DNA of 64,000 nucleotides from Chitinophaga lutea (GTDB lineage Bacteria > Bacteroidota > Bacteroidia > Chitinophagales > Chitinophagaceae). Every line of letters starts with the position of its first letter. The first letter of the stretch is position 1. The stretch is taken from contig NZ_RPDH01000001.1 of NCBI RefSeq assembly GCF_003813775.1, forward strand, positions 2,666,001 through 2,730,000, read 5' to 3'. The notes below the pieces were generated by a model. The model made no database searches, was not told where the DNA came from, and worked only from the letters and a program-made list of their open reading frames with translations. Shown piece by piece: positions 1 to 64,000 of this stretch. Made by a program: the position numbers and the translations under genes.

Positions 1-1
1 C

Positions 2-127
2 AACGCCTCCGCCAAATTCAATGTGCGGGTGGCCGACCACAATATCAAAATCCCCACGCTCGTGATCAAAAACATCGCGGAAGTGGTGGAAGTAACTGTG
101 AATGCAGACTATCAACCTGTCAAATAG
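2..127 (+). CDS. C-terminal end of a YceI-like protein (partial)
   Basis: An open frame runs from the window edge to a TAG at 125-127 and encodes 41 residues ending in VNADYQPVK. The pattern (FNVRVADHNIKIP, then an IAEVVEVTVNA strand) resembles the last strands of YceI-like lipocalin-fold proteins, which are exported and bind polyprenoid or other lipids. A YceI-like gene followed directly by a DUF5777 barrel gene is a common Bacteroidota arrangement, which supports the call. The start lies outside the window. The reading frame is clear; the family name rests on a short tail only. Confidence 0.6.
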   Translation, partial: NASAKFNVRVADHNIKIPTLVIKNIAEVVEVTVNADYQPVK

Positions 128-134
128 AACTCAC

Positions 135-1070
135 ATGAAGCTTATGTTGCAGATCCGCATACTGACCGCCCTCCTGTTAATAGCCCCCGCGGCCATGGCG
201 CAGGACGACCTCGGCGCAATTTTCGGGAAAGATTCCGTACGCCGCGACCCGGTGATCGCCACGTTCAAAAGCACCCGTATCATCAATGCCCAGAGCAATG
301 AAACGCTGGCCAGGGGCGACCTCGACTTCCGGGTGGCCCACCGTTTCGGCGATATCGGCGGGGCAAACGGGGGCGCATCTACCTTTTTCGGGATCGATAA
401 TTCCACCGATATCCGCATCGCATTTGAATACGGTATTACCAACCGCCTCACTGCCGGCGTGAGCCGCGCCAAGGGCAGCGGTGCCTTCAGCCAGCTGTAT
501 GAAGTGCTGGGCAAATTCAAATTGCTGCAGCAAACCATGGATAACCGGGTGCCCCTGGCCGTGACCCTCTTCGGCAACGCCGTGGTAACCTCCATGAAAA
601 GCAATACGGACAAGGAAGCGGTGAACTATTTCGATAAATTCAGTTCCCGCATGACTTACACGGCCCAGGCCGTGATCGCCCGCAAGTTCGGCGACCGTTT
701 TTCGCTGGCCCTGTTGCCCTCTTACGTGCACCGCAACAAGGTAGGGTATATGGACATGAACGACATGTTCGCCCTGGGCGTGGGCGGCCGCCTGCGTTTC
801 TCCAAAAGGGTAGCCCTGGTAGTGGATTATTTCGTGCCTTTCCGCGACGAGGCCAGCAAAGACTACTATAAAACCCAGGGCATCGAATTTTTCAACCCGC
901 TGGGCGTCGGCGTGGAGATCGAAACGGGCGGGCACGTGTTTCACCTGAATTTCACCAACTCCACCGCCACCCTCGAAAACCAGTTCATCCCCGAAACCAC
1001 CACCTCCTGGCTGCAGGGCCAGTTCCGGTGGGGCTTCAACATTTCAAGACGGTTTTCGCTGGGGCGTTAG
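135..1070 (+). CDS. DUF5777-type outer-membrane beta-barrel protein
   Basis: The 311-aa product starts at an ATG 7 bases after the upstream stop. The first 22 residues (MKLMLQIRI, hydrophobic stretch, AMAQ) form a signal peptide with cleavage after Ala. The mature part has alternating hydrophobic and polar strands, Gly-rich turns and aromatic girdles, and the C-terminus ends FSLGR, fitting an outer-membrane barrel. The order after a YceI-like gene fits the DUF5777 family of unknown function. An upstream ATG at 102 is in frame but lies inside the previous gene and would spoil the signal peptide, so 135 is preferred. No enzymatic motif is visible. Confidence 0.75.
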   Translation: MKLMLQIRILTALLLIAPAAMAQDDLGAIFGKDSVRRDPVIATFKSTRIINAQSNETLARGDLDFRVAHRFGDIGGANGGASTFFGIDNSTDIRIAFEYGITNRLTAGVSRAKGSGAFSQLYEVLGKFKLLQQTMDNRVPLAVTLFGNAVVTSMKSNTDKEAVNYFDKFSSRMTYTAQAVIARKFGDRFSLALLPSYVHRNKVGYMDMNDMFALGVGGRLRFSKRVALVVDYFVPFRDEASKDYYKTQGIEFFNPLGVGVEIETGGHVFHLNFTNSTATLENQFIPETTTSWLQGQFRWGFNISRRFSLGR

Positions 1071-1082
1071 TAAATTGCGGGG

Positions 1083-1409
1083 ATGAGTATGCTCCGCTGC
1101 CGGATAAAGGAAGATTCAAAAGTGGCCAGGCTGGCCGCCTGGAAAATGAAAAGCGACAATATCGCGATCGTTTTCGGGCGGGTGATACACCTGTACGGGG
1201 TCAGCCGCCAGCAGTTCCTGTCGGATACCGCCTGGGTCCGGCACGAGGTGTGCCATGTCAAACAATACCGGGAGTACGGCTTCTGGGGCTTTTTATGGCT
1301 TTACGTGGCCGACTGGATACGGGTGGGGTACTACAATAACCGCTTCGAAAGGGCCGCCAGGCTGGCCGAAAACAACGCCCGGGAGCTCGATGGGGTGGAG
1401 ATTGTCTGA
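1083..1409 (+). CDS. small HExxH protein, minimal zinc-peptidase-like (DUF4157-like)
   Basis: The 108-aa product has a zinc-binding HEVCH motif at residues 54-58 and a possible third ligand, Glu89, in the segment NNRFERAAR. This follows the HExxH plus ExxA layout of gluzincin-type mini domains such as DUF4157. There is no signal peptide. A hydrophobic, Trp-rich stretch (residues 67-80) directly follows the motif. The gene starts 13 bases after the barrel gene, so it may be co-transcribed. Catalytic activity is uncertain because such mini domains can be inactive or substrate-binding only. Confidence 0.6.
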   Translation: MSMLRCRIKEDSKVARLAAWKMKSDNIAIVFGRVIHLYGVSRQQFLSDTAWVRHEVCHVKQYREYGFWGFLWLYVADWIRVGYYNNRFERAARLAENNARELDGVEIV

Positions 1410-1532
1410 CCGGGCCGCCAGGGACCGCCCTCATGGCTGATTCACTAAAGATTCGTTAAAACAATCCCGGCCCTGTAAAAAAAAGTTACAACGCGGTTAT
1501 TTTCCTTATTTTTACGGTAAAGGCGGATTACT

Positions 1533-1919
1533 ATGGTTAAGAAGGTCACAGAGGGCATCACCATTAGCGTGGAAACATTCTACCAGCCAGATTATTCTAA
1601 TCCGATCGGCAGCGAGTTCATGTTTGCTTACCGCATCACCATTGAGAATAATAATACGTTTCCCATTAAACTGCTAAGGCGCCACTGGTATATCATCGAT
1701 TCAAACGGTTCGCACCGCGAAGTGGAAGGCGAAGGAGTGGTAGGTGTGCAGCCGCTGCTGGCTCCCGGAGAAAGCTATCAGTACGTGTCAGGTTCCAACC
1801 TGCGCACGGAAATCGGCAAAATGTACGGTACTTACCAGATGGAAAACCAGCTCAACAAAAAGCTGTTCGACGTGAAGATACCGGAATTCCAGATGGTGGT
1901 TCCGTTCAAAATGAACTAA
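1533..1919 (+). CDS. apaG: ApaG domain protein
   Basis: The 128-aa product matches ApaG in length and pattern: an immunoglobulin-like beta sandwich with the Gly motif VEGEGVVGVQP, the LAPGE turn and the SG in YVSGSNL. ApaG is a small cytoplasmic protein; in enterobacteria it is linked to Co/Mg resistance and Ap4A levels, and its biochemical role is not settled. The start ATG at 1533 has no convincing Shine-Dalgarno sequence, as is usual in Bacteroidota. Its stop lies one base from the stop of the convergent gldB gene. Confidence 0.93.
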   Translation: MVKKVTEGITISVETFYQPDYSNPIGSEFMFAYRITIENNNTFPIKLLRRHWYIIDSNGSHREVEGEGVVGVQPLLAPGESYQYVSGSNLRTEIGKMYGTYQMENQLNKKLFDVKIPEFQMVVPFKMN

Positions 1920-1920
1920 C

Positions 1921-2952
1921 CTATGGCCTGTACCTGGCTTCGTTGAACAAGCTCATCACCTGCTGCGTGTTCACCAGTTTTTCCAATGTAAAATCAGTGT
2001 GCTTTTTCATAAAAGCCTGTACAATCCGGTAACCCACGAAAGCCCCGATCTGTCCCGGCGCTTCGCCCGGTAAGCCTTGTGTGCTGGGCCCTTCCCCGAT
2101 ATAACGCATCACATCCTGCCAGTCGGCGGTGTACAGCAACTTATTCTGCACAAAATACTGCCAGATCATCCGCTCGTTTTCGTTACAGAAATCCAGCTGT
2201 TCTTTCGTATAGCCCAGCCTGATATGCTCCGGGATATGGGGCAGCACTTTTTCCAGGAAATACTGCTGCCGACCGAGGTCCATAAAATGCTCCACCAGCT
2301 TGGTGCCGTCGTTTTTGGGCGGCATCCGGTCCTGCACCAGCACGCGCATCACGTTTACGGGAATATACTCGGGCGTGAATTTGCGGATGATGTAATCGGG
2401 GTAATCAGGCACCATGCGGTAAATAGAGAAATCGGCGCCCATGTGCATGTCGAGCCCGATGCCTACCAGCGAATCGACCGTTACGGCGCCGTAATTACCG
2501 ATGGCGGAGATAAAACTCACTACTTTGGGAACCTGCCAGTAGGGGAGGTAATATTTCGTGAGGCGGAAAGCCTGCGTCAGTTCTGCTTCCAGTGGGGAAA
2601 TGTCGGCGAAGTGCTTTTCCACGGAATCCTGCAGGGCGCGGAAGTCTTTATTGCCCACAAACGTGCGCACACCTTCGATAATACGGGTGCTGGTATCGGA
2701 AAACGGCCCCAGGCCGAGTATCTCGGAAAAGTAAGTAGGCGCAAAGTCGGGGTACGTACCGTCCAGCAATTTAATGCCCGCCGCAACGTTATTGGTATCG
2801 ATCCGGAAAAGCTGCTGGTCGAACCGCTCAATGCTCACCTGTATGGGAATATGGCTCACATCGGGCACTTTTGTTCCAGTGTTGCAACCGGCTGCCAGCC
2901 ATCCGGCAAATAAAAAGCAGTATAGGATATATATTTTCGGGTAATTTTGCAT
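1921..2952 (-). CDS. gldB: gliding motility lipoprotein GldB
   Basis: The 343-aa product begins with a lipoprotein signal peptide (FAGWLAAGC, lipobox Cys near residue 23). The body has the GldB pattern: an early IERFDQQLFRID segment, YPDFAPTYFSEILGLG, and a C-terminal VGYRIVQAFM segment. GldB is one of the Gld lipoproteins needed for gliding in Flavobacterium; the family also occurs in non-gliding Bacteroidota and looks like a degenerate zinc-peptidase fold. It is transcribed divergently from the barrel gene at 2973 (20 bases between starts) and converges on apaG. Confidence 0.9.
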   Translation of the reverse strand: MQNYPKIYILYCFLFAGWLAAGCNTGTKVPDVSHIPIQVSIERFDQQLFRIDTNNVAAGIKLLDGTYPDFAPTYFSEILGLGPFSDTSTRIIEGVRTFVGNKDFRALQDSVEKHFADISPLEAELTQAFRLTKYYLPYWQVPKVVSFISAIGNYGAVTVDSLVGIGLDMHMGADFSIYRMVPDYPDYIIRKFTPEYIPVNVMRVLVQDRMPPKNDGTKLVEHFMDLGRQQYFLEKVLPHIPEHIRLGYTKEQLDFCNENERMIWQYFVQNKLLYTADWQDVMRYIGEGPSTQGLPGEAPGQIGAFVGYRIVQAFMKKHTDFTLEKLVNTQQVMSLFNEARYRP

Positions 2953-2972
2953 CGCCTTTTAAAACTTTAGAA

Positions 2973-3698
2973 ATGGTAAAAATATTGCATCATCGCTTAT
3001 TATTGAAATCTTTCATGTTCCTGTTTGTTTGCACCGCTATGGGGTTTGCCGCACAGGCGCAAACGCTTAGCGACCGGGTGTCTGACAAGGCAGGCCGCAA
3101 AATGAGGCTCGGTTTTAAGCTCGATCCCGGTGTGTCCATGATGCGGCCGCAGGACGATGGTGTGGAGCGCAACAGCGGCCGTTTCTATTTCAGTTATGGC
3201 GTGCTGGCCGATTTTTTCCTCGATGATCAGGGAAATTACGCGCTGGCTTCGGGCCTGCAGGTAAGCGCCATGGGCAGCGTGCTGAAATATGAGATGGGCA
3301 AAGGTTTGTCGGCTTTCCGGAATTCGCCCAGCGAATATGATCTGCGCCTCACCTACATCGAAGTTCCCTTCACGCTCAAACTGAAAACCGACACGGAAAG
3401 CGGCATCGGCATCTGGGGCCAGTTCGGCGGTTTTGCCGGGTTCCCGGTGAGAGCCAGGGCCAACGTGATCAGCGGCCTGCAGCGGTTTGATAAACAGGAT
3501 GTGCTGCGCGACGTGAACCGCCTCAATGCCGGCATGATCATTGGCGGTGGGATTGAATATCCCCTCACCGAAACCCTCACCGGCGTGGTGGGCTTCAACT
3601 ACCAGAACGGCTTTATCGACGTGACCCGCAACAGTAAGTGGGACGACGGCCGTGTAAATATGAACAATTTCATCCTGCGGCTGGGGGTTTATTTTTAA
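2973..3698 (+). CDS. PorT-like outer-membrane beta-barrel protein
   Basis: The 241-aa product starts at ATG 2973. The frame extends upstream to 2871 but that part is antisense to gldB, and the signal peptide (hydrophobic core FMFLFVCTAMGF, cleavage after AAQAQ) only works from 2973. The mature protein has barrel strands with Gly and aromatic residues and ends in LRLGVYF, a typical C-terminal barrel strand with a final Phe. The layout resembles PorT/outer-membrane protein beta-barrel domain proteins. The true PorT is a type 9 secretion component, but many paralogues exist and I cannot assign that role here. Confidence 0.75.
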   Translation: MVKILHHRLLLKSFMFLFVCTAMGFAAQAQTLSDRVSDKAGRKMRLGFKLDPGVSMMRPQDDGVERNSGRFYFSYGVLADFFLDDQGNYALASGLQVSAMGSVLKYEMGKGLSAFRNSPSEYDLRLTYIEVPFTLKLKTDTESGIGIWGQFGGFAGFPVRARANVISGLQRFDKQDVLRDVNRLNAGMIIGGGIEYPLTETLTGVVGFNYQNGFIDVTRNSKWDDGRVNMNNFILRLGVYF

Positions 3699-3704
3699 CT
3701 CCCG

Positions 3705-3712
3705 TAACTTTG
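3705..3712 (+). promoter_or_regulatory. -7 box upstream of nadE
   Basis: TAACTTTG is an exact match to the Bacteroidota -7 consensus TAnnTTTG, 37 bases before the nadE start. No clear TTTG lies at the -33 position. Confidence 0.5.
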
Positions 3713-3749
3713 CAGGGCCGGCTACCGGCGCAACTATAAAAACAACCGG

Positions 3750-5420
3750 ATGAACATCTTTTTAGCCCAGCAGAACTATCACATCGGGAATTTCGAAGCG
3801 AATACGGCCAAGATCATTGCGGCCATACAGCAGGCTGAGCAGCAGGGCGCCGACCTGGTGGTGTTTTCCGAATTGTCCGTCTGCGGCTATCCGCCCCGCG
3901 ATTTCCTGGAATTCGACGACTTCATTGCCAAGAGTTACGCCGCCATCGACGAAATCAAGGCATATACCCATAAAACCGCAGTGCTGGTAGGGGCGCCGCA
4001 CCGCAATCCCCTCCGCGAAGGCAAAGACCTGTTCAACGCCGCCTGGTTCCTTTATGAAGGCAACATACAGCAGGTGATTCACAAAACGTTGCTGCCCACT
4101 TACGACGTGTTCGACGAGCACCGGTATTTTGAGCCGGGGTACGAATGGAATGTAGTGCCCTTCAAAGGCAAAAAGCTGGCGGTGACCGTTTGTGAAGACA
4201 TCTGGAACCTGGGCGACAATCCTCTCTACCGCGTGTGCCCCATGGACCAGCTGATGGAACAGCAGCCGGATGTGATGATCAACCTGTCTGCCTCCCCCTT
4301 CGATTACGATCACGATGAAAGCCGGAAGGAAATCATCCGCGCCAACGTACGCAAATACCGCCTGCCCATGTACTATTGCAACACCGTGGGCTCGCAGACG
4401 GAAATCGTTTTCGATGGCGGCTCCCTCGTATTCGATGCGCAGGGCAATGTGGTGAAACAGCTGCCCTTCTTCGAGGAAGCGCTCGGCGGGGTGGACCTCG
4501 ATACGCTGGCGAAAGCCGGAGACGGGCCCGTGGCACCGTTTACCGGCACTTCAGACATCATCGCCCTCGAATTCGATCACAACATCCACCGCATACACGA
4601 AGCGCTCATTTTGGGCATCCGGGACTATTTCGGAAAAATGGGCTTCAAACAGGCCATCCTCGGTTCTTCCGGCGGGATAGACAGCGCCGTTACGCTGGCC
4701 CTGGCCGTGGAAGCGCTCGGCAAAGAAAACGTGCGCGCCATCGCCATGCCGTCGCCCTATTCTACAGAACATTCGGTAGACGATGCCGTGGCCCTGTCCA
4801 GGAACCTGGAGAATCCCTTCGATATCATCCGGATCAACAATATTTACGAGAGTTTCCTCGATACCCTCGATCCGTTCTTCCATGGCCTGCCTTTCAACGT
4901 GGCTGAAGAAAATACGCAGTCGCGCATCCGCGGCAACCTGCTGATGGGCCTGGCCAACAAGTTCGGGTACATTTTGCTGAACACGTCCAACAAAAGCGAA
5001 CTCTCTACCGGTTACGGCACGCTGTATGGCGACATGGCCGGCGGGCTGGCCGTACTGGGCGATCTGTACAAGATGCAGGTGTACGCCCTGGCGCGGCACA
5101 TTAACCGCGATAAAACCGTCATCCCCCTCAATATCATAGAAAAGGCTCCCTCCGCGGAGCTGCGCCCCAATCAGAAAGACAGCGACAGCCTGCCGGATTA
5201 CGCCGTGCTCGACCGGATACTTTACCAGTACATCGAGCGCCGCCAGGGACCGCGCGAAATTGTGGCGCAGGGCTTCGACCCCGCGCTGGTGGCCCGCACC
5301 CTCAAAATGGTGAACACCAACGAATACAAGCGCAACCAGTTCTGCCCCATCATCCGCGTATCGTCCAAAGCCTTTGGTGTAGGGCGCCGCGTGCCGATTG
5401 TAGGGAAATATTTGAGTTAA
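3750..5420 (+). CDS. nadE: glutamine-dependent NAD+ synthetase
   Basis: The 556-aa product has two domains. The N-terminal half is a nitrilase-type amidase with the Glu-Lys-Cys triad visible as VVFSELSVCGY (Glu), HKTLLPTY (Lys) and VTVCEDIWN (Cys); it releases ammonia from glutamine. The C-terminal half is the ATP-dependent synthetase with the SSGGIDSAV P-loop and the NKSELSTGYGT motif; it converts deamido-NAD to NAD. This is the last step of NAD synthesis in the cytoplasm. Length is normal for the two-domain form. It precedes serS by 42 bases. Confidence 0.96.
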   Translation: MNIFLAQQNYHIGNFEANTAKIIAAIQQAEQQGADLVVFSELSVCGYPPRDFLEFDDFIAKSYAAIDEIKAYTHKTAVLVGAPHRNPLREGKDLFNAAWFLYEGNIQQVIHKTLLPTYDVFDEHRYFEPGYEWNVVPFKGKKLAVTVCEDIWNLGDNPLYRVCPMDQLMEQQPDVMINLSASPFDYDHDESRKEIIRANVRKYRLPMYYCNTVGSQTEIVFDGGSLVFDAQGNVVKQLPFFEEALGGVDLDTLAKAGDGPVAPFTGTSDIIALEFDHNIHRIHEALILGIRDYFGKMGFKQAILGSSGGIDSAVTLALAVEALGKENVRAIAMPSPYSTEHSVDDAVALSRNLENPFDIIRINNIYESFLDTLDPFFHGLPFNVAEENTQSRIRGNLLMGLANKFGYILLNTSNKSELSTGYGTLYGDMAGGLAVLGDLYKMQVYALARHINRDKTVIPLNIIEKAPSAELRPNQKDSDSLPDYAVLDRILYQYIERRQGPREIVAQGFDPALVARTLKMVNTNEYKRNQFCPIIRVSSKAFGVGRRVPIVGKYLS

Positions 5421-5442
5421 GGGAATAACCCCGTTATCTTTG
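5411..5442 (+). promoter_or_regulatory. canonical promoter for serS
   Basis: TTTG at 5411-5414 and TATCTTTG at 5435-5442 are separated by exactly 20 bases and match the Bacteroidota -33/-7 consensus. The -33 element overlaps the end of nadE. The start of serS is 20 bases after the -7 box. Confidence 0.7.
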
Positions 5443-5462
5443 TCGAAATTCAAAGGAATTAC

Positions 5463-6731
5463 ATGTTACAGGTACAATTTATCCGTCAGAACAAAGAGCT
5501 GGTACTGGAAAGGCTGGGCATCAAGAATTTTAAAGAGCCCGGCATTGTGGACGAAGTACTGGCGCTGGACGATCAGCGAAAGAAGCTGACACTCGATTAT
5601 GATGAAACACAGGCACAAATAAATACCGCCTCGAAAGAGATCGGGAAACTGATGGCGTCGGGCGATAAAGCGGCTGCAGAAGCGCGTAAGCAGGATGTTG
5701 CCGCTCTGAAGCAGGCGCTCGGCCCCATCAACGAATCGCTGATCGCCACGGAGAAATTGCTGCACGATACCCTGGTGAAACTCCCCAACCTGCCCGGCCC
5801 GAAAGTGCCGGCCGGCAAAACACCGGAAGATAACCTGGAAATCAGGAGCGGTGGTACCAAACCCGTGCTGCACGCCAAAGCGGTGCCGCATTGGGACCTC
5901 ACCAAACAGTACGATCTTATCGATTTTGAGCTGGGCAATAAAATTACCGGCAGCGGTTTCCCCGTGTACAAAAACAGGGGAGCCCGCCTGCAGCGCGCAC
6001 TCATCAGCTATTTCCTCGACTTCAACACCGCCAACGGTTATACGGAAGTACTGCCGCCTTACATGGTCAACGAAGCATCCGCCTACGGCACCGGCCAGTT
6101 GCCGGATAAAGAAGGGCAGATGTATTTTGTGACGGAAGACAATTTTTACCTGATACCCACCGCCGAGGTGCCGGTTACCAATATTTACCGCGACGAGATC
6201 CTGAAAGAGGCCGAACTGCCCGTTAAAATGACGGCTTATACCCCCTGCTTCCGCCGCGAGGCCGGTTCATACGGTAAAGACGTGCGTGGCCTCAACCGCC
6301 TGCACCAGTTCGAAAAAGTAGAACTGGTTCAGCTGGTAAAACCCGAACAGTCGTACGAAGTGCTGGAAGAAATGGTAAACCACGTGGAAAAGCTCATCCA
6401 GTCGCTCGGCCTGCCTTACCGCATCCTGCTGCTTTGCGGCGGTGATATGGGCTTTGCTTCCGCCCAGACCTACGACTTCGAGGTGTATTCCGCCGCGCAG
6501 GACAAATGGCTGGAGGTGAGCTCCGTGTCTAACTTCGAAACTTACCAGACCAACCGGATGAAAATCCGTTATAAGGATGAAAACGGCAAAAACCAGCTGG
6601 TGCATTCCCTCAACGGCAGTTCTCTGGCGCTTCCCCGCATCCTGGCCTGCCTGCTGGAAAACAACCAGACCGAAAACGGGATTTTGTTGCCCGAAGTGTT
6701 GCACCGGTATTTCGGCGCGGACCGTATATAG
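5463..6731 (+). CDS. serS: seryl-tRNA synthetase
   Basis: The 422-aa product charges tRNA-Ser with serine. The first ~110 residues form the long two-helix coiled-coil arm that holds the tRNA (LALDDQRKKLTLDYDETQAQ onward). The class II catalytic core follows, with motif 2 as CFRREAGSYGKDVRG and motif 3 as LNGSSLALPRILACLLE. The TAEVP serine-binding segment (LIPTAEVPVTN) is present. Length is standard. It has its own canonical promoter and a strong terminator right after it, so it is probably a single-gene transcript. Confidence 0.97.
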   Translation: MLQVQFIRQNKELVLERLGIKNFKEPGIVDEVLALDDQRKKLTLDYDETQAQINTASKEIGKLMASGDKAAAEARKQDVAALKQALGPINESLIATEKLLHDTLVKLPNLPGPKVPAGKTPEDNLEIRSGGTKPVLHAKAVPHWDLTKQYDLIDFELGNKITGSGFPVYKNRGARLQRALISYFLDFNTANGYTEVLPPYMVNEASAYGTGQLPDKEGQMYFVTEDNFYLIPTAEVPVTNIYRDEILKEAELPVKMTAYTPCFRREAGSYGKDVRGLNRLHQFEKVELVQLVKPEQSYEVLEEMVNHVEKLIQSLGLPYRILLLCGGDMGFASAQTYDFEVYSAAQDKWLEVSSVSNFETYQTNRMKIRYKDENGKNQLVHSLNGSSLALPRILACLLENNQTENGILLPEVLHRYFGADRI

Positions 6732-6769
6732 GCAACGTTTGGTATTAACACACCGTATTAAATATAAAG

Positions 6770-6805
6770 GGCGTATAAGACATTCTTATACGCCTTTTGA
6801 TTTTT
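6770..6805 (+). terminator. rho-independent terminator after serS
   Basis: A perfect 11-bp stem (6770-6780 with 6784-6794) closes a 3-base loop and is followed by TTTTGATTTTTT. Confidence 0.85.
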
Positions 6806-6833
6806 TGCACTATTATTGTTGTAAGGTCTAAAA

Positions 6834-7139
6834 ATGCAAATTATGAAAACACTTGTTTCAGTATTCCTGATGGCCACCCTGCTGTGGGCATGTTCTCCGG
6901 GGCTCAACCCTGAGAATACGGCAAAGGTGGAAGAAGCTTTCGCAAAATATGAGGATTCCCCGGGTAAAACCGTTTTCCGTGACAAGTGCGCTAAATGCCA
7001 TGGTTACCGCTTGCCGGAAACCCGCCTGGCGGAAAAATGGCCGAAAACGATCGACAAAATGGCCCCCAAGGCAAAACTCACAGACGACCAGAAAGCCGCT
7101 GTACTGGCTTTTGTGACCAAATACGCAAAAGCATCCTGA
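6834..7139 (+). CDS. small monohaem cytochrome c lipoprotein
   Basis: The ~100-aa product has a lipoprotein signal (MATLLWACS, lipobox Cys) and one haem-binding motif CAKCH, followed by a candidate axial Met in IDKMAPKAKL. This is the layout of a small class I cytochrome c anchored in a membrane and facing the periplasm. It could shuttle electrons, but no redox partner gene is adjacent. A second in-frame ATG at 6843 (MKTLVSVFLM) gives an equally good signal peptide. The gene is flanked by two strong terminators and is therefore transcribed alone. Confidence 0.85.
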   Translation: MQIMKTLVSVFLMATLLWACSPGLNPENTAKVEEAFAKYEDSPGKTVFRDKCAKCHGYRLPETRLAEKWPKTIDKMAPKAKLTDDQKAAVLAFVTKYAKAS

Positions 7140-7161
7140 GTTTGCTTCGACGAAATTCAAC

Positions 7162-7188
7162 AGGCGGCTTCTTCGGCCGCCTTTTTTT
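7162..7188 (+). terminator. rho-independent terminator
   Basis: A 7-bp GC-rich stem (7162-7168 with 7176-7182) and a 7-base loop lead into a run of T. It ends the cytochrome gene; the next gene's -7 box starts at the end of the T run. Confidence 0.8.
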
Positions 7189-7195
7189 ATATTTG
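7188..7195 (+). promoter_or_regulatory. -7 box very close to the GNAT start
   Basis: TATATTTG matches TAnnTTTG and ends 5 bases before the ATG at 7201, so the transcript could begin at or next to the start codon. Confidence 0.45.
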
Positions 7196-7200
7196 TAGGT

Positions 7201-7746
7201 ATGCAGCACTTCTTACCCAATGGCAAACAACTCGTCATCCGCCGTCCGCAGATCGCGGATGCCGCCGCGTGCCTGCAATGTTTCCAGCAGCTCACGCAGG
7301 AAACGGATTTTTTGCTGTATACGCCGGCGGAGGCAAAGATGTTTGATCTGAAGAAAGAAGAGAGCTTTATCCAGTCTTATCTCCAGCATCCGGATCATCT
7401 TTTCCTGATTGCCGATGTGGAAGGCGAGGTGGTGGGCAGCGTGAGCCTCAACCAGGGTAATTTCGCCAAACAGCACCACCGCGCCTTGCTGGGCATTGGT
7501 GTGCTGCATCGTTACTGGAACATGGGCATCGGCCGGCGCCTGCTCACCGCGGCCATCCGCTGGGCCGAGGCGCACCCGAAAATCGCCATTATCCATTTTG
7601 AAGTGATGGCCACCAACGAAAGGGCCATCCAGCTATACCGCAATTTCAATTTCACCGAGCACGGCCGCATTCCCAATGGCATCGTACAGCCCAACGGGCA
7701 GCGGACCGATCTCATAGCCATGAGCCGGCAAATCAAATCCTTATAA
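7201..7746 (+). CDS. GNAT family N-acetyltransferase
   Basis: The 181-aa cytoplasmic product has the GNAT fold: an N-terminal strand-helix region, the acetyl-CoA pyrophosphate loop seen as YWNMGIGRRLL (residues ~100-110), and the C-terminal ATNERAIQLYRNFNF segment. This variant resembles the RimJ/RimL or Ribosomal-type acetyltransferases, but the substrate cannot be read from sequence. It is preceded by a terminator and its own -7 box and is followed 20 bases later by the M48 peptidase gene, possibly in one transcript. Confidence 0.88.
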   Translation: MQHFLPNGKQLVIRRPQIADAAACLQCFQQLTQETDFLLYTPAEAKMFDLKKEESFIQSYLQHPDHLFLIADVEGEVVGSVSLNQGNFAKQHHRALLGIGVLHRYWNMGIGRRLLTAAIRWAEAHPKIAIIHFEVMATNERAIQLYRNFNFTEHGRIPNGIVQPNGQRTDLIAMSRQIKSL

Positions 7747-7766
7747 CCTGTGCAATAACGCCAACC

Positions 7767-8810
7767 ATGAAGACTTACGACGGCATATATTCATACGATT
7801 CTCCCGATAACGCGCAGGCCTGCCTGGTAACGGTCACGAATAAACGTATCGAGATCCATCTCCGCGACGCGCACGGCAACTCCCGGACGGTCCACTGGTA
7901 CTGGTACAACGTGGTACAGGGCGATCGTGCATTGCATCATACGGGTCTGCCGCTGCAGACGCTGAAAGTGGCATCGTACGAATTCCAGGATGAAGTGGCC
8001 CGGCGGATGAAACAACCGCTGCGCCGCGGCATACCAGCTGTTGTGACCGCAGTGGCCGGCACGGTATTATTTATCGTGCTGCTGCTGGTAGCGGCGTATT
8101 TTTGGATTATTCCCGCGCTGGCGGGCCGCGTAGCCAATACGCTGCCGGTGGAGTATGAAATAAAATTCGGGGAAGAAGCGTACAACAACATGATCCGCGA
8201 CTTCAAAATTTTGCCGGGGGAAACGGAAAAGGTGAACAGCTTTTTCAAAGCGCTGGATATCCCGTCCAAATACCCGGTTAAAATTACCGTAGTAGACAAG
8301 CCGGAGGCGAACGCTTTTGCCGTGCCGGGAGGCCACATAGTGGTGTTCAGTGGCCTGTTGCAGCAGATGCGGCATCCCGAGGAACTGGCCGCATTGCTGG
8401 CGCATGAGTTTTCGCATGTGGAGCTGCGGCACACCACCCGCTCGCTGATGCAAAGCCTCGGCACCTATATGGCTGTGAGCCTCGTGTTTGGTGACCTGAC
8501 GGGCATAGGGGCCGTGCTGGTGGAGAATGCGCAGACGCTGAAAAGCCTGGAATATTCACGGACATTGGAAAAAGAAGCCGACCTGAACGGGCTACGCCTG
8601 CTCACTGCCCGTAAAATCAACGGGGAAGGATACATCTGGCTGTTCGGCACCCTGAAAAACGAAGCCGGCGCCATGCCTTCGGAATGGCTGAGCAGCCACC
8701 CGGATCTCGATAACCGCATCCGTTATGTGGAAACCGAACTGAAAGGAGATACCACCGCCGCCACACCGGCTGCGCTGGCCAATCTCTGGCAACAAATCAA
8801 AACGAAATAG
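7767..8810 (+). CDS. membrane-anchored M48 family metallopeptidase
   Basis: The 347-aa product has a soluble N-terminal region (1-85) of unknown fold, one transmembrane helix (about 89-113) and an M48 peptidase domain. Zinc ligands are His213 and His217 in HEFSH, with the third Glu near residue 270 in LEKEADLNGL. A conserved GGHIVVFSGLL strand precedes the motif, as in BepA/LoiP-type M48 enzymes. Such enzymes degrade damaged envelope proteins. The N-terminal region before the helix is not typical of BepA and may be a sensing or protein-binding part. Confidence 0.85.
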   Translation: MKTYDGIYSYDSPDNAQACLVTVTNKRIEIHLRDAHGNSRTVHWYWYNVVQGDRALHHTGLPLQTLKVASYEFQDEVARRMKQPLRRGIPAVVTAVAGTVLFIVLLLVAAYFWIIPALAGRVANTLPVEYEIKFGEEAYNNMIRDFKILPGETEKVNSFFKALDIPSKYPVKITVVDKPEANAFAVPGGHIVVFSGLLQQMRHPEELAALLAHEFSHVELRHTTRSLMQSLGTYMAVSLVFGDLTGIGAVLVENAQTLKSLEYSRTLEKEADLNGLRLLTARKINGEGYIWLFGTLKNEAGAMPSEWLSSHPDLDNRIRYVETELKGDTTAATPAALANLWQQIKTK

Positions 8811-8850
8811 TCTGAAAACAGCCTGCGGCGCAGGCATAAAAAAGTGCTGT

Positions 8851-9927
8851 ATGAACAGATACGACCGGCAGGTGCGCCTCGAAGGATTTGGTGCTGAAAA
8901 GCAGGAACTGCTGAAAAAAGCGGCAGTGCTGGTGATTGGCGCGGGCGGCCTGGGAGTGCCCGTACTGCAATATCTCACTGCTATGGGCGCGGGAAAAATC
9001 GGTATTGCGGAAGCGGACAAAATATCGGTGACCAATCTTCACCGGCAGGTACTGTATCAAACGCAGGATGCCGGCAAATATAAGCTGGATGTGGCCATTG
9101 AGCGCCTGCGGGCCCAGAACCCGGATGTGGTGTTTGTGCCCCATGCCACGTTCATTACCACCGCCAATGCGCTCGGTATGATCGGCGATTACGACCTGGT
9201 GGTGGATTGTTCCGATAATTTCGCCACCCGCTACCTCGTGAACGACGCCTGCGTGATACTCGGGAAACCGCTCATTTACGGCGCCATTTACGGATTCGAA
9301 GGACAGGTAAGCGTATTCAATTACAAAGGAAGCGCCACCTACCGCTGCCTCTTCCCGGAGCCGGGCATCGCGCCGGATTGTAATACTGTCGGCGTTTTGG
9401 GTGTCTTGCCCGGCATCGTGGGCACCTACCAGGCGAATGAGGCAGTGAAAGTGATTTGCGGCATCGGGGAGCCACTGGCCAACCAGCTGCTGACCCTTAA
9501 CATCCTCGACAATACGCAGCAGGTGTTCACTTTTCAGCGCGTGGATGAAAATTCGAACATCACAACGCTCAGGGAAGATTATACAGACGCTGCCTGCGAA
9601 ACCCGCTCCGTGCAATCCATGAGTGTGCAGGAACTGCAACAGTGGCTCGAAGAGGGCCGCGATTTCCAGCTGCTGGATGTACGGGAAAAAGAAGAGTGGG
9701 ACGTCTGCCACATCGAAGGCGCCGTGCACATCCCCATGCGCCGCGTGGAAGCGGCCATGAGCAATCTGCCGCGACAGAAGCCGCTGGCGGTGATTTGCCA
9801 TCACGGCATGCGCAGCCTCACCATCGCCCAATTACTGCTGCAGGCGGGCTTCACCAATGTTCATAACGTGAGCGGCGGCATCCATGCCTGGGCGATGGAA
9901 ATCGACGAGGACATGAACATGTATTAA
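8851..9927 (+). CDS. MoeB/ThiF-type adenylyltransferase fused to a rhodanese domain
   Basis: The 358-aa product has an E1-like domain (1-245) with the nucleotide motif GAGGLG at 30-35, the R-Q-V-L-Y segment and DCSDNFATRYLVND, followed by a rhodanese domain (about 255-350) with active Cys316 in ICHHGMRS. Such fusions activate the C-terminus of a ubiquitin-like sulfur carrier (MoaD, ThiS) and load it with sulfur. The zinc-binding CxxC pairs of E. coli MoeB are not both present: the site reads ATYRCLFP instead of PCxxC, and no second CxxC is seen. No MoaD, ThiS or other cofactor gene lies nearby, so the pathway is open. Confidence 0.87.
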   Translation: MNRYDRQVRLEGFGAEKQELLKKAAVLVIGAGGLGVPVLQYLTAMGAGKIGIAEADKISVTNLHRQVLYQTQDAGKYKLDVAIERLRAQNPDVVFVPHATFITTANALGMIGDYDLVVDCSDNFATRYLVNDACVILGKPLIYGAIYGFEGQVSVFNYKGSATYRCLFPEPGIAPDCNTVGVLGVLPGIVGTYQANEAVKVICGIGEPLANQLLTLNILDNTQQVFTFQRVDENSNITTLREDYTDAACETRSVQSMSVQELQQWLEEGRDFQLLDVREKEEWDVCHIEGAVHIPMRRVEAAMSNLPRQKPLAVICHHGMRSLTIAQLLLQAGFTNVHNVSGGIHAWAMEIDEDMNMY

Positions 9928-10131
9928 TAAGAGGACGTCTTCGCGGGCCATCCTCCAACTTTTTCAACCGGCCCTCGTCAGTTTGAAAAGGTGCGGCTGT
10001 TTTAGCGTGCAACCGTTCCCATGGCCCCGATTTCCTCCTCTGGAACGAATTTTGTATCTTTTGTGATGAACGGCATCCTGTCGTTTAAACTTTCCTGTTG
10101 TTACGACCGTCTCATTTTAAACTTTTCTTTT

Positions 10132-11577
10132 ATGGCCGTTGTTCCCGAAATCAAACAATTACAACACCTTGGGTGGAGAGCCGGCTTCGGGGAAAGTCCC
10201 CTCGTTATTCAGGCATGGTCCAAAAAAAGGCGCAAGGAAGTAGTGCGCAAAGTGATCATGGGACCTGAAGCGGGCCCCGACCCTGTGAAAGTGGTGGATG
10301 AAACAGATCTGCCCGATTACCAGCGCATCCGGAAAATGGGCGCTGAAGAACGTAAGATGGTGCAGAAAATGAATACCGATGGTATCAAAGATCTGAACGT
10401 ATTATGGACGCACGCCATGATCAGCAGCGAACATCCGCTGCGGGAAAAAATGGCGCTTTTCTGGCACGGCCACTTCGCCTGCCGCACCCAGAACGTGTTG
10501 TACAACCAGCAGCTGCTGCAGGTGATACGCCAGCACGGCCTCGGTAATTTCGGGACGCTGCTCACCGAAGTGTCTAAAAGTCCGGCGATGCTGGCTTTTC
10601 TCAACAACCAGCAGAACCGTAAACAACGCCCCAACGAAAACTTTGCGCGGGAAGTGATGGAGCTTTTCACCATGGGCCGCGGCCACTACACGGAAAAAGA
10701 CATCAAGGAAGCCGCGAGGGCCTTTACGGGCTGGAGTTATGACGAAGTGGGCCAGTTCCGCTTCAGGAAAAACTTTCACGATGAAGGCAGCAAAACCATC
10801 CTTGGTAAAACCGGGAATTTCCAGGGCGATGATGTGATCAAAATACTGCTAGAGCAGAAACAGACGGCGAAGTACATTACAGAGAAAATCTATAAATACT
10901 TTGTGAATGATCAGCCGGATGAGGCGATCGTCGCAAAACTCGCCGATAAGTTTTATCAGTCTGATTACGACCTGCGCGCATTGATGCAGGAGATATTTTT
11001 ATCGGACTGGTTTTATGATGATCGCAACATCGGCACCCGCATCAAATCGCCGGTGGAACTGCTGGTGGGCCTGCGCAAAACGGTGCCCATGCAGTTTGAG
11101 CAGGAAGAAGCGATGCTCGTGTTTCAGCGCGTGATGGGCCAGGTGCTGTTTTACCCGCCCAACGTGGCCGGATGGCCGGGCGGAAGGTCGTGGATCGACA
11201 GCTCCAGCCTGATGTTCCGCATGCGCGTACCGCAGATCATTTTGTATTCGCAGGAGTTCAATATCCGCCCCAAAGAAATCACGCCGGAAATGGGCGAGGG
11301 GCAGAACTATAAAATGACGATGCAGGTGAACGAGTTCCTGAAAAAACAATACGCCCGCCGCGTGAATGCAAGCATCGACTGGAACCCTTACATCGCCGCC
11401 TACAAAGAGGTGCCGCGCGAGCAGCTGGCAGACCGTATTTCGCAATCCCTGCTGCTGAAAAACTCCTCCATCAACAAAGAATTACTCGAAAAATATTCAG
11501 ACAGCTCTACCCGTGAGAATTACATCAAAACCGTTACCATTGATGTGATGAGCACACCGGAGTACCAATTGTGTTAA
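10132..11577 (+). CDS. DUF1800 family protein
   Basis: The ~481-aa product is a DUF1800 protein: it has the LWTHAMISSEHPLREKMALFWHGHF block, NENFAREVMELFTMGRG and the late FYPPNVAGWPGGRSWID motif. Function is not established. An upstream in-frame ATG at 10021 gives 37 more residues without a family match, so 10132 (MAVVPEIKQ) is chosen. No signal peptide is visible from this start. It is followed 16 bases later by a DUF1501 gene; the two families are found side by side in many bacteria, which implies a joint role, possibly in the envelope. Confidence 0.85.
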   Translation: MAVVPEIKQLQHLGWRAGFGESPLVIQAWSKKRRKEVVRKVIMGPEAGPDPVKVVDETDLPDYQRIRKMGAEERKMVQKMNTDGIKDLNVLWTHAMISSEHPLREKMALFWHGHFACRTQNVLYNQQLLQVIRQHGLGNFGTLLTEVSKSPAMLAFLNNQQNRKQRPNENFAREVMELFTMGRGHYTEKDIKEAARAFTGWSYDEVGQFRFRKNFHDEGSKTILGKTGNFQGDDVIKILLEQKQTAKYITEKIYKYFVNDQPDEAIVAKLADKFYQSDYDLRALMQEIFLSDWFYDDRNIGTRIKSPVELLVGLRKTVPMQFEQEEAMLVFQRVMGQVLFYPPNVAGWPGGRSWIDSSSLMFRMRVPQIILYSQEFNIRPKEITPEMGEGQNYKMTMQVNEFLKKQYARRVNASIDWNPYIAAYKEVPREQLADRISQSLLLKNSSINKELLEKYSDSSTRENYIKTVTIDVMSTPEYQLC

Positions 11578-11593
11578 ACGAAATTTTACAACA

Positions 11594-12793
11594 ATGCTGA
11601 TTCACAGACGCCGTTTCTTACAAGTGGGCTCCCTCGCATCTGCCAGCCTGATGCTGCCCAAATTCCTGAAAGCCATGGAAAAGGGAGAACTGGTGCCTCC
11701 CGGCAACAAAGTGTTGGTGGTAGTGCAGTTATCCGGCGGCAACGATGGTTTGAACACCGTTATCCCTTACAGGAACGATATTTATTATAAAATGCGCCCC
11801 ACGCTGGGTATCAAGCGGGAAGCCGCACTGTCGCTCAACGACGAACTGGGCATCCACCCCGCGCTGAAAAGCTTCAAGGCCCTGTACGACGATGGTTCGC
11901 TGGGTGTGCTCAACAGCGTGGGATATCCCAACCCCGACCGTTCCCACTTCCGTTCGATGGACATCTGGCAGAGCGCCAGCGAATCCAAAGATTACTGGAA
12001 CACCGGCTGGCTGGGGCGTTACCTCGACGCGCAGTGTAAAGGCTGCGATAAACCCACCCAGGCGCTTGAAATTGACGATACGCTGAGCCTCGCCCTGAAA
12101 GGAGACGCGGTGAAAGGCCTCGCTCTCACCGATCCGCAGCGGCTGTTCGGCGCCAGTAACGACCGTTATTTTAAAGAGCTGCTGGCCAAAAAGAAACACG
12201 ATGAGGAACACCAGAACGTGGACTACCTCTATAAAACCATGGCGGAAACCATTTCTTCCGCCGCCTACATCCAGCAGCAGTTCAAGACTTACAAGAGCAA
12301 GGAGGCCTATCCCAATACGGAACTGGGCCGCAATATGAAAACCATTGCGGAACTGATCATGACGGATATCAACACCTCTGTGTACTACGTTTCACACGGC
12401 AGTTTCGATACCCACGTGGGCCAGCAGGGCCAGCAGCAGCGCCTGTTTGAACAGCTGAGCGATGCGCTGCAAACTTTTACGGCCGATCTGAAAAAGAACC
12501 ACCGTTTCGACGACGTACTGGTGATGACGTTCTCCGAATTCGGGCGTCGCGTAGGGCAGAATGCCAGCGGCGGCACCGACCATGGTACGGCGAACAACAT
12601 GTTTTTGATCGGTGGCGGCCTGAAACAACAGGGTGTGCTCAACGAAGGCCCTGACCTGCAGCACCTCAACGAGGGCGACCTGCAGTACAAAGTCGACTTT
12701 AAAAACGTGTACGCCACTCTGCTGAAGAAATGGCTGGGTGCGGATGACCAGGCGATTCTGAAGAAACAGTACGAGTATCTCAACTTCATTTAA
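11594..12793 (+). CDS. DUF1501 family protein with Tat-type signal
   Basis: The 399-aa product begins with a twin-arginine pattern (HRRRFLQVG) and a hydrophobic stretch, so it is probably exported folded by Tat. The body matches DUF1501, an alkaline-phosphatase-superfamily relative: VVQLSGGNDGLNTVIPY near the N-terminus, HPALKSFKALYDDGSLGVL, and the C-terminal VMTFSEFGRRVGQN and GGTDHGTANNMF, which carry likely metal-binding Asp and His. The enzymatic activity is unknown. It forms a pair with the upstream DUF1800 gene and is closed by a strong terminator. Confidence 0.88.
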   Translation: MLIHRRRFLQVGSLASASLMLPKFLKAMEKGELVPPGNKVLVVVQLSGGNDGLNTVIPYRNDIYYKMRPTLGIKREAALSLNDELGIHPALKSFKALYDDGSLGVLNSVGYPNPDRSHFRSMDIWQSASESKDYWNTGWLGRYLDAQCKGCDKPTQALEIDDTLSLALKGDAVKGLALTDPQRLFGASNDRYFKELLAKKKHDEEHQNVDYLYKTMAETISSAAYIQQQFKTYKSKEAYPNTELGRNMKTIAELIMTDINTSVYYVSHGSFDTHVGQQGQQQRLFEQLSDALQTFTADLKKNHRFDDVLVMTFSEFGRRVGQNASGGTDHGTANNMFLIGGGLKQQGVLNEGPDLQHLNEGDLQYKVDFKNVYATLLKKWLGADDQAILKKQYEYLNFI

Positions 12794-12840
12794 GAAGCTG
12801 GTCAAACCATAATGCGATCATCGCTCTTCATGCACATAAA

Positions 12841-12874
12841 AAACCGGGGCTGCTACAGGTAGCCCCGGTTTTTT
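12841..12874 (+). terminator. rho-independent terminator
   Basis: A 10-bp stem (12841-12850 with 12860-12869) with flanking A and T runs ends the DUF1800-DUF1501 unit. The A run on the left arm means it could also work for minus-strand transcripts. Confidence 0.85.
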
Positions 12875-12985
12875 TATGTGGTTGCGATACGGTTGCTAAA
12901 CGCACCCTCATGAGCCGCTAAAAAGAATGCCAGGCGTTTGGCATGCGTTACATAAGGAAAGCGCATGCCGCAAGGAACACCATCG

Positions 12986-13906
12986 TTATTGCTTCAGGTT
13001 ACGGTCGTAGATCAGCTTCGTGATTTTTGCGATCACCCCTTCACGGGTGGCCTCATCCGCTTTGGAGTTGGTAACAAAAACGGTGATGGCCAGTTTTTCG
13101 CCGCCGGGCATAAAAATGATGCCCGCGTCGTTGGTGGCGGAGGTGATGCCGTCGCGTTTGCCCGAGGTACCGGTTTTATGCGCCACTACCACATCGGGAG
13201 GCAGCAGGCCCTTGATACGCTTGGGCCCGGTGGTGGTGGCGATCATGATTTTCCACAGAAAATCGTTGCTGGTTTTGGTGAGTGCCGTGCCTTTGTTCAG
13301 GATGTCGAGCAGCTGGATGATGGCGGATGGGTACGCCCAGTTGGTAAATTGTACGTCCCACGACGATGCCATCTTCGCCTCGTTGGCGGCGATATTGATG
13401 TGCTGTACGCCGAGGCCGTGGACGTAATCGTTGATGGCCGCTTCGCCGCCCGCCAGATCGATCAGGATGTCGCAGGCGATGTTGTCGCTTTGCGATACCA
13501 TCAGCCCCAGCAGGTACGACAGCGGTTTGTTGACGTCGCCGTTGGGGAATGAGTCGCGGAGCGGGCTCCAGGTATCGGGCACCAGCCAGCTTTTATTGAT
13601 GTATACGGGTTGGTGGAGTTGTAGTTTGCCCTCGTCTACCTGGTGCAGGATGGCCATGGCGATCGGGAATTTGAATACGCTGTGCATGGGGTAACGCATC
13701 GTATCGAGGTAGCGCAGCGAATCGCCGGTCGTAAAGTTCAGCGCGGCAACCCCCACTTCTCCGCCCGCTTCGGCGGCGATACTGGCAATTTGCCGGTAGA
13801 TGGAATCTTCGGCCGGCTGGGAGGCCGAAGGAGCCTTAGGCGTTTGCTGGCAGGCGCTGGTGGCCATTGCAGCCGCCGCGAAAGCGGATAAAAACAGATA
13901 TTTCAT
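12986..13906 (-). CDS. class A beta-lactamase, PER/CfxA-like (subclass A2), lipoprotein
   Basis: The 306-aa product has all class A catalytic elements: Ser76 and Lys79 in SVFK, SDN at 140-142, Glu176 in NEAKM (general base, equivalent of Glu166) and KTG at 244-246. The NEAKM context followed by VQFTNW is the pattern of the Bacteroidota-centred PER/VEB/CfxA subgroup rather than TEM or CTX-M. The N-terminus has a lipobox (MATSAC, Cys19), so it is likely anchored to a membrane and faces the periplasm. It stands alone with no regulator next to it. Substrate range cannot be predicted from sequence. Confidence 0.9.
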   Translation of the reverse strand: MKYLFLSAFAAAAMATSACQQTPKAPSASQPAEDSIYRQIASIAAEAGGEVGVAALNFTTGDSLRYLDTMRYPMHSVFKFPIAMAILHQVDEGKLQLHQPVYINKSWLVPDTWSPLRDSFPNGDVNKPLSYLLGLMVSQSDNIACDILIDLAGGEAAINDYVHGLGVQHINIAANEAKMASSWDVQFTNWAYPSAIIQLLDILNKGTALTKTSNDFLWKIMIATTTGPKRIKGLLPPDVVVAHKTGTSGKRDGITSATNDAGIIFMPGGEKLAITVFVTNSKADEATREGVIAKITKLIYDRNLKQ

Positions 13907-14000
13907 ATCCCAAATTAAGGTATGATTCGCACATGCCGCGCTGTCAAATTGACAATTTTTTCTTGTGGCTTGTTTTGTGCAACAGGTACAGAATTAAAGA

Positions 14001-14010
14001 AGGAGGTAAC
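14001..14010 (+). promoter_or_regulatory. strong Shine-Dalgarno sequence
   Basis: AGGAGGTAAC directly precedes the ATG at 14011. This is a near-complete anti-16S match, rare in Bacteroidota, and it fixes the start of the serine protease gene at 14011 rather than the upstream ATG at 13867. Confidence 0.75.
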
Positions 14011-14931
14011 ATGGATGCTTATTCAGAAATCATCCATCACGCGGTGGAAGCCGCAGGCAAATCAGTCGTCAAAATAGAACGGCTGGATGCCCAGGGAAAA
14101 ATAACCGGTACCGGATCGGGGTTCTTCTTTTCTTCAGACGGTTATCTTTTCACCAACTCTCACGTTGTGCACAATGGCAGCGCTTTCAACGTGATGCTGC
14201 ATGATGGCAGCGTGTATCCGGCCACACTCACCGGCGAGGACCCGGATACCGATATCGCCATTTTAAAATCCACCGCTTTCGACTTCCAGGTAGCCCAACT
14301 GGGCGATGCCGCCGGTTTGCAGATCGGCCAGCTGGTGATCGCCATCGGCAACCCGTTGGGCTTTCAGCATACCGTAACGGCAGGCGTGGTCAGCGCCCTG
14401 GGCCGCTCGCTGCGCGGCGAAACGGGCAGGGCCATGGAAGGACTGATCCAGACGGATGCCGCCCTCAATCCCGGCAACTCCGGCGGCCCGCTGATCAATT
14501 TCAAAGGAGAAGTAGTGGGTGTGAACACGGCCATGATCCGCGGTGCGCAGGGCATCTGTTTTGCCATCAGTATCGACACGGCGCGGTTAATCGCCGCCGA
14601 ACTGATGCAAACGGGCAGGGTAACAAGGGCGCACCTGGGCGTGCTGTTGCAGCAGATCGACCTGGTGCCCAAACTACGGAGCGGACTGGAGCTGAAAAAC
14701 AAAAGCGCCCTCTTCGTAACGGGCGTGGAGGCAGGCAGTCCGGCCAGTAAAGCCGGGATCGCCGACGGAGATATCATCGTGTCGTTCAACGATACGCCGG
14801 TAGAGACCTCGGACACCCTTTTCCGCCTGCTCGACCGGGATAAAATCGGGCAATTCCAGTTTATCCGCGTCATCCGGCAAAGCCGCCTCATCGAACTGAG
14901 AGTAACACCGGTAGCGAGAAAAGCGGCGTAG
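14011..14931 (+). CDS. S1C (HtrA/Deg-like) serine protease with one PDZ domain
   Basis: The 306-aa product has a trypsin-like domain (1-195) with the full triad: His51 in TNSHVV, Asp81 in DTDIAIL and Ser157 in NPGNSGGP. A PDZ domain follows (about 205-300) with the GSPASKAGIADGDIIVSFN core. Unlike DegP or DegS there is no signal peptide or transmembrane helix from this start, so a cytoplasmic location is likely. A very good Shine-Dalgarno sequence supports the start. It lies divergent from the beta-lactamase gene and is probably a single-gene unit. Confidence 0.9.
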   Translation: MDAYSEIIHHAVEAAGKSVVKIERLDAQGKITGTGSGFFFSSDGYLFTNSHVVHNGSAFNVMLHDGSVYPATLTGEDPDTDIAILKSTAFDFQVAQLGDAAGLQIGQLVIAIGNPLGFQHTVTAGVVSALGRSLRGETGRAMEGLIQTDAALNPGNSGGPLINFKGEVVGVNTAMIRGAQGICFAISIDTARLIAAELMQTGRVTRAHLGVLLQQIDLVPKLRSGLELKNKSALFVTGVEAGSPASKAGIADGDIIVSFNDTPVETSDTLFRLLDRDKIGQFQFIRVIRQSRLIELRVTPVARKAA

Positions 14932-15126
14932 GGCACAACGGAACATGTGCCGGTTAAATTGCGGGTAATGCTGTGTTGGGGAAAAGCGTAGTCATGGAGC
15001 GGGCATTCGTAGGTGATGAAAGGAGAGAGTGCCCCTTTTCACATAACATGGCGTCAGCCGGAAGCCACGCAGCACAAGCGAATAACGGAACATGTGCCCG
15101 TTGTTTCTGCGAATGGACTTTAAACA

Positions 15127-15160
15127 AAAAAGGTGTCCCCCGATCCGGGACACCTTTTTT
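15127..15160. terminator. bidirectional terminator
   Basis: A perfect stem (AGGTGTCCC at 15131-15139 with GGGACACCT at 15147-15155) is flanked by A runs on the left and T runs on the right, so it can end both the protease transcript and the minus-strand lipoprotein gene at 15180. Confidence 0.85.
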
Positions 15161-15179
15161 GTTGCATATCGGCAATTAC

Positions 15180-15692
15180 TTATTGGAATTTCTTGTAGAT
15201 CACCTTGAAGTACCCGTCCTTCACGGTTTTGATGGAACCGTCGGTCTGATTGATCAGGTTGCCCGAAAACTGGCCGATGGCCACGGAGTCTGCCATCTGG
15301 TGAAGAATAACAGTAATGTCGCCAACGTCGTCGTCTGCCTGGAGCATATCCCCCGTGCCTTTCATTTCCAGGAACATCGCCGTGCCGCCCAGCATGTTGG
15401 AATATACGCCCGGCGTGATTTGCGGCTGGTCGCTGAAGAGGCGGATGTTGACCACGTCTTTGCCGTCCGTATAACCGGCTACCATCAGCTGCGAATAATC
15501 ATTGTCGGGATCCGAATCCGTTACGTTGCCCGGCATGTAATACGCGCTGTTCCGCTGCTCCGACAGTAAAACGCTGCTGTCGAGCTTGAAAGAAATGAAC
15601 TTCCGCTTGGGTTGGGCGTCGGGACTGTCTGAACAGGCAGCCAGTAACAAAATGCTGCCAAGCATGGCCAGCAGGGATAATTTCCGTGGCAT
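15180..15692 (-). CDS. lipoprotein of unknown function
   Basis: The 170-aa product starts with a clear lipoprotein signal (GSILLLAACS, Cys near 20). The mature part is predicted beta-rich, with a middle stretch of Asp residues (QADDDVGDIT) and a C-terminal basic end. I do not recognise a family. It lies 20 bases downstream of the OPT transporter gene on the same strand and shares its transcript direction, so it may be co-transcribed with it. Confidence 0.65.
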   Translation of the reverse strand: MPRKLSLLAMLGSILLLAACSDSPDAQPKRKFISFKLDSSVLLSEQRNSAYYMPGNVTDSDPDNDYSQLMVAGYTDGKDVVNIRLFSDQPQITPGVYSNMLGGTAMFLEMKGTGDMLQADDDVGDITVILHQMADSVAIGQFSGNLINQTDGSIKTVKDGYFKVIYKKFQ

Positions 15693-15712
15693 AGGAAAAC
15701 GTTTTTGTGTCC

Positions 15713-17770
15713 TTATAACTTATCGATGGACGTTTGTTTCTGCCTGCCGATGCGGTACAGGGTGTAACCCATCACGGCGAAAAACAATACGCCTAATATC
15801 TGGTAACCGCCATGGCCGAGCATTCCGGCAATGCCGTGCTCTGCATTTACGTTGGCCAGGCCTTTTGATACGTCGTCGTTTACGGAAAGAATGGCCACGA
15901 TCACACCGGCTACTGCGCCGCCGGCTACGAGGCCGGTGGCAAAGAGATTGCCTTTGCCGAGCTCTTCTTCCTCTGCGGTGAGCTTAACGCCCGAGCGTTT
16001 CTGTTTCCATTCCACCAGCCCGCGGATAACGCCGCCGATGAAAATGGGCAGGGTAGTAGACAGCGGTAGGTAAGCTCCTACGGCGAAAGATAAGGATTTT
16101 ACGCCACAGAGCTCAAGGGTAATGGCTATAAATACCCCTACGAGCACAAACTGCCAGTCGAGGTTAAACGAAAGAATGCCTTTGATCAGGGTAGCCATCA
16201 GGGTAGCCTGCGGGGCCGCGTATTTCTCCGTGCCGATGGCGTGTTTGATGCCCTGTGCGGCCATTTCAGCCGTCGGGGTGTCGAGGATGTGCACCGTCCA
16301 GCCGATGACCAGCGAAGAAACGATGGCCCCGATAAAGAGCGCGATCTGCTGGTTACGGGGCGTGGCGCCCACGATGTAGCCGGATTTCAGGTCCTGTGAG
16401 GTAGCGCCCGCATTGGCGGCAGCGATACAGATCATACCGCCCACTACCAGCGCCATCGGTTCGAACACCTTGCCGGTCCAGCCCACGGCGATAAAAATCA
16501 GGCAGGTGCCCATGATGGTGGCGATGGTCATGCCGGAGATAGGGTTGTTGCTGCTGCCGATCAGCCCTACGATACGGCTGCTCACCGTTACGAAGAAGGC
16601 GCCGAAAATCACGACCAGCAAACCGATCAGCAGTTTATTGCCGATAGAATCGCCGGGGAGCATGGGCAGGAATGCCATCAGTAAAACGAGGGCGATGCTG
16701 CCGATGATCACGAATTTGAAAGAGATATCCTTTTCCGTTCTGGGCACATTGCCGTCGCCACCTTTTTCTTTGAGGGAGCCGAGACTGTCTTTGAACGAGG
16801 AAATAATGGTCGGGATGGTTTTGAGCAGGGTAATGAAACCGCCTGCCGCCACGGCGCCGGCGCCAATCTGTTTCACATATGCCTGGTAAATGGCGGTGGA
16901 ATAGTCGGTGAAAGTGCGGGTTACCGGGTCCCAGGTGCCGCTGCCGCCCGGTGTATCGAGGCTGGCCAGCAGGCCCAGTTTCACCAGCTGGGTGGCAATG
17001 ATTTCTCCCGGTATCAGGGATGCCAGCAGGGGAATGAGGCACAACCAGGCCAGCACGCCACCTGCCACCAGTACACCGGCTATTTTCGGGCCGATGATGT
17101 AACCTACGCCCAGGTACTCGGGGGTGATTTCACCGCTGACTTTGGCCGAAGGGAAAATCTTGTTGGCCTGTTTGGTCATAAAAGTGGGCACTTCCGCAAT
17201 CACATGAAATACCTTTTGCAGCATGGCGTAAGCCAGGGCGAAGCCGAGGCCCAGGAAGGCCGTTTTGGCGAACTCGCCGCCCTTTTCCCCAGCTTTTAAT
17301 ACGGACCCGCAGGCCGTGCCTTCCGGATAGGGGAGGGTATCGTGTTCTTTCACGATCAGCGAGCGGCGCAGGGGAATCATCATCAGGGTGCCCAGTATGC
17401 CCCCGAAAATGGCGAGGATCAGAATGGTCACATAATCGAAATAATTCTCCCCGTTGCTGCCGGCCGACAGGAAAAGGAAGCCCGGCAGGGTAAACACCAC
17501 CCCGGCGGCGATGGATTCGCCTGCCGAACCGGTGGTTTGAATGATGTTGTTTTCGAGAATGGTGGTTTTGAAAAACTTCCGCCCCAGCGTAATGGCAATT
17601 ACGGCAATGGGGATAGACGCGGAAACGGTGAGGCCCGCTTTCAGGGCCAGGTATACGGTGGCTGCGCCAAAGATCACGCCGGCAAGGCATCCCAGCAGGA
17701 TGGACTTCAGCGTCAACTCTTTCATTTTTACTTCGGGCGCAACAAAAGGTTTGAATTTGGTTTCTGACAT
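15713..17770 (-). CDS. OPT family oligopeptide transporter
   Basis: The 685-aa integral membrane protein has many hydrophobic segments (about 14-16) and matches the OPT family: an N-terminal LTLKSILLGCLAGVIFG segment, PYPEGTACG (a hallmark motif), and NPISGMTIATIMGTC later. Bacterial OPT proteins import peptides, or in some cases metal chelates, with protons. It is followed on the same strand by a lipoprotein gene. A POT-type peptide transporter gene lies just upstream, separated by a terminator, so this locus holds two peptide importers of different families. Confidence 0.92.
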   Translation of the reverse strand: MSETKFKPFVAPEVKMKELTLKSILLGCLAGVIFGAATVYLALKAGLTVSASIPIAVIAITLGRKFFKTTILENNIIQTTGSAGESIAAGVVFTLPGFLFLSAGSNGENYFDYVTILILAIFGGILGTLMMIPLRRSLIVKEHDTLPYPEGTACGSVLKAGEKGGEFAKTAFLGLGFALAYAMLQKVFHVIAEVPTFMTKQANKIFPSAKVSGEITPEYLGVGYIIGPKIAGVLVAGGVLAWLCLIPLLASLIPGEIIATQLVKLGLLASLDTPGGSGTWDPVTRTFTDYSTAIYQAYVKQIGAGAVAAGGFITLLKTIPTIISSFKDSLGSLKEKGGDGNVPRTEKDISFKFVIIGSIALVLLMAFLPMLPGDSIGNKLLIGLLVVIFGAFFVTVSSRIVGLIGSSNNPISGMTIATIMGTCLIFIAVGWTGKVFEPMALVVGGMICIAAANAGATSQDLKSGYIVGATPRNQQIALFIGAIVSSLVIGWTVHILDTPTAEMAAQGIKHAIGTEKYAAPQATLMATLIKGILSFNLDWQFVLVGVFIAITLELCGVKSLSFAVGAYLPLSTTLPIFIGGVIRGLVEWKQKRSGVKLTAEEEELGKGNLFATGLVAGGAVAGVIVAILSVNDDVSKGLANVNAEHGIAGMLGHGGYQILGVLFFAVMGYTLYRIGRQKQTSIDKL

Positions 17771-17825
17771 AAGAAAGGGGAATTAGATTTCGAGTACCAT
17801 TTCCTAAATATAAGGATATTAAATT

Positions 17826-17857
17826 AAAAGGGATACAAGTATGCTTGTATCCCTTTT
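17826..17857 (-). terminator. terminator after the POT transporter gene
   Basis: A perfect 14-bp stem (17826-17839 with 17844-17857) and a TATG loop, with A/T runs at the stem ends, lie directly downstream of the minus-strand POT gene and before the OPT gene. Confidence 0.85.
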
Positions 17858-17873
17858 AGATATAGATTATGTA

Positions 17874-19451
17874 TTATTTCGATTCGTGCATCCAGCGACC
17901 CAGCCAGCGGGTCAGCAATAGGAGGATCACAGAGGCGACGCCCGCCATTACGACGAAGAGCATGAAGAAGTCGTACAGCGAGCTCATGCTATAACCGAGG
18001 AAGTGCGTGGTTTGGCCCGGCTCCGGATAAAGCGCGCTCAGTTTGCCGGCGAGCACGTTCGCAGCTGCGTTGGCCATGAACCAAACCGCCATCAGCAACG
18101 ATGCGAAACGGATGGGGGCCAGTTTGTTCACCAGCGAAAGACCGATCGGGGAAAGGCATAATTCGCCCCAGGTATGCAGCGCGTACATGCTGGTCAGCCA
18201 CATCATGTTTACTTTCTGTTTGTGCGGATCCTTCACGCCGTAAGCGATCACCAGGAACCCGAGGGCGAGCAGCAACAGGCCGATGGCCATCTTCGCGGGG
18301 GAATTGGGCTCCATTTTGCGTTTACCCAGAAACAGCCAGATACCGGCAAACAGGGGCGCAAAAATCACCACGAAGGCGGAGTTCAGCGACTGGAACCAGG
18401 AAGGAGGCACCGTAAAGTTGAGGAAGGGAATGTACCGGTCTGTCTGTTCGTTCGCAAAGAACGACAGGGAAGCGCCGGCCTGTTCGAAAGCGCTCCAGAA
18501 GAAAACCACGAAAAACGACACGATGAATATCACGATGATACGCTGCACTTCGATTCTTGTCAGCGACTTGTCGGAGAAAATCAGCACCAGTATTACAATA
18601 AAGGCCACCAGCAGTAGCATGGAGATATCGAAGGCAACCTTCACGGAGCCTACCATGAAACTGGGGATCTGATCGGCGTGCATGTACAACAGCCCCACTG
18701 CAACGGCAGAAAGTGCCAGCATAAACAGGAGCGACTGCAGGGAGAACGGGTTCTTAAGGAAGTGTTTTTTGCCTTCCATCCGCTCCGGTATGATGCCGAC
18801 AGGTTTTCCCTCGGGGGATACGATATATTTGTCTTTCAGGTATTTGAACGTGATCACGCTGAGCAGCATCCCGATGCCTGCGGCGAGGAAGGCCCATTTG
18901 AAGTCGGCCGGGTTACCGGTATTGCCCACAAGGCCGCAGATAAAGGGCCCGAGCATGCCGCCTACGTTGATGCCCATGTAGAAGATGGTATAGGCTGGAT
19001 CCAACCGTTTGTCCTGGCTGGGGTACAACTGCCCTACCATGGATGAGATGTTCGGCTTGAAGAACCCGTTCCCGGCGATCATGATGCCCAGGCCGGTATA
19101 AAACAGCAGCCGCGATAAGTCGGGGTTGTTTTGTAGTTCCTGGTAATAACTGGCAAAACCGAATAGCAGGAATTCCGCAAAGGCCATGAACAGCCCGCCG
19201 ATAATGATCGAATGCCGGTTGCCCCAGTAACGGTCGGCGATATAACCGCCCACCAGCGGGGTCAGGTAAGAAAGGCCGGTATAGCCGCCATAGAGGTTGG
19301 AGGCAAAGGGCTTCGCATACAGCAATGCGTCTGTCATAAAATAGATGAGGATGGCCCTCATGCCATAATAGTTAAAACGCTCCCACATTTCAGTGGCAAA
19401 TAATACGTACAACCCCTTCGGGTGGCCCGATGTACCAGACTTCGTATTCAT
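17874..19451 (-). CDS. POT/PTR2 family proton-coupled peptide transporter
   Basis: The 525-aa product is an MFS-fold membrane protein with the POT signature EMWERFNYYGMR (ExxERFxYY) in helix 1 and GGYIADRYWGNR after helix 2. A second signature-like segment, FYMGINVGGMLGPFICG, is in helix 5. POT transporters import di- and tripeptides with protons. The length is at the upper end, as in other Bacteroidota forms with extra helices between the two halves. The gene has its own terminator and lies divergent from purD. Confidence 0.93.
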   Translation of the reverse strand: MNTKSGTSGHPKGLYVLFATEMWERFNYYGMRAILIYFMTDALLYAKPFASNLYGGYTGLSYLTPLVGGYIADRYWGNRHSIIIGGLFMAFAEFLLFGFASYYQELQNNPDLSRLLFYTGLGIMIAGNGFFKPNISSMVGQLYPSQDKRLDPAYTIFYMGINVGGMLGPFICGLVGNTGNPADFKWAFLAAGIGMLLSVITFKYLKDKYIVSPEGKPVGIIPERMEGKKHFLKNPFSLQSLLFMLALSAVAVGLLYMHADQIPSFMVGSVKVAFDISMLLLVAFIVILVLIFSDKSLTRIEVQRIIVIFIVSFFVVFFWSAFEQAGASLSFFANEQTDRYIPFLNFTVPPSWFQSLNSAFVVIFAPLFAGIWLFLGKRKMEPNSPAKMAIGLLLLALGFLVIAYGVKDPHKQKVNMMWLTSMYALHTWGELCLSPIGLSLVNKLAPIRFASLLMAVWFMANAAANVLAGKLSALYPEPGQTTHFLGYSMSSLYDFFMLFVVMAGVASVILLLLTRWLGRWMHESK

Positions 19452-19718
19452 AAAATGGTTAGTTTAGATTAGTTGATTTTCTCACAAATAGCAGTTGCTC
19501 AACGAAAATTAGGTCGGCAATATAAATAAAATCAACATCCCGCATCGAAAAACTGGCTTTTTTGGCCTTTCTTTGCAAAAATTTTCCGGGCATGCGGCCA
19601 GGCGTTGTATGTACCGGATTCCCCTCATCGTATTACGTTTCAAGCCATTATGAAATATGTGTGTTCCTCCGGACTGGCATGTTCCATCGGGCATTTTTAA
19701 AGAAGAACTCAGATTCTG

Positions 19719-20999
19719 ATGAATATATTACTCTTAGGTAGCGGCGGCCGGGAACATGCACTGGCCTGGAAAATGTCACAGAGCACCGCATGTTCCAACC
19801 TGTACATCGCCCCCGGCAACGCGGGCACGGCAGCCCACGGCACCAATGTGGACATGGCGGTGAGCGACTTCGAAAAGATCAAAACGTTCTGTATCGAGCA
19901 CCGGATCGACATGCTCGTGCCGGGCTCGGAAGAGCCGCTGGTGAAGGGGATTTACGATTTTTTCAAGGCAGACGCCGCACTGCAGCACATCCCGGTGATC
20001 GGTCCTTCCGAAACCGGCGCCCAGCTGGAGGGCAGCAAGGCTTTCGCCAAGCAGTTCATGCAACGGCACAACATCCCCACCGCTGCTTACCGCGAGTTCA
20101 GTGAGGCGAATTTTGAAGAAGGCGTGGCCTACCTGCGGCAGCACTCCCTGCCTATCGTGCTGAAGGCGGACGGCCTGGCTGCGGGCAAAGGCGTGGTGAT
20201 CACCAGCTCCCACGACGAAGCGGTGGCCGAGTTCGAAGAAATGATCAAAGCCGCCAAATTCGGCGACGCCAGCAAAAAAGTAGTGATCGAACAATTCCTC
20301 ACCGGCATCGAGCTCTCCGTTTTTGTGCTCACCGATGGGAAGAACTATAAAATACTGCCTACCGCCAAGGATTACAAACGCATTGGCGAAGGCGATGCCG
20401 GGCTCAATACCGGCGGGATGGGGGCTGTTTCGCCCGTGCCGTTTGCCACGGATGCCTTTATGCAGCTGGTGGACGACCGTATCATCCGCCCGACCGTGGC
20501 CGGTTTGGCGCAGGAAGGGATCGTGTACCAGGGTTTCATTTTCTTCGGCCTCATCAAGGTGGAAGGTGAGCCCTACGTCATCGAGTACAATTGCCGTATG
20601 GGCGACCCCGAAACCGAAGTGGTGATACCCCGCCTCCGGAACGACCTGCTGGAGCTGTTTGCCGCAGTGCAAAAACAGCAGCTGGATACCGTGGAAGTGT
20701 TTGAAGACCCCAGGGCTGCCGCCACCGTAATGCTGGTGAGCGCAGGTTACCCCGAGGCTTATGAGAAGGGGAAAGAAATTTCAGACATCCCGGCTCCGGC
20801 CAAAGACCAGCTGGTATTCCATGCCGGCACCAGGGAAGAGGGCGGAAAGGTGCTCACCAACGGCGGCCGCGTGATCACCGTTACATCTTTGGCAAGCGAT
20901 TTGCAGCTCGCACTCGCGCACTCCAAACAAACGGCCGCGCACATACAATTCGAGGGCAAGTATTATCGTCGGGATATTGGATATGAATTTGTTAGCTGA
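19719..20999 (+). CDS. purD: phosphoribosylamine-glycine ligase
   Basis: The 426-aa product is an ATP-grasp enzyme that joins phosphoribosylamine and glycine in the second step of purine synthesis. Visible marks: LLLGSGGREHALAWK at the N-terminus, KADGLAAGKGVVI in the ATP-grasp domain, the GDAGLNTGGMGAVSP motif, and NCRMGDPETEVV near the metal-binding site. Length is standard for the monofunctional form. The next gene, mreB, begins 153 bases later and probably has its own promoter. Confidence 0.97.
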   Translation: MNILLLGSGGREHALAWKMSQSTACSNLYIAPGNAGTAAHGTNVDMAVSDFEKIKTFCIEHRIDMLVPGSEEPLVKGIYDFFKADAALQHIPVIGPSETGAQLEGSKAFAKQFMQRHNIPTAAYREFSEANFEEGVAYLRQHSLPIVLKADGLAAGKGVVITSSHDEAVAEFEEMIKAAKFGDASKKVVIEQFLTGIELSVFVLTDGKNYKILPTAKDYKRIGEGDAGLNTGGMGAVSPVPFATDAFMQLVDDRIIRPTVAGLAQEGIVYQGFIFFGLIKVEGEPYVIEYNCRMGDPETEVVIPRLRNDLLELFAAVQKQQLDTVEVFEDPRAAATVMLVSAGYPEAYEKGKEISDIPAPAKDQLVFHAGTREEGGKVLTNGGRVITVTSLASDLQLALAHSKQTAAHIQFEGKYYRRDIGYEFVS

Positions 21000-21131
21000 C
21001 AACTTCGTACAGGGTTCACGGATAGAAAAAATATGCAAATCGTAACTGTCTGCACTTTATTCAGAATTCCGCTTGAATAATCCAATAATTGCATCGTATA
21101 TTCGTTAGAATTATTCATTTTTGCATTCAAA

Positions 21132-21139
21132 TATTTTTG
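21132..21139 (+). promoter_or_regulatory. -7 box upstream of mreB
   Basis: TATTTTTG matches TAnnTTTG and lies 13 bases before the mreB start. The -33 position has no exact TTTG. Confidence 0.45.
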
Positions 21140-21152
21140 ACCGTATCAAACA

Positions 21153-22175
21153 ATGGGCTTCTTTAACTTTTTAACGCAGGAGATTGCAATTGACCTGGGA
21201 ACAGCCAATACGCTGATCATTCACAATGACCAGGTGGTGGTGGACGAACCTTCCATTGTGGCCATTGAAAGGGCCAGCGGGAAGATCGTGGCCGTGGGCA
21301 AAAAGGCAATGATGATGCACGAGAAAACGCATGAATACCTGCGTACCATCCGTCCCCTTAAAGACGGTGTGATCGCGGATTTCAATGCTGCTGAGGGTAT
21401 GCTCCGGGAGCTGATCAAGATGGTTTATCCTAAGAAGCCGTTATTTGCCCCCAGCTGGAAAATGGTGATCTGTATCCCTTCCAGCATCACGGAAGTGGAA
21501 AAACGGGCGGTGCGCGACTCTGCGGAGCAGGCGGGCGCCAAGGAAGTATACCTGATTCACGAGCCCATGGCTGCCGCCCTGGGTATTGGCATAGATGTGG
21601 AAGAACCGGTGGGTAACATGATCATCGATATCGGGGGTGGTACCACCGGTATTTCCGTGATCGCCCTGGCCGGTATCGTCTGCGACCAGAGTATCCGTAT
21701 CGCCGGTGACGAGTTCACCGCGGACATCATGGAAGCCCTGCGCCGCTACCACAGTCTGCTGATCGGAGAAAGAACCGCGGAGCAGATCAAGATCCAGATC
21801 GGTTCGGCCCTGAAGGAGCTGGACAATCCGCCGGACGACATTCCTGTAAACGGCCGTGACCTCGTAACCGGTATCCCCAAACAGATCATGGTATCTTACC
21901 AGGAGATCGCCGAAGCGCTCGATAAATCCATCTTCAAGATAGAGGAAGCCATCCTCAAAGCGCTGGAAACAACGCCGCCGGAGCTGGCATCGGATATTTA
22001 CCGCCGCGGCCTCTACCTCACAGGAGGTGGTGCATTGCTGCGAGGGCTGGACAAACGCCTCTCCCAGAAAATCAAACTCCCCGTTCACGTGGCAGACGAC
22101 CCGCTGCGTGCCGTGGTAAGAGGCACCGGTATTGCCCTCAAACACATTGGCAAGTATCCTTTCCTGATGCAATAA
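21153..22175 (+). CDS. mreB: rod shape-determining protein MreB
   Basis: The 340-aa actin homologue polymerises on the inner face of the cytoplasmic membrane and guides lateral wall growth. The actin-fold phosphate loops are clear: IAIDLGTANTLI (phosphate 1), IDIGGGTTGISVIAL (phosphate 2) and LTGGGALLRGLD (adenosine). The N-terminal MGFFNFLTQ is a possible membrane-binding amphipathic stretch. It heads the cell-shape operon mreB-mreC-mreD-PBP2-rodA. Confidence 0.97.
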   Translation: MGFFNFLTQEIAIDLGTANTLIIHNDQVVVDEPSIVAIERASGKIVAVGKKAMMMHEKTHEYLRTIRPLKDGVIADFNAAEGMLRELIKMVYPKKPLFAPSWKMVICIPSSITEVEKRAVRDSAEQAGAKEVYLIHEPMAAALGIGIDVEEPVGNMIIDIGGGTTGISVIALAGIVCDQSIRIAGDEFTADIMEALRRYHSLLIGERTAEQIKIQIGSALKELDNPPDDIPVNGRDLVTGIPKQIMVSYQEIAEALDKSIFKIEEAILKALETTPPELASDIYRRGLYLTGGGALLRGLDKRLSQKIKLPVHVADDPLRAVVRGTGIALKHIGKYPFLMQ

Positions 22176-22243
22176 AATCTTAGTACAGTACGCCGGAGCC
22201 CGCGCCCCGGCGTACTGAAACCGGAATTCAAGACTCGAATCAA

Positions 22244-23149
22244 GTGCGAAATCTGATCATTTTCTTAAGGCGGTATTTCAACTTCTTTCTGTTTCTGCTG
22301 CTGGAAGTGATGTGCTTTGTATTCGTATTCCGGAACAACAATTTCCAGCGTACCGCATACCTCAATTCCTCCAACAGCATGAGCGGGAAGTTATACACCA
22401 AGTATAACGACGTACAGTACTATTTTCACCTGAAAGCGACGAACGACAGCCTGGTCAAGGAAAACCTCCGGCTCCACAACGAGCTGGCCTCGAGTTTTGA
22501 CGTAAAAGACACTTCTTCCCTGATCAAATTCGACACCTTAAGAAAATACAGCAACGACACGTCGCGCAAGCTGCTGAGCACCGAAGTGCGGAAATTCCTT
22601 TACCGTGAGGCCAAGGTGATCAACAACTCCGTGAACCGCGAAATCAATACTATCACCATCCGCCGCGGCAGTAAAGACGGTGTACGCCCCAATATGGGCG
22701 TCATAGGGCCAAACGGTGTGGTGGGCGTTGTGCGCAGCGTAAGCGAAAACTACGCCGTGGTGATTTCCATGCTCTATAAATCCAGCGGCTCTTCTTCGAG
22801 CAGCAACTTCGGCTTCAGCGCCAAGCTGAAAACCTCCGGCGAAATCGGTACGGTGAACTGGAACGGCGGCAACGCTTCCATCGGCCAGATGAAAGACATC
22901 CCCCGCAGCGCCAAACTGCGCAAGGGCGATACGGTGATCACCAGCGGCTTCTCCGCGGTATTCCCCGAAAACATCATCATCGGTTACATCGATACCTTCC
23001 ACCTGACCGACAAGTCGAGCACCTCGTACGACATCCGCCTGAAATTTGCCACTAATTTTTACAACCTGCAATATGTGTATGTAATCGAAAACCTCCTGCG
23101 CGAAGAACAGACGAGGCTGGAAGATTCTACACGCAACCTGCTGAAATGA
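22244..23149 (+). CDS. mreC: rod shape-determining protein MreC
   Basis: The 301-aa product has one N-terminal transmembrane helix (about 9-27), a coiled-coil-like stretch (about 55-85) and a periplasmic beta-rich MreC domain with GVVGVVRSVSENYAVV. MreC bridges MreB and MreD to the PBP2-RodA wall synthase. The start is a GTG at 22244; no in-frame ATG precedes the membrane helix. Its end overlaps the mreD start by 4 bases (ATGA), which implies coupled translation. Confidence 0.93.
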   Translation: MRNLIIFLRRYFNFFLFLLLEVMCFVFVFRNNNFQRTAYLNSSNSMSGKLYTKYNDVQYYFHLKATNDSLVKENLRLHNELASSFDVKDTSSLIKFDTLRKYSNDTSRKLLSTEVRKFLYREAKVINNSVNREINTITIRRGSKDGVRPNMGVIGPNGVVGVVRSVSENYAVVISMLYKSSGSSSSSNFGFSAKLKTSGEIGTVNWNGGNASIGQMKDIPRSAKLRKGDTVITSGFSAVFPENIIIGYIDTFHLTDKSSTSYDIRLKFATNFYNLQYVYVIENLLREEQTRLEDSTRNLLK

Positions 23150-23655
23150 GTGTACTGCTAAAAAATATAATCCGTTTTATACTGCTGATACTGTTCCAGG
23201 TATTGGTGCTGGACCAGATACTCATTCACCAGCTGGTGAACCCTTACCTTTACATGCTTTTTATCCTGCTGCTGCCTTTTAACCTGCCTCGGCCTGCTCT
23301 GCAGCTGCTGGGCTTTTTGCTGGGCATCACACTGGATATGTTTTCGGACACCATGGGCATCCATGCCGCGGCCTGCGTTTTTATTGCCTACCTGCGCCCC
23401 TTTGTGCTCAACATTCTGTCGCCGCAGGGCGGTTTTGAAGTAACCCAGCGCACGCCCAGCGTTACCAGCATGGGCACCTCGCAGTTTGCCATTTATGTAT
23501 CCGTGCTGGTGCTGCTGCACAACATTGCGTATTTTTGTCTGTCCGTTTTCAGCTTTGCCGACCCTTTGTACCTGCTGATCAAGATCCTGCTGTCTACAGC
23601 CGCCAGTCTTTTCCTGGTGCTGGTTTACGAGCTGTTGTTCTTCAGCAGGAAATGA
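23146..23655 (+). CDS. mreD: rod shape-determining protein MreD
   Basis: The 169-aa product is almost entirely hydrophobic, with 5 predicted transmembrane helices, as expected for MreD. It lies between mreC and the PBP2 gene and overlaps mreC by 4 bases. MreD is an inner-membrane partner of MreC in the elongation complex. Sequence conservation in this family is low; position in the operon carries much of the assignment. Confidence 0.9.
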   Translation: MSVLLKNIIRFILLILFQVLVLDQILIHQLVNPYLYMLFILLLPFNLPRPALQLLGFLLGITLDMFSDTMGIHAAACVFIAYLRPFVLNILSPQGGFEVTQRTPSVTSMGTSQFAIYVSVLVLLHNIAYFCLSVFSFADPLYLLIKILLSTAASLFLVLVYELLFFSRK

Positions 23656-23684
23656 GCGTATAATTATTTAATTTACATACCTGC

Positions 23685-25649
23685 ATGTCTGTTTATAATC
23701 AGCCCAGAAAACGAGTTATCCAACTGATCGTCCTCGGCATGGTGTCGCTCATCGTGGTGAGGCTGTTCTTTTTGCAGGTGGTGGAAACAAAATATTCCAA
23801 ACTGGCCGATGCCAACGCGCACCTGCGCAAAGTGATTTACCCCAGCCGCGGCATCATCTATGACCGTAACGGCCGCGCCATCCTGCGGAACGAAGCGCTG
23901 TACGACCTGATGGTGACGCCCGCCAACGTTAAAAAAATAGACACGGCTTACCTCTGTGAGATTCTCCGGATAGACATGGAGGAATTCCGCAAACGCATCA
24001 CCAAAGCCATTATCAAGGAGGGCCGCGTACGGCAGTCTGTTTTCGCCAGCCTGTTGCCGCCGGACGTATACGGCAAACTGCAGGAAAGCATGTACATGTT
24101 CCAGCCCGGCTTCGAACTGGTGCTGCGGCCCGTACGTTCTTACACCTATGGCGTGGGCGCCAGTTTCCTCGGTTATATCAGTGAAATCTCCCCCGCGATG
24201 CTGGCCGACAGCCTCGGGCGCTACAGCGCGTACCAGCAGGGCGACTACATTGGCATGACGGGGCTGGAAAGAACATATGAGAACATCCTGATGGGCCAAC
24301 GCGGCATCCAGTATCTCGTGAAAGATAACCTCAACCGCCCGCAGGGCTCGCTGGAAAACGGGGAGTTCGACACGGTGGCGATTGCGGGTAAAAACCTGCG
24401 CCTCTCGCTCGATATCGAACTGCAGGTGCTGGGAGAAAGAATGATGCAGGGCAAGGTAGGCAGCATCGTGGCCATCGACCCGGCTACCGGCGGCATTCTC
24501 GCCATGGTGAGCGGCCCCACGTTCGACCCGAACCTACTGGCAGGCTCCTACCGTGCGCAGAACTTCAATAAACTTTACCAGGATACCACCAGCCCGCTGT
24601 ACAACCGGGCCATCCAGGCGATGTATCCGCCCGGTTCCACCTTCAAACCCATTACCGGCCTTATTGCGCTCGACGAAGGGGTGATCACCCCGGCCTTCGG
24701 TTATCCCTGCCACGGCGGGTACGCACAGTGCGGTCGTTTCATTAAATGCACGCACAGCAACCCGGGCCACGCGGCCAATATGCGCACGGCCATGGCCAAC
24801 TCCTGCAACGCCTACTTCATGCACCTCTACCGCCTGTCCGTCGACAACAACAAATGGGGCGGCACCATGAAAGGCCAGGCCAAATGGGTGGAATACCTCA
24901 ATGCGATGGGCTTCGGCGAACGCCTGGGCGTTGACATTCCCAGCGAGGTGCGCGGTATAGTGCCGGATACCGCCAGGATGAACTACCGCTACCGCGGCCT
25001 CTGGAACTCCTGTTCCGAAGTGTACGTAGGCATGGGCCAGGGCCTGCTCGGCGTTACGCCCCTGCAGCTGGCCAACGCCATGGCCATCATCGCCAACCGC
25101 GGCCACTATTACCTGCCGCACTTCGTGCAGAGCATCGACAACGACAATTCAGACCTCCTGAAAAAATATAAAGAGAAACACTCCGTGGCCCATATTTCGG
25201 ACGAAGCATTCAACTCCGTGGTATTGGGTATGGAAGACGTGGTAACGAAAGGTACCGCCCGCGGCGCGCAGATCGAGGGCGTTGCGGTGTGCGGTAAAAC
25301 CGGTACGGCGGAAAACAAGGCGCGCATCAACGGCAAGATCGAAAAGCTGAAAGATCACTCGCTGTTCGTGGGCTTCGCCCCGCGCGACAATCCGAAGATC
25401 GCCATCGCCGTTATCGTGGAGAATGCCGGTTTCGGCAGCACCTACGCCGTGCCCATCGCCAGCATCCTCATGGAAAAATACCTGACGGATACGATTTCCG
25501 CCAAACGGAGGCCCATCCTGCAGAAGATGATGGAAACCGTTACCATGTCCAACGAAATGCGCGCAAAATCCAAGCTGGATTCGCTCAACCGGGTGAATTA
25601 CACTGCCGCGCAGGGGGACGATTTATTGAGAAAGATCATCGCTAACTAA
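23685..25649 (+). CDS. mrdA: penicillin-binding protein 2 (elongation transpeptidase)
   Basis: The 654-aa product has an N-terminal membrane helix (about 12-31), a pedestal domain (SRGIIYDRNGRAIL motif) and a transpeptidase domain. Catalytic motifs are complete: SxxK in PPGSTFKPI, SxN in ANSCNAYF and KTG in CGKTGTAEN. It cross-links new peptidoglycan during elongation together with RodA, whose gene follows after 8 bases. Length is normal. It is the target of some beta-lactams. Confidence 0.96.
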   Translation: MSVYNQPRKRVIQLIVLGMVSLIVVRLFFLQVVETKYSKLADANAHLRKVIYPSRGIIYDRNGRAILRNEALYDLMVTPANVKKIDTAYLCEILRIDMEEFRKRITKAIIKEGRVRQSVFASLLPPDVYGKLQESMYMFQPGFELVLRPVRSYTYGVGASFLGYISEISPAMLADSLGRYSAYQQGDYIGMTGLERTYENILMGQRGIQYLVKDNLNRPQGSLENGEFDTVAIAGKNLRLSLDIELQVLGERMMQGKVGSIVAIDPATGGILAMVSGPTFDPNLLAGSYRAQNFNKLYQDTTSPLYNRAIQAMYPPGSTFKPITGLIALDEGVITPAFGYPCHGGYAQCGRFIKCTHSNPGHAANMRTAMANSCNAYFMHLYRLSVDNNKWGGTMKGQAKWVEYLNAMGFGERLGVDIPSEVRGIVPDTARMNYRYRGLWNSCSEVYVGMGQGLLGVTPLQLANAMAIIANRGHYYLPHFVQSIDNDNSDLLKKYKEKHSVAHISDEAFNSVVLGMEDVVTKGTARGAQIEGVAVCGKTGTAENKARINGKIEKLKDHSLFVGFAPRDNPKIAIAVIVENAGFGSTYAVPIASILMEKYLTDTISAKRRPILQKMMETVTMSNEMRAKSKLDSLNRVNYTAAQGDDLLRKIIAN

Positions 25650-25657
25650 ACATACAC

Positions 25658-26944
25658 ATGAACCGCCCACAAGCGAAACTCACAGCAGGCATCGACTGGC
25701 CCATTTTCGGGCTCTACCTGGCGTTGGTATTCATCGGCTTCCTGGCCATTTTTGCGGCGGAGTACCGCGAGGGCGACCATGTGCTGCAAAACCTCCTGCA
25801 ACAGAACAAAAACTGGGCGCGGCAGGTGTTGTGGTTCGGTGTGTCTGTTGTGCTGGCCACGGGCATCTGGCTCACCGACAGCAAGTTTTTTACGGCCACG
25901 GCCAATCTCTTTTATGCTTTCGGTATCCTGCTGCTGCTGATCGTACTGGCCATCGGTACGGGCGTTAAAGGCTCCAATTCCTGGCTCGAACTGGGCGGTT
26001 TCCGCTTCCAGCCGGCCGAGTTCACGAAACTGTGCACCAACCTCGCTCTGGCGAAATATCTTTCTTCGATGGAAACGGATTTCACCAAAATGCGGTCGCG
26101 ACTCATTGCCGCAGCCATGGTGCTGGCGCCCTGCGCCATCATCATCCTGCAGGATGAAACGGGGCTCGCGCTGGTGTACTTCGCCTTCTTTCTCGTGATG
26201 TTCCGCGAAGGCCTGCCGGGCATCATTCTCGTGATCGCTTTTTCGGGTATCATCCTCGTGCTGTCGGCGTTGCTGGTAGACAAATACATCCTCTTCTACA
26301 TCTTCACCGGCGTGGCCGCCCTGGTGATCTATTTCAGCCGCCGCGAAATACGGCGCAAGCGCTCCAGGCTGGTGCTCATCCTGTCCATCTGGGCCTTCTG
26401 CTCTGCGTTCGTGGTGTTTGTGGTGCCCTTTGCCTTTACGAAAGTGCTGAAAGACTACCAGGTGCGCCGTATCGAGGTAATGCTGGGGAAAGAGAACGAT
26501 CCCAAGGCGACCTATAATACCCGCCAGAGCATGATCGCCATCGGTTCCGGTGGCCTCTGGGGGAAGGGGTATCTCAAAGGCACGCAAACGCGCTTCGACT
26601 TCGTGCCCGAGCAAAGCACCGACTTCATTTTCTGTACCATTGGGGAAGACTTCGGTTTCGTGGGCAGCATCATCTTCATCGGGCTATATGTGGCGCTGCT
26701 TTTCCGGATAATATTCATCGCCGAAAGGCAACGGTCGACCTTCAGCCGCGTGTATGCCTACGGGGTAGCCAGTATCATATTTTTTCATCTCTTCATCAAT
26801 ATCTCCATGACCATCGGCCTGGCGCCGGTGATCGGTATCCCCTTGCCGCTGGTGAGTTACGGCGGATCGTCGCTGATGACGTTCACGATGCTCATCTTCA
26901 TTATGCTTCGCCTCGATGCAGACAGGCAAATGGTATTGAGATAA
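25658..26944 (+). CDS. rodA: peptidoglycan glycosyltransferase RodA
   Basis: The 428-aa product is a SEDS-family membrane protein with about 10 helices. Family marks are GSNSWLELGGFRFQPAEFTKL, the late loop FVPEQSTDFIFCTIGEDFGF and SYGGSSLMTFTM near the end. RodA polymerises lipid II into glycan strands for cell elongation, in complex with PBP2. The segment between helices with RRIEVMLGKENDP is an extended extracytoplasmic loop typical of the family. It is the last gene of the mre operon, 16 bases before an MBL-fold gene. Confidence 0.96.
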   Translation: MNRPQAKLTAGIDWPIFGLYLALVFIGFLAIFAAEYREGDHVLQNLLQQNKNWARQVLWFGVSVVLATGIWLTDSKFFTATANLFYAFGILLLLIVLAIGTGVKGSNSWLELGGFRFQPAEFTKLCTNLALAKYLSSMETDFTKMRSRLIAAAMVLAPCAIIILQDETGLALVYFAFFLVMFREGLPGIILVIAFSGIILVLSALLVDKYILFYIFTGVAALVIYFSRREIRRKRSRLVLILSIWAFCSAFVVFVVPFAFTKVLKDYQVRRIEVMLGKENDPKATYNTRQSMIAIGSGGLWGKGYLKGTQTRFDFVPEQSTDFIFCTIGEDFGFVGSIIFIGLYVALLFRIIFIAERQRSTFSRVYAYGVASIIFFHLFINISMTIGLAPVIGIPLPLVSYGGSSLMTFTMLIFIMLRLDADRQMVLR

Positions 26945-26948
26945 GCCC

Positions 26949-26956
26949 TACTTTTG
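26949..26956 (+). promoter_or_regulatory. -7 box 4 bases before an ATG
   Basis: TACTTTTG fits TAnnTTTG and lies just after rodA; the next gene starts at 26961, so a transcript from here would have little or no leader. Confidence 0.4.
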
Positions 26957-26960
26957 CAGG

Positions 26961-27710
26961 ATGGCACGTATCATACCATTATCGGAAGGCAGTTTTACCG
27001 TAGACGGCACCAAAAGATTCATTCCCTTCGACGACCGGAAAGATTCCATGAAAGACAGATCGGCGGGCTCCCTGCTGGTGGAGATTCAACCGTTCCTGGT
27101 GATTACCGGCCGCGACATCCTGCTGCTCGATACCGGGCTTGGTTTTCGCAATGCGGACGGTATTTTGCAGCTGCATCAGAACATGATCGACCATGGCATC
27201 AATCCCATGGAAGTCACCAAAGTGCTGATGAGCCACCTGCATAAAGACCATGCCGGCGGCGTGAGCGTGGAAGACCTCATGACGGGGGAACGCAGCCTTT
27301 CTTTTCCCCATGCCACCTATTATGTAAGCCGGAAAGAACTGGAGTATGCATTGGAAAACGACGGAAAATCGTACCTGGCCGAAGAGGTGAACCTGTTGCC
27401 CAAACGCGACAATGTGGCGTTCCTGGAAGGGAGCGGTACGATAGACGGGTATATCCACTACGAGTTCAGCGGCGGGCATTGCCCATACCACCAGGTATTT
27501 TTAATTGACGACGGGGAGGATAAAGTGTTTTTCGGGGGAGATGAGGCGCCGCAGATATCGATGATGAAAAGCCGTTTTGTGGCCAAGTATGATTACGATG
27601 GTAAGCGTACGATGGAGCTGCGTCAGCAATATATGGAGCGGGGAAAAGCGGAAGGCTGGATCTTCTTATTCTATCACGATACAAAGTTACCCACCACTAC
27701 ATTTCAATAG
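26961..27710 (+). CDS. MBL-fold metallo-hydrolase
   Basis: The 249-aa cytoplasmic product has the metallo-beta-lactamase fold signature HLHKDHAGG (HxHxDH), a later His in SGGHCPYHQ and an Asp in FGGDEAP. These bind one or two metal ions. The closest general type is the quorum-quenching-lactonase or glyoxalase-II-like set, but the substrate cannot be inferred. It follows rodA closely and may be transcribed from the operon or from its own -7 box. It converges on the Spy-like gene with 3 bases between stops. Confidence 0.87.
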   Translation: MARIIPLSEGSFTVDGTKRFIPFDDRKDSMKDRSAGSLLVEIQPFLVITGRDILLLDTGLGFRNADGILQLHQNMIDHGINPMEVTKVLMSHLHKDHAGGVSVEDLMTGERSLSFPHATYYVSRKELEYALENDGKSYLAEEVNLLPKRDNVAFLEGSGTIDGYIHYEFSGGHCPYHQVFLIDDGEDKVFFGGDEAPQISMMKSRFVAKYDYDGKRTMELRQQYMERGKAEGWIFLFYHDTKLPTTTFQ

Positions 27711-27713
27711 CGG

Positions 27714-28223
27714 TTACTGGCGGGGCGGTTTGCCGCGCATCATCCGGTTATCTTTACGTTCTTTCAGCTGGCGTATCATCATGCCGCGGAATTCCCTTTC
27801 CGCACGGTAGAGGTTACCCACTTTGCGGGCCGGCAATACTTTACCGAATTCCTCGCGGTAGCGAGTTTTGATATCAAGCAGTTTCCGCTCGTAATTCAGT
27901 TCCTTGTCGAGGGTGGCGTCCGCCACATCATCCGTCCGCGGTTTGCCTTTCAGCTCCTGCGATTTCTTTTTCCTTTCGCGGATCAGGTCGTGTATCTCTT
28001 TGGAGTATTTGTTGTACAGCGGCCAGAATTTCTGTGCTTCTTCCGGTGTAAGGTCCAGTTCCCTGGCTATATAGGCAACTTCCAGGGCCTTGATTTTATC
28101 CTGCTTGGAGGCGTCGTTCTGGTCGGCATCCTGCGCCAGCAGGCTGCCGGCGGAGAACACTGCCGAGCATAATAAAATGATTACCATCCGTATCAGCTTG
28201 CTACTTCGCATCATCATTATCAT
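27714..28223 (-). CDS. exported Spy/CpxP-like helical protein
   Basis: The ~169-aa product has a signal peptide (hydrophobic MVIILLCSAVFSAGSLLAQ) and a mature part made of charged helices with the segment LDLTPEEAQKFWPLYNKY. That LTPEE-containing helix is what one sees in Bacteroidota proteins related to Spy/CpxP periplasmic chaperones, though the classic LTxxQ repeats are not exact. Its start overlaps the end of the anti-sigma gene by 4 bases, so it is translated together with it. This suggests a target or sensor in the sigma-factor response. Confidence 0.65.
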   Translation of the reverse strand: MIMMMRSSKLIRMVIILLCSAVFSAGSLLAQDADQNDASKQDKIKALEVAYIARELDLTPEEAQKFWPLYNKYSKEIHDLIRERKKKSQELKGKPRTDDVADATLDKELNYERKLLDIKTRYREEFGKVLPARKVGNLYRAEREFRGMMIRQLKERKDNRMMRGKPPRQ

Positions 28224-28843
28224 TGGTTAAGTGGATCGTCTTGTAAAAGGTTGTCTTCCAGCAGGTTGTCGATATCCTTGGCAGACAGGTCCTCCGGCAA
28301 TACCGAAGGCAGTTCTTCCTCCAGCGAAACATTTGTAAAGATATTCTCATTATCAAATGCGTCGGTGCTGTAGGTGAGATATTCTTCAATTTCCTGGTCG
28401 CTGATTTTAGCCAGCATACGGTCCAGGGAAGAGTGGTTGACCGAGCGCGACACCAGTACGGCGCCCGCAGCGATCACGCCGGCTATACAGGCTGCGGCAA
28501 GGCATTGTTTGAAGAGCCGGATAGTACGGCCCATTTTTACCACGCGGCCTTCGGCTGCGCGGTTTTTTTCGTCGGCCAGCCGGCCGGCCAGCCCGCTGAA
28601 ATATCCTTCGGGCACGCTGTATGGCGTTTCCCGGGAGATGCCTGCGAGCAGGGGGGAGAGTGTTTCCAGTTCTTCCGTCACCGCATCGCTGCTTTCGATG
28701 GTGCGGATGCGCTCCATCAGTTTTGAGGGGAAGGCATCAAAATATCCTGCCGGCACGTCAAAGTGCGGCTGCGCGCCCAGATCGCTCCATGCCGGGGCTA
28801 TGTCCCGCAATTCGTCCACGATATCTTTCTGTTTGTGCGTCAT
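28220..28843 (-). CDS. single-pass membrane protein, probable anti-sigma factor
   Basis: The 207-aa product has a cytoplasmic N-terminal part (1-108), one membrane helix (about 111-132) and an acidic C-terminal tail outside. The N-terminal part holds two similar motifs, FDVPAGYFDAF (28-38) and YSVPEGYFSGL (75-85). It lies 30 bases after an ECF sigma factor gene on the same strand, the usual place for its anti-sigma factor, but I see no zinc-binding HxxxCxxC motif. The role is inferred from topology and position. Confidence 0.65.
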   Translation of the reverse strand: MTHKQKDIVDELRDIAPAWSDLGAQPHFDVPAGYFDAFPSKLMERIRTIESSDAVTEELETLSPLLAGISRETPYSVPEGYFSGLAGRLADEKNRAAEGRVVKMGRTIRLFKQCLAAACIAGVIAAGAVLVSRSVNHSSLDRMLAKISDQEIEEYLTYSTDAFDNENIFTNVSLEEELPSVLPEDLSAKDIDNLLEDNLLQDDPLNQ

Positions 28844-28873
28844 GATATTAAGACCCGCATTTGCGGGGATGGT

Positions 28874-29431
28874 TTAATGTCCGTTGTTTTTTAAAAACTC
28901 TTCCACTTTTTTCACCGCATGGTGGTAAGAGGCTTTCAGTGCACCTTCCGACGTATCCAGCACCTTGCTCATTTCCTCATACGGCATTTCTTCATAATAC
29001 CGCAATGTGAATACGGCGCGCTGTTTTTCCGGCAGGCTTAAAATCGCTTTCTGTAATTTCCATTCTATCTTATTGGCGTCGTAATGACTGTCTGCCTGTA
29101 ATTTGTTGCTCAGGCCGGTTTCTACGTCAGATAAAGAGATGGCGGATTTCCTTTTTTGCTGTTCCAGGAAACTGAGGCTTTCGTTGGTGGCGATTTTGTA
29201 TAACCAGGTATACAGGCGTGCGTCTTCCCGGAAACCCTCCAGGCCTTTCCACATTTTAATGAACACATTTTGCAGTACATCGTTCGCATCCTCATGGTCG
29301 ATTACCAGCCGCCGGATGTGCCAGTACAATCGTTCCTGGTATTTCCGTACAATCTGTGTAAACCCCCTTTCTTTCGTATCAGGATGCCCGTATAGTGCCA
29401 GCAGTTCTTTATCTTCTTGCGTTACAGCCAT
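28874..29431 (-). CDS. ECF-type RNA polymerase sigma factor
   Basis: The 185-aa product has sigma region 2 (DANDVLQNVFIKMWKGLEGF) and region 4 (LPEKQRAVFTLRYYEEMPYEEMSKVL followed by the helix-turn-helix GALKASYHHAVKKVEE). It lacks regions 1 and 3, as ECF factors do. It is the first gene of a three-gene unit with a probable anti-sigma factor and a Spy-like exported protein, suggesting a response to envelope stress. I did not find a -7 box of the housekeeping type upstream; an autoregulated promoter is possible. Confidence 0.92.
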   Translation of the reverse strand: MAVTQEDKELLALYGHPDTKERGFTQIVRKYQERLYWHIRRLVIDHEDANDVLQNVFIKMWKGLEGFREDARLYTWLYKIATNESLSFLEQQKRKSAISLSDVETGLSNKLQADSHYDANKIEWKLQKAILSLPEKQRAVFTLRYYEEMPYEEMSKVLDTSEGALKASYHHAVKKVEEFLKNNGH

Positions 29432-29540
29432 AGGCGGTTAAACAGTATGTTGAAGTGACCGTAAATGGTTGATGCACAGGATAAATATATGAATAATTAT
29501 GCAACTGACCGAATAGCGGTACATCACCCCCTGAAACAAT

Positions 29541-29565
29541 AAAAACCATCACTAGGATGGTTTTT
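29541..29565 (-). terminator. terminator after the transketolase gene
   Basis: A perfect 10-bp stem (29541-29550 with 29556-29565) with A run on one side and T run on the other lies downstream of the minus-strand transketolase gene. It could work in both directions. Confidence 0.8.
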
Positions 29566-29595
29566 AAGCCGGAAAGTTTAATCCGTTTATAAATT

Positions 29596-30558
29596 TTAAC
29601 CTTTTTTTCTGGCGAGGGCCTTTTCGGCGGCGGCTACGATATCGGGCGTATCCAGGCCGTATTTGGTCAGCAGCTCGGTGGGCTTGCCGCTTTCGCCGAA
29701 GGTATCGTGGGTGCCGATGTATTCGATGGGGATGGGCAGGTGACGGGCCGCAACCTGTGCAATGCTGTCTCCCAGGCCGCCCAGCACGTTATGTTCCTCG
29801 GCGGTAACGGCGCAGCGGGTTTTGGTGATGGATTTCAGCACGGCCGCTTCATCCAGCGGTTTGATGGTGTGTATGTTGATCAGTTCCACGCTGTAGCCCT
29901 TTTCTTCGAGGATACGGCCGGCTTCCACGCATTTCCATACGAGGTGGCCGCAGGCAAACAGGGTGATGTCTGTGCCTTCGTTGAGCACCTGGGCTTTCCC
30001 GATCTGGAATTCCTGGTTTTCAGGGGTGAAGTTGGGCCATTTCGGACGGCCGAAACGCAGGTATACGGGGCCTTCGTGGTCTGCAATGGCGATGGTGGCA
30101 GCTTTCGTCTGGTTAAAATCGCAGGGCACGATCACCGTCATCCCCGGCAGCATTTTCATCATGCCGATATCTTCCAGGATCTGGTGGGTGGCGCCGTCTT
30201 CCCCGAGGGTAAGGCCCGCGTGGGAAGCGCAGATTTTCACGTTTTTACCGGAATAGGCCACAGACTGGCGGATCTGGTCGTATACGCGGCCGGTGGAGAA
30301 GTTGGCAAAAGTGGTAGTATACGGGATTTTACCGCCGATGGTCAAACCCGCAGCCACGCCGATCATATTTGCTTCGGCGATGCCGCACTGAACAAAGCGC
30401 TCGGGAAATTCCTTGATGAAGGCCTGCAGTTTCATGGAACCGAGCAGGTCGGCCGTAAGGGCTACCACATTCGGATTTCTTCTGCCGGCTTCCAGTATGC
30501 CTTCGCCGAAACCGCCACGGGTTTCTTTTTCGTTCAGTATCTGTATGTCTTTTACCAT
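29596..30558 (-). CDS. transketolase, C-terminal subunit
   Basis: The 320-aa product covers the pyrimidine-binding and C-terminal domains of transketolase: GIAEANMIGVAAGL carries the Glu that activates thiamine diphosphate, SHAGLTLGEDGATHQ follows, and the C-terminal domain contains EEHNVLGGLGDSIAQ. The N-terminal half that binds the diphosphate is a separate ~270-280 aa gene in split systems and is usually directly upstream. Here the upstream neighbour is galE, so the partner must be elsewhere. It likely acts in the pentose phosphate pathway; a DXS-like role is less likely. Confidence 0.9.
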   Translation of the reverse strand: MVKDIQILNEKETRGGFGEGILEAGRRNPNVVALTADLLGSMKLQAFIKEFPERFVQCGIAEANMIGVAAGLTIGGKIPYTTTFANFSTGRVYDQIRQSVAYSGKNVKICASHAGLTLGEDGATHQILEDIGMMKMLPGMTVIVPCDFNQTKAATIAIADHEGPVYLRFGRPKWPNFTPENQEFQIGKAQVLNEGTDITLFACGHLVWKCVEAGRILEEKGYSVELINIHTIKPLDEAAVLKSITKTRCAVTAEEHNVLGGLGDSIAQVAARHLPIPIEYIGTHDTFGESGKPTELLTKYGLDTPDIVAAAEKALARKKG

Positions 30559-30578
30559 AGTCCCTGATATTTGTGCCG

Positions 30579-30586
30579 CAAAGCTA
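30579..30586 (-). promoter_or_regulatory. -7 box for the transketolase gene
   Basis: On the minus strand this reads TAGCTTTG, an exact TAnnTTTG match, 20 bases before the start codon. Confidence 0.5.
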
Positions 30587-30615
30587 GTAAAATATAGAAA
30601 TGGAGTGATGATTTT

Positions 30616-31647
30616 TTAATTATTGAGCACCCGGTCGCGCAGCGCTACTTCCCACTGCCAGGCGGTGCGCATCATGTCTTCGATGCCTGATTTCGGTTCC
30701 CATCCGAGTTTTTCGCGGGCTTTGGTATTGTTGGCATAAATGGCGATCACGTCGCCGGGGCGGGGCTCACCCAGCTCGTAGTTGAGCTTCATCCCGGAGA
30801 TTTTTTCGAAGGCGTTGATGGCTTCCAGTACGGTTACGCCCATACCGGTGCCCAGGTTGAACACTTCGCAGTTGGTGCCGTTGCGTTTTTCCAGCAGGTA
30901 TTGCAACGCTTTGGTGTGTGCATTGGCGATATCCGTTACATGGATGTAATCACGGATGCAAGAACCATCGCGCGTATCGTAATGGGTGCCGAACACGGTC
31001 AGTTTAGGGAGTTTGCCGATGGCCACCTGCGTAATCACGGGCACCAGGTTATCCGGCTTGCCGAGGGGAAGCTCACCGATGAGGGCGGAGGGATGCGCGC
31101 CTACCGGATTAAAATAACGGAGCAGAATGGACTGTGTAGGGTTTACACGGCTGAAATCCTCGATAATCTGTTCGCCCATCTGTTTGGTGCGGGCATAAGG
31201 CGACTGCGCCTCACCCAGCGGCGTTTCCTCTACCACGGGGAGGGCGGCGGAGTTGCCGTACACGGAGCAGGAGGAAGAAAACACAAAATTGGGAATGTTG
31301 AACTCTTTTACACATTTCAGTACATTCACGAGCGAGGTGATGTTGTTCTGAAAATACAACAGGGGCTCATTCACCGATTCGCCCACGCTTTTCAGTGCCG
31401 CAAAGTGGATAACGCCCACGATATCGCGGTTTTCATGAAACACGGCGTGTGTATCTTCCAGGTTGCAAAGATCTACCTTGTAATTACGCACTTTTTTGCC
31501 GGTGATCTGTTCCACCCCATCGAGGAGTTTGGTGGTGCTGCGCATGTTATTGTCCACATTCACCACGTCAAAACCATTGTTGATCAGGTCCACGATCGTA
31601 TGGGCCCCTATATATCCGCAACCGCCTGTTACAAGAACTTTTTGCAT
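30616..31647 (-). CDS. galE: UDP-glucose 4-epimerase
   Basis: The 343-aa short-chain dehydrogenase-like product has the NAD motif GGCGYIGAHT at the N-terminus, the Ser in SSSCSVYG and the catalytic YxxxK as YARTK. It interconverts UDP-glucose and UDP-galactose, for galactose use and surface polysaccharide precursors. It lies 25 bases after rfbA on the same strand, so both probably form an operon for nucleotide sugars. Confidence 0.95.
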   Translation of the reverse strand: MQKVLVTGGCGYIGAHTIVDLINNGFDVVNVDNNMRSTTKLLDGVEQITGKKVRNYKVDLCNLEDTHAVFHENRDIVGVIHFAALKSVGESVNEPLLYFQNNITSLVNVLKCVKEFNIPNFVFSSSCSVYGNSAALPVVEETPLGEAQSPYARTKQMGEQIIEDFSRVNPTQSILLRYFNPVGAHPSALIGELPLGKPDNLVPVITQVAIGKLPKLTVFGTHYDTRDGSCIRDYIHVTDIANAHTKALQYLLEKRNGTNCEVFNLGTGMGVTVLEAINAFEKISGMKLNYELGEPRPGDVIAIYANNTKAREKLGWEPKSGIEDMMRTAWQWEVALRDRVLNN

Positions 31648-31672
31648 ACTGAGTAGTTAAGTATTTGGTAGT

Positions 31673-32533
31673 TTATTTAATCAGATTCGTCAGGTACGCG
31701 CCATACCCGCTTTTTACGAGCGGTGCGGCGAGTTTTTCCAGCTGTTCCCGGTCGATAAAACCCTTCCGGAAAGCGATTTCTTCGATGCAGGCGATTTTTA
31801 TCCCCTGCCGTTGTTCGATCACCTGTACAAACTGGGAAGCCTGCATCAGGGAGTCGAACGTACCCGTATCGAGCCAGGCAGTACCGCGTGGTAAAATCGA
31901 CACTTTCAGCCGGCCTCTTTTCAGGTATTCCCTGTTCACGTCGGTGATTTCATATTCCCCGCGGGGGCTGGGCTGCAGGTTTTCTGCAATATTCACCACT
32001 TCGTTATCGTAAAAGTAAAGACCGGGCACGGCGTAGCTCGATTTGGGCCTGGCCGGCTTTTCTTCGATGGATACTGCATGCATCTTTTCGTCGAACTCCA
32101 CCACGCCGTAACGTTCCGGGTCGGATACCTGGTAGGCGTATACGATGCCTCCTTCCGGGTTGGCGTTATCGGCCAGCTGGGTGCCAAGGCCGGCGCCGTA
32201 AAAGATATTATCGCCCAACACCAGGGCCACGTTATCCTTCCCGATAAATTCCTTCCCGATCACAAATGCCTGGGCCAGGCCGTTGGGGACTGCCTGCTCG
32301 GCGTAGGAAAGATTCAGCCCAAACTGGCTGCCATCGCCAAAAAGCCGTTTAAATGCGGGTAAATCGTGGGGCGTGCTGATAATCAGGATTTCCCTGATGC
32401 CAGCGAGCATGAGCGTGGAAAGCGGGTAATAAATCATCGGTTTATCATAAACCGGCATGATCTGCTTACTGATGGCATATGTGATGGGGTGCAGCCTGGT
32501 GCCGGACCCGCCTGCAAGGATAATTCCTTTCAT
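31673..32533 (-). CDS. rfbA: glucose-1-phosphate thymidylyltransferase
   Basis: The 286-aa product starts at ATG 32533 (MKGIILAGG); the two extra codons upstream begin with TTG and are not needed. It has the nucleotidyltransferase motif [13 protein letters not shown], the [15 protein letters not shown] block, LGDNIFYG and EEKPARPKS. It makes dTDP-glucose, the first step towards dTDP-rhamnose. The other rml genes (rfbB, C, D) are not next to it; galE follows instead. A -7 box lies 24 bases upstream. Confidence 0.95.
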
Positions 32534-32557
32534 GGACAACGATTAAGTTTGGAGGCA

Positions 32558-32565
32558 CAAAAATA
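32558..32565 (-). promoter_or_regulatory. -7 box for the rfbA-galE unit
   Basis: The minus strand reads TATTTTTG, an exact TAnnTTTG match, upstream of rfbA. Confidence 0.5.
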
Positions 32566-32812
32566 GGAGGTCTTTCCTATTTGCCCTAGATATTTGATTT
32601 AAAAAATAAAAAAATATATGAGGGCATGATTTGCATCATATTTTCAAAATGCACATGTGTTTGCCGGATCGTCAATAGGCTCGCCTGGCCTGAACGACCG
32701 GATACCCGATTCCCGCCCGCTTGCGCCAGGCCGGCCGGCGCAAGCTGAAAAGAGTGCGTTGTAAATTATTGTTAATCAAATAGATAGATTGGGTGGTGTG
32801 CCTGAAACCTGC

Positions 32813-32946
32813 CATCCTTCTGTGATCCTCCTGTCATCCTCCTGTGAAACACCTTCAAACCCGCCAGGGTATTGAACGGCACAGGAGAATGACAGGAGGA
32901 TCACAGGACAAACACAGGAGGACTGCACAAGGATCGCAGAAGGATG
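32813..32946. repeat. inverted arrays of 11-bp units (3 + 6) forming a long hairpin
   Basis: The 496-base gap between rfbA and the Pit gene holds three tandem 11-bp units at 32813-32845 (CATCCTTCTGT, GATCCTCCTGT, CATCCTCCTGT), a 35-base spacer, and six units in the opposite orientation at 32881-32946 (for example ACAGGAGGATC, ACAGGAGAATG). The left array pairs with the first units on the right as a stem of 27 positions with one mismatch (32820-32846 with 32880-32906), and alternatively with the outer right units at 30 of 36 positions. No open frame covers it. The rest of the gap (32566-32812) shows nothing I can name. Confidence 0.85.
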
Positions 32947-32984
32947 GCTAACTGATTCAATCGTGTTGGTGAGGTTACCGGGAA

Positions 32985-33012
32985 TAAAAAAGCGGCCCCG
33001 AACCGGAGCCGC
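32985..33012 (-). terminator. terminator after the phosphate transporter gene
   Basis: On the minus strand a GC-rich stem (GCGGC at 32992-32996 with GCCGC at 33008-33012, extended by CCG/CGG with one mismatch) is followed by six T. It ends the DUF47-Pit unit. Confidence 0.8.
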
Positions 33013-33035
33013 CCTGCAGTATAGTCAGGAATATC

Positions 33036-34052
33036 TTATTTCACAAAAAGGTTCACGACAAAGAACACCCCGGCCGCCAGCAGTGCACTGATGGGGATGG
33101 TCAGTATCCAGGCCCAGAGCAGGTTGACGGTAACGCCCCACCGAACGGCCGACAGCCTTTTGGTAGCGCCCACCCCGATGATGGAGCCGGTGATCGTATG
33201 GGTGGTGCTCACCGGGATACCGAAGCTCTCCGTCAGGTACAGCGTGAGGGCGCCGGCTGTTTCGGCGCTCACACCTTCCAGCGGGGTTACTTTGGTGATA
33301 CGGGTGCCCATCGTTTTAACGATTTTCCAGCCGCCACTGAGCGTACCCAGGCCGATGGCGGTGAAACAGGCGAACGGCACCCAGTCCGGCACGTCCTTGA
33401 TGGTGGTAACGCCCTCGATGCCGCCGTGGGCCACCATGGCCGCTGCAATGATACCCATCACCTTCTGGGCATCGTTACCGCCGTGGCCAAGGCTGAATGC
33501 GGCAGACGATACGAGTTGCAGGCGTTTGAACCAGTTGTCGGCCCGGTAAGGATTGGCTTTTTTACAGATGTTCACGATCAGTACGGTAATGAGGAAAGCC
33601 ACCACCATGCCGATAAAGGGCGCCAGTACGATGAAATACACGGTAGGCAGCACCTTGGCGTAGTTGATCACGTCGAAAGAACCGCCGGCATTGGCCACCG
33701 CGGCGCCGATGAAGCCCCCGATCAGTGTGTGCGAGGAGCTGGAGGGGATGCCGTACCACCAGGTCAGCAGGTTCCAGGCGATGGCGGCAATCAGGCCGGA
33801 GAAAATCACTTTCAGGGTGATGAACTGCTCAAATACGGATTTGGCAATCGTATTGCCCACTTTAAACTCCCCGTAAATGTATTTGGAAACAAAGAAGGCC
33901 GCAAAGTTGAACAACGCCGCCCAGAGCACGGCCTGGAAAGGCGTCAGTACCTTGGTGGACACGATCGTGGCAATGGAGTTGGCCGCGTCGTGGAAACCGT
34001 TGATATAATCAAAAATGAAAGCCAGTATGATGATAATTACAAGAAAGACCAT
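33036..34052 (-). CDS. PiT family inorganic phosphate transporter
   Basis: The 338-aa membrane protein has about 9 helices and the two PiT signature regions: DYINGFHDAANSIATIVSTKVLTP near the N-terminus (in parts: GFHDAANS) and LGHGGNDAQKVMG in the middle, plus GIPVSTTHTITGSIIG near the end. PiT carriers import phosphate with protons or cations, usually at low affinity. It lies 23 bases after a DUF47 gene, its usual partner, and opens the phosphate-related region of this window. Confidence 0.94.
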   Translation of the reverse strand: MVFLVIIIILAFIFDYINGFHDAANSIATIVSTKVLTPFQAVLWAALFNFAAFFVSKYIYGEFKVGNTIAKSVFEQFITLKVIFSGLIAAIAWNLLTWWYGIPSSSSHTLIGGFIGAAVANAGGSFDVINYAKVLPTVYFIVLAPFIGMVVAFLITVLIVNICKKANPYRADNWFKRLQLVSSAAFSLGHGGNDAQKVMGIIAAAMVAHGGIEGVTTIKDVPDWVPFACFTAIGLGTLSGGWKIVKTMGTRITKVTPLEGVSAETAGALTLYLTESFGIPVSTTHTITGSIIGVGATKRLSAVRWGVTVNLLWAWILTIPISALLAAGVFFVVNLFVK

Positions 34053-34075
34053 GACAGGATGTTATTTCGCTTCTA

Positions 34076-34726
34076 CTATGCGTATTTGATAATAATGGTT
34101 TCTATCACATTGGCGGAATCTTCACATTTGTCTGTGGCAATTTCCAGCGCCTGATAGATTTCACGCATTTTTATCAGCTCCACGGCATTGCTCTCCTGCT
34201 CGAAAAGGTCGGCAATGGCACGGTCATAGATATCGTCGGCATGGTTTTCCAGGCTGTTGATCTTCACGCAGGCATCGGTGATCACCCGCATGTTGGCCAT
34301 GTTGCGCAGCTCGGGAATGGCCCGTGACAGCTCCACCGTACCCTGGTAAATCAGGTCGGCCAGTTTGCGCACGCTGTCGGTCATGGTCGTTACTTTATAA
34401 ATGTCGATACGTTTGGCGGAACCGTGGATGTAGTCAGCCACGTCATCCAGCGTGGCTGCCAGGTAGTGAATGTCTTCCCGGTCAAAAGGGGTAATGAAGT
34501 TCTGGCCCAATTCAACGAAAATACGATGGGTATAGTCATCGTTCTTGTGCTCGAGCCGCTCGATCAGGTGCACTTTATCCTTGCGGACCTGGGGATCGTT
34601 TGTTTCCACCAGCTCCGTCAGCACTTTCCCCATCTCTACCAGGTTTGCCGCAACATCCTCGAAAAGTGAATAAAACACCCGGTCTTTAGGCATGAACAGT
34701 TTGACAATCGAATTAAAGCCTCCCAT
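34076..34726 (-). CDS. DUF47 (PhoU-like) phosphate transport accessory protein
   Basis: The 216-aa soluble helical product matches DUF47/Pit accessory proteins: LFMPKDRVFYSLFEDVAAN at the start, RLEHKNDDYTHRIFVELGQNFITPFDREDIHYLA in the middle (in parts: TPFDREDIHYL), and a C-terminal EIATDKCEDSANVIETI. These helical-bundle proteins are PhoU relatives that accompany PiT transporters and are thought to modulate them. It is the first gene of the DUF47-Pit unit, divergent from the metallophosphoesterase gene at 34959. Confidence 0.92.
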   Translation of the reverse strand: MGGFNSIVKLFMPKDRVFYSLFEDVAANLVEMGKVLTELVETNDPQVRKDKVHLIERLEHKNDDYTHRIFVELGQNFITPFDREDIHYLAATLDDVADYIHGSAKRIDIYKVTTMTDSVRKLADLIYQGTVELSRAIPELRNMANMRVITDACVKINSLENHADDIYDRAIADLFEQESNAVELIKMREIYQALEIATDKCEDSANVIETIIIKYA

Positions 34727-34755
34727 ATAAGTTTGTATTAGATGAAAATTTGCCG

Positions 34756-34763
34756 CAAAATTA
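34756..34763 (-). promoter_or_regulatory. -7 box for the DUF47-Pit unit
   Basis: The minus strand reads TAATTTTG, an exact TAnnTTTG match, 30 bases before the DUF47 start. The 11-bp half-site array upstream faces the other way and does not have the right register for this box. Confidence 0.5.
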
Positions 34764-34800
34764 GTTTTCAGAAGGTATAGGAGCCAACAAAAAGCAAGAA

Positions 34801-34856
34801 TTAATAATTTGGTAACACTGGATTAATATAAAAGTAATATAGCAATTTTTCCTTTG
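34801..34856 (+). promoter_or_regulatory. candidate PhoB-type box array and promoter (array A)
   Basis: Four half-sites exactly 11 bp apart: TTAAT 34801, GTAAC 34812, TTAAT 34823, GTAAT 34834. A -7-like element TTCCTTTG (one mismatch to TAnnTTTG) starts at 34849, 15 bases after the start of the last half-site. It would drive the metallophosphoesterase gene at 34959 with a ~95-base leader. Confidence 0.65.
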
Positions 34857-34958
34857 TGTTGCCTCCCGTACCGTGAAATAATGAAAATCATATAAGTAAC
34901 AAATTGTATTTGAAAAAGTTCTGTCAACAGTACGGGCCGGGCTTAATGCAACAAAATA

Positions 34959-35786
34959 ATGAGCGGTAAACGACCACTAGACATACTTGTCATATCCGAT
35001 GTACACCTCGGCATTTACGGCTGCCATGCGAAAGAACTGGCCAATTACCTCGACTCGGTAGACCCCAGGGTGCTGATCCTCAACGGGGATATCATCGACA
35101 TCTGGCAGTTCAGCAAACGGTATTTCCCGAAGTCCCATACCAAGGTTATCCGCCGCATCCTCAAAATGATCGGGAAAGGCACGGAGGTCTATTACCTCAC
35201 AGGCAACCACGACGAAGCCCTGCGTAAATACGCCGGCTTCGGGCTCAGCAATTTTGTGATCGACAACAAGCTCATCCTGGAAGTGGACGGCAAAAGGCAC
35301 TGGTTTTTTCACGGGGACGTGTACGATATTACCATGAAAAACTCTAAATGGCTGGCAAAACTCGGTGGGAAGGGGTACGACATCCTCATCATCCTCAACC
35401 GCCTCGTGAACCACATGCTCGAAAAAATGGGCCGGGAAAAAATGTCGTTTTCCAAAAAGGTGAAGGAAAGCGTGAAGCAGGCCGTGAAATTCATCTCCGA
35501 TTTTGAGCAGACCGTGGTGGAAATTGCGGTAGACAAAGAGTTTGATGTGGTATGCTGCGGTCATATCCACCAGCCGATTATCAAAAACATGGAATTCAAC
35601 GGTAAAATGGTGACCTATCTCAATTCCGGCGACTGGGTGGAAAGCCTCACCGCGCTCGAATACAGCCATGGCAGCTGGCAGTTGTACCAGCACGCGGCGG
35701 GCAAAAAGGAGGCCGTGACGGAGGAGGAAGACGAGCAACTGAACGTGGCGGAATGGGCCGTTGCCAGTAAAGTCATCAATTTTTAA
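34959..35786 (+). CDS. PlcP-like metallophosphoesterase (LpxH-related)
   Basis: The 275-aa calcineurin-like phosphoesterase has all metal-binding motifs: Asp14/His16 (SDVHLG), Asp44 (NGDIID), Asn83/His84 (GNHDEA), His118 (FHGD), His202/His204 (GHIHQP). Automated pipelines would call it UDP-2,3-diacylglucosamine diphosphatase. Several segments (the GCHAKEL start, PKSHTKVIRRILK, GNHDEALRKYAG, the late NSGDWVESLTALEY) instead recall PlcP, a phospholipase C-type enzyme induced by phosphate starvation in rhizobia and marine bacteria that removes the head group of membrane phospholipids. The Pho-type array upstream supports that role. No signal peptide is seen. Substrate remains to be shown. Confidence 0.75.
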   Translation: MSGKRPLDILVISDVHLGIYGCHAKELANYLDSVDPRVLILNGDIIDIWQFSKRYFPKSHTKVIRRILKMIGKGTEVYYLTGNHDEALRKYAGFGLSNFVIDNKLILEVDGKRHWFFHGDVYDITMKNSKWLAKLGGKGYDILIILNRLVNHMLEKMGREKMSFSKKVKESVKQAVKFISDFEQTVVEIAVDKEFDVVCCGHIHQPIIKNMEFNGKMVTYLNSGDWVESLTALEYSHGSWQLYQHAAGKKEAVTEEEDEQLNVAEWAVASKVINF

Positions 35787-35794
35787 CCCATCTC

Positions 35795-35850
35795 TTCATA
35801 ATTAGATAATCTACCATTAATATTTAATTAACGCCCTGATCGTAAGTTTG
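35795..35850 (+). promoter_or_regulatory. candidate PhoB-type box array and promoter (array B)
   Basis: Half-sites TTCAT 35795, ATAAT 35806, TTAAT 35817 and TTAAC 35828 are exactly 11 bp apart. The perfect -7 box TAAGTTTG starts at 35843, 15 bases after the start of the last one, and the gene at 35871 begins 20 bases after the box. Confidence 0.7.
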
Positions 35851-35870
35851 GTAAACCAGCATGAATTTAG

Positions 35871-36266
35871 ATGAAGACGCTCAAGCTACACCCTTTAATG
35901 ACCATTTCCTTATTACAGATGCAGATTCAACGGTTGCTACATTGTAATGCTACGGTCTATATACACCACTCCCTCGCAGGGGCATTCAACACCCTGCGCG
36001 ACGCGGGACTGGAAGAAAATGTGATGATAGAACATCCTATCGACGAAACCCTCAGCCTCCGCGAATTTGAAGAGGAGCTGGAAGAAAAGTTCAATTTTTC
36101 GCTGGAGCTGTGCAACAAAGACTCGAAGCCGTTCACCAACAAAAGTCTCCGCCTGTTCCAGATCACGCCTTGCAGCAACGATGCGGACGCCCGGCAACTG
36201 GACATTTCACTGGAGCTCCTGGCCCGCCAGGGAAAAGGGAACAGCCAGCAGAACAGGGCGGTGTGA
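35871..36266 (+). CDS. unknown 131-aa protein in the candidate Pho regulon
   Basis: I do not recognise this family. The product is soluble, without signal peptide or membrane helix. The first ~45 residues mix hydrophobic and His/Cys residues (MTISLLQMQIQRLLHC), followed by an acidic helix (SLREFEEELEEKFNF, about 62-76) and a polar C-terminus. It contains three Cys (residues about 25, 81 and 100) but no CxxC pair. It follows the PlcP-like gene by 84 bases and has its own canonical promoter with a four-site 11-bp array, which indicates regulation by phosphate. A small regulator or enzyme accessory protein is possible, but this is a guess. Confidence 0.65.
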   Translation: MKTLKLHPLMTISLLQMQIQRLLHCNATVYIHHSLAGAFNTLRDAGLEENVMIEHPIDETLSLREFEEELEEKFNFSLELCNKDSKPFTNKSLRLFQITPCSNDADARQLDISLELLARQGKGNSQQNRAV

Positions 36267-36432
36267 GGTAAACAGGAAGATGAATAACCATCCATATCCG
36301 GCGAAGACACCCGATGAAAACCGATATCTCCTTGCTGCCGCCATCCAGGCCGGCAATCAGAGCGGTTCGCTCAAATCCTTGCTGCTACCCGTTTTGCCCT
36401 CAAGAGTTGCTCCCTTTAGCGCCCCTGCGGTG

Positions 36433-36517
36433 TTAACGATTCTTTAATGATTTCTTAACAATTAACATTCTGGTAATATTGGCTTAACAATGCGGTAATA
36501 GGGCCACGGTAGTTTTG
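36433..36517 (+). promoter_or_regulatory. candidate PhoB-type box array and promoter (array C, seven half-sites)
   Basis: Proximal set: TTAAC 36462, GTAAT 36473, TTAAC 36484, GTAAT 36495, all 11 bp apart, with the perfect -7 box TAGTTTTG at 36510, 15 bases after the start of the last site. Distal set: TTAAC 36433, TTAAT 36444, TTAAC 36455, also 11 bp apart but shifted by 7 bp relative to the proximal set. It precedes the TonB-dependent receptor gene. Confidence 0.75.
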
Positions 36518-36538
36518 CGGCATAAATAGAAACAGATC

Positions 36539-39289
36539 GTGAAACGTACCATTACACTTTTATTTGCTTTAGTATTGATTGGCCTGACTGGTTTTGCCCA
36601 ATCCGGCGGAAAAATTACCGGCAAGGTGACCGATAAAAGATCGGGAGAAGCGCTCATCGGGGTAACCGTGCTCGTGCAGGGAACATCCCTGGGTGCGGTA
36701 ACCGACGTGGAAGGACGCTATACGCTGAACGTTCAGCCCGGCACTTATACCTTATTATATAAACTGATGGGCTACCAGACCAAGTCCATCGCCGACGTAG
36801 TGGTAAAAGGCGGACCGGCCGCTACACAGGATGTGGTGCTGGACGAGCCCAAATCCCAGGACCTGAAAGAATTTGTGGTGAAAGGTTCTGCCCGCACAGA
36901 AACCCTGAACGCGCTGCTGACCTTCCAGAAAAATACCAACACGGTGGCCCAGGTGGTATCGGCCGAGTCGATCAAAAAATCCCCGGACCGCAACACCAGT
37001 GAAGTGCTGAAACGTGTTTCCGGCGCCTCCATGCAGGACGGTAAGTTCCTAGTAGTAAGGGGTCTGGCCGACCGCTATAACCAGGCTACCATCAACGGCG
37101 CCCTGCTGCCCAGCACAGAGCCGGACAGGAAGTCTTTCGCATTCGACATTTTCCCTTCATCCATTATCGATAATATCATTATTAACAAAGCGGCCACCCC
37201 GGAAATGCCCGGCGAGTTCGCCGGCGGCCTGGTGCAGATCAACACCAAAGACGTACCGGACAACAACTTCCTGCACATGACAGTGGGTAGCGGCTTCAAC
37301 ACCCGCACCATCGGGAAAGACTTCCATACCTATAACGGCGGCAAGCTCGACTTCCTCGGCATTGACGACGGCCGCAAACTGTCGTCCGTTTTCCCTTCCA
37401 CCGGCGACCTGCGTTCTTCTACCGCGGCTGCAAGAGCGGAATACGGCCAGCTGCTGAGTGATGTGTGGAGCACCAACACCAACAGCGCTCCCCTCAATAC
37501 CAATTTCCAGGTGAGCGGCGGTTTCAGCAGCAAACAAAGCGCATCCAAAGGATTCGGCGGTGTGTTCGGCCTGAGCTATAATAAACAGAACAGGCTCGTG
37601 AACATCAACCGCAATTATTATGAGCTCGACGGCAGTCCCCGCTTTAACTACAGCGACCTGCTGAGCAGCCAGAACGTATTGCTGGGCGGTATCGCCAACC
37701 TGACTTACCGCTTAGGCAACAGCAAATTCAACTGGAAGAACTCCTACAGCATCAACAGTAACGACCAGACGACCATCCGTAACGGAGAGGACATCGATGG
37801 CGACATCCGCTACGGCATCCGCAGCCAGGAACTGAGCTTCGTGTCTAACCGCCTGTACAACACCCAACTGGTGGGCGACCACTTCATCCGCAACGGCAAC
37901 TACCGCATCCGCTGGAACGCCAACTACGCGCTGATGAAACAGGACATGCCCGACCTGCGCAGGCTGAAATATACCTCCGTAAACGGTGGCGAGTATTTCG
38001 TGAACGTGCCGCACAACACCGGTGCCCCGAGAAATGCCGGCCGTTTCTATTCCAACCTCGATGAGAACATCTACGGCGGTTCCGCCGATATCGCCAAAAC
38101 CTTCAAATGGCTGGGTAACCAGCAGCAGGTGAAGGTAGGTGGCCTGTTCCAGCGTAAAGACCGTAATTTCCATGCAAGAGCGCTGGCCATCATCCGCGGC
38201 AGCCAGAGCGAAGACCTGATCTACCTGAGCCCCGATAAGATCTTCGCCAAGGAAAACTACGGCGCGGAGAAATTTTATCTCGACGACCTCACCGGTAACT
38301 CAGACAGCTATAAAGCGTTCTCCAACCTCGGCGCAGGCTTCCTCCAGTTCGACAACCAGTTCGGGGAAAAATGGCGCCTCGTGTGGGGTGTGCGCGTGGA
38401 ATACTTCCTGCAGAACCTGCAGTCGCTCAACACCAACGCGATCGAAAATACTTCTACCGACGTATTGCCGTCGCTGAACCTGACCTACCTGGTCAACAAC
38501 AAAACCAATATCCGGTTCTCCGCTTCACAAACCGTTGCCCGTCCGGAGTTCAGGGAAATTTCTCCCTTTAACTTCTACGACTTCGAAAGAAACGGTATCG
38601 TGTTCGGTAACAATACCCTCACCCGTACGAAAATCACGAACGTAGACGCGCGGTATGAGCTTTATCCCAACCCGGGCGAGGTGCTGACCTTCGGTGCGTT
38701 CTTCAAATATTTCGAGAACCCGATCGAAACCAACTACGAAGCACAGGGCACGCCTTCGTTCTCTTACCAGAACGCCAAAAGCGCTACCAGCCTTGGTGTG
38801 GAACTGGAGTTCAGGAAAAACCTCGGGTTTATTGAAGAGGGTTTCCTCGAAAAGCTGACCGCTTTCTCCAACGTAGCGGTGATCAAAAACGAAGTGAAAT
38901 TCCCGAAAGGATTTGCTGGGGTGCGCAACAGGCCCATGCAGGGCCAGTCGCCTTACGTGATCAATGCCGGCCTGCAGTTCGACGATCAGAAATCAGGTAC
39001 CAACGCTTCCGTACTGTTTAACGTGATCGGCAAAAGGATTGCCCAGGTGGGTAACTCCGACTTCCCGGACGTTTGGGAAAACCCCCGTCCGATCCTCGAC
39101 TTCCAGATCACACAGCGCCTGTTTTCCAATGCGGACCTGAAGTTCACCGTGTCCGACATGCTCTCGAAGAGCAGCGTGTTCTACTGGGAGCGGAACGACA
39201 ACAAAAAGTACGATACGTCCAAAGATCTCGTGATCAACAAATTCAACTTCGGGACCAACGTTGGCGTGCAGTTCAGCTACCGTTTCTAG
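36539..39289 (+). CDS. TonB-dependent outer-membrane receptor, candidate phosphate-regulated
   Basis: The 916-aa product has a signal peptide (LFALVLIGLTGFAQ), a carboxypeptidase-like regulatory domain (about 24-112), a plug domain (about 125-240, with LVVRGLADRYNQATINGA) and a large beta barrel ending GVQFSYRF. TonB-dependent receptors pull scarce ligands across the outer membrane. The start is a GTG at 36539; no ATG fits the signal peptide. No SusD-like gene follows; the next gene encodes a predicted beta-helix lipoprotein instead. The upstream Pho-type array and the neighbouring PhoB/PhoR-like genes suggest a phosphorus-containing ligand, but the ligand is not known. Confidence 0.88.
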   Translation: MKRTITLLFALVLIGLTGFAQSGGKITGKVTDKRSGEALIGVTVLVQGTSLGAVTDVEGRYTLNVQPGTYTLLYKLMGYQTKSIADVVVKGGPAATQDVVLDEPKSQDLKEFVVKGSARTETLNALLTFQKNTNTVAQVVSAESIKKSPDRNTSEVLKRVSGASMQDGKFLVVRGLADRYNQATINGALLPSTEPDRKSFAFDIFPSSIIDNIIINKAATPEMPGEFAGGLVQINTKDVPDNNFLHMTVGSGFNTRTIGKDFHTYNGGKLDFLGIDDGRKLSSVFPSTGDLRSSTAAARAEYGQLLSDVWSTNTNSAPLNTNFQVSGGFSSKQSASKGFGGVFGLSYNKQNRLVNINRNYYELDGSPRFNYSDLLSSQNVLLGGIANLTYRLGNSKFNWKNSYSINSNDQTTIRNGEDIDGDIRYGIRSQELSFVSNRLYNTQLVGDHFIRNGNYRIRWNANYALMKQDMPDLRRLKYTSVNGGEYFVNVPHNTGAPRNAGRFYSNLDENIYGGSADIAKTFKWLGNQQQVKVGGLFQRKDRNFHARALAIIRGSQSEDLIYLSPDKIFAKENYGAEKFYLDDLTGNSDSYKAFSNLGAGFLQFDNQFGEKWRLVWGVRVEYFLQNLQSLNTNAIENTSTDVLPSLNLTYLVNNKTNIRFSASQTVARPEFREISPFNFYDFERNGIVFGNNTLTRTKITNVDARYELYPNPGEVLTFGAFFKYFENPIETNYEAQGTPSFSYQNAKSATSLGVELEFRKNLGFIEEGFLEKLTAFSNVAVIKNEVKFPKGFAGVRNRPMQGQSPYVINAGLQFDDQKSGTNASVLFNVIGKRIAQVGNSDFPDVWENPRPILDFQITQRLFSNADLKFTVSDMLSKSSVFYWERNDNKKYDTSKDLVINKFNFGTNVGVQFSYRF

Positions 39290-39294
39290 AAGAA

Positions 39295-39350
39295 TTAATG
39301 AATAATTAAGATAGTGTTCACAATCGCATAATACAGTAACCTGAATTTTG
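39295..39350 (+). promoter_or_regulatory. candidate PhoB-type box array and promoter (array D, degenerate)
   Basis: TTAAT 39295, TTAAG 39306, TTCAC 39317, ATAAT 39328, each 11 bp apart, then GAATTTTG (one mismatch to the -7 box) at 39343, 15 bases after the start of the last. The next start codon is at 39370. The sites are weaker than in arrays A-C. Confidence 0.5.
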
Positions 39351-39369
39351 AGCATCCAAAAAATAAATT

Positions 39370-40797
39370 ATGAAAAGAAGCTTGTTCGCTTTATTTGTTT
39401 TAGCAACGATTATCATTTCCGCCTGTTCCAAAAACAATAACCCGGCACCGAATCCCGGTGGCAACACGGAGTCTGACACGTTGAAGGGCGCTATCTCTGC
39501 CAACAGAACGCTGAAAGCCGGCAAAATTTATTATATCAACGGCCCTGCCGTTGTAAAAAATGGTGTTACGCTGACCATCGAGCCCGGTGTAGTGATCAAA
39601 GGTATCAAGAGCGGTACCGTGAAAGCGGTGCTCATCGTGGCCAGAGGCGGTAAAATCATGGCTGAAGGCACTGCCAGCAAGCCCATCGTATTCACCTCCA
39701 ACCAGGCTGCAGGCACAAGGGCTGCGGCAGACTGGGGTGGTGTTGTAATCCTCGGTAAAGCGAAAGTGAACTCTACCTTCGGCGGTACTCCCGGCAGAAA
39801 ACAGGTGGAAGGTTTCCTTACCTCTGAGATCCAGGACCTCGGTGATGATATCGTAGGTGGTGGTGACGACGACAACGATAACTCCGGTGTTTTCAAATAT
39901 GTTCGTATCGAGTTTGCAGGTATGGCATTATCCGCCACGCCGAACACCGAGTTGAACAGCCTCACTATGATCGCCGTAGGTAAACAGACCAAGATCGAAT
40001 ACGTACAGTGCTCTTTCGGCGGCGACGACGCTTTCGAGTGGTTCGGCGGTACCGTGAACGCGAAGAACCTTATTTCTTTCCGTACACTGGACGACGACTT
40101 TGATACAGACAACGGTTTTACCGGCCGCGTACAGTTCGGTGTGGCCATCCGCGATAAAGACGTTTCCGACTTCGCGCTGCCCGGTACTTCCAACAGCTTC
40201 GAATCGGATAACGACGCAGCTGGTTCCGATAACGTACCTTTCACTGCGCCTGTGTTTTCAAACATGACCATCGTTGGCCCCTGGGCGATCAACGGCGGCA
40301 CCGGTATTCCTTCCAACAACGTATTCGGCCGTGGCGCGCACATCAGGCTGAATTCCCGCCAGTCGCTCTACAACTCCGTTGTAGTTGGTTTCCCCACCGG
40401 TATCTATATCGATGGTGACAAATCAGCCGACGCTACCGCAGCAGAACTGGACATCCGCAATACTTTCGTAGGCGTCGCTTCCAAAAAGAAACTGGACAGC
40501 AAGCTGACCGCTTCTACGCTGAACATCAATACCTGGTTCATGAACAACCGCGGTAACGATACCACCTACAACAACGTAGACGATTTCAAATTCGCGAAAA
40601 TAAAAGACCTGACCTCGCTGGCCGGTATCGACGTGCGCCCCGTTGCAGGTTCTCCGCTGCTGGGTAAAGCTGCCTTTACCGCAGGTAAATCCACCGACGC
40701 ATATTTTACCAAAGTAACCTACGTAGGTGCGCTCGACGTGAACGATGCATGGATGAACGGCTGGACCAACTTCGATCCCAAAAACGCCAGCTACTAA
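39370..40797 (+). CDS. lipoprotein, predicted right-handed beta-helix, partner of the receptor
   Basis: The 475-aa product has a lipoprotein signal (LATIIISACS, Cys19) and a low-complexity Asn/Pro linker. The body shows repeating short strands and Gly/Asn turns typical of a parallel beta-helix: GVTLTIEPGVVIKG, GGKIMAEGTASKPIVFTS, WGGVVILGKAKV. An acidic loop (DDIVGGGDDDNDNSG, about 160-175) could bind metal. Similar proteins in Bacteroidota are often given misleading names such as multidrug transporter; nothing supports that. It follows the TonB-dependent receptor by 80 bases with a candidate Pho-type promoter in between and probably acts at the cell surface with the receptor. Confidence 0.75.
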   Translation: MKRSLFALFVLATIIISACSKNNNPAPNPGGNTESDTLKGAISANRTLKAGKIYYINGPAVVKNGVTLTIEPGVVIKGIKSGTVKAVLIVARGGKIMAEGTASKPIVFTSNQAAGTRAAADWGGVVILGKAKVNSTFGGTPGRKQVEGFLTSEIQDLGDDIVGGGDDDNDNSGVFKYVRIEFAGMALSATPNTELNSLTMIAVGKQTKIEYVQCSFGGDDAFEWFGGTVNAKNLISFRTLDDDFDTDNGFTGRVQFGVAIRDKDVSDFALPGTSNSFESDNDAAGSDNVPFTAPVFSNMTIVGPWAINGGTGIPSNNVFGRGAHIRLNSRQSLYNSVVVGFPTGIYIDGDKSADATAAELDIRNTFVGVASKKKLDSKLTASTLNINTWFMNNRGNDTTYNNVDDFKFAKIKDLTSLAGIDVRPVAGSPLLGKAAFTAGKSTDAYFTKVTYVGALDVNDAWMNGWTNFDPKNASY

Positions 40798-40833
40798 TCA
40801 TACTGCGTACTTAATATATCAAGAATTGATTGC

Positions 40834-40864
40834 AGCGTCCCGGATTATTCCGGGACGCTTTTTT
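40834..40864 (+). terminator. rho-independent terminator
   Basis: A perfect 10-bp stem (40834-40843 with 40850-40859), ATTATT loop and a run of six T end the beta-helix lipoprotein gene. Confidence 0.88.
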
Positions 40865-40868
40865 GTCG

Positions 40869-40906
40869 GTAACATTTTCTTCATACTAACATAACACATG
40901 ATTAAA
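40869..40906 (+). promoter_or_regulatory. weak possible 11-bp half-site array
   Basis: GTAAC 40869, TTCAT 40880, ATAAC 40891 and TTAAA 40902 are 11 bp apart, but no acceptable -7 box lies at the expected place (40917). It may be chance in AT-rich sequence. Confidence 0.25.
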
Positions 40907-40976
40907 AAATGCCTTGTTGTTTCATCCTATATTAGGTAGATATTTTTTCCCATTAACCCTGTTAAAAATTAACCCG

Positions 40977-42203
40977 ATGAAGACAATGAATCGCCCTATT
41001 GCACTGCTCGTGTGCATTGTTACCCTCATGGCCGCCTGTAAAAAACAGGACGTTCCCTCGAAGCCCGAAACAGCCACCGGCACAGACGATGGCCTGGTAT
41101 TACAGAAACTGAAATCGTATGGCATTCCCGAAGCGCGGATCAAAGATGCGGGGCAGTACTATGCGGTAGACGGAGACATGTATTTCCACAAGAAAAACGC
41201 CGATATCGGCCTGATGGACCGGTATTTCAGCAAACCCAAAACAGACGAGGCAACCGTGCTGGGCCGGATGGGCGATATCGCCCAGGCGCATACCAACAAC
41301 GTGGTGAGCAGCGCCAACGTGGAAGCGGTGGCCATTCACATCATCCGGCAGGATCAATCTTCCGCCGGCGTTGACTGGACCTGGTACGATGCTATTCTCG
41401 ATGCGGCCCGCTACTGGAATGAAGTGGCCGGCACAAAAATCAACATCGTGAACTATGGCGCGTTCGCGGTGGATGCCAACGTGTCCATCACCTTTATGAA
41501 CGATGCGGCGGAGCCCCTGCCTTATTACGTGATCGCAGCCGCGGAGTGGCCTACCGTTACCGGAACGCCCGGTTACCGGATCCGGATCAACCGCGAATTC
41601 CAGCCGAACCCGTCCAATCCGGGCCAGCAGGTAACGTATGCCTCTAAAGTTTACAACATGGTGCACGAACTGGGGCACTGCCTCGGGCTGCGCCACGCCG
41701 ATTGGGAAAACGAAGGTGCAGGCAGCATCGGCGCCAACCACATTCCCGGTACCCCCTGGAACGATTTTAACTCTGTGATGAGAAGCGGCACCGCGAATAA
41801 CAACTGGGCAGGCTTTTCGGCGGGCGACGTGACGGCGGTGCAGTACCTGTATCCCTGGTCGAACCCGATGGACAAATGGATCACTTCCCCCGATGCCAAA
41901 GCCCCCAACAACATCGTGCACCTTGTGGAAGACGACCAGACCCTGACTGTGACCTGGAATACAAGCCTGCATACCACTTCCGGCGTTACGATCAAACTGT
42001 ACCAGCATGGGGTGTACAAAGGCACGCTCGGAACGGGGCTGCCCAACACCGGCAGCGCCACATTCTCGAGGCTGCAGGTATACCAGGCGCTGAATTTCCC
42101 GAACCTGTACACCGAAGGGAATATCCGTATCGAGCTCGTATCGGATGCCAACCCCGCCGTGAAAGATATCACCGGGTTTTATGTGTTCCGGCTGAACAGC
42201 TAA
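40977..42203 (+). CDS. M57 family (HEIGH-type) metalloprotease lipoprotein
   Basis: The 408-aa product starts at ATG 40977; the frame is open to 40914 but only the later start gives a lipoprotein signal (CIVTLMAACKK, Cys21). The zinc site is HELGHCLGLRH with His230, Glu231, His234 and His240, the extended metzincin-type motif of Peptidase_M57, and the domain before it has the WNEVAGTKINIV pattern. The C-terminal ~100 residues look like an Ig-type or carbohydrate-type accessory module. It is likely a surface or periplasmic protease. A terminator separates it from the receptor genes. Confidence 0.82.
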   Translation: MKTMNRPIALLVCIVTLMAACKKQDVPSKPETATGTDDGLVLQKLKSYGIPEARIKDAGQYYAVDGDMYFHKKNADIGLMDRYFSKPKTDEATVLGRMGDIAQAHTNNVVSSANVEAVAIHIIRQDQSSAGVDWTWYDAILDAARYWNEVAGTKINIVNYGAFAVDANVSITFMNDAAEPLPYYVIAAAEWPTVTGTPGYRIRINREFQPNPSNPGQQVTYASKVYNMVHELGHCLGLRHADWENEGAGSIGANHIPGTPWNDFNSVMRSGTANNNWAGFSAGDVTAVQYLYPWSNPMDKWITSPDAKAPNNIVHLVEDDQTLTVTWNTSLHTTSGVTIKLYQHGVYKGTLGTGLPNTGSATFSRLQVYQALNFPNLYTEGNIRIELVSDANPAVKDITGFYVFRLNS

Positions 42204-42229
42204 AAACAACGTTGACCATAGATGGATTG

Positions 42230-42262
42230 AAAGCCGCCCCGTAAAGCGCAGGGCGGCTTTTT
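42230..42262 (+). terminator. rho-independent terminator
   Basis: A 10-bp stem (42230-42239 with 42251-42260) with T run follows the M57 gene. Confidence 0.85.
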
Positions 42263-42319
42263 AATGTCTGCGGTACCCGTCCGGGTGCAGATTGGGGGAG
42301 ACAATTCTGTTTAGATGCT

Positions 42320-42327
42320 TAAATTTG
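42320..42327 (+). promoter_or_regulatory. -7 box upstream of the porin gene
   Basis: TAAATTTG is a perfect TAnnTTTG match 22 bases before the porin start. The 11-bp half-site array seen upstream of the neighbouring genes is absent here. Confidence 0.5.
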
Positions 42328-42349
42328 CCCCGAAACTTGAGCATTTATA

Positions 42350-43666
42350 ATGAGAATTACGCGAATACTACTGTTGGCTGGATTGGGTTTGTTTATGTCG
42401 GTAACGGCCCGGGCGCAGTTCCTGATGGATATGATCGATACCTCTACCAGCCTGGGCAAGGGCATGATTTCCATTTATAAAAAATTCGACCACCTGCGCA
42501 TCAGCGGGTACATGCAGCCCCAGTTCCAGTACGCGTCTCACAAAGGCATCGACAGCTACAGCGGCGGGGATTTCGGCAGCCAGTCAGACAACCGTTTCAT
42601 GCTGCGTCGCGGCCGTGTTCGTTTCGACTACGCGCATTTCAATAAAAGAAACCTCCCTACGGTGCAGTTCGTATTCCAGTTCGACGGTACCGAGCGGGGC
42701 GTGAACATCCGCGACTTCTGGGGCCGCGTGTTCGACGGGCAGTGGGATATCATGGCCCTTACCATGGGTATGTTCGCCCGTCCGTTCGGCTATGAGGTGA
42801 ACCTTTCCTCCGGCGACCGGGAGGCGCCGGAAAGGGGCCGTATGTCGCAAATACTGATGAGAAGCGAGCGCGACATGGGGGGCATGCTCACCTTCGAGCC
42901 CCGCGCGCTGGACCATCCGCTGCACTGGCTGAAAATGGATGTGGGTCTGTTTAACGGCCAGGGCCTGAGCGGGCCTGCCGACTTCGACAGTCACAAAGAC
43001 CTTATTGCCCGTGTAGCGATGAAACCCACGAAACTGGGGATAGGAGGCTGGAAACTCTCCGCCGGCGCCTCTATCCTGTACGGCGGCATGGAGCAGTTCA
43101 CCCCGGAGATTTACCAAATGGAAGACGGTAAACCTGCCTTCCGGCGGGATTCTGCGGCCGCCAACATAGGCAGGATAGCGCCGCGCCACTATTACGGCGG
43201 CGATGCGCAACTGGTGATCCCTAACAGAAAGGGCCTCACCCAGTTCCGGGCCGAATACATCCGCGGGGTGCAAACCGCCACCCATCTTGATACCGAGACG
43301 CCGGGCGTTGTTCCCCTGCGTTCTGCGGGATTCGCGCCGCTTTATATCCGCGACTTCGACGGTGCCTATCTGTCCTTCCTCCAGCATCTTGGCAGCGAAA
43401 AACACCAGCTGGTGCTGAAATACGACTGGTACGATCCCAACACCAAAGTAAAAGGTCGCCAGATCGGAAGTCCGCTGGCGACCAGTCTTTCGAAAGCCGA
43501 TATCCGTTTTGATACGTTCGGGTTCGGGTACGTGTATTATTTCAACGAAAACATGAAAGCTACCTTCTGGTTCGACCGGGTGTGGAATGAAGCCACGGCG
43601 CTGGAAGAGTTTGCGGACGATATTCCGGACAATGTGTTTACCGCCAGGTTGCAATACCGGTTCTGA
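42350..43666 (+). CDS. OprO/OprP-type phosphate-selective porin
   Basis: The 438-aa product has a signal peptide (LLLAGLGLFMSVTARAQ) and a beta barrel with the family segments FMLRRGRVRFDYAHF, FVFQFDG and GMFARPFGYEVNLSS, ending in FTARLQYRF with a terminal Phe. This is the porin O/P family; in Pseudomonas the members OprP and OprO take up phosphate and polyphosphate. Selectivity in Bacteroidota members is not established. Its place two genes from the PhoR/PhoB-like pair supports a phosphate role, although no Pho-type array was found in front of it. Confidence 0.88.
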   Translation: MRITRILLLAGLGLFMSVTARAQFLMDMIDTSTSLGKGMISIYKKFDHLRISGYMQPQFQYASHKGIDSYSGGDFGSQSDNRFMLRRGRVRFDYAHFNKRNLPTVQFVFQFDGTERGVNIRDFWGRVFDGQWDIMALTMGMFARPFGYEVNLSSGDREAPERGRMSQILMRSERDMGGMLTFEPRALDHPLHWLKMDVGLFNGQGLSGPADFDSHKDLIARVAMKPTKLGIGGWKLSAGASILYGGMEQFTPEIYQMEDGKPAFRRDSAAANIGRIAPRHYYGGDAQLVIPNRKGLTQFRAEYIRGVQTATHLDTETPGVVPLRSAGFAPLYIRDFDGAYLSFLQHLGSEKHQLVLKYDWYDPNTKVKGRQIGSPLATSLSKADIRFDTFGFGYVYYFNENMKATFWFDRVWNEATALEEFADDIPDNVFTARLQYRF

Positions 43667-43669
43667 CAA

Positions 43670-44134
43670 TTAACCCCTTCTGAATTTAACCGGCGGCACG
43701 GTGCTAACGACCGGCCGAAGCTCGGGGGAAATATAATAGCGGACGATGATCTCGTTTTTATTAAGGAAAGTAATCAGTATCAGCTGAACGGAGGATGCTC
43801 CTTCCTGCTTGGTTTCAAGCACCAAAACGCCTTCCGGTATATCGGAAGGCCATGAAGTGGCGCGCTTCCAGGTACCGGTGGAGGTGCCGCCGGGATTGCT
43901 TTCATATGCACTCTGATAGGTGCCATTGGAAGAAAAGGTGAGTGACGGACCTGCAGTGATGGGTGTTTCCTGGGCACTGCCCATATAGGCAACCGCTTTC
44001 CAGGTGCCTGTAGTTAAGGGGTCGGTGGTTGTTTTATCTTTTTTACAGGCGGCGAATGCCATGGCGGCTGTCATTATAACGAGGAGTGCCAGCCTGTTTT
44101 TCGTAATAGCGGCGAGTAATGGAATCCGTTTCAT
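43670..44134 (-). CDS. lipocalin-like lipoprotein of unknown function
   Basis: The 154-aa product has a lipoprotein signal (TAAMAFAACKKDK) and a short beta-rich body: LTTGTWKAVAYMG, LTFSSNGTYQSAY and GTWKRATSW are the strand pattern of lipocalin-like or META-like small lipoproteins of Bacteroidota. No enzymatic motif is present. It converges on the porin gene with 3 bases between stops and is oriented like the kinase and regulator genes downstream of it on the map, but it is 92 bases after the kinase stop and need not be in that unit. Confidence 0.65.
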   Translation of the reverse strand: MKRIPLLAAITKNRLALLVIMTAAMAFAACKKDKTTTDPLTTGTWKAVAYMGSAQETPITAGPSLTFSSNGTYQSAYESNPGGTSTGTWKRATSWPSDIPEGVLVLETKQEGASSVQLILITFLNKNEIIVRYYISPELRPVVSTVPPVKFRRG

Positions 44135-44225
44135 AAGAGCATTTAAGCGTTAAGTATAAGGTTGAACACTCTTAAAACGGACGGTTGTCCCTAAAGGTTA
44201 CATTAACTTTCGACCTTGCATCGGC

Positions 44226-45278
44226 CTAATTCTCCCTGCCCAGTTCCAGCGTAAACCCGAAGGTGGAGCCCACTTCCACTTTGCTCCGCACATTGATGGT
44301 CTGCTCGTGCGCTTCCACGATGTGTTTCACGATGGCGAGGCCGAGGCCGGTGCCGCCGATGTCGCGGCTGCGGGCGCGGTCGGTGCGGTAAAAACGTTCA
44401 AACACGCGCGGCAGGTGTTCTTCCGCCATCCCGATGCCGGTGTCGGAAATTTCGATCAGGACGCGCTTGCCGTCCATATTGTAGATGCTGGCGATGGTCT
44501 GGCCTTCCTGCTTGCCGTATTTTACGGAGTTTTCGATGAGGTTGATCAGCACCTGGCGTATTTTTTCCTTGTCGGCAAACACATATACCGGCGCTTCGCA
44601 GCCTTTCTTGATACTGAATTTGATCTCTTTCTGTTTGGCCTTGAGCGAAAGGGTGTCGAACACGTCTTTCACCAGGTCCTGTATTACGAACAGTTCCTTG
44701 TTGATGGTCATCTCCCCGCTCTCCAGTTTGGAGATCTCGTCCAGGTCATCGATCAGCCGGCAAAGGCGGTCGATGTTCTTGGTGGCGTTTTTCAGGAACA
44801 TCTTGTTCACGGCCGGGTCGTCGATGGCGCCGTCGAGCAGCGTATGGATGTAGCCCTGTACCGCAAAAATGGGCGTTTTCAGCTCGTGCGAAAGGTTGAG
44901 CAGGAACTCCTTCCGGAACGCCTCATTGCGCCGCAGGTTGTCCAGTTCTTCCTTCTTCTGCGAAGCCCATTTCTCCACGTCCTCGCTTACTTCGTCGATG
45001 GTTTTGAGGGGCAGGATGTTTTTGTTGAAAAAGTCTTCCCGCTTGGATGCCTTCGTCTGGTAAATGAACTTGTAGATCAGTTTTATTTTGCGGTAGATGA
45101 AGTTCTGCAGGGTATAGAGGTACAGGTAATAAGCCACCAGGAAGGTCAGCACAAAGGCTATCCCGGTTTCTTTCAGGCCCACATCGAGGATGAGGCAGCC
45201 CAGGCCCATGATAACAGACAGCACAAGCGCCGTAAAACCGGCCAGCTTCTGCGGCGATAGATTTTTTGCTTTAAACAT
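44226..45278 (-). CDS. phoR: PhoR-like sensor histidine kinase
   Basis: The ~350-aa product starts at ATG 45278 (MFKAKNLSPQ); an in-frame extension to 45362 adds 28 polar residues with no clear role. Two adjacent membrane helices (about 11-32 and 37-58) leave almost no periplasmic loop, as in PhoR. No PAS domain is visible. The HisKA motif FLLNLSHELKTP has His131, followed by the N box (LIENSVKYG), G1 (DTGIGM) and G2 (GGTGLGLAIV). It follows the response regulator gene on the same strand, the phoB-phoR order. The phosphate role is inferred from layout and neighbours. Confidence 0.85.
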   Translation of the reverse strand: MFKAKNLSPQKLAGFTALVLSVIMGLGCLILDVGLKETGIAFVLTFLVAYYLYLYTLQNFIYRKIKLIYKFIYQTKASKREDFFNKNILPLKTIDEVSEDVEKWASQKKEELDNLRRNEAFRKEFLLNLSHELKTPIFAVQGYIHTLLDGAIDDPAVNKMFLKNATKNIDRLCRLIDDLDEISKLESGEMTINKELFVIQDLVKDVFDTLSLKAKQKEIKFSIKKGCEAPVYVFADKEKIRQVLINLIENSVKYGKQEGQTIASIYNMDGKRVLIEISDTGIGMAEEHLPRVFERFYRTDRARSRDIGGTGLGLAIVKHIVEAHEQTINVRSKVEVGSTFGFTLELGREN

Positions 45279-45413
45279 ACTCCAGAGTGAGTAATGATTG
45301 TAATACCGGGAAATTAAGTCAAATTTTTTACTTGCCATACCACATAGCCGGCGGGGCCCCATTGCCCCGGAGAGAAATTAAAAGGAGGGAAGAAAAGCGG
45401 GAAACGCAAACAA

Positions 45414-46103
45414 TCACATCTCAAACTTGTACCCCACGCCCTTTACAGTGGTGATGAGGTCTACGCCCAGCTTCTGGCGTATCTTGCGGATATGCACGTC
45501 GATGGTACGGTCGCCCACGATCACTTCGGTGCCCCATACCTGGTTGAGGATTTCGTTGCGGAGGAATACGCGGCCCGGCTTGGAGGCCAATAACTGCAAC
45601 AGTTCGAATTCTTTCTTGGCAAGGATGATTTCCACCCCTTTATAGGTGACGGTGAATTTTTCGCGGTCAATCACCAGGTCGCCCAGGTGCAGTTGCTGCT
45701 CCTCCACTTTGTTGAGGCGGCGGAAAAGGGCGTTGATGCGGCTTACCAGCAGTTTGGGTTTGATGGGCTTGGCGATGTAATCGTCTGCCCCCATGTTCAG
45801 CCCCTCGATCTCGCTCTTCTCGTCATTGAGCGCGGTGAGGAAAAGCACCATGGTTTCCTTGAACTCCGGCAGTTTACGGATTTCTTTACAGGTGTCGATG
45901 CCATTTTTGTTGGGCATCATGATGTCCAGCATAATCAGATCCGGCCGGAAGATCTTCGCCTTCTGGATGGCTTCGCTGCCGTCTTTGGCCGTCACTGTTT
46001 CATAACCCGCGCTCCGGAGATTGTAACTTATGATTTCCAGGATATCCGCCTCGTCATCCACTACAAGAATTTTACCTACTGCTACTGCTGGTTCCATCAA
46101 CAT
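45414..46103 (-). CDS. phoB: PhoB-like OmpR-family response regulator
   Basis: The 229-aa product has a receiver domain (10-128) with phospho-acceptor Asp60 in MLDIMMP, the acidic pair in VVDDEAD, the Thr/Ala switch region and the conserved Lys in YIAKPIKP. A winged-helix DNA-binding domain follows (about 135-228) with ELLQLLASKPGRVFLR and DVHIRKIRQKLG. This is the OmpR/PhoB architecture. Such regulators bind direct repeats with 11-bp spacing, which is the spacing of the arrays found in front of four nearby genes. The pair with the PhoR-like kinase makes PhoB the best name. Confidence 0.87.
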   Translation of the reverse strand: MLMEPAVAVGKILVVDDEADILEIISYNLRSAGYETVTAKDGSEAIQKAKIFRPDLIMLDIMMPNKNGIDTCKEIRKLPEFKETMVLFLTALNDEKSEIEGLNMGADDYIAKPIKPKLLVSRINALFRRLNKVEEQQLHLGDLVIDREKFTVTYKGVEIILAKKEFELLQLLASKPGRVFLRNEILNQVWGTEVIVGDRTIDVHIRKIRQKLGVDLITTVKGVGYKFEM

Positions 46104-46125
46104 AAACTTGGGTTTTTAGATGGCA

Positions 46126-46133
46126 CAAAATTA
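46126..46133 (-). promoter_or_regulatory. -7 box for the phoB-phoR unit
   Basis: The minus strand reads TAATTTTG (TAnnTTTG). In the register of the Pho-type arrays, the two distal sites read TTAAC (from 46181) and ATAAT (from 46170), but the two proximal sites do not match. Confidence 0.45.
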
Positions 46134-46324
46134 AACAGCGCTTTCCCGTTTAATGAAATGATAACATTATGTAATTGTTAATTCAGGCCCTCACCCGGCT
46201 GCAAGATACGCATTTGCGCGCGGTTACAGCCAGCAAGGCCCGCAGAGCATTGGTATGATGTATTTTTTAAATTAGAATTAAGAATAATGGGACTGCCGGC
46301 TTGTGTATTCGGAATAATTGGTAG

Positions 46325-46332
46325 TAAATTTG
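46325..46332 (+). promoter_or_regulatory. -7 box for the 727-aa protein gene
   Basis: TAAATTTG is a perfect TAnnTTTG match 28 bases before the ATG at 46361. Confidence 0.5.
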
Positions 46333-46360
46333 CAGTGTAGCGTAGGCGTAACTCATTTAT

Positions 46361-48544
46361 ATGAAGAAAACATTACTAATCATATCTTTAAGCATGGTAT
46401 TCGGCGGATGGGTGTCCGCACAGCAGATCAAAATACCGATACAGCGACAGATTTTTCATGATAACATCGACAAGGAGCAGCAGGCCGCCGACAAATTTGA
46501 CGGTAAAACCGACAATTTTGTAAAGGCCACGGAGGATGAAGCGATCAACCTCCAGGTGACGAACGCCCTGATGAAACAGGTAGACGCCATCCAGGTGGAG
46601 ATCGAGCAGAACGAGGCGCTGGACCAGCGCCTGAAGGTGAAATACCTCACCGGCCTGCAGCAGGTGCTCAAGGATTATAACACCAAACGTTCGTTCCGCC
46701 GCATCGAGGCAGACGAAGCGCCGTCGATCGTGCAGGCCTACCGCAACATGATGCTGGCCGACATCGCCGGTAAAAGCATCTATCCCGTTGTACGCAACCT
46801 CAGCTTCGAAGCTGGGGAGCGCCTCGTGGAAGTGTTCAAGGACAATCCCGGTTCCAAGGAAGCCCGCGGCGAAATGTGGGGCAAATATGCCTTCAAGAAC
46901 CTCGACGATATCATGCCCAAACTCGGGCCCTATCTCGATTACCCGGTGACGGACTCCATCGTGGCCGCCGTAGCGCGCAAGTACCCGAACAAGGTGCTTA
47001 CCTACGCCACTTCGTACACGCCCACGGCGAGCGCCATCCGCCGCAACCCGGACCCGCTGGTGCAGCAGATCGTACAGATCGGCCGCTCTTCCCAGTCCAC
47101 CAAACTGATGCCCTTCATCGATCAGCTGCTCGACGGCAGCGCTTCCATTTCGGAACTGGAAGCCGCCGTGGAAAACGACGACAACTATTTCCGCAAAATG
47201 GTCAAAGCGGCCATCGCCCTGCAGCAAAGGAAATCCAGCGGCCAGGAGCCCCTGGGCCTGAAAGCGATGCAGGAAAACATGCACGCCAAATCTCTCCGCT
47301 ATATCCGCGAAATCAACGACCTGCACGAAGAAGGGCCGGCCGTAAGGTTCCGGATAGTGAAGGATTTTACCCCCGAAGAACTGTATTACCTGATCGTAAA
47401 CGGCCAGGAAGAACTGTATACCTCCAGCTACACCAACGCCGCCAAGGCAGGGCTGTACGACCAGATGATGATCCGGATGAAACCGCCCCGCGGCGACAGC
47501 CTGCTGATGCTGGTGAACTTCGACCGTTTCAAGAAGTTCATCGCCATGGCCGCCGGCTTCAATACGCTCGACAATTTCCTGAAATCCATGGACCCCGAAA
47601 ATGCGAACTACCTGATGGTAAAATTCGTGCGGAGCCTGGAAAAAACGGAAGACCTGGAAGACGCCGTGGACGTGGCCAACTCGTTCGGTTCCATCCGTGA
47701 TCCCAAGCTGCTGGACTTCCTCCGGGCAGAGGTGCGTAAAAACCTGGTGTTCGTAGAAGGTAAAAAAGATAAAAGAGGCACCACCATTTACGGCCTGCTC
47801 AACAGCATCTTTACAGAAGATGCCGGCGGAACGGATTCCTCCAAAGCGTCCGACATGGCCGCCAAACTGCAGCTGCCGCCCATCAACTATGTGGAGTTCG
47901 CCACCCTCCCCAGCGACAGCGGGCGCATCTACCAGCAGGTATTCTTTTATGGCGATGAAGACGGCCTGATTTCCTATCGCAGTTTCATGGGCAACTTCCC
48001 CGGTGGCGAATGGACGGTCAGCAAAAACAACTACTGGACCACGATTTCGTCCACCAAAGGCAAACCCATCACCATTTACGCGAATAACCCGCTGAAAGAG
48101 CCGGAAGACAAAACCGCCATCGAAAAGCTGGCCGAATACCTCGATGAAAAAGACATTCATCCCACCGTATTCGTGCACCGCGGCCACAGTTACCACGTGA
48201 ACACCACGCTCGATAACCTGCAGAGCACCGCGCGCATCGTGATTCTCGGCTCCTGTGGCGGTTACCATAACCTGGCCACCGTGCTGGAAAAAGCGCCCGA
48301 AGCGCACATCATTTCGTCCAAACAGGTAGGTACCTACCGGGTGAACGAGCCCATTATCCGCAGCCTCGAAGAGGTAATACGCGCGGGTAAGAATGTAGAC
48401 TGGGTGCAGATGTGGGTAGGCCTTTCCAAACGCTTTGCGGGCGACGCAGGCAGCAAAACGCTGTTCGACGACTATGTGCCGCCGCATAAAAACCTCGGCG
48501 CCATCTTCATCAAAGCGTACCGCCAGGTGATGAAAGAAAACTAA
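46361..48544 (+). CDS. large exported protein of unknown family with possible His-Cys dyad
   Basis: The 727-aa product has a signal peptide (LLIISLSMVFGGWVSAQ). The first ~450 residues are mostly helical and contain repeated charged helices; the C-terminal ~200 residues are an alpha/beta region with VFVHRGHSYH (His606, His609) and IVILGSCGGYHNL (Cys632). A hydrophobic strand followed by H-x-GH, then a hydrophobic strand followed by SCGG, recalls clan CD cysteine peptidases, but the His-Cys distance (23-26 residues) is shorter than usual. I do not recognise the family. It is likely periplasmic and transcribed alone, ending at a hairpin terminator. Confidence 0.7.
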   Translation: MKKTLLIISLSMVFGGWVSAQQIKIPIQRQIFHDNIDKEQQAADKFDGKTDNFVKATEDEAINLQVTNALMKQVDAIQVEIEQNEALDQRLKVKYLTGLQQVLKDYNTKRSFRRIEADEAPSIVQAYRNMMLADIAGKSIYPVVRNLSFEAGERLVEVFKDNPGSKEARGEMWGKYAFKNLDDIMPKLGPYLDYPVTDSIVAAVARKYPNKVLTYATSYTPTASAIRRNPDPLVQQIVQIGRSSQSTKLMPFIDQLLDGSASISELEAAVENDDNYFRKMVKAAIALQQRKSSGQEPLGLKAMQENMHAKSLRYIREINDLHEEGPAVRFRIVKDFTPEELYYLIVNGQEELYTSSYTNAAKAGLYDQMMIRMKPPRGDSLLMLVNFDRFKKFIAMAAGFNTLDNFLKSMDPENANYLMVKFVRSLEKTEDLEDAVDVANSFGSIRDPKLLDFLRAEVRKNLVFVEGKKDKRGTTIYGLLNSIFTEDAGGTDSSKASDMAAKLQLPPINYVEFATLPSDSGRIYQQVFFYGDEDGLISYRSFMGNFPGGEWTVSKNNYWTTISSTKGKPITIYANNPLKEPEDKTAIEKLAEYLDEKDIHPTVFVHRGHSYHVNTTLDNLQSTARIVILGSCGGYHNLATVLEKAPEAHIISSKQVGTYRVNEPIIRSLEEVIRAGKNVDWVQMWVGLSKRFAGDAGSKTLFDDYVPPHKNLGAIFIKAYRQVMKEN

Positions 48545-48566
48545 AAGATATTCAACAGATACCAGT

Positions 48567-48602
48567 AAAAGGGAGAAACAGCCGGCCGGCATTCTCCCTT
48601 TT
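48567..48602 (+). terminator. hairpin terminator
   Basis: An 11-bp stem (48567-48577 with 48592-48602) encloses a loop containing the palindrome GCCGGCCGGC; the T tail is interrupted. Confidence 0.65.
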
Positions 48603-48635
48603 GCGTTTTCCGATTAAGCATTTACATTTACAGGA

Positions 48636-50405
48636 ATGGACCAGGTTCAAAAGAAAAAGCAATTGTTTAACGTCAGTTTGCTGAGGCGGGTATTTTCCTT
48701 TGCGGCACCGTACCGGCGCTATTTTTATTTATCCATGTTTCTCACGGTGATGCTGGCGCTGCTGTCGCCCGTAAGGCCGTATCTGATCCAGCTGTCGGTC
48801 GACAAATACATCACCAACCAGTGGGCGCAGATGCTGGTGATCGTCACCATCCTCCAGATCGGCATGCTGATACTGGAAACTGCCGTGCGGTTCTTTTTTT
48901 CATACATCACCAACTGGCTGGGGCAATCCGTGATCAAAGACCTGCGCGTGGCCGTGTACAAGAAGGTGGTGGGCCTCAACCTCGCCTTTTTCGACAGAAC
49001 GCCCATCGGTACCCTTACCACCCGCACCATCAACGACATTGAAGCCATCAACGATATTTTTTCCGAAGGCATCATTTCCATCGTGGCCGATCTGCTCATG
49101 ATCCTGGCTATCCTCGGTGTGATGTTTTATGAAGACTGGCGGCTGACCCTGATCAGCCTGTCGCCATTCCCGGTATTGATTCTCGCCACCTACTGGTTCA
49201 AGGAGAGCGTGAACAAATCGTTCCACCGCGTGCGCAATGCCGTGGCTGCCCTGAACGCATTCGTGCAGGAGCATATCACCGGTATGCTGGTGGTACAGGC
49301 ATTTTCGTCGGAAAACAGGGAGTTCGGCAAGTTCAGGAACATTAACAAGGATCACCGCAAGGCCAATATCGACGCCATCTTCGCCTATTCCGTCTTTTTC
49401 CCAGTTGTGGAGATCATACTGGCCATTTCGCTGGGGTTGATGGTGTGGTGGGGCGCCAACAAGGTACTGAACTATGAAGTGACGCAGGGCGTGATGATCG
49501 CGTTCATCATGTACCTCAACATGCTGTTCCGGCCGCTGCGTATCCTGGCAGACAAGTTCAACACCCTGCAGATGGGCATGGTGGCCAGCGAGCGTGTGTT
49601 CAAGGTGCTCGACAGCGAGGATTACATTGCAGACAAAGGGACGCATACCGCCGGCCATATGCGTGGCGAAATCAGTTTCGAGCATGTATGGTTCGCTTAT
49701 AAAGACGAGCGGTATGTGCTGAAGGATATCAGCTTCCACGCGAAACCCGGTCAGACCATCGCCCTGGTAGGGCATACTGGTTCCGGTAAAACCACCATTA
49801 TCAGCATCCTGAACCGCCTGTACGAAATCCAGAAAGGCCGCATCGCCATCGACGGCGTGCCGCTGCAGGATTACAAACTGGCGGAGCTGCGCAGTCGGGT
49901 AGGGGTGGTGCTGCAGGACGTGTTCCTGTTTTCCGGGTCCATTTACGATAATATTACGCTCCGTAACCCCGATATCAGCCGTGAGCAGGTGGAGCATGCC
50001 GCCAAACTCATCGGCATGCACGACTTTATCCTGCAACTGCCCGGCGGGTATGATTATCCCGTGATGGAGCGGGGCAGCACCCTGTCGCTGGGCCAGCGGC
50101 AGCTGATCTCATTTATCCGCGCACTGCTCTACAACCCTGCCATCCTCATTCTCGACGAGGCTACCTCATCCGTGGATACCGAGTCCGAAATGCTTATCCA
50201 GCACGCCATCGACAAACTGATCGCCGGGCGTACGGCCATTGTGATCGCCCACCGCCTGAGCACCATCAGCAAGGCCGACCAGATCATTGTGCTCGATAAG
50301 GGCGAGATCCGAGAGATGGGGAACCACGAGGAACTGATGAAGCAGGAGGGATATTACCACAAGCTGTACACCATGCAGTTCCAGAAAACGGGGAATACGG
50401 TGTGA
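48636..50405 (+). CDS. ABC exporter, fused permease and ATPase (MsbA-like)
   Basis: The 589-aa half-transporter has a six-helix membrane domain (about 15-310) and a nucleotide-binding domain (about 340-580) with Walker A GHTGSGKTT, the Q loop VVLQDVFLFSG, the signature LSLGQRQL, Walker B ILILDEATSS and the H loop IAHRLSTI. The architecture is that of lipid and drug exporters such as MsbA. The gene stands alone, so the partner is probably itself as a homodimer. Substrate is unknown. Confidence 0.92.
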   Translation: MDQVQKKKQLFNVSLLRRVFSFAAPYRRYFYLSMFLTVMLALLSPVRPYLIQLSVDKYITNQWAQMLVIVTILQIGMLILETAVRFFFSYITNWLGQSVIKDLRVAVYKKVVGLNLAFFDRTPIGTLTTRTINDIEAINDIFSEGIISIVADLLMILAILGVMFYEDWRLTLISLSPFPVLILATYWFKESVNKSFHRVRNAVAALNAFVQEHITGMLVVQAFSSENREFGKFRNINKDHRKANIDAIFAYSVFFPVVEIILAISLGLMVWWGANKVLNYEVTQGVMIAFIMYLNMLFRPLRILADKFNTLQMGMVASERVFKVLDSEDYIADKGTHTAGHMRGEISFEHVWFAYKDERYVLKDISFHAKPGQTIALVGHTGSGKTTIISILNRLYEIQKGRIAIDGVPLQDYKLAELRSRVGVVLQDVFLFSGSIYDNITLRNPDISREQVEHAAKLIGMHDFILQLPGGYDYPVMERGSTLSLGQRQLISFIRALLYNPAILILDEATSSVDTESEMLIQHAIDKLIAGRTAIVIAHRLSTISKADQIIVLDKGEIREMGNHEELMKQEGYYHKLYTMQFQKTGNTV

Positions 50406-50658
50406 TTATTTTTAATATGTTTCCTCCCGTAACAGGTGATCTTGAGATAGCCCAACAGCGAGCACCGGAAACTTGTCAGATGATGAGAAAAAATAATAAG
50501 TAAACAGCGGTAGTCTTTCGGGTGGTGGCTGTTACCCGCCCGGTTAGTAACCCCCTTCACTATATCATTCATAATCAATGCATAAGCATCAGCCGTTGCC
50601 CGCCACATGATCCTCGTCAGTTTTTTTGCCGGCTACTACTATTTAATGTAAAATCGCC

Positions 50659-50666
50659 TACCTTTG
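50659..50666 (+). promoter_or_regulatory. -7 box for the ATP synthase operon
   Basis: TACCTTTG is a perfect TAnnTTTG match 19 bases before the GTG start of atpB. The 280-base gap before atpB contains no gene I can support. Confidence 0.55.
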
Positions 50667-50685
50667 CACAAAATTTCAGAAAACT

Positions 50686-51825
50686 GTGATTTCCTTGAAT
50701 CGGTTCAAATACAAGCTGGTAGCCCTGATAACGGTTTTTTCCATGGCCGTGTCCGGTGCATTTGCTTCAGACAATGCAGACCCTCATGCCACTGAAGGCG
50801 CAGGCGAAAAGAAAGGTTTTAACGCCAAAGAGGTAATTCTTGGTCACGTAAAAGATGCGCACGACTGGCACGTTTTGAGCATCGGCGATTCACACTGGAC
50901 CGTGCCCTTACCGGTTATTATTTATAACCCCGAGCGTGGCCTGTCCGTTTTCTCTTCTTCCAAATTCCATCACGGGCACGACGCGTACGATGGGTACCGT
51001 CTCCTGGATGCGCACTACATGGAGCACCACCACCTGGACAAAAAGCAGTACACCGAAGGTTCCATCATCGCGGTGGATGCCAACGACCAGCCGACCGGCG
51101 CCAAGATCTACGATCTGTCCATGACCAAAAACATCACCTTTATGATCATCGCGGCTATCCTGCTGGTGGTGATTATGCTGAATGTAGCCAAGGCATACCG
51201 CATCCGCGGTCACCGCCAGGCGCCCAAAGGGCTGCAGAGCCTCATTGAGCCGGTGATCATCTTTATGCGTGACGAGGTGGTGAAACCCAATATTCCGGGT
51301 AAAAAAGGCGACAAATACGTTCCCCTCATCCTGACTATCTTCTTCTTCATCCTGATCAACAACCTGATGGGCCTGCTGCCCGGCTCCGCCAACGTAACCG
51401 GCAACATCGCCGTTACCGCAGCCCTGGCGCTGATCAGCTTTGTAGTGATGATGGCATCTACCAACAGGCACTTCTGGGGCCACATCTTCAACCCTCCCGT
51501 ACCGTTGGGTGTGAAGTTCATCCTGGCGCCCGTGGAGCTGATCGGTGTGTTCACCAAGCCCGTGTCGCTGATGATCAGGTTGTTCGCCAACATCCTGGCC
51601 GGCCACATCATCATCCTGAGCATTATTTCCCTCGTGTTCATATTCGGCTCCCTGAACAAGGTGGCCGGTTACGGATTTTTGCCGATCACCATCCTGTTCA
51701 ACATCGTAATGATGATGCTGGAGCTGCTGGTGGCATTCATCCAGGCGTTCATCTTCGCCAACCTGACCGCCGTGTTTATCGGCCAGGCCATGGAACACGA
51801 AGGACATCATGATGCACATCATTAA
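50686..51825 (+). CDS. atpB: ATP synthase F0 subunit a
   Basis: The 379-aa product starts at GTG 50686. A signal peptide (ALITVFSMAVSGAFAS) and a His-rich exported N-terminal region (about 25-145) precede the usual membrane helices; this long N-terminus is a Bacteroidota feature. The core has the essential Arg in KPVSLMIRLFANILAGH and the C-terminal LELLVAFIQAFIFANL. Subunit a forms the proton half-channels against the c-ring. First gene of atpB-E-F-H-A. Confidence 0.95.
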   Translation: MISLNRFKYKLVALITVFSMAVSGAFASDNADPHATEGAGEKKGFNAKEVILGHVKDAHDWHVLSIGDSHWTVPLPVIIYNPERGLSVFSSSKFHHGHDAYDGYRLLDAHYMEHHHLDKKQYTEGSIIAVDANDQPTGAKIYDLSMTKNITFMIIAAILLVVIMLNVAKAYRIRGHRQAPKGLQSLIEPVIIFMRDEVVKPNIPGKKGDKYVPLILTIFFFILINNLMGLLPGSANVTGNIAVTAALALISFVVMMASTNRHFWGHIFNPPVPLGVKFILAPVELIGVFTKPVSLMIRLFANILAGHIIILSIISLVFIFGSLNKVAGYGFLPITILFNIVMMMLELLVAFIQAFIFANLTAVFIGQAMEHEGHHDAHH

Positions 51826-51840
51826 TCAAACAATGTTTAA

Positions 51841-52131
<291 letters not shown>

Positions 52132-52142
52132 GAACAAACTTT

Positions 52143-52179
52143 TTACTGCATCCGGCGCACAGGGCAAAGGATGCAGTAA
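52143..52179 (+). other. intercistronic hairpin between atpE and atpF
   Basis: A perfect 11-bp stem (52143-52153 with 52169-52179) and a 15-base loop lie 12 bases after atpE. There is no T run after it, so it is more likely an mRNA-stabilising or processing element than a terminator. Confidence 0.65.
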
Positions 52180-52221
52180 TCTTTACTTCGAAAAGCATAA
52201 CAACTATTTAAATATACATAT

Positions 52222-52716
52222 ATGGATTTGTTGCAACCTGCATTAGGCTTGTTTACCATTTCACTGCTGATCTTCATTATCGTATTCCTGATCCTGAAGA
52301 AATTCGCCTGGAAACCCATCCTTTCCACCCTGAAAGAGAGGGAAGACTCCATTTCCGATTCTATTGCCACTGCTGAAAGGGTAAAAGAAGAAATGGCCCA
52401 GATGAAAGCTGAACATGAACATGTACTGGCCGAAGCAAAAGCGGAACGCAGCAAGATTTTGAAAGAAGCGAAAGACGCCAAGGACCAGATCATCAGCGAA
52501 GCCAAAGCACAGGCCCAGGCAGAAGCCAAGAAGATCATCCACGACGCTTCCATCGCTATCGAAAACCAGAAAATGGCGGCCCTCACCGAGGTGAAAAACC
52601 AGGTAGGCACGCTGGTGATCGAAGTGGCGGAGAAAGTTCTGCGCAAAGAGCTGTCAGACAAACAAAACCAGGAAGCGTACATCAGGCAACTGGCTTCTGA
52701 AATCAAAATGAACTAA
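52222..52716 (+). CDS. atpF: ATP synthase F0 subunit b
   Basis: The 164-aa product has one N-terminal membrane helix (about 7-28) and a long charged coiled coil rich in Ala, Glu and Lys, ending in the delta-binding region. It forms the peripheral stalk that holds F1 against the stator. Position between atpE and atpH and normal length support the call. Confidence 0.95.
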   Translation: MDLLQPALGLFTISLLIFIIVFLILKKFAWKPILSTLKEREDSISDSIATAERVKEEMAQMKAEHEHVLAEAKAERSKILKEAKDAKDQIISEAKAQAQAEAKKIIHDASIAIENQKMAALTEVKNQVGTLVIEVAEKVLRKELSDKQNQEAYIRQLASEIKMN

Positions 52717-52738
52717 TTAACCGGCTGAATTAAAGATT

Positions 52739-53299
52739 ATGCAAAATCCCCGTTTAGCAAGCAGATATGCTAAATCATTGATAGACCTGGCGGTGGAAAG
52801 GAACGAGCTGGAAGCCGTGCACAGCGATATACTGCTCCTGCAGTCTATCCTGCGTACCAACCCGGACGTGGCCGTGCTGCTGAAAAGCCCGGTTATCAAA
52901 GCCGATAAGAAGATCAAGATCATGGGCGCCATCCTCGATGGTAAAATCAGCGCGATGACCTCCGGCTTCATCCGCCTGCTGGCCAATAAAGGCCGCGAAG
53001 GCGTACTGACGGAAATCACCGCCGCCTTTGAACAGCAATACAACATCCTGAAAGGTATCACGCATGTAAAGCTGACTTCCGCCACACCGCTGGAGCCCGC
53101 ACTGCTGAACCTGATCCGCGAAAAAGTGGAAACCACCGCAGGCCGCAAAATAGAGCTGGAAACGGCTGTAAATGCAAACCTGATCGGCGGCTTTGTACTG
53201 GAAACCGGCAACGAACTGTTCGACGCTTCCGTACTGCGTGACCTGAAAGACATCAAAAAGCAGTTCCTCAAGAACATTTACGTGTCCGACATCCGATAA
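52739..53299 (+). CDS. atpH: ATP synthase F1 subunit delta
   Basis: The 186-aa product is the stalk subunit that links subunit b to the top of the alpha-beta ring. It begins with the helical ASRYAKSLIDLAVE segment, characteristic of delta/OSCP, and ends with the beta-rich LETAVNANLIGGFVLETGNELFDASV pattern (in parts: NANLIGGFVL). It lies 22 bases after atpF and 89 bases before atpA. Confidence 0.95.
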   Translation: MQNPRLASRYAKSLIDLAVERNELEAVHSDILLLQSILRTNPDVAVLLKSPVIKADKKIKIMGAILDGKISAMTSGFIRLLANKGREGVLTEITAAFEQQYNILKGITHVKLTSATPLEPALLNLIREKVETTAGRKIELETAVNANLIGGFVLETGNELFDASVLRDLKDIKKQFLKNIYVSDIR

Positions 53300-53388
53300 G
53301 TATTTAACAGCAGCCGCTGCGTAACCGCAAAGCTGTTGTCGTTATAATTATTCTAACTTTAACGACTCTTTAAAAAAAGCATAACAAC

Positions 53389-54966
53389 ATGGTTGACATT
53401 AAACCAGATGAAATTTCGGCGATTTTACGCCAGCAACTGAGCAACTTCAACGCCTCTGCGGAGCTGGAAGAAGTGGGCATCGTACTGTCTGTAGGTGACG
53501 GTATCGCCCGCGTGTACGGACTGAACAACGTGCGCTCCGGTGAGCTGGTTGAATTCGAAAACGGCGTAAAAGCCATCGTATTGAACCTGGAAGAAGATAA
53601 CGTGGGTGTGGTATTGATGGGTGCTTCAACAGAAATCAAAGAAGGTAACACCGTACGCCGCACCGGCCAGATCGCTTCCATCAAAGTGGGCGAAGGCATG
53701 GTAGGCCGTGTGGTAAACACCCTGGGCGAACCGATCGACGGTAAAGGCCCTATCACCGGGGAACTGTATGAAATGCCCCTGGAGCGTAAAGCACCGGGCG
53801 TTATCTACCGTGAGCCGGTAAAAGAACCGCTGCAAACCGGTATCAAGGCGATCGACGCCATGATCCCCATCGGCCGCGGCCAGCGTGAGCTGGTGATCGG
53901 TGACCGCCAGACGGGTAAAACCGCCATCTGCGTGGATGCCATCATCAATCAGAAAGAGTTTTATGACGCCGGTAAACCGGTATATTGCATATACGTAGCG
54001 ATCGGCCAGAAAGCATCCACCATCGCAGGTGTGATGAAAACCCTGGCAGATAACGGCGCCCTGGCGTACACCACCATCGTGGCCGCTTCTGCTTCAGACC
54101 CGGCTCCGCTGCAGTTCTACGCTCCCTTCGCCGGTGCAGCCATCGGTGAATTCTTCCGCGACACCGGCCGCCCTGCCCTGATCATCTATGATGACCTGTC
54201 CAAACAGGCCGTGGCTTACCGTGAGGTGTCCCTGCTGCTCCGCCGCCCTCCCGGCCGTGAAGCTTACCCTGGTGACGTATTCTACCTCCACAGCCGCCTG
54301 CTCGAGCGCGCTGCGAAAATCATCGCAAAAGATGAGATCGCACAGCAGATGAACGACTGCCCGGATTCCATCAAACACCTCGTAAGAGGCGGTGGCTCCC
54401 TGACGGCATTGCCCATCATCGAAACACAGGCTGGTGACGTATCCGCATACATCCCCACGAACGTGATCTCCATCACCGACGGTCAGATCTTCCTGGAAAA
54501 CAACCTGTTCAACGCGGGTATCCGCCCCGCTATCAACGTGGGTATCTCCGTGAGCCGCGTAGGTGGTAACGCCCAGATCAAATCCATGAAGAAAGTATCA
54601 GGTACCCTGAAACTCGACCAGGCGATGTACCGCGAAATGGAAGCCTTCTCCAAATTCGGCGGTGACCTCGACGCGGCAACCAAATCCGTACTGGATAAAG
54701 GTGCCCGTAACGTGGAAATCCTGAAACAGCCTCAGTTCTCTCCCTTCTCCGTAGAAAAACAGGTAGCCATTATTTACCTCGGTACCAATGGCCTGCTGCG
54801 CGAAGTGCCCGTGAAAAACATCCGTGCCTTCGAAGACGCTTTCCTGCATGAAATGGAAGTAAGGCTCCCCGATGTACTCGGCGAGTTCAAAAAAGGTAAC
54901 CTGCCCGAAGAAGGCCTGAAGAAAATGGTCGCCCTGGCAGAAGAACTGAAGCCCAGATTCGCATAG
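53389..54966 (+). CDS. atpA: ATP synthase F1 subunit alpha
   Basis: The 525-aa product has the Walker [11 protein letters not shown], the [12 protein letters not shown] segment, the arginine-finger region with [10 protein letters not shown] and an N-terminal beta-barrel domain. Alpha subunits form the non-catalytic sites of the F1 ring. It is the last gene of the cluster: a terminator follows 22 bases later, and atpG, which commonly comes next, is not present. atpD and atpC are also absent from the window, as is usual in this phylum. Confidence 0.97.
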
Positions 54967-54988
54967 TTAAATCATCGCTTTAGATAAT

Positions 54989-55022
54989 AAAAGGCTGTAT
55001 CATTTGTGGTACAGCCTTTTTT
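54989..55022 (+). terminator. terminator of the ATP synthase operon
   Basis: An 11-bp stem (54989-54999 with 55010-55020) with flanking A and T runs closes the operon right after atpA. Confidence 0.85.
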
Positions 55023-55101
55023 AATTCAAGCCATCCGGCACGACTGTTGAACCGCCCTCGCGTTCGCCAGGGCCCACGTCGATGCCGGTGCTGTACATAT
55101 A

Positions 55102-55265
55102 TCATATATCCTTTTCAAACTCCAGGGAAAATTCTTCCCCACCACGTAGAGTTGGTTTTCCCGATTTCAGCCACTCAGCCAATGACCATGCGATAGACAC
55201 CGACCATGGGCACAGGTTAACAGGCTTAGCTACAAAAAAATTATTTGGTTTATAATATAAACTAG
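55102..55265 (-). pseudogene. possible gene remnant
   Basis: The 333-base gap after atpA contains, on the minus strand, an open frame of about 53 codons without ATG that reads like coding sequence (for example LCPWSVSIAWSLAEWLKS and TLRGGEEFSLEFEKDI before a TGA at 55104-55102). It overlaps the promoter of the next gene. No family is recognised. It may be chance, or the tail of a decayed gene. Confidence 0.2.
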
Positions 55266-55275
55266 TTTAGTTTTG
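55244..55275 (+). promoter_or_regulatory. canonical promoter for the second TonB-dependent receptor
   Basis: TTTG at 55244-55247 and TAGTTTTG at 55268-55275 are separated by exactly 20 bases. The ATG is 24 bases downstream. Confidence 0.7.
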
Positions 55276-55299
55276 CTTCGTCAATCCTAATCTAACTAT

Positions 55300-57456
55300 A
55301 TGCTCAGGTCATTCCCCATTCTAATCCTCTTTACCTTCATTCCCCTGCTTATGCAGGCACAATCGACCGTCAGCGGTAAAGTCACCAATGCTAAAAAGAA
55401 ACCCCTCCCCGGCGTGAACATTGCGATTGCCGGCACATACGATGGAGCGACCACCGCGGCCGACGGCAGCTTCTCCTTTACCACCTCCGCCAAAGGCGAA
55501 AGGGTCGTAACGGCCTCGCTCGCAGGGTACGCCCCGCTGGAAATCAAAACAGATCTGGCCGCCGCACAGGGTCTCAACCTGGTGTTAAAGGAAACGGTCA
55601 ACGAACTGAAGATGGTGACCATTTCGGCGGGCAGTTTCGAGGCCAGCGATGAAAAGAAGAACACCGTACTGAAGCCGCTCGACATCGTGACCACCGCCGG
55701 CGCGAACGCCGACATCGTGAGCGCCCTCAAAACGCTTCCCGGCGCGCAGCAGGTGGGCGAGAAAGAAGGGTTGTTCGTGAGGGGCGGCACCGGCTATGAA
55801 ACGCAAACGTTCATCGACGGAATGCTGGTGCGTAACCCCTTTTCCAGCGGCATGCCCGACTATGCGGCCCGGGGCAGGTTTTCGCCGTTCCTCTTTAAAG
55901 GCACCACTTTCAGCAGTGGCGGCTATTCCGCGCAATATGGCCAGGGGCTGTCGTCTGCACTGGTACTGGAGTCTACCGACCTGCCCGACCGTTCGTCTTA
56001 TTCGCTCGGCCTCGGCACGGTGGGCCCCAGTGTGGGAGTAGACATGCTGTCGAAAAACAAAAAACAGGCGTACGGTTTTGAGGTGGACTATTTCAACCTG
56101 GCGCCTTATTTCGCGCTGGTGAAACAAAAACAGAAACCGACCATCGCTCCGCAGGGCGCGAATGCATCGGCCAACTACCGGCTCAAAACTTCCCGCAACG
56201 GCATGCTCAAGATATTTGTGAACAGCAGCTGGAGTAAGTTCGGCTTCCGCGGCGAAAGCCTGGAATACCCGGGGTTCAACGAAGAGTTCGAACTGGAGAA
56301 CAAATATCTCTACACCAATATCAGTTATAAGGAGAGTCTGGGCAAAGGCTGGAAACTCAACCTGGGAACGTCTTTCAGCACCAACCAGGATCGCATCTAC
56401 ATGGATACGGTAGGCAAATCGCCCAGCCCCAGCCGCGTCAACGCCCGCCAGGACCTTACGCAGTTCAGGGTGATGGTGACCAGGATGCTCGGCCGCTTTT
56501 CGATGCTGCGCCTCGGCACCGAATACCAGTATGCCGATGAGCGGAACAAATTCAACAGCTTCCGCGGCAGTTACGTAGACAGTTATTCGGGCTCATTCGC
56601 GGAAGCGGATATCTATTTCACGCCCCGCTTCGTGGGCCGCCTGGGCACGCGGTACGAATACACCTCGCTGCTGAAAGCCGCCAATATCGCGCCCCGCGCC
56701 TCCCTCGCCTACAAACTAGACGATAAGAGCCAGGTGGCGTTTGCCTATGGTGAATTCTATCAGAAGCCCGAGCAGCAATACCTGCGGATGTCGCACAACC
56801 TGGGTTTCATGCGGGCCACGCATTACATTGCCAGCTACCAGCGCCTGTCGGAGTTCTACACCCTGCGCGGGGAAGTGTTCTATAAAAAATACCACGACCT
56901 CGTTAAAACGGTACCGCACCTGAATAATAACGGTACCGGCTATGCGAAAGGAGCGGAGCTGTTCTGGCGCGACCGTAAATCCATCAAGAACGTGGATTAC
57001 TGGCTGTCTTATTCTTTCCTCGATACCAAGCGCGATTACCTGAACTATCCTTACGAAGTGCAGCCTGATTTCGCCGCACAGCACACGGCCACCCTGGTGT
57101 ATAAGCATTACATTCCGTCTATCCAGCTGAATGTGGGCGCCACTTATTCGTTCGCGACGGGAAGGCCGTATTACAATCCCAACCGGCCGGAGAGTGAGTT
57201 CATGAAAGATCGCACCCGTAACCTGAATACGCTGAGCCTGAACGTGAATTACCTCACCTCCATCGGCAAGGCCTTTACGGTATTCGTGTTCACGATGTCG
57301 AACGTGCTGGGGAACGACCAGGAGTATGGCTTCCGGTATTCGTCGGACAAGCTGCGGAGGAACATGGTAGGCCCGATGGCGCCGCGTTTCTTTTTCGTGG
57401 GCATGTTCATGAGTTTCGGCATCGACCGCCGGCAGGAAGTGATCGACAGACAATGA
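55300..57456 (+). CDS. TonB-dependent outer-membrane receptor
   Basis: The 718-aa product has a signal peptide (ILFTFIPLLMQAQ), a carboxypeptidase-like regulatory domain (about 22-105, with VSGKVTNAKKKPLPGVNI), a plug (about 120-225, with VRGGTGYETQTFIDGM) and a barrel of moderate size. The C-terminus extends past the last strand (SFGIDRRQEVIDRQ), so it does not end in the usual aromatic residue. Ligand is unknown. It is followed by a TPR-like exported protein and, after a terminator, a small winged-helix regulator, a recurrent Bacteroidota set. It has a canonical promoter without Pho-type sites. Confidence 0.88.
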   Translation: MLRSFPILILFTFIPLLMQAQSTVSGKVTNAKKKPLPGVNIAIAGTYDGATTAADGSFSFTTSAKGERVVTASLAGYAPLEIKTDLAAAQGLNLVLKETVNELKMVTISAGSFEASDEKKNTVLKPLDIVTTAGANADIVSALKTLPGAQQVGEKEGLFVRGGTGYETQTFIDGMLVRNPFSSGMPDYAARGRFSPFLFKGTTFSSGGYSAQYGQGLSSALVLESTDLPDRSSYSLGLGTVGPSVGVDMLSKNKKQAYGFEVDYFNLAPYFALVKQKQKPTIAPQGANASANYRLKTSRNGMLKIFVNSSWSKFGFRGESLEYPGFNEEFELENKYLYTNISYKESLGKGWKLNLGTSFSTNQDRIYMDTVGKSPSPSRVNARQDLTQFRVMVTRMLGRFSMLRLGTEYQYADERNKFNSFRGSYVDSYSGSFAEADIYFTPRFVGRLGTRYEYTSLLKAANIAPRASLAYKLDDKSQVAFAYGEFYQKPEQQYLRMSHNLGFMRATHYIASYQRLSEFYTLRGEVFYKKYHDLVKTVPHLNNNGTGYAKGAELFWRDRKSIKNVDYWLSYSFLDTKRDYLNYPYEVQPDFAAQHTATLVYKHYIPSIQLNVGATYSFATGRPYYNPNRPESEFMKDRTRNLNTLSLNVNYLTSIGKAFTVFVFTMSNVLGNDQEYGFRYSSDKLRRNMVGPMAPRFFFVGMFMSFGIDRRQEVIDRQ

Positions 57457-57533
57457 CCAAATGCAACCGGGCATGAACACGGTTGCTGATATCGATAATT
57501 ACACAACAACCCTAACGAAATAAACTTTAACTG

Positions 57534-58178
57534 ATGAAACGAATGCTTCTTTCTCTTTTACTGGCCGGCGCGGCCATCACCGCCAATGCTCAGAGCGAGC
57601 AATATGAAAGCGCCATGAAACAGCAGATAGGCCTGCTCGACAGCAGCAGCACCTATAGCGAAGCCGGCATGCAGCAGCTCGCCAATACATTCGAGCGAAT
57701 TGCGGAAGCGGAGAAAACACAGTGGTTGCCGTATTATTACGCCGCTTACTGCCGCGTGAACGAGGCGTACATGGCAAAGCACAAGGACAAAGTAGACGGG
57801 GTCGCAGATAAAGCCCTGCTGAGCATCGAAAAAGCGCAGGCGCTGAAGGGAAAAGATTCCGAGATATCCTGCATCCTGTCGATGATCGCTACGTCACGCA
57901 TCAGCGTAGACCCGATGACGCGCGGTATGAAATATGGGCCCGAGTCCGGCGCGCATCTCGAAGAAGCTAAAAAGCTGAACCCTGAAAATCCGCGTGTGTA
58001 CATGCTGGAAGGGCAATCGCTGCTATATACGCCCGAGGCTTTCGGCGGCAGCAAAACAAAAGCGAAAGAAACGTTTGAAGTGGCGCTGAAGAAGTTTGCC
58101 GCATTCAAACCTGAAAGCCCTATCGCGCCCAGCTGGGGCGAGCATTACACGAAGATGCTGATTGCGGGGATAAAATAA
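57534..58178 (+). CDS. exported TPR-like protein
   Basis: The 214-aa product has a signal peptide (MLLSLLLAGAAITANAQ) and an all-helical mature part. Segments such as WLPYYYAAYCRVNEAYM and LEEAKKLNPENPRVYMLEGQSLLY are tetratricopeptide-like helices, followed by AFGGSKTKAKETFEVAL. It probably binds a protein partner in the periplasm, perhaps the receptor encoded upstream. It lies 77 bases after the receptor gene and ends at a strong terminator. Confidence 0.75.
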   Translation: MKRMLLSLLLAGAAITANAQSEQYESAMKQQIGLLDSSSTYSEAGMQQLANTFERIAEAEKTQWLPYYYAAYCRVNEAYMAKHKDKVDGVADKALLSIEKAQALKGKDSEISCILSMIATSRISVDPMTRGMKYGPESGAHLEEAKKLNPENPRVYMLEGQSLLYTPEAFGGSKTKAKETFEVALKKFAAFKPESPIAPSWGEHYTKMLIAGIK

Positions 58179-58184
58179 AATGTT

Positions 58185-58222
58185 TAGTTTACGGGCGGCA
58201 CACCTGCCCGTAAACTATTTTT
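58185..58222 (+). terminator. rho-independent terminator
   Basis: A perfect 12-bp stem (58185-58196 with 58206-58217), a 9-base loop and a T run follow the TPR-like gene. Confidence 0.88.
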
Positions 58223-58241
58223 CTGTGTTTAATCGTATGTA

Positions 58242-58541
58242 ATGGATTTTAAAGAGCTGGACCCGGTATTACATTCTCAGTTACGGTTGGCAATTATGTC
58301 TGTACTGATCAGTGAGGAAGAAGCAGAATTCACGCTGCTGAAGGAAAAAACGAATGCTACGGCAGGCAATCTCAGCGTGCAGATCAACAAGCTGAAAGAC
58401 GCGTCGTACATCGAAGTAACGAAGCAGTTTAAAGACAACTACCCGCAAACGATCTGTAAAATCACGGCCGAAGGCAAACGTGCGTTTGAGAATTATGTGA
58501 AATCCATTCAGTCTTATCTGCACGCAGGCAAAAAAAAGTGA
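58242..58541 (+). CDS. small winged-helix transcriptional regulator
   Basis: The 99-aa product is a single winged-helix domain: LHSQLRLAIMSVL (helix 1), FTLLKEKTNATAGNLSVQINKL (helix-turn-helix; in parts: TNATAGNLSVQ), and a wing with YIEVTKQFKDNYPQTICKIT. The type is close to MarR/ArsR-like small regulators of Bacteroidota. It has no ligand-binding domain. It may control the receptor unit upstream, but the strong terminator between them means it is likely transcribed separately. Confidence 0.85.
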   Translation: MDFKELDPVLHSQLRLAIMSVLISEEEAEFTLLKEKTNATAGNLSVQINKLKDASYIEVTKQFKDNYPQTICKITAEGKRAFENYVKSIQSYLHAGKKK

Positions 58542-58618
58542 ATTCGCGGCCACTGTTAACCCGGTGCAGCGCTTTGTGCTAACTTCATCTTCCGCGAAAA
58601 CCATTAAAGGTACAGCAG

Positions 58619-59452
58619 ATGGAAGTATTGGAACACAAACTTAAAGTGGCGCCAACGGCCGCGCTTGTGCTGCATTTTGCACGTCCGCTGTTCAGCAGCG
58701 GCCTTACCCATAATTACATCGGCCGCATCGATCTCAGCGAGGTAGCTCCGATGGCGGCGAAGCTGGAAGAGCTGTTCAAACATTTCCCCGAAACGATTTT
58801 ATTCCGCAAAAAATACATCCGGTACCTGCTGCAGGAATACCTGACAGACGATATCCCCGTGCAGGTGTGCATGCTCGGCGCAGGGCTCGACCCGTTGACG
58901 CTTCACCTGCTGGAAGAATACCCTCACGCGGTCAGCGCCATTTTTGAAGTGGACGAAGAGCACATCGGCATCAAAAAACAGTTATACCCGGCCAGCGAAA
59001 AAATACATTTCATTCAGGCGGATATCACAGATACCCTGCATTTGCCGGATCGTCTCCGCGATGCGGGGTATCACCCTGAAATACCCGCCATTATCATATT
59101 CGAGGGACTGATACATTATATTTCCGACATCAATTTTCTCAACATCATGCAGTTTTTCCGGACGCCCAACAAAACCAATGTGGTGATCATGGATTATATG
59201 CTGCCGGAAAACAGCCTGCCGGCGAGCGTATTACCGGTGTTCCGGCCGCTGCGGCAGATGATGGAAGCCTTTATCGGGGGCGGCATCCACTTCTATAACC
59301 GGGCGCAGGTGTTCAGTATGGTGGCGGCGCTGCAAGGCGATGTGGTCAGCGTGGCATCGATGCAGGAGGTGGAATACAAGCTCAACGGGCGCAACGAGCT
59401 CTATTACGGGGAAGGAGAGGGGTTTATTGAAATGATTTCCTGCTATATCTGA
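58619..59452 (+). CDS. class I SAM-dependent methyltransferase (LCM/PPM1-like)
   Basis: The 277-aa product resembles the leucine carboxyl methyltransferase family: FRKKYIRYLLQEYL, the SAM-binding MLGAGLDPLTLHL, AIFEVDEEHIGIKKQ with an acidic ribose-binding residue, and FEGLIHYIS. Bacterial members act on small polyketide or unknown acids. No biosynthetic cluster is near. It lies 77 bases after the regulator gene. Confidence 0.82.
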   Translation: MEVLEHKLKVAPTAALVLHFARPLFSSGLTHNYIGRIDLSEVAPMAAKLEELFKHFPETILFRKKYIRYLLQEYLTDDIPVQVCMLGAGLDPLTLHLLEEYPHAVSAIFEVDEEHIGIKKQLYPASEKIHFIQADITDTLHLPDRLRDAGYHPEIPAIIIFEGLIHYISDINFLNIMQFFRTPNKTNVVIMDYMLPENSLPASVLPVFRPLRQMMEAFIGGGIHFYNRAQVFSMVAALQGDVVSVASMQEVEYKLNGRNELYYGEGEGFIEMISCYI

Positions 59453-59460
59453 GCAATAAA

Positions 59461-59493
59461 AAATGGCAGCCACCGCATGAGGGGCTGCCATTT
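59461..59493 (-). terminator. terminator after pdxA
   Basis: An 11-bp stem (59461-59471 with 59483-59493) is followed on the minus strand by six T. On the plus strand the T run is poor, so it mainly serves pdxA. Confidence 0.75.
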
Positions 59494-59510
59494 GACTATG
59501 TTGGCCTGTT

Positions 59511-60590
59511 TTACACAGCGCCCCGTTCGGAGGCGATCTCCGTTTTCTTCAGGGGATTCTGTGTGTTTTCAGCGTATGTTTTGCGTTTGGCGATGATGTC
59601 GATGGCTGTGAATACCGCCTGGCGGAACGAGGCTTCGTCGGCGGTGTTTTTACCGGCAATGTCGAAGGCGGTGCCGTGGTCGGGCGAGGTGCGCACGATG
59701 GGCAGGCCGGCCGTGTAGTTCACGCCTTCGCCCTGCGCCAGCGATTTGAACGGGATCAGGCCCTGATCGTGGTACATGGCCAGCACCCCGTCGAATTTGC
59801 GGTGCATTTCACGGGCAAAAAATGCGTCGGCGCTGTAAGGGCCGAAAGCAAGGATGTTATTATGTTTGGCCTGCTTGATGGCGGGCGTGATGTGTTTGAT
59901 TTCTTCGTCGCCGATGAGGCCTTCGTCGCCCGCGTGCGGGTTCAGGCCGAGTACGGCGATGCGCGGCTTGTCGATCCCGAAGTCTTTCACCAGGCTCTCT
60001 TTCATCAGCATCAGCTTGCTGAGGATGTTCTCCTTGGTCACGAACTTCGCGATTTCGGCCACGGGCACATGCTCGGTGAGCAGGCCCACCCGCATATTGT
60101 CTGCCGTCATGAACATCAGCACATCTTTGCTCTGGAAAGCATTCTGCAGGTAAGGCGTATGGCCGGTGAAGTTGAAATCGGCGCTCTGGATATTCTTTTT
60201 ATGGATAGGAGCGGTTACCAGCCCTTCGATCTGTTTGTCTTTCAGGCATTCGATCGCCACCGCCAGTGAACGGGCGGCGTATTTCCCGCCGATTTCGTTG
60301 AGGATGCCGGGTGTGATCTGTACTTCTTCTTCCCAGCAGTTGAAAACACTCACCTGCTTGGGGTTAAGGCGGCTGAAGTCCTTTATACTCTGGTAATTGA
60401 AGTTGTTTTCGTTCAGCAGCTTCCGGTAGAAGTTGATGGTTTTGTTCGACGCGAAAATAACCGGCGTACAGAGTTCCAGCATGCGGTTGTCAGCAAAAGT
60501 CTTGATGATGATTTCCGTTCCGATGCTGTTCAGGTCTCCCACCGAAATTCCTATGACGGGGCGGTGTGTATGTGCAATGGCTGTACTCAT
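59511..60590 (-). CDS. pdxA: 4-hydroxythreonine-4-phosphate dehydrogenase
   Basis: The 359-aa product catalyses an NAD-dependent oxidation in the DXP-dependent route to vitamin B6. Family marks are GISVGDLNSIGTEII at the N-terminus, PIHKKNIQSA with a catalytic Lys, the metal-binding TGHTPYL, GLNPHAGDEGLIG, and MYHDQGLIPFK. Length is slightly above the E. coli enzyme because of a charged C-terminal tail. It is divergent from rsmA with 111 bases between starts. Confidence 0.94.
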   Translation of the reverse strand: MSTAIAHTHRPVIGISVGDLNSIGTEIIIKTFADNRMLELCTPVIFASNKTINFYRKLLNENNFNYQSIKDFSRLNPKQVSVFNCWEEEVQITPGILNEIGGKYAARSLAVAIECLKDKQIEGLVTAPIHKKNIQSADFNFTGHTPYLQNAFQSKDVLMFMTADNMRVGLLTEHVPVAEIAKFVTKENILSKLMLMKESLVKDFGIDKPRIAVLGLNPHAGDEGLIGDEEIKHITPAIKQAKHNNILAFGPYSADAFFAREMHRKFDGVLAMYHDQGLIPFKSLAQGEGVNYTAGLPIVRTSPDHGTAFDIAGKNTADEASFRQAVFTAIDIIAKRKTYAENTQNPLKKTEIASERGAV

Positions 60591-60701
60591 GCGCTTTTAG
60601 GATAAAAATGATCGGTCAAATATACGTGGAATTGTTGACAGATTGCGGCGTGCAGGGGCAAACTGGAGACTATTCCTTAATTTTGCCCTTCAAACTATTT
60701 C

Positions 60702-61454
60702 ATGTATACGCTTAAAAAGTCACTCGGCCAGCATTTTCTCAAAGACGAAAATATGTGCCGGCAGATCGTGGAGGCCATGCCCGTAGAGGAGGGCCTGCAA
60801 TTGCTGGAAGTGGGGCCGGGTGGCGGCGCTATCACCAAATACCTGCTCGAGATCCCCGGTATCATCTTCCGGGCGGTGGAGCTGGACGCGGAAAAGGTGC
60901 AGTACCTCGAAAAGACCTTTCCCGCCATCAAAGGCAAACTCATCAATGAGAGTTTCCTCGACATGCAGCCCCCTTTCACCGGGGAATTTTCCATCATCGG
61001 CAACTTCCCCTACAACATATCCACCCAGATCATGTTCCGGGTGCTCGACTGGCGGGCGCAGGTGCCTGCGGTAGTGGGGATGTTCCAGAAAGAGGTGGCG
61101 CAGCGCATCGCGGCGGGGCATGGGAATAAGGACTACGGCATCCTGAGCGTGCTGCTGCAGCGCTTTTACAGGGTGGAATACCTCTTTGAGGTGGACGAGC
61201 AGAGCTTTAACCCGCCGCCCAAAGTGAAGTCGGCCGTTATCCGCCTCACCCGGCTGGAGGCTCCGCTGGCGGTCAAAAGCGAGAAGAAGTTCAACCTGCT
61301 GGTGAAAACGGCCTTCGGGCAGCGCAGGAAACAGCTGCGCAACCCGCTGAAAGGGTTTTTCGATAAGACATTTTTACAGGAACCAATATTTACAAAAAGG
61401 GCGGAAGAGCTGTCTGTGGCCGACTTCGTGACCCTTTCCGAACACATGTTATGA
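60702..61454 (+). CDS. rsmA: 16S rRNA dimethyladenosine transferase
   Basis: The 250-aa product dimethylates two adjacent adenines near the 3' end of 16S rRNA during small-subunit assembly. It shows KKSLGQHFLKDENMC at the start, the SAM motif LEVGPGGGAIT, and motif IV NFPYNIS, which holds the target adenine. Its stop overlaps the start of the next gene (ATGA), so translation is coupled. Also called KsgA. Confidence 0.96.
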   Translation: MYTLKKSLGQHFLKDENMCRQIVEAMPVEEGLQLLEVGPGGGAITKYLLEIPGIIFRAVELDAEKVQYLEKTFPAIKGKLINESFLDMQPPFTGEFSIIGNFPYNISTQIMFRVLDWRAQVPAVVGMFQKEVAQRIAAGHGNKDYGILSVLLQRFYRVEYLFEVDEQSFNPPPKVKSAVIRLTRLEAPLAVKSEKKFNLLVKTAFGQRRKQLRNPLKGFFDKTFLQEPIFTKRAEELSVADFVTLSEHML

Positions 61455-62377
61455 GCCAGAAAGTTTTAATTACAGCGAAAGTTCACGAATACCTGATCAA
61501 TCAACTGGAAGCAAAGGGATACACCGTACAATACGAACCGTCCATTACCTACAACGGGGTGATGGAGGTGATTCACGACTGCAAAGGCCTCATCGTAACC
61601 ACCCGTATCAGGGTGGATAAGGCGCTGATCGACCAGGCCCCGGCGCTGGAGTGGATAGGCCGCCTGGGCTCCGGGATGGAACTGATAGACGTGCCTTATG
61701 CGGAAAGCAAGGGCATTCACTGCGCCAGCAGCCCCGAAGGGAATATGGACACGGTGGGCGAGCAGGCCACAGGCATGCTGATCATGCTCATGCACAACCT
61801 GCTGAAAAGCAACCTGGAGCTGCGGCAGTACATCTGGGAGCGCGATGGTAACCGCGCCTGGGAACTTGGCGGCAAAACCATTGCCATCATCGGCTACGGC
61901 CACACAGGCAGCAGCTTTGCTCGTAAGCTCCGCGGGTTCGACATGCGCATCCTGGCGTACGATAAATACAAAAAAGGCTACGGCAATGAATATGTGGAAG
62001 AATCGGATATGGACACCATTTTCCGGGAAGCGGATATCGTGAGCCTGCACCTGCCCCTCACCGAAGAAACCCGGCACCTGGGGAACGCCGCTTTTTTGGG
62101 CAATTTCGCCAAACCGGTGGTGCTGATCAATACTTCCCGGGGGAAGGTGGTGCGCACGGCCGACGTGATCGGCGCGCTGGAAGCCGGCACGCTGGCGGGC
62201 GCCTGCCTCGACGTACTCGAAAATGAAAAGCTCGATACCTTCAGCGCAGCGGAAAAAGAACAACTGCAGTTCCTGCTGCAGCACCCGCGTGTGGTGCTCA
62301 CCCCGCACATTGCCGGTTATTCCCACGAGGCCAGCATCAAAATGGCACAGGTGGTACTGACGAAGCTGGGGATTTAG
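61451..62377 (+). CDS. D-2-hydroxyacid dehydrogenase (phosphoglycerate-dehydrogenase-like)
   Basis: The 308-aa product has the two-domain fold of the family: NAD motif GYGHTGSSFARKL (about 151-163), the substrate Arg in NTSRGKVVRT, Glu in CLDVLENEKL and His in LTPHIAGYS. Without the ACT domain of SerA it could act as a 3-phosphoglycerate dehydrogenase of the short type or on another 2-oxoacid. It overlaps rsmA by 4 bases, an uncommon partner. Confidence 0.88.
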   Translation: MSQKVLITAKVHEYLINQLEAKGYTVQYEPSITYNGVMEVIHDCKGLIVTTRIRVDKALIDQAPALEWIGRLGSGMELIDVPYAESKGIHCASSPEGNMDTVGEQATGMLIMLMHNLLKSNLELRQYIWERDGNRAWELGGKTIAIIGYGHTGSSFARKLRGFDMRILAYDKYKKGYGNEYVEESDMDTIFREADIVSLHLPLTEETRHLGNAAFLGNFAKPVVLINTSRGKVVRTADVIGALEAGTLAGACLDVLENEKLDTFSAAEKEQLQFLLQHPRVVLTPHIAGYSHEASIKMAQVVLTKLGI

Positions 62378-62516
62378 GGGATTTGTTCAGGTGGAGCATT
62401 TTCCCCCACCGGGGGCGGCAACGGGTCACTGCGGCCTTCTTTCAGGCAGCTAAAATCTTTAGAATATTAGCGTTTTTTATATGTGAACGGGAGTTTCCGC
62501 CGCATTTTATTTTTGT

Positions 62517-62524
62517 TATATTTG
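62517..62524 (+). promoter_or_regulatory. -7 box for greA
   Basis: TATATTTG is a perfect TAnnTTTG match. It implies a leader of about 70 bases before greA that contains a run of ten T (62570-62579). Confidence 0.5.
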
Positions 62525-62602
62525 CAATGATCACACTTAATGACGTCTTTGCGCAAGCGGGGGCGTTAATTTTTTTTTTCTTTATACTAAATCGTTACGG
62601 TT

Positions 62603-63076
62603 ATGTCTGGCGTAAATTATGTAACCAAGGAAACCCTTGACCAAATGAGAGACGAGCTTACGCAGCTCAAAACGAAAGGGAGGGCCGAGATAGCGAGAGC
62701 CATTTCGGAAGCCCGTGAAAAAGGGGATTTGAAGGAGAACGCAGAATACGACGCAGCTAAAGAAGCGCAGGGCCTCCACGAGGCGAAAATTGCCGTGCTG
62801 GAAAACGTCATTGCCAATGCCAGGGTAGTGGAAGCGGATTCCATCGACACATCGAAGGTATCAGTGCTGTGCAAGGTGACCATCACCAACCTGGCCAACA
62901 AAAAAACAATGACCTACCAGCTGGTTTCCGAAAAGGAAGCTGACCTGAAACAGGGCAAAATCTCGGTGACTTCCCCCATCGGCAAAGGCCTGCTGGGCAA
63001 AAAAGTGGGCGATGAAGCGCTCGTGAACGCTCCCAATGGCAGCATGAAATTCAAAATTGAAAGCATTACCGTGTAA
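62603..63076 (+). CDS. greA: transcription elongation factor GreA
   Basis: The 157-aa product rescues backtracked RNA polymerase by stimulating cleavage of the RNA end. The N-terminal coiled coil carries the catalytic acidic tip in AREKGDLKENAEYDAA, and the C-terminal FKBP-like domain has VTSPIGKGLLGKKVGDEA. Length is typical. It has its own promoter with a T-rich leader and is closed by a terminator. Confidence 0.96.
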   Translation: MSGVNYVTKETLDQMRDELTQLKTKGRAEIARAISEAREKGDLKENAEYDAAKEAQGLHEAKIAVLENVIANARVVEADSIDTSKVSVLCKVTITNLANKKTMTYQLVSEKEADLKQGKISVTSPIGKGLLGKKVGDEALVNAPNGSMKFKIESITV

Positions 63077-63106
63077 ACGGGCACAAATAGTTGTAATAGC
63101 TACGAT

Positions 63107-63136
63107 AAAAGGTCTTTGCTCCGGCAAGACCTTTTT
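63107..63136 (+). terminator. rho-independent terminator after greA
   Basis: A 10-bp stem (63107-63116 with 63126-63135), a 9-base loop and T run. Confidence 0.85.
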
Positions 63137-63191
63137 CTTTTACGCCGATTGGCGTAGCTTAGCAGTTGGACCTGCTTAATCAATACACGCT

Positions 63192-63581
63192 ATGACTATC
63201 TTTTCAAAAATCATCAAAGGCGAAATACCCAGCTATAAAATCGCGGAGAACGAACATTTTTACGCCTTCCTGGATATTTTTCCGCTGGTACAGGGCCACA
63301 CGCTTATTGTGCCCAAAGTGGAGACCGACAAGTTCTTTGATGTGGACGACCAGTTGCTGGCGGAATGGCTGTTGTTTGCCAAGCCCATCGCCCGCGCCAT
63401 CGAGCAGGCGATTCCCTGCAACCGGGTAGGTATGAGCGTGGTGGGGCTGGAAGTGCCGCATGCGCATATGCACCTCATCCCGATCAATTCTGCGGATGAC
63501 CTGAATTTTACACGTCAGAAACTGAAGTTGTCGCAGGAAGAATTTAAAGCAATCCAGGAAAAGATAACGTCGGGTTTATAA
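63192..63581 (+). CDS. HIT family nucleotide hydrolase or transferase
   Basis: The 129-aa product has the histidine-triad motif HAHMHLIPI (residues about 95-103) and the N-terminal IFSKIIKGEIPSYKI typical of Hint/HinT-type proteins. These cytoplasmic dimers hydrolyse nucleoside phosphoramidates or dinucleotides. It lies after a terminator and converges on a response regulator gene with overlapping stops in TTATAA. Confidence 0.93.
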   Translation: MTIFSKIIKGEIPSYKIAENEHFYAFLDIFPLVQGHTLIVPKVETDKFFDVDDQLLAEWLLFAKPIARAIEQAIPCNRVGMSVVGLEVPHAHMHLIPINSADDLNFTRQKLKLSQEEFKAIQEKITSGL

Positions 63582-64000
63582 GGTCGGGACATAAAACTTG
63601 AAGCCGATGCCGTGAAGTGTTTCGAGCTTCACGTCTTTGTCGTCCAGGAAGTGTTTGCGGATCTTCGTGATAAAAACGTCCATGCTGCGGCCCAGGAAGT
63701 AATCGTCTTTTCCCCATACGTGGTAAAGGATTTCTTCGCGTTTGAGGGTCTTGTTGGCGTTTTCGCAAAAGAATTTCAGCAGGTCCGCTTCTTTTTGGGT
63801 CAGGCTGGCTTTTACTTTGCCGGTTTTGTCCAGCAGCTTCAACTCTCCGTAATCGAAAGTGGTCTTTCCGACGGTAAACGTGGTGCGTTTGTCTGCATTC
63901 AGCGGCCTGGTGCGTTTGAGGAATACCTCTATCCGCAGCAGCAGCTCCTGCATGCTGAAAGGTTTGGTTACGTAATCGTCCGCGCCGTGTTTAAATCCGC
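63576..64000 (-). CDS. OmpR-family response regulator, C-terminal part (partial)
   Basis: The gene runs off the right edge of the window. The visible part encodes the end of the receiver domain (HGADDYVTKPFS with the conserved Lys) and a complete winged-helix DNA-binding domain (ASLTQKEADLLKFF, DVFITKIRKHFLDD). This is a second OmpR/PhoB-type regulator besides the one at 45414. An internal ATG at 63953 is not the real start, because the receiver domain continues upstream in frame. Its kinase partner is not in the window. Confidence 0.9.
   Translation of the reverse strand, partial: GFKHGADDYVTKPFSMQELLLRIEVFLKRTRPLNADKRTTFTVGKTTFDYGELKLLDKTGKVKASLTQKEADLLKFFCENANKTLKREEILYHVWGKDDYFLGRSMDVFITKIRKHFLDDKDVKLETLHGIGFKFYVPTL

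Follow-up and report, generated by a model that had tools for sequence, protein, structure and literature searches.

Regularly spaced half-site arrays at a Chitinophaga lutea locus as probable Pho boxes of Bacteroidota

Genes and promoter arrays at the locus

The stretch of Chitinophaga lutea DNA analysed here (64,000 nucleotides, hereafter the window) carries a phosphate transporter pair, a metallophosphoesterase, a 131-aa protein, a TonB-dependent receptor followed by a lipoprotein, and a PhoB/PhoR-like pair. Short half-sites recur upstream of several of these genes. The features are listed below, where x denotes the first letter of the first half-site of an array and bit scores are those of the profile R1.

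33036-34052, minus strand: PiT-type phosphate transporter (PF01384, PF01865, as a PiT/PhoU_div pair with the next gene)
34076-34726, minus strand: PhoU_div partner of the PiT transporter (same pair, PF01384, PF01865)
34801..34838, plus strand: half-sites TTAAT/GTAAC/TTAAT/GTAAT (34801, 34812, 34823, 34834), metallophosphoesterase promoter; 39.3 bits, in-sample
34849..34856, plus strand: -7-like box TTCCTTTG, one letter off TAnnTTTG
34959..35786, plus strand: metallophosphoesterase, LpxH-like (PF00149/PF12850; family and structure search)
35795..35832, plus strand: half-sites TTCAT/ATAAT/TTAAT/TTAAC; 33.4 bits, in-sample; conserved
35843..35850, plus strand: -7 box TAAGTTTG, exact TAnnTTTG
35871..36266, plus strand: 131-aa protein; orthologues 58-90% identical in the fetched genus loci
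36433..36459, plus strand: extra half-sites TTAAC/TTAAT/TTAAC (36433, 36444, 36455); 9.8 bits
36462..36499, plus strand: half-sites TTAAC/GTAAT/TTAAC/GTAAT; 44.3 bits, in-sample
36510..36517, plus strand: -7 box TAGTTTTG, exact TAnnTTTG
36539..39289, plus strand: TonB-dependent receptor with a carboxypeptidase-D-like domain (PF00593, PF07715, PF13715)
39295..39332, plus strand: half-sites TTAAT/TTAAG/TTCAC/ATAAT; 28.4 bits, in-sample
39343..39350, plus strand: -7-like box GAATTTTG, one letter off TAnnTTTG
39370..40797, plus strand: lipoprotein, following the TonB receptor
40869..40906, plus strand: weak row GTAAC/TTCAT/ATAAC/TTAAA at the putative start of gene 40914 (M57 peptidase); 13.7 bits, E 0.4 genome-wide
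44226..45362, minus strand: PhoR/PnpS-like histidine kinase (NCBIfam matches below cut-off)
45414..46103, minus strand: PhoB-like response regulator, the proposed binder (TIGR02154 219.8 bits and NF053854 208.2 bits, both below cut-off)
46126..46181, minus strand: phoB promoter half-array, TTAAC at 46181 and ATAAT at 46170, with TAATTTTG at x+48 (46133-46126)

The PiT-PhoU_div pair (33036..34726) lies on the opposite strand, divergent from and behind the 34801 array. For the metallophosphoesterase, NCBIfam LpxH models matched below cut-off and the structure search gave LpxH at E 6e-5 or weaker; we take the enzyme to be PlcP-like, by analogy. A Pfam search at E 0.001 returned no match for the 131-aa protein, of which the AlphaFold model was unusable (pLDDT 40.7). 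The lipoprotein was likewise without a Pfam match, and its relatives were found at no fewer than 513 places in genome_contigs. The preliminary description had likewise placed a PhoB/PhoR-like pair and phosphate genes in the window.

A search of the window for four [TGA]T[AC]A[TCG] units in a row, spaced by 11 bp, returned just the places at 34801, 35795, 36462 and 39295, all on the plus strand and each upstream of a gene. The four arrays sit within 4.6 kb on the same strand. Their architecture is observed directly: all sixteen half-sites of the preliminary description were found at its coordinates and with its letters. Its further claim of a TAnnTTTG box at x+48 in all four promoters holds exactly at 35843 and 36510 and is one letter off at 34849 and 39343. 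The step of 11 bp is approximately one helical turn, and the arrays are direct repeats with the 11-nt period of a Pho box, that is, of a PhoB/PhoP-type operator. When other spacings from 6 to 17 bp were tried across the window, no row of four was obtained. In 300 shuffles preserving dinucleotides within 200-bp blocks, rows of four averaged 0.013 with a maximum of 1, against 4 in the real window; when TTTG at x+52 was demanded as well, the real window retained 4 and every shuffle gave 0. Flanks and spacer letters differ among the four arrays. The array at 36462 is the top match in the 6.6-Mb genome (an in-sample score), and the extra half-sites begin 29 bp upstream of it, proceeding in 11-bp steps that are 7 bp out of phase.

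Conservation and targets in Chitinophaga and other Bacteroidota

A profile of the sites was scanned over 40 Chitinophaga genomes at E<=5e-4, giving 215 matches, with matches in 40/40 genomes; 24 training sites are included in this count, and 30 of the 40 genomes contain no training site. Repeated targets were the LpxH/PlcP-like phosphoesterase, the small 131-aa protein, the TonB receptor with its lipoprotein, and an unlinked 157-aa protein. The last accounts for the only strong match outside the locus in the own genome. Five matches there have E<1e-3: the window arrays supply four (in-sample), and the fifth, unlinked, lies upstream of this secreted protein of unassigned function, a pairing found in 15 genus genomes when the own one is counted. 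An upstream site scoring at least 25 was detected in 18/18 fetched genus loci holding the phosphoesterase orthologue, which had been picked by profile matches. The -7-like box reads TTCCTTTG or TTTCTTTG in most of these 18 orthologues, and the PiT/PhoU_div pair adjoins the phosphoesterase in all of them. Between species the spaced half-site letters are kept while the spacers vary, and in aligned half-sites 2-4 TAA is almost always followed by C or T. In 17/29 related loci, a partial match corresponding to the extra half-sites (E 0.04-0.6 each) lies directly against the main array, on its strand. The operons for pst are present in 4/40 Chitinophaga genomes, where each promoter has a single 11-bp pair; the scan of these four found no four-site array and no site above 8 bits. 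In the own genome, no PstC was detected above cut-off.

The regulator at 45414..46103 has one orthologue per genome in 40/40 genus genomes (90-100% identity), and its promoter carries part of the same architecture. In the window this consists of two half-sites with TAATTTTG at x+48, a search for half-sites three and four giving no match, and it is weak by profile (10.4 bits, E 7.4 genome-wide). The half-array was found in genus phoB loci as TTAACAATTnnATAAT in 29/30, with TAnnTTTG at x+49 in 18, x+48 in 8 and x+47 in 1, and absent in 2, so that the -7 box lies mostly one base farther away than in other arrays. A Pedobacter phoB (L246; regulator 59% identical) is preceded by a row of three to four (E 0.0016), and that of another class genome (L256) by a row of four. 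Sites thus stand before phoB itself, as autoregulation would have it.

Related receptor loci were surveyed across the phylum, giving 65 usable loci of 80, none of which is a training site of the matrix used. A receptor beside a lipoprotein had an upstream site scoring at least 20 in 40 of the 65, and at least 15 in 51 (other strand, 1/65). The preliminary description had proposed a comparison with related species; conservation is seen both across the genus loci and before these receptor genes. In 51 receptor-lipoprotein regions outside Chitinophaga, distances between plain (G/T)TAA(C/T) pairs peak at 11 bp (54), 22 (34), 33 (23) and 44 (12), and the 11-bp pairs are biased by strand (54 sense, 11 antisense). 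With the array as sole guide (score at least 8), TTTG was located at x+52 in 32/48 non-Chitinophaga promoters, a fixed distance to the core promoter with the array in the -35/-33 place.

A class-wide scan of 197 genomes at a strict threshold (E<=1e-5) yielded 24 matches outside the own genome; at this threshold, just 24/197 genomes have a match. Ten of the 24 matches precede lipoproteins of the family of the window lipoprotein, four a single porin-like family, three TonB receptors, two PstS, two short proteins with a carboxypeptidase-like domain alone, and one each PhoB (53% identical), Porin_O_P and a purple acid phosphatase. In a 12-genome set, 4/15 Porin_O_P genes had a match immediately upstream, and in two species of Pontibacter the Porin_O_P site heads a porin-pstSCAB operon, with phoU in one. 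These two species and the two class genomes with pstS are the places where sites at pst were found elsewhere; the pstC promoters of a Phocaeicola (22.0) and a Parabacteroides (3.7) are both weak. Further targets outside the genus include OprP-type (phosphate-selective) porins and phytase/PhoX. Among 20 regions fetched around matches of the 12-genome set, two were without a PWM site, two without a gene start within 400 bp, and in four the protein downstream has no evident connection with phosphate. Some weaker matches precede no evident phosphate gene. The preliminary description had tied its reading to matches at phosphate genes. Genome-wide matches do concentrate there; the clearest cases come from outside the genus and are pstS, phoB, OprP-type porins, phytase/PhoX and purple acid phosphatase.

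Comparison with known systems and alternative explanations

The PhoP box of B. subtilis consists of TTAACA repeats in fours. Its half-site and period are nearly identical to those of the window arrays; phylum, promoter core and target genes differ. Pho boxes in general are tandem direct repeats of 11 nt of which the consensus varies between species (PMC4415409), and strict spacing of the pho box to the core promoter is expected (PMC10294691). The pho box of E. coli PhoB resembles the window arrays in having 11-nt tandem direct repeats before phosphate genes; it differs in its half-site (CTGTCAT), in its usual unit of two half-sites instead of four, and in the promoter, the -7 box of the arrays being TAnnTTTG. 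The arrays were hence not classed as E. coli-type pho boxes, the consensus here being (G/T)TAA(C/T).

In the open literature searched, the one comparable operator motif to turn up for Bacteroidota was that of Riemerella anatipestifer PhoP, whose most conserved letters are TTTAACA and which was likened to ArcA (PMC9603813); none was found for a PhoB of the phylum. By its letters this motif, from the same phylum, is similar to ours; the regulon is broad (583 peaks), and PhoPR deletion raises pstS (PMC5399024). The passages considered give neither its repeat spacing nor its distance to a -7 box. In F. johnsoniae, phoBR lies beside a TonB receptor and lipoprotein that are induced by low phosphate (PMC8115612, Table 1), as are PlcP, phytase, PhoX with a MauG-like gene, and FecR/ECF sigma genes, though OprP adjoining PhoBR is not. 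The gene kinds induced there overlap those behind the arrays, and the window lipoprotein occupies the same place after its TonB receptor as the FI/FII lipoproteins, a likeness of position; the passages of that paper considered here describe no pho box, promoter or binding site. In B. fragilis, another member of the phylum, pst expression depends on PhoB, which binds the promoter of pstC; the corresponding passages give no motif (PMC3547664). Pho boxes predicted bioinformatically, like ours, are reported near plcP clusters of marine bacteria in a study that takes in the flavobacterium Dokdonia; the passages at hand give no motif letters and leave the flavobacterial box genes unspecified (PMC4796936).

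Could AT-rich promoter DNA, as helix-phased A-tracts or UP-like elements, account for the arrays with no regulator site at all? The half-sites are indeed rich in A+T and follow the helical repeat, but trying other periods gave no row of four in the window, and shuffles keeping local dinucleotides yield almost none. The strand bias of the 11-bp pairs, the C or T after TAA, and the phosphate genes as targets also speak against this explanation, which we regard as very unlikely. Recent duplication, leaving four similar promoters with sites under no selection, would suit their closeness within 4.6 kb on one strand. It is at odds with the unlike flanks and spacers among the four, with the retention of spaced letters across species while spacers change, with the same geometry at unlinked genes of other genera, and with the 11/22/33/44-bp peaks of the cross-genus spectrum, and its probability is negligible.

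An alternative that keeps the arrays as a phosphate-regulon element assigns them to another OmpR-family regulator (e.g., ArcA- or RprY-like), with PhoB acting indirectly. Genus genomes hold 61-150 first-look candidates for a PhoB query, phoBR is near the receptor locus in just 11/40 of them, and the ArcA likeness of the Riemerella motif points the same way. Against this, phoB alone among response-regulator genes was seen behind arrays (the half-array of window and genus; the rows in L246 and L256), and the B. fragilis findings connect PhoB directly to a pst promoter. Such a binder is therefore improbable, at a small residual chance.

A predicted PhoB operator and its meaning

The arrays are thus very likely Pho boxes of a Bacteroidota type, through which PhoB would activate a phosphate-scavenging set under low phosphate. 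The Pho-regulon reading of the preliminary description is supported computationally, as both the enrichment at phosphate genes and the cross-species conservation were seen. Counting against it are the pst operons of Chitinophaga, which lack the full array, the weak pstC promoters elsewhere, the low score and shifted -7 box of the phoB half-array, the matches at genes of no evident phosphate role, the small share of class genomes matched at the strict threshold, the two imperfect -7 boxes of the window, the F. johnsoniae OprP that low phosphate does not induce, and the rise of pstS on PhoPR deletion in Riemerella. Conservation, fixed spacing and the identity of the downstream genes are direct observations; we infer PhoB as binder, activation as its effect, and low phosphate as the signal. 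Judged from sequence, the array is probably the place where PhoB turns genes on at phosphate shortage, and the analogy with F. johnsoniae (PMC8115612) suggests that the array genes may be induced by low phosphate.

In the proposed mechanism, scarce phosphate would lead the PhoR-like kinase to phosphorylate the PhoB-like regulator, two dimers of which would bind head to tail on four (G/T)TAA(C/T) half-sites in 11-bp steps. The array would occupy the position where a -33 element normally lies, its last half-site ending 10 bp upstream of TAnnTTTG, so that bound PhoB could hold the sigma factor at the promoter and transcription would start. The set switched on would comprise a lipid-remodelling-type phosphoesterase, an outer-membrane receptor with a surface lipoprotein, and the small 131-aa protein; in other species, it would include pst, porins, phytase and phosphatases.

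A broader proposal is tentative, and we hold it as possible and somewhat doubtful: one Pho operator may date back to the ancestor shared by the whole phylum and at least one lineage next to it, represented by a Melioribacter MAG (L210), and may have served them all since then. Given its closeness to the Bacillus PhoP box, the TTAAC form may then be older than the CTGTCAT of E. coli. Under the same proposal, PhoR-PhoB of Chitinophaga, mostly without Pst, would run without a Pst-PhoU sensor, presumably reading phosphate via the divergent PiT-PhoU_div pair.

Bacteroidota are important to the cycling of phosphorus in soils, the sea and the gut, and their low-phosphate genes have so far been known through expression studies. 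An operator of fixed geometry would make the Pho regulon readable from genome sequence across the phylum, and the 131-aa and 157-aa families would join the phosphate response. The arrays would also offer natural promoters for testing a PhoB-type activator with the unusual primary sigma factor of Bacteroidota.

Arrays and phosphate genes of the window

A search of both strands of the window for rows of four [TGA]T[AC]A[TCG] units, with periods of 6 to 17 bp allowed, returned four arrays, each on the + strand with an 11-bp period. Their first half-sites (x) lie at 34801, 35795, 36462 and 39295, and the positions of all sixteen half-sites in the preliminary description were confirmed. The −7 box TAnnTTTG, which had been assigned to x+48 in all four promoters, is exact at two of them (TAAGTTTG and TAGTTTTG) and has one mismatch at the other two (TTCCTTTG and GAATTTTG). 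In 300 shuffled windows that kept local dinucleotides, 0.013 arrays occurred per window with a maximum of one, and none combined an array with TTTG at x+52. Chance, recent duplication of one promoter and A-tract phasing were weighed as readings of the arrays and then set aside. A second row of three half-sites occupies 36433–36459 upstream of the receptor gene, beginning 29 bp upstream of the main array and in a different phase; this row is conserved in 17 of 29 related loci.

Family models bore out the claim that the window encodes phosphate-type genes and a PhoB/PhoR-like pair, as follows.

Divergent from the first array: PhoU_div–PiT phosphate transporter pair
34959, start, downstream of array 34801: LpxH/PlcP-like metallophosphoesterase
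35871–36266, downstream of array 35795: 131-aa protein
36539, start, downstream of array 36462: TonB-dependent receptor
39370, start, downstream of array 39295: lipoprotein
42350–43666, adjoining phoBR: outer-membrane porin-like gene, no Pfam match
44226–45362, opposite strand to the arrays (−): PhoR/PnpS-like kinase
45414–46103, opposite strand to the arrays (−): PhoB-like regulator

PhoB models score best for the regulator, yet under their cut-offs. The 131-aa protein is conserved, belongs to no family and has its own array across the genus, and we regard it as a candidate new phosphate-stress protein; its structure model was unusable (pLDDT 40.7). A search of the lipoprotein against solved structures gave nothing useful.

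Conservation within Chitinophaga

That the geometry should recur in orthologous promoters was borne out at the receptor loci of relatives. A first comparison used the + strand alone and 12 fetched relatives with the receptor on that strand; a high-scoring array with TAnTTTTG exactly at x+48 was found in nine (L002, L003, L004, L007, L009, L011, L014, L016 and L019), a −7 box with a weaker array in L024, and an array without the box in L022 and L028. When the profile was run on both strands, most of the 29 related receptor loci matched. The 24 genus sites, taken from 10 genomes and including the four of the window, aligned without gaps and gave profile R1. Applied to the 6.6-Mb genome of C. lutea, R1 gave five matches at E<1e-3, namely the four window sites, which are in-sample, and one unlinked site, the sole strong array of this genome outside the window. 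The unlinked match lies 5' of a gene for a 157-aa secreted protein (L054:5535-6008). Over the genus, R1 produced 215 matches at E<=5e-4 in all 40 genomes (2 to 9 each), at most 24 of them training sites, versus about 0.02 expected from the E-values, which are themselves approximate.

The phosphoesterase promoter has a site scoring at least 25 in 18/18 loci holding the gene, none of them in the training set, a rate that is biased because the genus loci were picked from profile matches. A site precedes the 131-aa gene in 17/18 loci (L095 has the site, the start being unassigned), the receptor orthologue in 12 and the lipoprotein in 9 of 14 fetched genus loci. The 157-aa protein has a site in 15 genomes including C. 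lutea, other TonB receptors with a site numbered 10, and phytase-like PF13449 proteins have one in two genus loci. A choice-of-anchor I protein has a site at L082 and a weak one in C. lutea (L058, C1:1073443, E 0.03); together with L234, such proteins with sites occur in three species.

R1 gave no match upstream of the porin-like gene at 42350 in the window, whose product distantly resembles Porin_O_P proteins (20.7% over 246 aa, E 1.6e-8). PF12849 has two matches in the C. lutea genome; no pstCAB-like frames come after the gene of the better one, and neither gene has a profile site above 5 bits.

A PhoB orthologue was found once per genome in 40/40 genus genomes, and in 11 of them it lies near the receptor locus. 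The window's phoB promoter contains TTAAC, ATAAT 11 bp later and TAATTTTG at x+48, and is weak by profile (10.4 bits). Of 30 fetched genus phoB loci (L116–L145), 29 retain its 16-bp core TTAACAATTnnATAAT; TAnnTTTG begins at x+48 in 8, x+49 in 18 and x+47 in 1, and is absent in 2, so that the −7 box is mostly one base farther out than at the target genes. Most phoB promoters have a second TTA-type pair after the first, in a different register.

Sites beyond the genus

The lipoprotein alignment led to 80 fetched loci, almost all labelled Bacteroidota, with one Melioribacter and one Kryptonia MAG among them. The start of the receptor upstream of the lipoprotein was usable in 65; five loci were at a contig edge and ten lacked such a receptor. 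The receptor promoters score at least 20 in 40/65 and at least 15 in 51/65, and the single opposite-strand match is plausibly a real divergent promoter. In the MAG labelled Melioribacter roseus, a near-perfect array (41.2 bits) lies 5' of the receptor (L210:7094-7156). Two spacing tests relied on neither the −7 box nor the full profile. In 51 regions outside Chitinophaga, sense (G/T)TAA(C/T) pairs numbered 54, 34, 23 and 12 at 11, 22, 33 and 44 bp, and 0–7 at the remaining spacings except for 10 at 31 bp; antisense pairs numbered 11 at 11 bp and 9 at 22 bp. With the array alone as guide, 48/60 promoters outside Chitinophaga reached array score 8, and TTTG stood at x+52 in 32 of these 48, with five each at x+63 and x+74, one and two repeats farther. 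No clear 11-bp peak appeared directly 5' of the lipoprotein gene in 75 regions of the phylum, where 7 pairs had that spacing; most relatives carry the array 5' of the receptor.

Profile R2 combined 29 sites: 21 from receptor promoters at other loci, including 8 in a set of 12 named genomes, and 8 from the genus, two preceding lipoproteins and one the window's phosphoesterase. Promoters of pstS, phoB, porin, phytase and acid-phosphatase genes were outside both training sets. R2 gave 74 matches at E<=0.05 in the 12 genomes, and 20 regions were taken from the stronger ones, leaving out, for example, C. arvensicola C2:2843466 and Sediminibacterium C8:584008. Rufibacter, Adhaeribacter and two Pontibacter species have phosphate-selective porins downstream of the sites. 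The gene downstream encodes a MauG-type peroxidase in Chryseobacterium, a phytase–PhoX fusion in Taibaiella and a choice-of-anchor I protein in Hymenobacter; sites in Pedobacter precede genes for an ECF sigma factor and for PhoB. In three regions the only target is a TonB-type receptor. Sites in L236, L238, L242 and L245 precede proteins without a clear phosphate role, L237 and L239 contained no profile site, and in L244 and L241 no gene starts less than 400 bp from the site; in L241 a Na/Pi cotransporter starts about 510 bp past it. Four of the 15 Porin_O_P matches in the 12 genomes have a site immediately upstream, versus about 0.003 by chance on our own estimate. The Pontibacter porin site heads pstS, pstC, pstA and pstB in both species, and phoU was also seen in L248. 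Both porin–pst operons (L248:8499-14983, L232:4333-9468) diverge from the receptor–lipoprotein pair, and each side has its own array.

R2 at E<=1e-5 matched 24 of 197 class genomes, C. lutea included. Among the 24 matches outside C. lutea, ten precede lipoproteins of the window's family, two PstS (both over the PstS cut-off), one PhoB, one Porin_O_P, one a purple acid phosphatase, three TonB receptors, four a porin-like family not named by Pfam, and two (L258, L265) short proteins, of 113 aa and 130 aa, whose sole domain is carboxypeptidase-like. The arrays at this porin-like outer-membrane family are strong and come from four class genomes (L252, L253, L260, L267), and the L260 member is only distantly similar. 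The genome-wide scans, expected to find phosphate genes, reached pstS, phoB, porin and phytase–PhoX targets elsewhere; in C. lutea itself the strong matches were the window sites and the one at the 157-aa gene.

A proposed Pho mechanism

Several points stand against a Pho assignment. Pst above cut-off is absent from 36/40 genus genomes, and the pst operons of the four that have PstC above cut-off (L146–L149) show just one 11-bp pair each; with PhoB in 40/40 and PstC in 4/40, the genus mostly runs its Pho system without Pst. The pstC promoters of Phocaeicola and Parabacteroides are weak by profile. Loss of a related pair in Riemerella raises pstS (PMC5399024), and low phosphate does not induce OprP of F. 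johnsoniae (PMC8115612).

The F. johnsoniae study also describes low-phosphate induction of the same kinds of genes, and B. fragilis PhoB binds pstC (PMC3547664); both agree with the mechanism proposed below. Apart from two cases, a search of an open library without most subscription journals gave no Pho-box motif described for Bacteroidota, and one may exist elsewhere. One exception is the Riemerella PhoP motif TTTAACA (PMC9603813); the other is a set of Pho boxes predicted at plcP of marine bacteria, the letters being unspecified (PMC4796936).

Two PhoB dimers would probably bind the four repeats, lying over the place of the −33 element, and PhoB would probably contact the sigma factor from 10 bp upstream of the −7 box. 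E. coli PhoB and Bacillus PhoP contact the sigma factor likewise. Low phosphate would then switch on surface scavenging by the receptor and lipoprotein, the accessory proteins and, if the phosphoesterase is PlcP-like, turnover of membrane phospholipids.
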